Shown here in pieces: positions 1 to 13,264 of a stretch of 13,264 nucleotides of DNA; the first letter of the stretch is position 1, and every line of letters starts with the position of its first letter. Under the pieces are notes generated by a model. The model was not told the origin of the DNA. It did not search any database and saw only the letters and a list, made by a program, of their open reading frames with translations. The position numbers and the translations under genes were made by a program. Origin of the DNA: Eggerthellaceae bacterium (lineage in GTDB: Bacteria > Actinomycetota > Coriobacteriia > Coriobacteriales > Eggerthellaceae); assembly GCA_900754955.1 (NCBI GenBank), contig CAAEEV010000184.1, forward strand, positions 1 through 13,264. Direction: 5' to 3'.

Positions 1-959
1 GCGCCCGCAGCCGCCGCAGGCGCACCCGCAGCAACCTGCGCACCCGACGCCTCAGGCGCAGGCACGCAAGCGCGATCCTGCGCGTCGAGGCCGAGCACCG
101 CGGCCACGAGCGCACCCGTGTACGCAGGCGTCGCGTCGCCGGCGGCACGCAGGAACTGCACGCCCGCCGCACGCAGCGCCGCCGCAGCATCGACCATCGT
201 GTCGGGGATGTAGTAGGGGTTGGCGTCGGTCGGCGCCTCCTGACGCTCGTCGCGCTCGGCTACGGAAAGCTGCGCGAGCAGCGGCAGGCACGACGCCGCC
301 GCCAGACGCCCGGCCAACACGGCGGCAACCTGCTGCGGAGCGCCCGTGCGCAGGCCCGCGACCGCGGCCCCGTACTCGTCCATGACGGCGGCCGCTTCCT
401 CGATCGTTCCCCTGCCGCTCGCGAGCACGCCGTCGGCGCGCACGTCGACGGACGCGAACACGGGCGCGTCGCTCACCTTCCGCAGACCCATGAGCGCGCA
501 CTTGAGATCGGTCGTCGTCGCGAACCCGTTGAGGAAGAACGCGTCGAAGCGCGCGCCGGCGAACAGGCGGCCCGCACGGGCGTACTGATCGAGGTTCTCG
601 TTGAGCGAGCTTTTCGACGACGCGTCGAGCGGCAGGCCGCACGGGCCGATCTCGACGAGGATGTGCTGGGGGTTGAGCGCGTGCGCCACCTCGAGCGCCG
701 CATCGGCGAGATCCTGCGCGCGATCCTCCATATTCACACGCGTAAGACGCGCCGGGGTGAGCGTAGCCGTGGGAGCCACGAGGCACTGGGCGCCCGCCAT
801 CATCTCAAGGCGGCACACGTCCTCGACGGTGTCGCGCTCGAGCAGCAGCGTGAACTCGCCGTCGCGTTCGGCGTCGATGCCGAGCCGCTCCAACGCGGGG
901 GCGACGGGCGCGGACAGCACGAGCATGTCTTTATGGAATCGCAGATCGATATCGGCCAT
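1..959 (-). CDS. Homocysteine S-methyltransferase-like protein, 5' part (runs off left edge)
   Basis: The reading frame is open from an ATG at 959 to the window edge (319 residues, no stop). An AGGAG Shine-Dalgarno sits about 8 nt upstream. Features of the homocysteine S-methyltransferase (MetH N-terminal/BhmT) barrel are visible: an AGAQCLVAPTATLTPARL segment (res. 56-71) in the place of the family's AGAD..TNTF..N...L, GPCGLPL (105-111) for GPTG..L, and a late RAAGDATP (271-278) where the family has GGCCGTTP. The family transfers methyl groups to homocysteine using a zinc held by three cysteines. Here the first cysteine site reads GLRTG (202-206) and the CC pair is absent, so all three ligands are missing. 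After about residue 298 an Ala/Pro-rich linker begins, which could lead to a further domain outside the window. The fold is likely; methyltransferase activity is doubtful. Confidence 0.7.
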   Translation of the reverse strand, partial: MADIDLRFHKDMLVLSAPVAPALERLGIDAERDGEFTLLLERDTVEDVCRLEMMAGAQCLVAPTATLTPARLTRVNMEDRAQDLADAALEVAHALNPQHILVEIGPCGLPLDASSKSSLNENLDQYARAGRLFAGARFDAFFLNGFATTTDLKCALMGLRKVSDAPVFASVDVRADGVLASGRGTIEEAAAVMDEYGAAVAGLRTGAPQQVAAVLAGRLAAASCLPLLAQLSVAERDERQEAPTDANPYYIPDTMVDAAAALRAAGVQFLRAAGDATPAYTGALVAAVLGLDAQDRACVPAPEASGAQVAAGAPAAAAG

Positions 960-993
960 GGCGCTTTCTCCTTTGGAAATTCGGTTCGCTCAC

Positions 994-999
994 ATACTA
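994..999 (-). promoter_or_regulatory. Possible -10 box for the methyltransferase-like gene
   Basis: On the minus strand TAGTAT lies 35 bp upstream of the ATG at 959, which would give a leader of roughly 28 nt containing the AGGAG ribosome site. No good -35 hexamer is seen at 16-18 bp. I looked for cobalamin or SAM riboswitch motifs upstream, as might be expected for a methionine-pathway gene, and saw none. Confidence 0.3.
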
Positions 1000-1196
1000 G
1001 CTCACCGCATGCGTCCGACGGCCGCGAACGGGTCCGTCGCCGAAAGCTTCGCCATTTCACCAGAGGGGGGGGGCGCCAACGCCATGCGACGCACGGCACC
1101 GGCCCGCAGCAAGCACGCTCTGGGGGCGAACGGAAGCGCTGCGGCGGCGAGCGGAACGCTCCGCACACGCAGGCACTGTTCGCCGCTGAAAACTTG

Positions 1197-1216
1197 CCGT
1201 TCCCGCAGAGGAACGG
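1197..1216. repeat. 7-bp inverted repeat just upstream of the small-RNA promoter
   Basis: CCGTTCC (1197-1203) and GGAACGG (1210-1216) are perfect inverted arms separated by 6 nt. They lie where the -35 region of the TATAAT at 1237-1242 should be. It could be an operator or activator site for the candidate sRNA; this is inference from position only. Confidence 0.3.
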
Positions 1217-1236
1217 GGCGTTCGGGGGGCTTTGCC

Positions 1237-1387
1237 TATAATGGCATCAGCGATCGGGTGGTTCCCCTCCACCGAATCGCTCTGCTTCAAATCCCTTTGG
1301 AAAGCAGGTTGCGGCGCACGATCGCCGCATCATCCCCCTCCTCGGGCCCGGCAAGACACCCCATCTCGCCGGGCCTCCTTCTTTTTC
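1237..1387 (+). ncRNA. Candidate small RNA with four hairpins and C-rich loops, own terminator
   Basis: No gene occupies 960-1698. A perfect TATAAT at 1237-1242 precedes a run of four hairpins on the plus strand. A: 1249-1261 with 1269-1281 (11 bp plus a 2-nt internal mismatch, loop TTCCCCT). B: 1282-1291 with 1296-1307 (10 bp, 2-nt bulge, loop TCCC). C: 1310-1316 with 1323-1329 (7 bp). D: 1345-1352 with 1368-1375 (8 bp GGCCCGGC stem, CCCC in the loop), followed by a pyrimidine/T-rich tail ending in TTTTT at 1382-1386, a typical intrinsic terminator. The predicted transcript is about 138 nt. Three loops expose C runs, as in sRNAs that pair with Shine-Dalgarno sequences and in the actinobacterial 6C RNA class. 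I cannot assign it to a family. The -35 region (about 1214-1219) is not consensus, which weakens the promoter. Confidence 0.5.
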
Positions 1388-1406
1388 GGAGACGATCCTG
1401 GCTCAT

Positions 1407-1499
1407 CGGAGATGCCGCCGTTGCGAAATTCGGGCTGCTGCTGCGCCGGCACGCGAAACGGCAAGCCGTCGGAGCCATCTCCGCACGATGCGTTTCGCG
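1407..1499. repeat. Two interlocked perfect inverted repeats in the intergenic region
   Basis: CGGAGATG (1407-1414) pairs with CATCTCCG (1476-1483), and CGCGAAACG (1452-1460) pairs with CGTTTCGCG (1491-1499). The two helices cross, so an RNA would form either a pseudoknot or two mutually exclusive folds. No ORF or known RNA motif was recognised in 1388-1678. A further hairpin (AAGGT/ACCTT inside CGCAA/TTGCG) lies around 1560-1592. Confidence 0.35.
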
Positions 1500-1679
1500 C
1501 TGTCATATATGAGGAACGAGCGGGTTCGCGCAAATGCGTTAGGCGCCGCCATGCAAGCCTCGCAAGGTCTCCGGTACCTTGGCGGTTGCGGAGAGGTGAA
1601 TACGCGAGCCCGCCCGAGCAGGCCATTATCGCCAACGAGCCCGAAAAAGGAATGCCCCGCGTGGGGTGATTTCACAAAA

Positions 1680-1701
1680 TACCGCCTATGACCTGCGGTT
1701 A
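1680..1701 (-). terminator. Weak terminator-like hairpin overlapping the LuxR stop codon
   Basis: On the minus strand ACCGC and GCGGT (loop of 9) form a 5-bp stem that begins at the stop codon and is followed by ATTTTGT. A second GC-rich hairpin (CCCC..GGGG, about 1655-1666) followed by a T-rich tract lies just beyond. Either could end the LuxR transcript; neither is strong. Confidence 0.3.
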
Positions 1702-3342
1702 TTCTTCTTCAAACTCGCACGCCACCAAATCGATGAGATCCTGGTGCGAGTGGATGCCCACCTTCGCGTAGATGTGCTTCACGTGCGTCTTCACCGTGTT
1801 GCGCGACACCATGAGCCGCTTTTCGATGTACGCGCGGTCGCGTCCGCGCGCCAGCATCGCGAACACCTCGCGCTCGCGCGGGCTCAGCCCGAAGCGCTCC
1901 CCCAACCGCTCGCAGCGATCGGCGATGAGCTGCTCGACACCCTTAGCCGCCTCGACAGCGCTGCCGGCTTCAACCATGCCGCCAGCTTCAGCAGCCCCCT
2001 CGGCGGCACCCGCAGGCGCAGGCTCCCCGGCTTCCGCCGCTTCTGCGACATCCGGCGTCGGCACGGGCGCCACCACACCGTTGATGGTCTCCGCGAAGCT
2101 GAACGACCGCAGCCCGAAGAGCGCGAACGCCACTATCGCCACGGCCAATGCGCCGGCAAGCAGCGAGAAGCCCGCCGCATCGCTCGCCGCCAAGCTGCGC
2201 CCGAACTCGCCGAGCAGCTTGCCTGTCGCCGTTCCGAGCGACGCGATGCCGAAACCCCACGAGAACATCGCCACAGCGCCGGACTGGTTGCGCACGGCCA
2301 GCGCCACGAGCACGAGCCACGTCACCATGTTGAACGCGGTTCCGCCCATCGACAGCAGCACCGTGCCGCCCGTCAGCGCAAAGGGCGCATCTGCCGGCGC
2401 CACGATGAAACCGGCCACGATGAACAGCGTCGCGAGCAGGGTCACGCGATCGCTCGAGAAACGCCGCTGCAGGATGAGCACGTACAGCGCCACGCCGACG
2501 ACGGGCACCAGCCCGGCGAAGTCGACGAGCGTCACCGTCTCCTCGTTTCCAATGCCGAGCGAGAAGCCCCAGGCCAGACGAAAGAGGAAGAGGCACATGA
2601 ACAGCCGGCTACTCAGGGGAAGCGTCGTGTGGGGTTGGGTCACCGCGTAGTCGGCGGGAGGGGCGCCCGCCGCGGCCAAGCGCACGAGCGGCTCGGCCCA
2701 CCGCCAGGCGATCAGCGTGGCGATGAGCGGAAACACAAGGAAGCAGAACAGCTCGAGATGCACGGGCATCAGCCACGCAACGAGGCCGATCGCGTACTCG
2801 GCCAGAAACGCGAACGCGATGCACAGACCCGCCTGGTCGAGCGTGAGCCGCGACAGCGCCATGCCCACCACCACAATGGACACCGAGCGTCCCGCCGAGA
2901 CGACGCACGCACCGATGCAGAGCAGCGCCCATGAGGCAGAAGCGACGCCGCCCACGAAGAGCAGCGCGCCCGCCACCAACGTCGATGCCGCCACCGCGAA
3001 CGTCGCCCGCGCATTGAAGAAGGCAGGGCGGAACAAGGCGACCGCGCCCATGGTCAGCAACACGAACGACCCTGCGAGCATGGCGACGTCACTCACGCCG
3101 ACGGGTCCGGCGGCCATGATGTCGGCCAGCCCTGCGACGCGCACGAACGCGGCCGTCCCCACCACCGACGACGCCGCGAGGGTGAGCGTCAGCGCGACGC
3201 AGGAACACCAGAACAGCGCGACGGGCGGCGCAGAGCGCTCCGACGCCCCTTCGCCATCCGCTGCGGGCGCGTGAAGCATGCGCAGAAGCGAAAACGGGAT
3301 GCGCGCGGAAGGCTGCAGCAGCTTCTCTGCCATCTTCCCCAC
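1699..3342 (-). CDS. Membrane-anchored LuxR-family transcriptional regulator
   Basis: 547 residues from a GTG at 3342. The GTG is preferred because AGGGGG (3350-3355) lies 7 nt upstream; an ATG at 3333 is the alternative. Residues about 35-420 form many hydrophobic segments, probably about 12 transmembrane helices in an MFS-like layout. An Ala/Glu/Gly-rich linker follows (about 425-470). The C-terminus carries a LuxR-type helix-turn-helix (about 486-545): LSPREREVFAMLARG, then VSRNTVKTHVKHIYAKVG, with the family's SxREx(E/V) and NTVKxHxxxIYxK signatures. It presumably binds DNA from the membrane in response to an unknown signal. This architecture is abundant in Eggerthellaceae, and members often sit next to the gene they control, but no obvious partner is adjacent here. 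It lies immediately behind the tRNA-Arg terminator, leaving almost no room for its own promoter. Confidence 0.9.
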   Translation of the reverse strand: MGKMAEKLLQPSARIPFSLLRMLHAPAADGEGASERSAPPVALFWCSCVALTLTLAASSVVGTAAFVRVAGLADIMAAGPVGVSDVAMLAGSFVLLTMGAVALFRPAFFNARATFAVAASTLVAGALLFVGGVASASWALLCIGACVVSAGRSVSIVVVGMALSRLTLDQAGLCIAFAFLAEYAIGLVAWLMPVHLELFCFLVFPLIATLIAWRWAEPLVRLAAAGAPPADYAVTQPHTTLPLSSRLFMCLFLFRLAWGFSLGIGNEETVTLVDFAGLVPVVGVALYVLILQRRFSSDRVTLLATLFIVAGFIVAPADAPFALTGGTVLLSMGGTAFNMVTWLVLVALAVRNQSGAVAMFSWGFGIASLGTATGKLLGEFGRSLAASDAAGFSLLAGALAVAIVAFALFGLRSFSFAETINGVVAPVPTPDVAEAAEAGEPAPAGAAEGAAEAGGMVEAGSAVEAAKGVEQLIADRCERLGERFGLSPREREVFAMLARGRDRAYIEKRLMVSRNTVKTHVKHIYAKVGIHSHQDLIDLVACEFEEE

Positions 3343-3357
3343 CGGAGCACCCCCTAG

Positions 3358-3400
3358 AAAAAACGATCAGCGCCCGCTGAGAACGCCGCAGCGCTGATCG
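3358..3400 (-). terminator. Intrinsic terminator of tRNA-Arg
   Basis: CGATCAGCGC (3364-3373) and GCGCTGATCG (3391-3400) make a perfect 10-bp stem. On the minus strand it is followed by six T residues (A run 3358-3363 on plus). It lies directly after the CCA end of the tRNA, and its T run ends only 15 nt before the LuxR start codon. Confidence 0.85.
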
Positions 3401-3410
3401 GCAAGGACCA

Positions 3411-3486
3411 TGGCGCCCCTGAGAGGACTCGAACCTCCGACGCACGGTTTAGGAAACCGACGCTCTATCCGCTGAGCTACAGGGGC
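3411..3486 (-). tRNA. tRNA-Arg(CCT)
   Basis: Read on the minus strand, the acceptor stem GCCCCTG/CAGGGGC is perfect. The D arm is GCTC..GAGC and the anticodon loop TTCCTAA gives anticodon CCT, which reads AGG. The T arm is GGAGG TTCGAGT CCTCT. The discriminator is G and the CCA end is encoded (3411-3413). The outermost anticodon-stem pair (27-43) is a U-U mismatch. It is transcribed towards the LuxR gene with a terminator in between, and away from the symporter gene. Confidence 0.95.
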
Positions 3487-3550
3487 TTGAAGAGCCAGAC
3501 CGCGGGACCGGCAGCGTCGCAGACGCGCCTTCCGCGAAACCAGCGTCGCT

Positions 3551-3556
3551 ATTCTA
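3551..3556 (-). promoter_or_regulatory. Possible -10 box for tRNA-Arg
   Basis: TAGAAT on the minus strand lies 65 bp upstream of the mature tRNA 5' end. No convincing -35 hexamer was found at the right spacing, so this is tentative. Confidence 0.3.
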
Positions 3557-3665
3557 CCATTTCGCCGCAAGCCGACGCGCAGAAGCCTCAGGCGACCGCT
3601 CGCCGACGCAGCCATCCGCACGGCCCCGCACGCAGCCTTCGTCGCACTTCGTGCAAAACCGCTCG

Positions 3666-3693
3666 TTGACAAGCGGATGTTGCTGCCTAGAAT
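3666..3693 (+). promoter_or_regulatory. Sigma70-type promoter of the symporter transcript
   Basis: A perfect TTGACA (3666-3671), a 16-bp spacer and TAGAAT (3688-3693) give a strong housekeeping promoter with a start site near 3700. This is about 65 nt upstream of the glycine riboswitch and 260 nt upstream of the symporter start codon. Confidence 0.8.
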
Positions 3694-3704
3694 ATGGGCA
3701 GCAA
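3680..3704. promoter_or_regulatory. Palindromic operator candidate around the -10 box
   Basis: TTGCTGCC (3680-3687) and GGCAGCAA (3697-3704) are perfect 8-bp inverted arms separated by 9 bp. The -10 hexamer TAGAAT lies entirely inside the spacer. A dimeric repressor bound here would block the promoter. No regulator can be assigned from sequence. Confidence 0.5.
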
Positions 3705-3739
3705 GAATTTCATAGCGTATCCCCGCTGAAGCACTCTGA

Positions 3740-3850
3740 ATCGCAAGAGACTGGGTGTGGATGGGGCCTCTGGAGAATCCCGGTTACCCGGGTGCCGAAG
3801 GGGCAAGGAGCGCGCGCCGCTCCGAAACTCTCAGGCCAAAGGACAGAGCG
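3740..3850 (+). promoter_or_regulatory. Glycine riboswitch (gcvT-type aptamer)
   Basis: The conserved core is plain: CTCTGGAGAA (from 3768), a CCCGG/CCCGGG hairpin, TGCCGAAGGGGCAA, a GGAGCG/CGCTCC stem, then AAACTCTCAGGCCAAA and GGACAGAG (to 3848). P1 closes by CTCTG (3768-3772) with CAGAG (3844-3848). Only one complete aptamer is present. The leader (about 3740-3766) may contribute a short upstream helix. It lies between a strong promoter and a sodium:alanine/glycine symporter, the usual target of single glycine aptamers. The downstream region 3890-3955 can form alternative helices involving the ribosome-binding site, which suggests translational control. Confidence 0.92.
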
Positions 3851-3890
3851 AAGCCGCTTCAAGCTGCACGCATCACCTTCCTTGTTGGAC

Positions 3891-3954
3891 ATCCTCCAGA
3901 TATTCCGCTCGTTCTGGGCGGAGGATCCGCGACGAACTTCGCAGATAGGAGGAA
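3891..3954 (+). promoter_or_regulatory. Putative riboswitch expression platform with anti-Shine-Dalgarno
   Basis: ATCCTCC (3891-3897) can pair with GGAGGAT (3920-3926, 7 bp), or its TCCTCC can pair with the ribosome-binding GGAGGA (3948-3953, 6 bp). The GGAGGAT copy can alternatively be folded into a GCGG/CCGC hairpin (3918-3930), which would free the anti-Shine-Dalgarno to mask the real ribosome site. No intrinsic terminator is seen between the aptamer and the gene. Translational rather than transcriptional switching is therefore inferred. Confidence 0.5.
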
Positions 3955-3962
3955 AGAAAAAC

Positions 3963-5462
3963 GTGGAAGCAATCATGGAAGCCATCAACGAGGTGCTCGG
4001 CACCATCGACAGCGTCATCTGGGGCCCGCCCCTCATCGCGCTCATCCTGCTCGGCGGCATCTTCCTGACGTTCCGCCTGCGCGGCATGCAGTTCCGCCGC
4101 CTTCCGAAAGCGCTGCGCTACACCTTCAGCAACGAGAAAGACGGCTCGGGTGAAATCACGAGCTTCGCGGCCATGTGCACCGCCATGTCGGCCACCGTGG
4201 GTACCGGCAACATCGTCGGCATCGCCACCGCCGTGGTGACGGGCGGCCCGGGCGCGTTGTTCTGGATGTGGCTCGCCGCGCTGTTCGGCATGGCCACCAA
4301 GTTCTCCGAAGGCCTGCTCGCCGTCAAGTACCGCACCACCGATAAGACCGGCCATGTGCTCGGCGGCCCGTTCTACTACATCGAGAACGGCATGGGACCG
4401 AAGTGGAAGTGGCTCGCCAAGGTGTTCGCGTTCTTCGGCATGTGCGTCGGCCTGTTCGGCATCGGTACGTTCACACAGGTCAACTCCATCTCGAGCGCGG
4501 TCACGGGCTTCTTCGACCCGAACAGCGCCTACACGGTGAACATCCTCGGCATGGACTACTCCATCGCCACGATCGTCGGCGGCCTCGTCGTCGCCGTCTG
4601 CGCCGGCCTCGTCATCATCGGCGGCGTCAAGCGCATCGCGAGCGTGTCCGAGCGCGTGGTTCCCGGCATGGTGGTCGTATTCCTCGTGTTCTCGTTCGCG
4701 CTCATCTTCTACAACATCGACAAGATCCCCGCGGCGCTCGCCACCATCGTCTCGAGCGCGTTCGGCCTGCAGGCGTTCGGCGGCGGCATGCTCGGCGCCA
4801 TCCTCGTGGCCATGCAGATGGGCCTCGCCCGCGGCATCTTCGCCAACGAGGCGGGCCTCGGCTCGGCCCCCATCGCTGCCGCTGCCGCGCAGACGAAGGA
4901 ACCCGCGCGCCAGGGCCTCGTGTCCATGACGCAGACGTTCATCGACTCGATCATCATCTGCTCAATGACCGGCCTCGCGCTCGTGCTCACCGACACGTAC
5001 GAAAGCGGCCTTGAGGGCGCAGCCGTCACGAGCGCCGCGTTCCAGGCGGGTCTGCCGTTCGTGCCGGCCGAAGTCGTGTCGTTCATCCTCATGGTGTGCC
5101 TCGCGCTGTTCGGCTTCACCACCATCCTCGGCTGGAGCTACTACGGCGAGCGCTGCCTCGAGTACCTGAGCAACCGCAGCCGCATCGGCGTGAAGGTGTA
5201 CCGCTGGCTGTACATCATCTGCATCTTCATCGGCCCCTACATGACGGTTTCCGCCGTGTGGACCATCGCCGACATCTTCAACGCCTGCATGGCGGTGCCG
5301 AACATGATCGCGCTGTTCGCATTGTCGGGCGTGGTGGCGAAGGAAGCGCGCGACTACTTCAAGCGCCTCGATGCCGCAGGTGGCGACGAGGAGAAGATGG
5401 CGCCGCGCGTGGAGGACGAGTCCGACTGGAAGACGCCCAAAACCGAGGGTGCAGGCGCTTAG
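3963..5462 (+). CDS. Sodium:alanine/glycine symporter (AGCS family)
   Basis: 499 residues from GTG at 3963, preceded by AGGAGGA with about 10 nt spacing; an in-frame ATG at 3975 is the alternative. The frame stays open upstream, but only because the leader happens to lack stops. The protein is an integral membrane carrier that brings in alanine or glycine with sodium ions. Family signatures are present: SATVGTGNIVGIATA (about 77-90), GGPGALFWMW (94-103) and FANEAGLGSAPIAAAAA (about 293-309). The length matches the family. A charged C-terminal tail (about 470-499) follows the last helix. The upstream glycine riboswitch supports glycine as ligand or substrate. It is a single-gene transcript closed by a strong terminator at 5549-5584. 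Confidence 0.95.
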   Translation: MEAIMEAINEVLGTIDSVIWGPPLIALILLGGIFLTFRLRGMQFRRLPKALRYTFSNEKDGSGEITSFAAMCTAMSATVGTGNIVGIATAVVTGGPGALFWMWLAALFGMATKFSEGLLAVKYRTTDKTGHVLGGPFYYIENGMGPKWKWLAKVFAFFGMCVGLFGIGTFTQVNSISSAVTGFFDPNSAYTVNILGMDYSIATIVGGLVVAVCAGLVIIGGVKRIASVSERVVPGMVVVFLVFSFALIFYNIDKIPAALATIVSSAFGLQAFGGGMLGAILVAMQMGLARGIFANEAGLGSAPIAAAAAQTKEPARQGLVSMTQTFIDSIIICSMTGLALVLTDTYESGLEGAAVTSAAFQAGLPFVPAEVVSFILMVCLALFGFTTILGWSYYGERCLEYLSNRSRIGVKVYRWLYIICIFIGPYMTVSAVWTIADIFNACMAVPNMIALFALSGVVAKEARDYFKRLDAAGGDEEKMAPRVEDESDWKTPKTEGAGA

Positions 5463-5548
5463 CGGCGTCGGGGGTTGGCCGACCCGTTCGGCCTACCTCG
5501 CTCACCTCGCCCGCTTGGTCTTTCCCGATCAGCGTAATCCCAAAACGA

Positions 5549-5592
5549 GAAGACCCCGTCGCATCTGAGTGCGGCGGGGTCTTCTTCTGTGC
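5549..5592. terminator. Strong bidirectional intrinsic terminator
   Basis: A 15-bp stem (5549-5563 with 5570-5584, one G-U wobble) with loop TCTGAG is followed on plus by a T-rich tail. On minus it is followed by CGTTTTGGG. It lies between the convergent symporter and MarR genes and can serve both. Confidence 0.85.
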
Positions 5593-5689
5593 GCGTCCGC
5601 GCTTCGGAATGCGGGGTTTCCGTCGTTGTGAGGCGCAGAGCCCGATTCCGCAAACGCGCTCTTCCGGTTAGCGCGCTCTTCCAGCTCGT

Positions 5690-6364
5690 CTACTTCAGCG
5701 CGTCATTGAGCTTCACGACGGCGGATGCGAACGCGATGCGCTCCTCGTCGGTCAGCACCGAAAGCGCTTTCTCGGCGTACGCGGCCTGCAGCTCGCGGGC
5801 CTTCGCCGCAGCGGCGCGACCCTCGTCGGTGAGAGCGAGCAAGTGCGAACGGCGGTCCGCCTGCGAGGGCCTGCGCTCGATGAGACCCTCTTCCTCGAGC
5901 TTCACGAGAATCGGACCGATCGACTGGGGGCGTATGCCGATGAGCTCGGCGAGCTCAGCCTGCGACAGCTCGCGCTGCACGAAGCCGTCGCGCACGGCCG
6001 ACTCGTGCAGCGCGAGGCGCACGAGCACCTGCATGGGGCGTCCGCCGTCGGAGCGCGGGCGCACGGCGCGCTGAATCACCGCGCCGAGGCGGCTGATCTC
6101 GCGCATGATGGAGTCGGGCGAGAGGTCGGCGGGCGACACCGCTCCGCCGAACGAGCTCGCGCGGCGCTTCCTGTTGGTACCCGCCTCCTGCTGCCCAGAA
6201 GCTGTGGGTTGCGCGCTGGGCTGCGAAGCGGCAGGCGCCGCCTTCGGCTGCGATTCGGCTGCGTCGCCCGCCGCCCCGGGCTGCAACGCAGCGACGTCAC
6301 TCGTCGCTTCCGCATTCCACAGCGCCTCTTCGACGCGCCGCATCTCTTCACCACGCGATGCCAT
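5690..6364 (-). CDS. MarR-family transcriptional regulator
   Basis: 224 residues from ATG at 6364, with GGAGG 9 nt upstream and the start 4 nt beyond the stop of the MATE gene, so the two are in one operon. The winged helix-turn-helix spans about residues 130-182: ELSQAELAELIGIRPQSIGPILVKLEEEGLIERR is the recognition region, and PSQADRRSHLLALTDEG is the wing, with the DxRxxxLxLTxxG signature. Helices for dimerisation flank it. An Ala/Gln/Pro-rich N-terminal extension of about 80 residues ending in a KRR patch is not part of the MarR fold. MarR proteins usually repress their own operon and are released by small molecules, often substrates of the linked pump. The pump-then-MarR order suggests autoregulation of the MATE operon. 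The frame stays open upstream of 6364, but the ribosome site favours this start. Confidence 0.9.
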   Translation of the reverse strand: MASRGEEMRRVEEALWNAEATSDVAALQPGAAGDAAESQPKAAPAASQPSAQPTASGQQEAGTNRKRRASSFGGAVSPADLSPDSIMREISRLGAVIQRAVRPRSDGGRPMQVLVRLALHESAVRDGFVQRELSQAELAELIGIRPQSIGPILVKLEEEGLIERRPSQADRRSHLLALTDEGRAAAAKARELQAAYAEKALSVLTDEERIAFASAVVKLNDALK

Positions 6365-6368
6365 GCGC

Positions 6369-7919
6369 CTACGCCTCCTCGGTGTGCGGCGCAGCGACCG
6401 CACGTTGACGTTCGACCGCACGCACACCCTGGGGCTCGGCCGCACGCAGGCGGCGGAGCTTGCGCACCTCGCGCGCCACGAACACGCTCGTGACGCATAC
6501 CGACAGCGCGTCGGACACCGGCACCGCCACAATGACCATCTGGAGCTGCGTGAAACCCAGCAGCCAGTACAGGTGCGGCATGATGATGTAGAGCGGGATG
6601 AGGAAGATGACCTGGCGCGTCAGCTCGAGAACAGCGGCCTTCATCGGCTGGCCGCTCGACTGGAAGTAACTCGAGCCGACGATCTGGAAGCCCACGAGCG
6701 GATAGAGAATCGTGTAGATCTGCAGTGCCGCCACCGCGAACGATTCCAGCTCACCCGTCACGCCGAAGAGCCCCACCACCTGCACGGGCACGAGATGCGC
6801 AAGCGCGAGGAAGAAGGTGCCGAAGCCGATGCCCCAGATTTCCGCCCATTTGAGCGTCTTGAGTACGCGGTCCCAGTTGTGCGCGCCGTAGTTGTAGCCC
6901 ACGAGCGGCTGCGCGCCCATGGTGAGGCCGATCATCGGCGTGATGGCGAACAGCGTCGCCTTCTGCGCCACGCCGATGGCGGCCAGCGCGCCCGCCGCGC
7001 CGAGCGGGTCGGCGGATCCGTACGTGGTGACCACCTGGTTGAACACCACCGTCACCACCGTCGACGCCACCTGCATGACAAACGACGCGATGCCGAGCGA
7101 CATGATCTTGCCCATGAGCGGAAGGTCGGGGCGGCAGCACGACAGGCGCAGGCGGAAAGGCGCCTTCTTGTAGAAGATGAAGTAGCCGAGCACGGGCACC
7201 ATACTGCACGCCTGGCCGCACACGGTTGCCCACGCGCTGCCGGCGACGCCCATGCCGAATACGGCGACGAACAGCAGGTTGAACACGATGCACATCACCG
7301 TGCCGAGCATCATGGTGATGAGCGCGAGGCCCGGCTTGCCAGCCGTGCGCAGAAAGTTGTTCATGCCCATGCCGAGCGACTGGAAGGCGAAGAACACGCA
7401 GATGATCTGCACGAACGTCTTCGTGGGCTCGTAGAGGTCGGGCGTGGTGCCGATGAGCGCGAGCACGGGATCGATGAACACGAACGCGCAGATCGCCACG
7501 ATGGCCGACATGCCGAACAGCAGCACCGCCGAGTTGCCGAGCGTACGCTCCACGAGGCGGATCTTTCCCTCGCCGAGCTGGATGGCGGCGAGCGCATTGC
7601 CGCCCTGGCCCGCGAGCATGGAAAAGCCCATGAGGATGGTCATGATCGGCAGCGCGAGCGTGGTGACGGCCATGCCCACTTCGCCGACGCACCAACCGAG
7701 CACCGCCGTGTCGACCACGTTGTACAGCGTGTTGAACACCATCGACACGATCGCGGGGAGCGAGAACTCGAAGAGCAGTTTGCCGATGCGGTCGGTGCCC
7801 ATGCGCTCGGTGCTCTTGTGCGCGTCGTTTCGCACCGCGTTCGTTGCCGCCTCGTTTCCGCGCCGATCCTCGAGCGTGACGGCCGATTCCGTCTGCCGCC
7901 CCTCCGTATCGTTCCGCAT
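6369..7919 (-). CDS. MATE-family multidrug/toxin efflux transporter
   Basis: 516 residues from ATG at 7919, which has GAGG 7 nt upstream. An in-frame ATG at 7961 would add 14 residues but lacks a ribosome site and nearly coincides with the predicted transcription start. After a hydrophilic tail of about 46 residues, the protein has 12 predicted membrane helices in two similar halves, starting GTDRIGKLLFEFSLPAIVSM and NTLYNVVDTAVLG, typical of the MATE N-lobe. Near the middle, GAQPLVGYNYGA opens the second half in the expected way. The C-terminus is short and Arg-rich. MATE proteins export cationic drugs or metabolites using sodium or proton gradients. It is first gene of an operon with the MarR regulator, as in MepA/MepR-like pairs. 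Substrate unknown. Confidence 0.93.
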   Translation of the reverse strand: MRNDTEGRQTESAVTLEDRRGNEAATNAVRNDAHKSTERMGTDRIGKLLFEFSLPAIVSMVFNTLYNVVDTAVLGWCVGEVGMAVTTLALPIMTILMGFSMLAGQGGNALAAIQLGEGKIRLVERTLGNSAVLLFGMSAIVAICAFVFIDPVLALIGTTPDLYEPTKTFVQIICVFFAFQSLGMGMNNFLRTAGKPGLALITMMLGTVMCIVFNLLFVAVFGMGVAGSAWATVCGQACSMVPVLGYFIFYKKAPFRLRLSCCRPDLPLMGKIMSLGIASFVMQVASTVVTVVFNQVVTTYGSADPLGAAGALAAIGVAQKATLFAITPMIGLTMGAQPLVGYNYGAHNWDRVLKTLKWAEIWGIGFGTFFLALAHLVPVQVVGLFGVTGELESFAVAALQIYTILYPLVGFQIVGSSYFQSSGQPMKAAVLELTRQVIFLIPLYIIMPHLYWLLGFTQLQMVIVAVPVSDALSVCVTSVFVAREVRKLRRLRAAEPQGVRAVERQRAVAAPHTEEA

Positions 7920-7945
7920 GTCTGTACCTCGTCTGATTCCGTCTG
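7885..7945. repeat. 11-bp direct repeat across the MATE start codon
   Basis: GATTCCGTCTG occurs at 7885-7895 and 7935-7945, exactly 50 bp apart, bracketing the ATG at 7919. It may be chance or remnant duplication; a regulatory role is possible but unsupported. Confidence 0.3.
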
Positions 7946-7979
7946 TACATTCTCTCGTCATGTGTCGAGGTCACTGTAC
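7922..7979. promoter_or_regulatory. Three phased CTGTAC/GTACAG hexamers at the MATE promoter
   Basis: CTGTAC lies at 7922-7927, 7943-7948 and 7974-7979. The spacings of 21 and 31 bp are about two and three helical turns, putting all three on one DNA face. The last overlaps the predicted -10 box. They are candidate binding sites for the MarR protein encoded in the same operon. Confidence 0.4.
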
Positions 7980-8001
7980 CATGATTGCGAAAAAACAATA
8001 A
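7973..8001 (-). promoter_or_regulatory. Probable MATE-MarR operon promoter
   Basis: On the minus strand TTATTG, 17 bp, then TACAGT (plus-strand 7973-7978) makes a moderate sigma70 promoter in an A/T-rich patch. The start site would be near 7966, giving a leader of about 47 nt to the ATG at 7919. Confidence 0.4.
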
Positions 8002-8030
8002 GGAAGCTTACTAAATTTTTATCTCCAGCG

Positions 8031-8061
8031 TTGCCGCACAGCAGGTGTTGTTGACTACAAT
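8031..8061 (+). promoter_or_regulatory. Possible promoter of the cytidylate-kinase-like gene
   Basis: TACAAT at 8056-8061 is a good -10. The best -35 candidate, TTGCCG at 8031-8036, is 19 bp away, longer than ideal. The start site would be near 8068, 27 nt before the ATG. It is divergent from the MATE promoter. Confidence 0.4.
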
Positions 8062-8094
8062 AGAGGCACGGAAACGTAGAACGGAGCATGATTC

Positions 8095-8778
8095 ATGGAC
8101 ACTGCTGCAGCAGAGAGCACCGTCGGCATCGACGTGCAGGCAGCCGGCACGGGCGCAAAAGCCCCTGCGACGATGCCGCTCGTCATCACCATCGCCCGCG
8201 AGTATGGCAGCGGAGGACGCGAGATCGGCGAGCGCCTCGCCGCGCGCCTCGGCATCGCCTACTACGACAAGGTGCTGCTGAGCAAGATCGCCGACAAGAG
8301 CGGCATGGCGAGCGAGGTGGTGGAATCCCTCGACGAGAAGAATCCGAGCTTCATGTTCTTCAATCCGAGCCGATTCTTCGCCGGCACGTTCGGCGACACA
8401 CTTCCCGGCCAGATCCACGCCGCCGAAGTCGAGCTCATCCGCTCGCTTGCGCAGGAGAAGCCGAGCGTGATGGTGGGCCGGTGCATCGACTCGCTGCTCG
8501 ACGAGCACAGCAACGTCGTGCGCCTGTTCATCAACGCGCCGCTCGACGACCGCATCCACCGCGTGATGAAGCGCAACGACCTCAACGCCGAAGACGCCCT
8601 TGCGCGCATCCGCCACATCGACAAGGAGCGCGCGAACTACTACCGCTACATGAGCGATCGCAAGTGGGGCTTCGCGCCCAACTACGATCTCTGCCTCAAC
8701 AGCGCCGCCGTGGGGATCGAGGGCTCGGTCGACATGATCGTGAGCTTCCTCGAGAAGGCGGGGAAGCTGCCGCTGTAG
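8095..8778 (+). CDS. Cytidylate kinase-like family protein
   Basis: 227 residues from ATG at 8095, with GGAG 8 nt upstream. The first 27 residues are an Ala-rich tail. The core starts MPLVITIAREYGSGGREIGERLAARLGIAYYDKVLL, a P-loop variant (REYGSGGREIG, res. 35-45) diagnostic of the cytidylate kinase-like group (Pfam Cytidylate_kin_2). Later come VMVGRCIDSLL (the VxxGR strand-turn), a VVRLFINAPLDDRIHRVMKRND segment like the NMP-kinase lid region, and IDKERANYYRYMSDRKWG, typical of this subfamily. The fold binds ATP and a nucleotide-like substrate, but the true substrate of the group is not established, and it should not be taken as the housekeeping Cmk. It stands alone, divergent from the MATE operon, and ends before the parS/terminator palindrome. 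Confidence 0.88.
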   Translation: MDTAAAESTVGIDVQAAGTGAKAPATMPLVITIAREYGSGGREIGERLAARLGIAYYDKVLLSKIADKSGMASEVVESLDEKNPSFMFFNPSRFFAGTFGDTLPGQIHAAEVELIRSLAQEKPSVMVGRCIDSLLDEHSNVVRLFINAPLDDRIHRVMKRNDLNAEDALARIRHIDKERANYYRYMSDRKWGFAPNYDLCLNSAAVGIEGSVDMIVSFLEKAGKLPL

Positions 8779-8867
8779 CGAGGTGTGCGGCGGAGCAAGC
8801 AGCGACCACCGATCCAGAGCGACGAACGTGCGCGCAGCAGGACGACTTCCTTGCTCGCGCTTAATGC

Positions 8868-8905
8868 AAAAGGAGGGTGTTTCACGTGAAACACCCTCCT
8901 TTTTT
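8868..8905. terminator. 36-bp perfect palindrome acting as bidirectional terminator
   Basis: Positions 8868-8885 and 8886-8903 are exact reverse complements (AAAAGGAGGGTGTTTCAC and its complement), followed on plus by T to 8905 and on minus by TTTT. It lies between the convergent cytidylate-kinase-like and shikimate-kinase-like genes, so both transcripts would form a GC-rich hairpin with a U tract. Its core is a consensus parS site. Confidence 0.85.
8878..8893. promoter_or_regulatory. parS site (ParB-binding), exact consensus
   Basis: TGTTTCACGTGAAACA matches the widely conserved bacterial parS consensus TGTTNCACGTGAAACA at every position. ParB loads here and slides along DNA to form the partition complex that segregates replication origins. 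It is embedded at the centre of the terminator palindrome. parS sites normally cluster near oriC, which suggests an origin-proximal location. Confidence 0.88.
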
Positions 8906-8943
8906 ACGAAATTGAACGCGAAATGCGAAGCGATGCGAACGAA

Positions 8944-8959
8944 TGTTTCGCGTGAAACA
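8944..8959. promoter_or_regulatory. Second parS-like site, one mismatch
   Basis: TGTTTCGCGTGAAACA differs from the consensus by one base (G for A at position 7). It is flanked by matching GAA/TTC so that the arms extend to 9 bp (8941-8949 and 8954-8962). It lies 66 bp centre-to-centre from the perfect site and, unlike it, has no T tract, so it is not a terminator. Confidence 0.7.
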
Positions 8960-9075
8960 TTCCGCTGCGCTTTCGCCGCTTCGGTTCGCTCCATCCAGGC
9001 GGATTCGCAGGACGGCGCGCAGCGGAGCGGGCACAGCGACAGGGCGCTTGCTGCAAGGTTCCCGCTGCGTCGCGT

Positions 9076-9603
9076 CTATTTCAGCGCGTCGGCGACCTTG
9101 CGGGCCGCTGCCGTGATGGAAAGATCGTCCACGTCAACCGTGATATCGGCATAACGCTCGTAGAGGGGCTTGCGCTCGTCGTACAGCTCGCGCAGGCTCA
9201 TGCCGCGGCCGCCCTTCATCACCACGCCGCGTTCGGAGAGGTCGGCCAGGCGCCCGCGCAGCTCGTCGTAGCTGATCTTCAGGTACACCACACGCCCGAT
9301 GGAACCGAGATGCTGCATGGCCTCGTCGGAGTACACCGCCGAACCGCCCGTCGCGATGACAGTGTGCTCAGCCGTCATGCCGATGAGCACCTGGTTCTCC
9401 ACCTCGATGAAGCCCTCGGGGCCGCATGCGTCGATGATGCGTTCGAGCGTTTTGTCGCATTGCTGTTGAATGACCAGATCGGCGTCGACGAAGTCGTAGT
9501 TCATGATCTTCGCCAGCACGATGCCGAGCGTCGACTTGCCCGCACCCGGCATGCCGATCAGAATGATGTTGTCCTTACCGGGCTCGTTGATCTGCTCTTT
9601 CAT
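9076..9603 (-). CDS. Shikimate kinase-like protein, divergent
   Basis: 175 residues from ATG at 9603, with AGGAGG 4 nt upstream; the frame extends further up, but this ribosome site decides the start. The Walker A loop is GMPGAGKST (17-25), and DFVDADLVIQQ (38-48) keeps the D.D of the substrate-binding strand. The lid and the ERKPLYERYADITVD region (143-157) resemble AroK. Two AroK hallmarks differ: the GGG substrate loop reads ATGGSAVY (84-91), and the FRxxE arginine is replaced (GFIEVENQVL, 64-73). Canonical AroK phosphorylates shikimate in the chorismate pathway; this variant clade may act on something else. No other aro gene is nearby. A leader hairpin (ACACG..CGTGT with CGGC..GCCG, about 9615-9643) lies just upstream of the ribosome site. 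Confidence 0.8.
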   Translation of the reverse strand: MKEQINEPGKDNIILIGMPGAGKSTLGIVLAKIMNYDFVDADLVIQQQCDKTLERIIDACGPEGFIEVENQVLIGMTAEHTVIATGGSAVYSDEAMQHLGSIGRVVYLKISYDELRGRLADLSERGVVMKGGRGMSLRELYDERKPLYERYADITVDVDDLSITAAARKVADALK

Positions 9604-9798
9604 CAGGCCTCCTGTACACGACGGCCTATCTGCCGACGCGTGTCGTTCAATGTGAAATCGCCTGCCGTACCGCACGGCCGAAACTCGGCACGCAGCGCAC
9701 AGCGTCTTTCAGCATACACCGACGTACCCCCGCGCGCCAGCAGGCGCAGCCCAAAGAGCGCTTCCGCACGTCAGAGGTGCCGGTCCTGAACGGCGCAG

Positions 9799-11772
9799 CT
9801 AGCGTGCGCCGCCTCCGCCGCCGAAGCCGCCGCCTCCGCCGAAGGAGAAGCCGCCGCCCATGCCGCCGCCTCCGCTCATGTTCACGTTCATGGTCGACAC
9901 CGCCGCCTGCGCGTTGGCGAGTGTGTTCGAAACGGCCACGTCGATCGCATCGGCGACGCTCGGCACGCCCGCCGCACCTGCAGCATGCGCGTGCGGCATG
10001 TACCACCAACAGTACCACGGCACGTACGTCGGACCCCATTCCGCCGTCTCGTCGGCGAACAGCTCGGGCACCGCGTTGCGCAGTTCGCGAATCGCCTGGT
10101 CGGCGACGCCGAACAGATAGGCGTACACCATGAATTCGCCCCACACGCGCACATCGGTCGGCGGGCGTTCGTCGAGCGTCGAGAAGTCGCGCAGCCAGTT
10201 GCGCAGCGCCTTCGCACGCGCGGTGATGTTGTTGCCCTCCACCGTACGACGCGGCATGTAGTTCGCAATCACGACGAGCAGCACGGCCGTGGGAATCATC
10301 ATGATCGGCGGAACGAAGCTCTCCATGCCGAGCCCCATGAAGATGCCGACCGCCGCAAAGACGACCGCCAGCACGCCGACGAGCGTCTGCAGCCTCTTGC
10401 TGCGCAGCTCGAAGAAGTCGCGCTTGTTCACCTCGGCAGTCAGCGTGCCCTGCCATGCGCTCATGAGCTCGGTGTAGCGCTCGGGCTCCTGGAGGCCGAA
10501 TTTGCGGATCGAACCGAGCCAGACCGACGGTTCGCCTTCGGCAACCTTGTCGAACAGCAACCGCATCGTCGCGCGGTCGATCGCGTTTTCGACGTTCGAG
10601 GCCGCAGGCTCGATGCGCGTGAGGTAGTAGTCCTCGATCGTCTCGCCCTTGCCGTCAACGTACGACCCGCGGTCGATGCGCAGCACGCCGCGATGCGCGA
10701 GGCTCATGAGCGTGGCCGTGAAGTCGTCGGCATTCTCGTGGTTCCACCGCCACAGGCGCCCCATCACCGCAGGGTGCATGCCCTTCTCGGGAACGTCACG
10801 CCAGTAATCGCCCGTGAAATCGGGCTTGTGCTCGCGCCCGAAACGCCAGAACAGCACGAGCGCCACCGCGATGGCAGCGATGCACGCAAGCGCGATGGCG
10901 ATGTCGACCGACGTTGTCAGGATGCGGTACGAGTTCGCCTGATCAGCCCAGTTCTGCTCTTCCGCCAGCACCGTATCGAGGCGCGTCGTGCCCTGGTTCG
11001 CGCGCTTTGCCTCGGCGTCAAGATTGCTCAGCCACGACACGGGAAACACCACGCGCGCCTCGGCGTACTGCCCGCTTCTCACGAGCGGCACCTCGTAGAG
11101 CACCGTGCCGTCTTCGTTCACCGTCACCGTGCCGTCGAGCGGACCGTGCCCCCATGCGCGCACGTTGTCGCCGGGCGTCACCGTCGTGCCCGAAGGAACG
11201 GGCAGAACGATCGACAGCGTCACATTGCGCGCATCGACGCTCCACCCCTCGGGGATGTACTTCCAGTAGATCTCGGCGATGTCGTCGTAGGCCTGCACGC
11301 CGTTTTCCACCGTGTAGTCGAGCTCGATGAGCAAGCGCACATCGGTGAAGTCGGCGAACGCGTACACCGTGTTGCGCACTTCGTCGAACGACCAGGCCGC
11401 CTCATTCGGCCCGCCGCTGTCGCGCCATCCGATCTGGAACGGCGTCTCGGGAAGATCCTCCCACTCGCCCGTCAGGTTGCCGTCGGCGTCGACCGCCGCG
11501 ACGCGCATCGAGTTGATGGCCACGTCGGCGTTCCACGGCAGACCCGAGAACGTCCACCACACCGCCGAGAACTCGCCCGAGAAATCGAACATGCGCTGCT
11601 CCACCACGTGGAGCGAACCGTCGCTCTGAGCCTGGGCGGTCAGATCAACGCGCGGGCACTCATACGAGTCGGCGTACGCGCGCGCAGGGAGAAGAGCGAG
11701 AAACAGCGCAGCCGCCAGCAGTGCCGCAGCGATCAGCGCAGGGCGGAGAGAGCGGTTCGACGCTGCACCCAT
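9799..11772 (-). CDS. DUF2207 domain membrane protein with Gly-rich tail
   Basis: 657 residues from ATG at 11772, with AAGGAG 10 nt upstream. A signal peptide (1-34, ending ARAYA-D) precedes an extracytoplasmic beta-rich domain (about 35-285) typical of DUF2207, with WWTFSGLPW and IYWKYIPEGW. A transmembrane helix (about 288-309) leads to a cytoplasmic winged-helix-like segment (ATLMSLAHRGVLRIDRG, 353-369). A helical hairpin in the membrane follows (about 463-504), and the protein ends in a Gly-rich tail (633-657). This domain order is standard for the family, which commonly neighbours LemA. The function is not established; an envelope role is inferred. Here LemA and a small membrane protein lie upstream on the same strand, separated by tRNA-Ser. 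No clear terminator was seen downstream in 9604-9798. Confidence 0.9.
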   Translation of the reverse strand: MGAASNRSLRPALIAAALLAAALFLALLPARAYADSYECPRVDLTAQAQSDGSLHVVEQRMFDFSGEFSAVWWTFSGLPWNADVAINSMRVAAVDADGNLTGEWEDLPETPFQIGWRDSGGPNEAAWSFDEVRNTVYAFADFTDVRLLIELDYTVENGVQAYDDIAEIYWKYIPEGWSVDARNVTLSIVLPVPSGTTVTPGDNVRAWGHGPLDGTVTVNEDGTVLYEVPLVRSGQYAEARVVFPVSWLSNLDAEAKRANQGTTRLDTVLAEEQNWADQANSYRILTTSVDIAIALACIAAIAVALVLFWRFGREHKPDFTGDYWRDVPEKGMHPAVMGRLWRWNHENADDFTATLMSLAHRGVLRIDRGSYVDGKGETIEDYYLTRIEPAASNVENAIDRATMRLLFDKVAEGEPSVWLGSIRKFGLQEPERYTELMSAWQGTLTAEVNKRDFFELRSKRLQTLVGVLAVVFAAVGIFMGLGMESFVPPIMMIPTAVLLVVIANYMPRRTVEGNNITARAKALRNWLRDFSTLDERPPTDVRVWGEFMVYAYLFGVADQAIRELRNAVPELFADETAEWGPTYVPWYCWWYMPHAHAAGAAGVPSVADAIDVAVSNTLANAQAAVSTMNVNMSGGGGMGGGFSFGGGGGFGGGGGAR

Positions 11773-11817
11773 GTACCTTCAACTCCTTGAGACGGGATCG
11801 AATGTGACGTGCCCCTC

Positions 11818-11823
11818 ATTATA
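11818..11823 (-). promoter_or_regulatory. -10 box of the DUF2207 gene
   Basis: A perfect TATAAT on the minus strand lies 46 bp upstream of the start codon. The -35 region (about 11841-11846) is not consensus and lies next to the -35 of the divergent tRNA-Ser promoter, so the two promoters are nearly back to back. Confidence 0.5.
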
Positions 11824-11849
11824 CCTGCGGAATCTTGCTTAGTTTCTCG

Positions 11850-11879
11850 TTGACACAGATTGCGAAGGTCGGGTAAGAT
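11850..11879 (+). promoter_or_regulatory. Promoter of tRNA-Ser
   Basis: TTGACA (11850-11855), 18 bp, TAAGAT (11874-11879). The start would be about 8 nt before the mature tRNA 5' end at 11894. Confidence 0.75.
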
Positions 11880-11893
11880 AGCAACTTGCCTAT

Positions 11894-11984
11894 GGAGAAG
11901 TGACCGAGAGGCCGAAGGTGCTCGCCTGCTAAGTGAGTATACCCCACAAGGGTATCCAGGGTTCGAATCCCTGCTTCTCCGCCA
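11894..11984 (+). tRNA. tRNA-Ser(GCT)
   Basis: Acceptor stem GGAGAAG/CTTCTCC, anticodon stem CTCGC/GTGAG with loop CTGCTAA (anticodon GCT, reads AGC/AGU). The class II variable arm TATACCC..GGGTAT is typical of serine tRNAs, and the T arm is CAGGG TTCGAAT CCCTG. The CCA end is encoded at 11982-11984. It sits on the plus strand between the minus-strand small membrane protein and DUF2207 genes. Confidence 0.96.
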
Positions 11985-11995
11985 TTAGTAATTCG

Positions 11996-12020
11996 AGAGC
12001 CCCAGCAATGGGGCTCTTTT
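11996..12020 (+). terminator. Intrinsic terminator of tRNA-Ser
   Basis: AGAGCCCC (11996-12003) and GGGGCTCT (12010-12017) form an 8-bp stem with a 6-nt loop, followed by TTTT. It starts 12 nt after the CCA end. Confidence 0.85.
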
Positions 12021-12062
12021 CATGTCCGGGGATCATGCGGGGATGGGGATTCGAACCGGCCC

Positions 12063-12431
12063 CTACCTCTTCCAGGGCCAGCGTTTGATGACGCGGGCGC
12101 GGCGCGCTCGTTCCGCATAATGGGGATTGTGCTTCACGAACACGCGATGGCAGATGCGCGTCGCAACGAGACCGACAACGCCCACCGCCATGAAGCAGAC
12201 GCCGAGGTCGAACACGGCGTCGTTCCCATCGAGCACCGCGTACAGCGACACCACGGCGAAGAAGATCGTGATCACCGAGCACAGCACAGTGAACACCTCG
12301 ACGAGAACCTCTTTCGCGCGCGCAGGCGTGCGCACGTACGAAACGACGAAGTAGAGGATCACCGCCAAGGCGGCAAGCGCGATGAGAAGCGGAACCGTGC
12401 GCGAGAGCCGCGCGAGAATCGCTACGGGCAT
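12063..12431 (-). CDS. Small three-helix membrane protein, unknown function
   Basis: 122 residues, ATG at 12431, only 3 nt after the LemA stop (TAACTCATG), with no ribosome site of its own, so translation is probably coupled to LemA. Three hydrophobic helices (about 12-32, 43-66 and 73-93) are followed by a basic tail rich in Arg and Lys (ERARRARVIKRWPWKR at the end). I recognise no family. Its position directly behind LemA and ahead of DUF2207 suggests a partner in the same envelope module. It ends close to the convergent tRNA-Ser terminator. Confidence 0.75.
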   Translation of the reverse strand: MPVAILARLSRTVPLLIALAALAVILYFVVSYVRTPARAKEVLVEVFTVLCSVITIFFAVVSLYAVLDGNDAVFDLGVCFMAVGVVGLVATRICHRVFVKHNPHYAERARRARVIKRWPWKR

Positions 12432-12434
12432 GAG

Positions 12435-12980
12435 TTAGAACTGCACGATGGGGGCAGTTTCGGCGGCGGCAACCGCGTCGAAGCTCTCACGCGGCTTGAA
12501 CGAACCCGCGAGCAGCATGCCGGGGAACGTCTGGATCGCCGTGTTGTACTTCATGACCGTATCGTTGTACGACTGGCGCATGTAGCTGATCTTGTCCTCG
12601 GTGTCGGCCAACTGATTCTGCAGCTGCTGGAAGTTGGCGTTCGCCTTGAGATCGGGGTACGCCTCCGCAACGGCAAACAGGCTCTTGAGCGTTCCCGTGA
12701 GCGCGTTCTCGGCCGCCATCTTCGCCTCGGGCGTCTTCGCGTCCATCACGTTGGCGCGCGCCGAGATCACCTCGTCGAGCGTACCGCGCTCGTGGGCGGC
12801 GTAGCCCTTCACCGTTTCCACGAGGTTGGGGATGAGGTCGAGACGACGCTGAAGCTGCACGTCAACCTGCGCCCACGCGTTGTCGACCATGTTGCGCAGC
12901 TTCACGAGGTTGTTGTACAGCGCAATGGCGGCGACAACGAGGATAACGATGACGACCGCGATGATGATTCCGACGATCAT
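12435..12980 (-). CDS. lemA: LemA family protein
   Basis: 181 residues from ATG at 12980, with AAGGAG 5 nt upstream. One N-terminal membrane helix (about 2-22) is followed by the long helical LemA domain: YNNLVKLRNMVDNAWAQVDVQLQRRLDLIPNLVETVKGYAAHE, then the YPDLKANANFQQLQNQLADTEDKISYMRQSYNDTVMKYNT core, all diagnostic of the family. Length is normal. LemA proteins are membrane-tethered with the helical domain predicted outside the cytoplasm; the molecular role is unclear. They often sit with DUF2207 or TPM-domain proteins, as here. It is first gene of a pair with the small membrane protein and lies downstream of the probable ispE on the same strand, with a 114-nt gap. Confidence 0.95.
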   Translation of the reverse strand: MIVGIIIAVVIVILVVAAIALYNNLVKLRNMVDNAWAQVDVQLQRRLDLIPNLVETVKGYAAHERGTLDEVISARANVMDAKTPEAKMAAENALTGTLKSLFAVAEAYPDLKANANFQQLQNQLADTEDKISYMRQSYNDTVMKYNTAIQTFPGMLLAGSFKPRESFDAVAAAETAPIVQF

Positions 12981-13023
12981 GACAGCTCCTTACCGAGCAT
13001 CCGACGATTCAAGGGTTCGCCCC

Positions 13024-13029
13024 ATCTTA
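13024..13029 (-). promoter_or_regulatory. Possible -10 box of the lemA operon
   Basis: TAAGAT on the minus strand lies 44 bp upstream of the lemA ATG. No good -35 hexamer is evident. Readthrough from the upstream gene is equally possible. Confidence 0.35.
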
Positions 13030-13094
13030 GCATGCCGCGCAGGCGAAACACGCCGTGCCGACCCTCCCCCCACACGAAAGACGAGCTGTAGCCC

Positions 13095-13264
13095 CTAACG
13101 CTGGGGCAGCTTCGCCACGCGCAGCGACGAGAGCGTGGTGGCGCGCGCCCACCAGCCGCGCGCCTGGGCGGCGGCGGCGATGGCGCACGCAGCTGAGAAA
13201 TCCTGCGTACGCGCGTAGGTTACCGAGCCGCTGCCCGTGAGCAGCACGTCGTTCGGAGAAGCGA
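13095..13264 (-). CDS. ispE: Probable 4-diphosphocytidyl-2-C-methyl-D-erythritol kinase, C-terminal end
   Basis: Only the last 55 or so residues lie in the window; the frame enters at the right edge and ends at TAG 13095-13097. It reads NDVLLTGSGSVTYARTQDFSAACAIAAAAQARGWWARATTLSSLRVAKLPQR. The LTGSGS loop followed by a strand, a helix of Ala-rich repeats and a final short strand matches the third motif and C-terminus of GHMP kinases, closest in pattern to IspE of the non-mevalonate isoprenoid pathway, which phosphorylates CDP-ME. With so little sequence another GHMP kinase cannot be excluded. Confidence 0.6.
   Translation of the reverse strand, partial: ASPNDVLLTGSGSVTYARTQDFSAACAIAAAAQARGWWARATTLSSLRVAKLPQR

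What the first reader, a model, noticed from the sequence alone, without database searches (positions are those of the whole stretch)
8868..8905. parS site built into the core of a 36-bp perfect palindrome that is also a terminator
The exact consensus parS (8878-8893) is extended on both sides by GGAGGG/CCCTCC and AAAA/TTTT arms with no mismatch, giving an intrinsic terminator in both directions between convergent genes. The same DNA would load ParB and end transcription. ParB spreading and RNA polymerase traffic are known to interfere, so a parS that halts polymerases arriving from both sides would protect its own partition complex. I know of no standard description of this fusion.
Basis: partly seen in the sequence, partly recalled or inferred. 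Interest (0 to 1): 0.78.

Follow-up and report, generated by a model that had tools for sequence, protein, structure and literature searches.

The report
Bacterial centromere site inside transcription terminator
In a gut bacterium, a DNA site that helps pull chromosomes apart sits at the heart of a hairpin that should also stop gene reading, and similar enlarged mirror-image versions of this site turn up in other bacteria.

Summary
The feature is real. Window 8868-8903 is a perfect 36-bp palindrome, the only even perfect palindrome with arms of 7 or more in the window. Its centre is an exact parS (8878-8893). A T6 run (8900-8905) makes it a good predicted intrinsic terminator on the + strand. 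The - strand tail is only TTTTGCATT, so "both directions" is half supported.

The host clade's genomes could not be reached. In two groups of other genomes (unnamed; reached from Clostridia and Bacilli records), sites taken without regard to flanks extend far beyond a flank re-pairing null: 6 bp or more in 29 of 76 (null 1.6) and 8 of 89 (null 0.37). Some are terminator-shaped and follow rsmG or parB. Others have the opposite A/T polarity and should not terminate, so palindromic enlargement of parS is broader than termination. Viral-contig parS (capped scan) show no excess.

The proposed benefit, shielding the partition complex from polymerases, is untested; RNA polymerase crosses ParB-DNA clusters in vitro (passages). 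I saw no description in the paper listings searched.

The parts
8878..8893 (.). parS, exact 16-bp consensus TGTTTCACGTGAAACA
   Evidence: consensus TGTTNCACGTGAAACA as printed in PMC2346475
8868..8903 (.). perfect 36-bp palindrome AAAAGGAGGG-parS-CCCTCCTTTT
   Evidence: fold
8872..8905 (+). predicted intrinsic terminator for + strand transcripts: stem GGAGGGTGTTTC/GAAACACCCTCC, loop ACGT, tail T6 (8900-8905)
   Evidence: (only hairpin directly followed by T5 found by that scan in the window)
8868..8899 (-). weaker possible terminator for - strand transcripts: same stem, tail TTTT then GCATT
   Evidence: sequence; fold of the - strand
8944..8959 (.). second parS-like site TGTTTCGCGTGAAACA (1 mismatch), 3-bp palindromic extension, no T tract
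8095..8778 (+). cytidylate kinase-like gene (PF13189) whose transcript would meet the terminator
9076..9675 (-). shikimate kinase gene (PF01202), convergent neighbour

Best explanation
The element is a dual-use palindrome. As DNA, its 16-bp core is a ParB loading site, paired with a second parS 66 bp away. As RNA, the same core is the upper stem and ACGU loop of the intrinsic terminator that ends the cytidylate kinase-like transcript, with added G+C-rich arms and a T6 tail. Antisense transcripts from the shikimate kinase gene would be stopped less well. The fusion is easy to evolve because parS is already a hairpin-forming palindrome: adding complementary arms and a T tract at a gene end makes a terminator without touching ParB's contacts (contacts within the 16-mer: recalled, no call). 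Shown: sequence, perfect palindrome, predicted fold, convergent genes, recurrence of enlarged parS palindromes in other bacteria. Inferred: ParB binding, termination, and any benefit of having both at one place.
For: Exact parS plus a one-mismatch second copy. Perfect 36-bp palindrome beyond chance. Stable hairpin with G+C base directly against T6, the only such candidate in the window by the scan. An ORF from a close relative, P0001 (89 aa, contig 671 b, 95% identical over 70% of the query; sequence), reads MKHPPFFTKLN...NVSRETF: by reading frame it implies the right half of parS, the CACCCTCC arm, a T run of 7 rather than 6, and the second parS. In the Clostridia-type draw, sides with ext>=4 carry T rather than A tracts 12 to 2, against 10 to 9 for ext<4 (one-sided Fisher p 0.051). 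In 299 genomes of that group, 6 of 12 genomes with T6 after parS have ext>=4, against 2 of 13 with A6. In 5 of 5 of those T6 sites whose upstream gene I annotated, that gene is gidB/rsmG (L366, L375, L377) or parB family (L367, L369), ending within about 35 nt of the palindrome. L468 lies 5 nt from each of two convergent gene ends with T-rich tails both ways. In the Bacilli-type draw, T sides with ext>=4 have a same-strand gene end within 150 nt upstream in 13 of 19, against 20 of 55 A or neutral sides (p 0.015; 2 sides with both tracts left out).
Against: No ParB or RNA data. In the Bacilli-type draw T and A sides are about equally common (19:25 with ext>=4, 12:17 with ext<4; p 0.54), and genome tallies for the two polarities are alike (19 vs 16 of 334; 12 vs 13 of 299), so palindromic enlargement is not simply about termination. 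T versus A for gene ends alone is not significant (p 0.22). In the Clostridia-type draw only 4 of 12 T sides with ext>=4 have a gene end close upstream. The - side tail in the window is poor, and the generic scan does not list the site. None of the comparison genomes is known to be from the window's clade. Gene ends rest on a simple ORF picker.
Confidence: 0.62

Rival explanations
1. The extended palindrome is kept, or made, at the DNA level, and termination is a by-product. Either ParB-CTP loading works better on a longer symmetric site, or parS is a seed for palindrome growth by template-switch correction of near-palindromes during replication (mechanism recalled, no call).
For: Long perfect parS palindromes occur with reversed A/T polarity that should not terminate, e.g. 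TTTTATAAATT-parS-AATTTATAAAA; 9 of 16 genomes have ext 9-20 at the matched site. Arms covary with almost no one-sided changes: on 8 related sites (7 distinct) all 126 cells pair, 5 pairs change on both sides and 1 on one side. Other palindromes with arms of 8 or more in the same loci extend a further 6 bp in 1 of 20 (several of the 20 are Noc-type sites), against 31 of 110 parS (p 0.019), which favours a parS-linked cause over general palindrome growth.
Against: In the window, and in the Clostridia-type draw, the extended sites lean to terminator polarity (12:2). The window arms have the classical terminator layout, G+C base against a T tract. Viral-contig parS show no extension beyond the null (140 sites from a capped scan), against a purely mutational cause. 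Rows were chosen for long palindromes.
Confidence: 0.25
2. An ordinary terminator that happens to contain a parS-like core, with no role in segregation.
For: Terminators between convergent genes are commonplace; no ParB data; the distance to oriC is unknown because no genome is held.
Against: An exact 16-mer and a second 15-of-16 copy 66 bp away, where 0.01 matches in all are expected at up to 3 mismatches. 14 of 14 other genomes with such palindromes that I tested encode a ParB-type HTH protein.
Confidence: 0.08
3. One reading: a two-way terminator selected to protect the partition complex from RNA polymerase arriving from both sides.
For: Convergent genes; highly transcribed genes near parS oriented against SMC travel disturb chromosome arm alignment in Caulobacter (PMC5583512, summary passage).
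Against: Weak - side tail; RNA polymerase traverses ParB-DNA clusters in vitro (PMC10681803, passages); in the draws 109 of 165 sites extend by less than 4 bp.
Confidence: 0.12

Closest known systems
Chromosomal parS (ParB/Spo0J loading site)
   Same: Exact 16-bp consensus, a pair of sites close together, intergenic
   Different: The consensus is given as a 16-bp element (PMC2346475 passage); here it is the core of a 36-bp perfect palindrome with a T tract
Intrinsic (Rho-independent) terminator between convergent genes
   Same: G+C-rich stem, 4-nt loop, T6 tail, downstream of a gene end
   Different: Upper stem and loop are a sequence-specific protein loading site and cannot vary freely
DNA uptake sequences in Neisseria/Haemophilus terminators
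   Same: A DNA recognition sequence proposed to double as a terminator stem; a passage of PMC2346458 cites a study for this (Ambur 2007 in its reference list) and calls it contentious
   Different: There two copies in inverted orientation make the stem; here one palindromic parS makes it, and the ligand is ParB, not uptake machinery

Membership tests
chromosomal parS | 16-bp consensus TGTTNCACGTGAAACA | tested here: met
   exact match 8878-8893; consensus as printed in PMC2346475
chromosomal parS | more than one copy, clustered | tested here: met
   second site 8944-8959, 1 mismatch, 66 bp away
chromosomal parS | near oriC and the parAB genes | not testable with these tools
   no genome held for the window; none of the 7 window proteins scanned against Pfam is ParA or ParB
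chromosomal parS | bound by ParB in vivo | not testable with these tools
   needs ChIP-seq
intrinsic terminator | stable G+C-containing hairpin | tested here: met
   -25.3 kcal/mol, z -7.5
intrinsic terminator | T tract directly after the stem, + strand | tested here: met
   T6 8900-8905; the separate consensus scan does not list the site
intrinsic terminator | T tract directly after the stem, - strand | tested here: inconclusive
   TTTT then GCATT; not picked by the scan, which asks for T5
intrinsic terminator | transcript 3' ends at the site | not testable with these tools
   needs Term-seq

The most novel reading that the evidence does not exclude
Bacterial centromere sites have an undescribed second layer. 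In many lineages parS sits at the centre of a much longer perfect palindrome, up to 20 bp beyond the 16-mer on each side, whose arms change in step. In some copies the long palindrome also serves as the terminator of the neighbouring gene (rsmG, parB or others), so one piece of DNA loads ParB and clears polymerases from the loading site.
Probability: 0.35. Interest if true: 0.78.

Novelty: new variant of a known kind. Interest (0 to 1): 0.6.

Why it matters
If right, parS is not just a 16-mer. Its palindromic surroundings and its position at gene ends would be part of centromere design, and transcription and ParB/SMC loading would be coupled in cis at the site itself. It gives a simple, testable set of variants (arms without parS, parS without arms, arms with and without T tract). 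It would also show that a segregation site can serve as a terminator, as proposed for DNA uptake sequences.

Tried and rejected
Host clade: no own genome. The single genome-contig scan, with the cytidylate kinase-like protein, returned 13 loci whose record titles name Clostridia groups (Clostridia, Clostridiales, Oscillospiraceae, Lachnospiraceae), Bacilli and Prevotella, none Eggerthellaceae. The window's DNA has no megablast match in the phage or plasmid collections. One window protein finds nothing in viral contigs. So the decisive Eggerthellaceae comparison was not possible; the family name rests on names of related proteins (Eggerthella, Enteroscipio, Raoultibacter, Eggerthellaceae).

Simple T-versus-A tallies did not separate terminators; only looking at the arms showed why. 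The polarity run used the wrong genetic code for several TGA-reading genomes and was replaced. A Noc-type site (recalled consensus ATTTCCCGGGAAAT) was searched as a comparison palindrome, but 3 of 61 genomes had it: inconclusive. ORF-based search for relatives of the intergenic region gave one close relative; the other two hits match only the antisense end of the shikimate kinase gene. The nearest plasmid hit, Actinomyces oris, shares parS with 1 more bp of palindrome and no T tract; two other hits (Neisseria) were not opened.

Draws and drops: 75 of 109 genomes had parS but the listing was cut. By my count of the listings, 53 genomes with 92 sites were in hand; 89 sites were used. Two sites, both of one genome (G086), lay too near an end, which leaves 52 genomes; the one other site lost was, I infer, removed as a duplicate. 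In one search all 39 genomes and all 76 sites were used (site total summed by me from its table).

Full report
OBSERVATION. The window holds an exact parS at 8878-8893 and a one-mismatch copy at 8944-8959; 0.01 matches with up to 3 mismatches are expected by chance. The first lies at the centre of AAAAGGAGGG-TGTTTCACGTGAAACA-CCCTCCTTTT, a perfect 36-bp palindrome at 8868-8903. It is the only even perfect palindrome with arms of 7 or more in 13,264 bases; the largest arm in 200 simulated sequences was 13. As RNA it folds to -25.3 kcal/mol (z -7.5). The + strand has six T directly after the G+C-rich base (8900-8905). The - strand has TTTTGCATT. A scan for a hairpin with T5 within 3 nt finds this and nothing else in the window, + strand only; a more general consensus scan lists four other - strand sites and not this one. 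The neighbours converge: cytidylate kinase-like PF13189 (8095-8778 +, 89 nt away) and shikimate kinase PF01202 (9076-9675 -, 172 nt away).

CLADE. No genome is held for the window. One ORF of a close relative (P0001) implies that the right arm, a T run one longer, and the second parS are kept elsewhere; this is inferred from translation only.

IS THE FUSION A ONE-OFF? Sites were taken by the 16-mer alone. 'Ext' is the number of perfectly complementary base pairs beyond parS on each side; the null re-pairs left and right flanks between sites 2000 times. G302 draw (39 of 120 genomes with parS, all 76 sites): ext>=6 in 29 (null 1.62, max 6), ext>=10 in 14 (null 0.41, max 3). G001 draw (75 of 109 genomes with parS, listing cut, 52 genomes and 89 sites used): ext>=6 in 8 (null 0.37, max 4), ext>=10 in 3 (null 0.05, max 2). 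In genomes, ext>=6 occurs in 22 of 39 and 8 of 52 by my count from the list. Viral-contig parS (140 sites of a capped scan): mean 0.69 against null 0.60, no excess. The sites are not independent: many in the G302 draw come from one group of AT-rich genomes that appear to read TGA as sense.

TERMINATOR SHAPE. Several extended sites look just like the window's: AAAACTGCAA-parS-TTGCAGTTTT and AAATCCGCAA-parS-TTGCGGATTT (L452, L453), AAAAAAGTAT-parS-ATACTTTTTT (L367), AAAAAAGTTA-parS-TAACTTTTTT (L369), AAGAGGA-parS-TCCTCTT (L526), and L468 between convergent genes with stops 5 nt away on both sides. In a search aimed at A4-parS-T4 shape, 19 of 334 genomes match, and at 14 of the 19 matched sites ext is 7 or more. 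In 5 of 5 sites of the set whose upstream gene I annotated (L366, L367, L369, L375, L377), that gene is gidB/rsmG or parB family. Two further extended sites without a T6 tract (L026, L031, ext 7) also lie beside parB. On 14 selected terminator-shaped sites including the window, 95.5% of cells pair and 9 pairs change on both sides; rows were chosen for long arms, so this shows arm diversity rather than an unbiased test. In the G001 draw extended sites lean to T over A tracts (12:2 against 10:9; p 0.051), though only 4 of those 12 T sides have a gene end close upstream.

AGAINST A PURE TERMINATOR READING. In the G302 draw T and A sides are about equal (19:25), and the polarity-reversed pattern found nearly as many genomes (16 against 19 of 334). 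At 9 of those 16 the matched site has ext 9-20, in 8 of the 9 the parS further from the neighbouring gene in a pair, in AT-rich genomes. Their arms covary: on 8 such sites (7 distinct) all 126 cells pair, 5 pairs change on both sides, 1 on one side. By sequence they lack a T tail in either direction. So enlargement of the parS palindrome exists apart from termination. Other palindromes with arms of 8 or more in the same loci rarely extend by 6 more pairs (1 of 20 against 31 of 110 parS; p 0.019), which argues for something particular to parS, though the control is small and includes Noc-type sites. 14 of 14 such genomes tested encode a ParB-type HTH protein.

MECHANISM. For the window I hold that one palindrome serves two readers: ParB at the DNA level and RNA polymerase through the hairpin. 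The protective benefit is not shown. PMC10681803 (abstract, introduction and discussion passages) reports that transcribing RNA polymerases traverse ParB-DNA clusters in vitro, and also cites reports of lowered gene expression near parS. [quoted passage not shown]

LITERATURE. Searches gave listings in which no title or abstract start describes a parS built into a terminator or a longer palindrome; some lists were cut (for example 15 of 49, 12 of 31, 10 of 45). I saw passages only of PMC10681803, PMC12511625, PMC2346458, PMC12779278, PMC2346475 and PMC5583512. Most subscription journals are not held, so absence is not proof. The nearest analogue seen is the DNA uptake sequence in terminators (PMC2346458 passage).

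VERDICT. A real, probably functional dual-use element in the window; the general phenomenon, enlarged parS palindromes, is supported in other groups and worth a systematic study; the specific protective story is unproven.

Noticed in passing
   Followed up: yes
L450 1471-1570 against L453 1471-1610: One genome (G350) has a single parS whose left flank matches the first and right flank the second parS of another genome (G338): it looks like a deletion by recombination between the two 16-mers, leaving 2 bp of extension where G338 has 5 and 11.
   Followed up: partly
L484 around 993, 1228, 1463, 1543; L485 1453: Several sites with core ATTTCCCGGGAAAT (Noc-type consensus, recalled) near parS, also palindromically extended, up to 13-bp arms. 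Only 3 of 61 genomes carry the core.
   Followed up: partly
L033 1566: A 32-bp perfect palindrome AAAAGTAACCACCCGTACGGGTGGTTACTTTT, terminator-like, lies just beside a parS pair.
   Followed up: no
L457, L460, L461, L464-L466 (parS at 1501); L467 and L476 on the - strand: In AT-rich genomes that appear to read TGA as sense, parS begins directly after the stop codon of a gene of roughly 420-430 codons (not annotated here), so the stop codon is part of the hairpin stem.
   Followed up: partly
window 3760-3856 +: Glycine riboswitch aptamer (RF00504) upstream of a sodium:alanine symporter family gene, PF01235.
   Followed up: no
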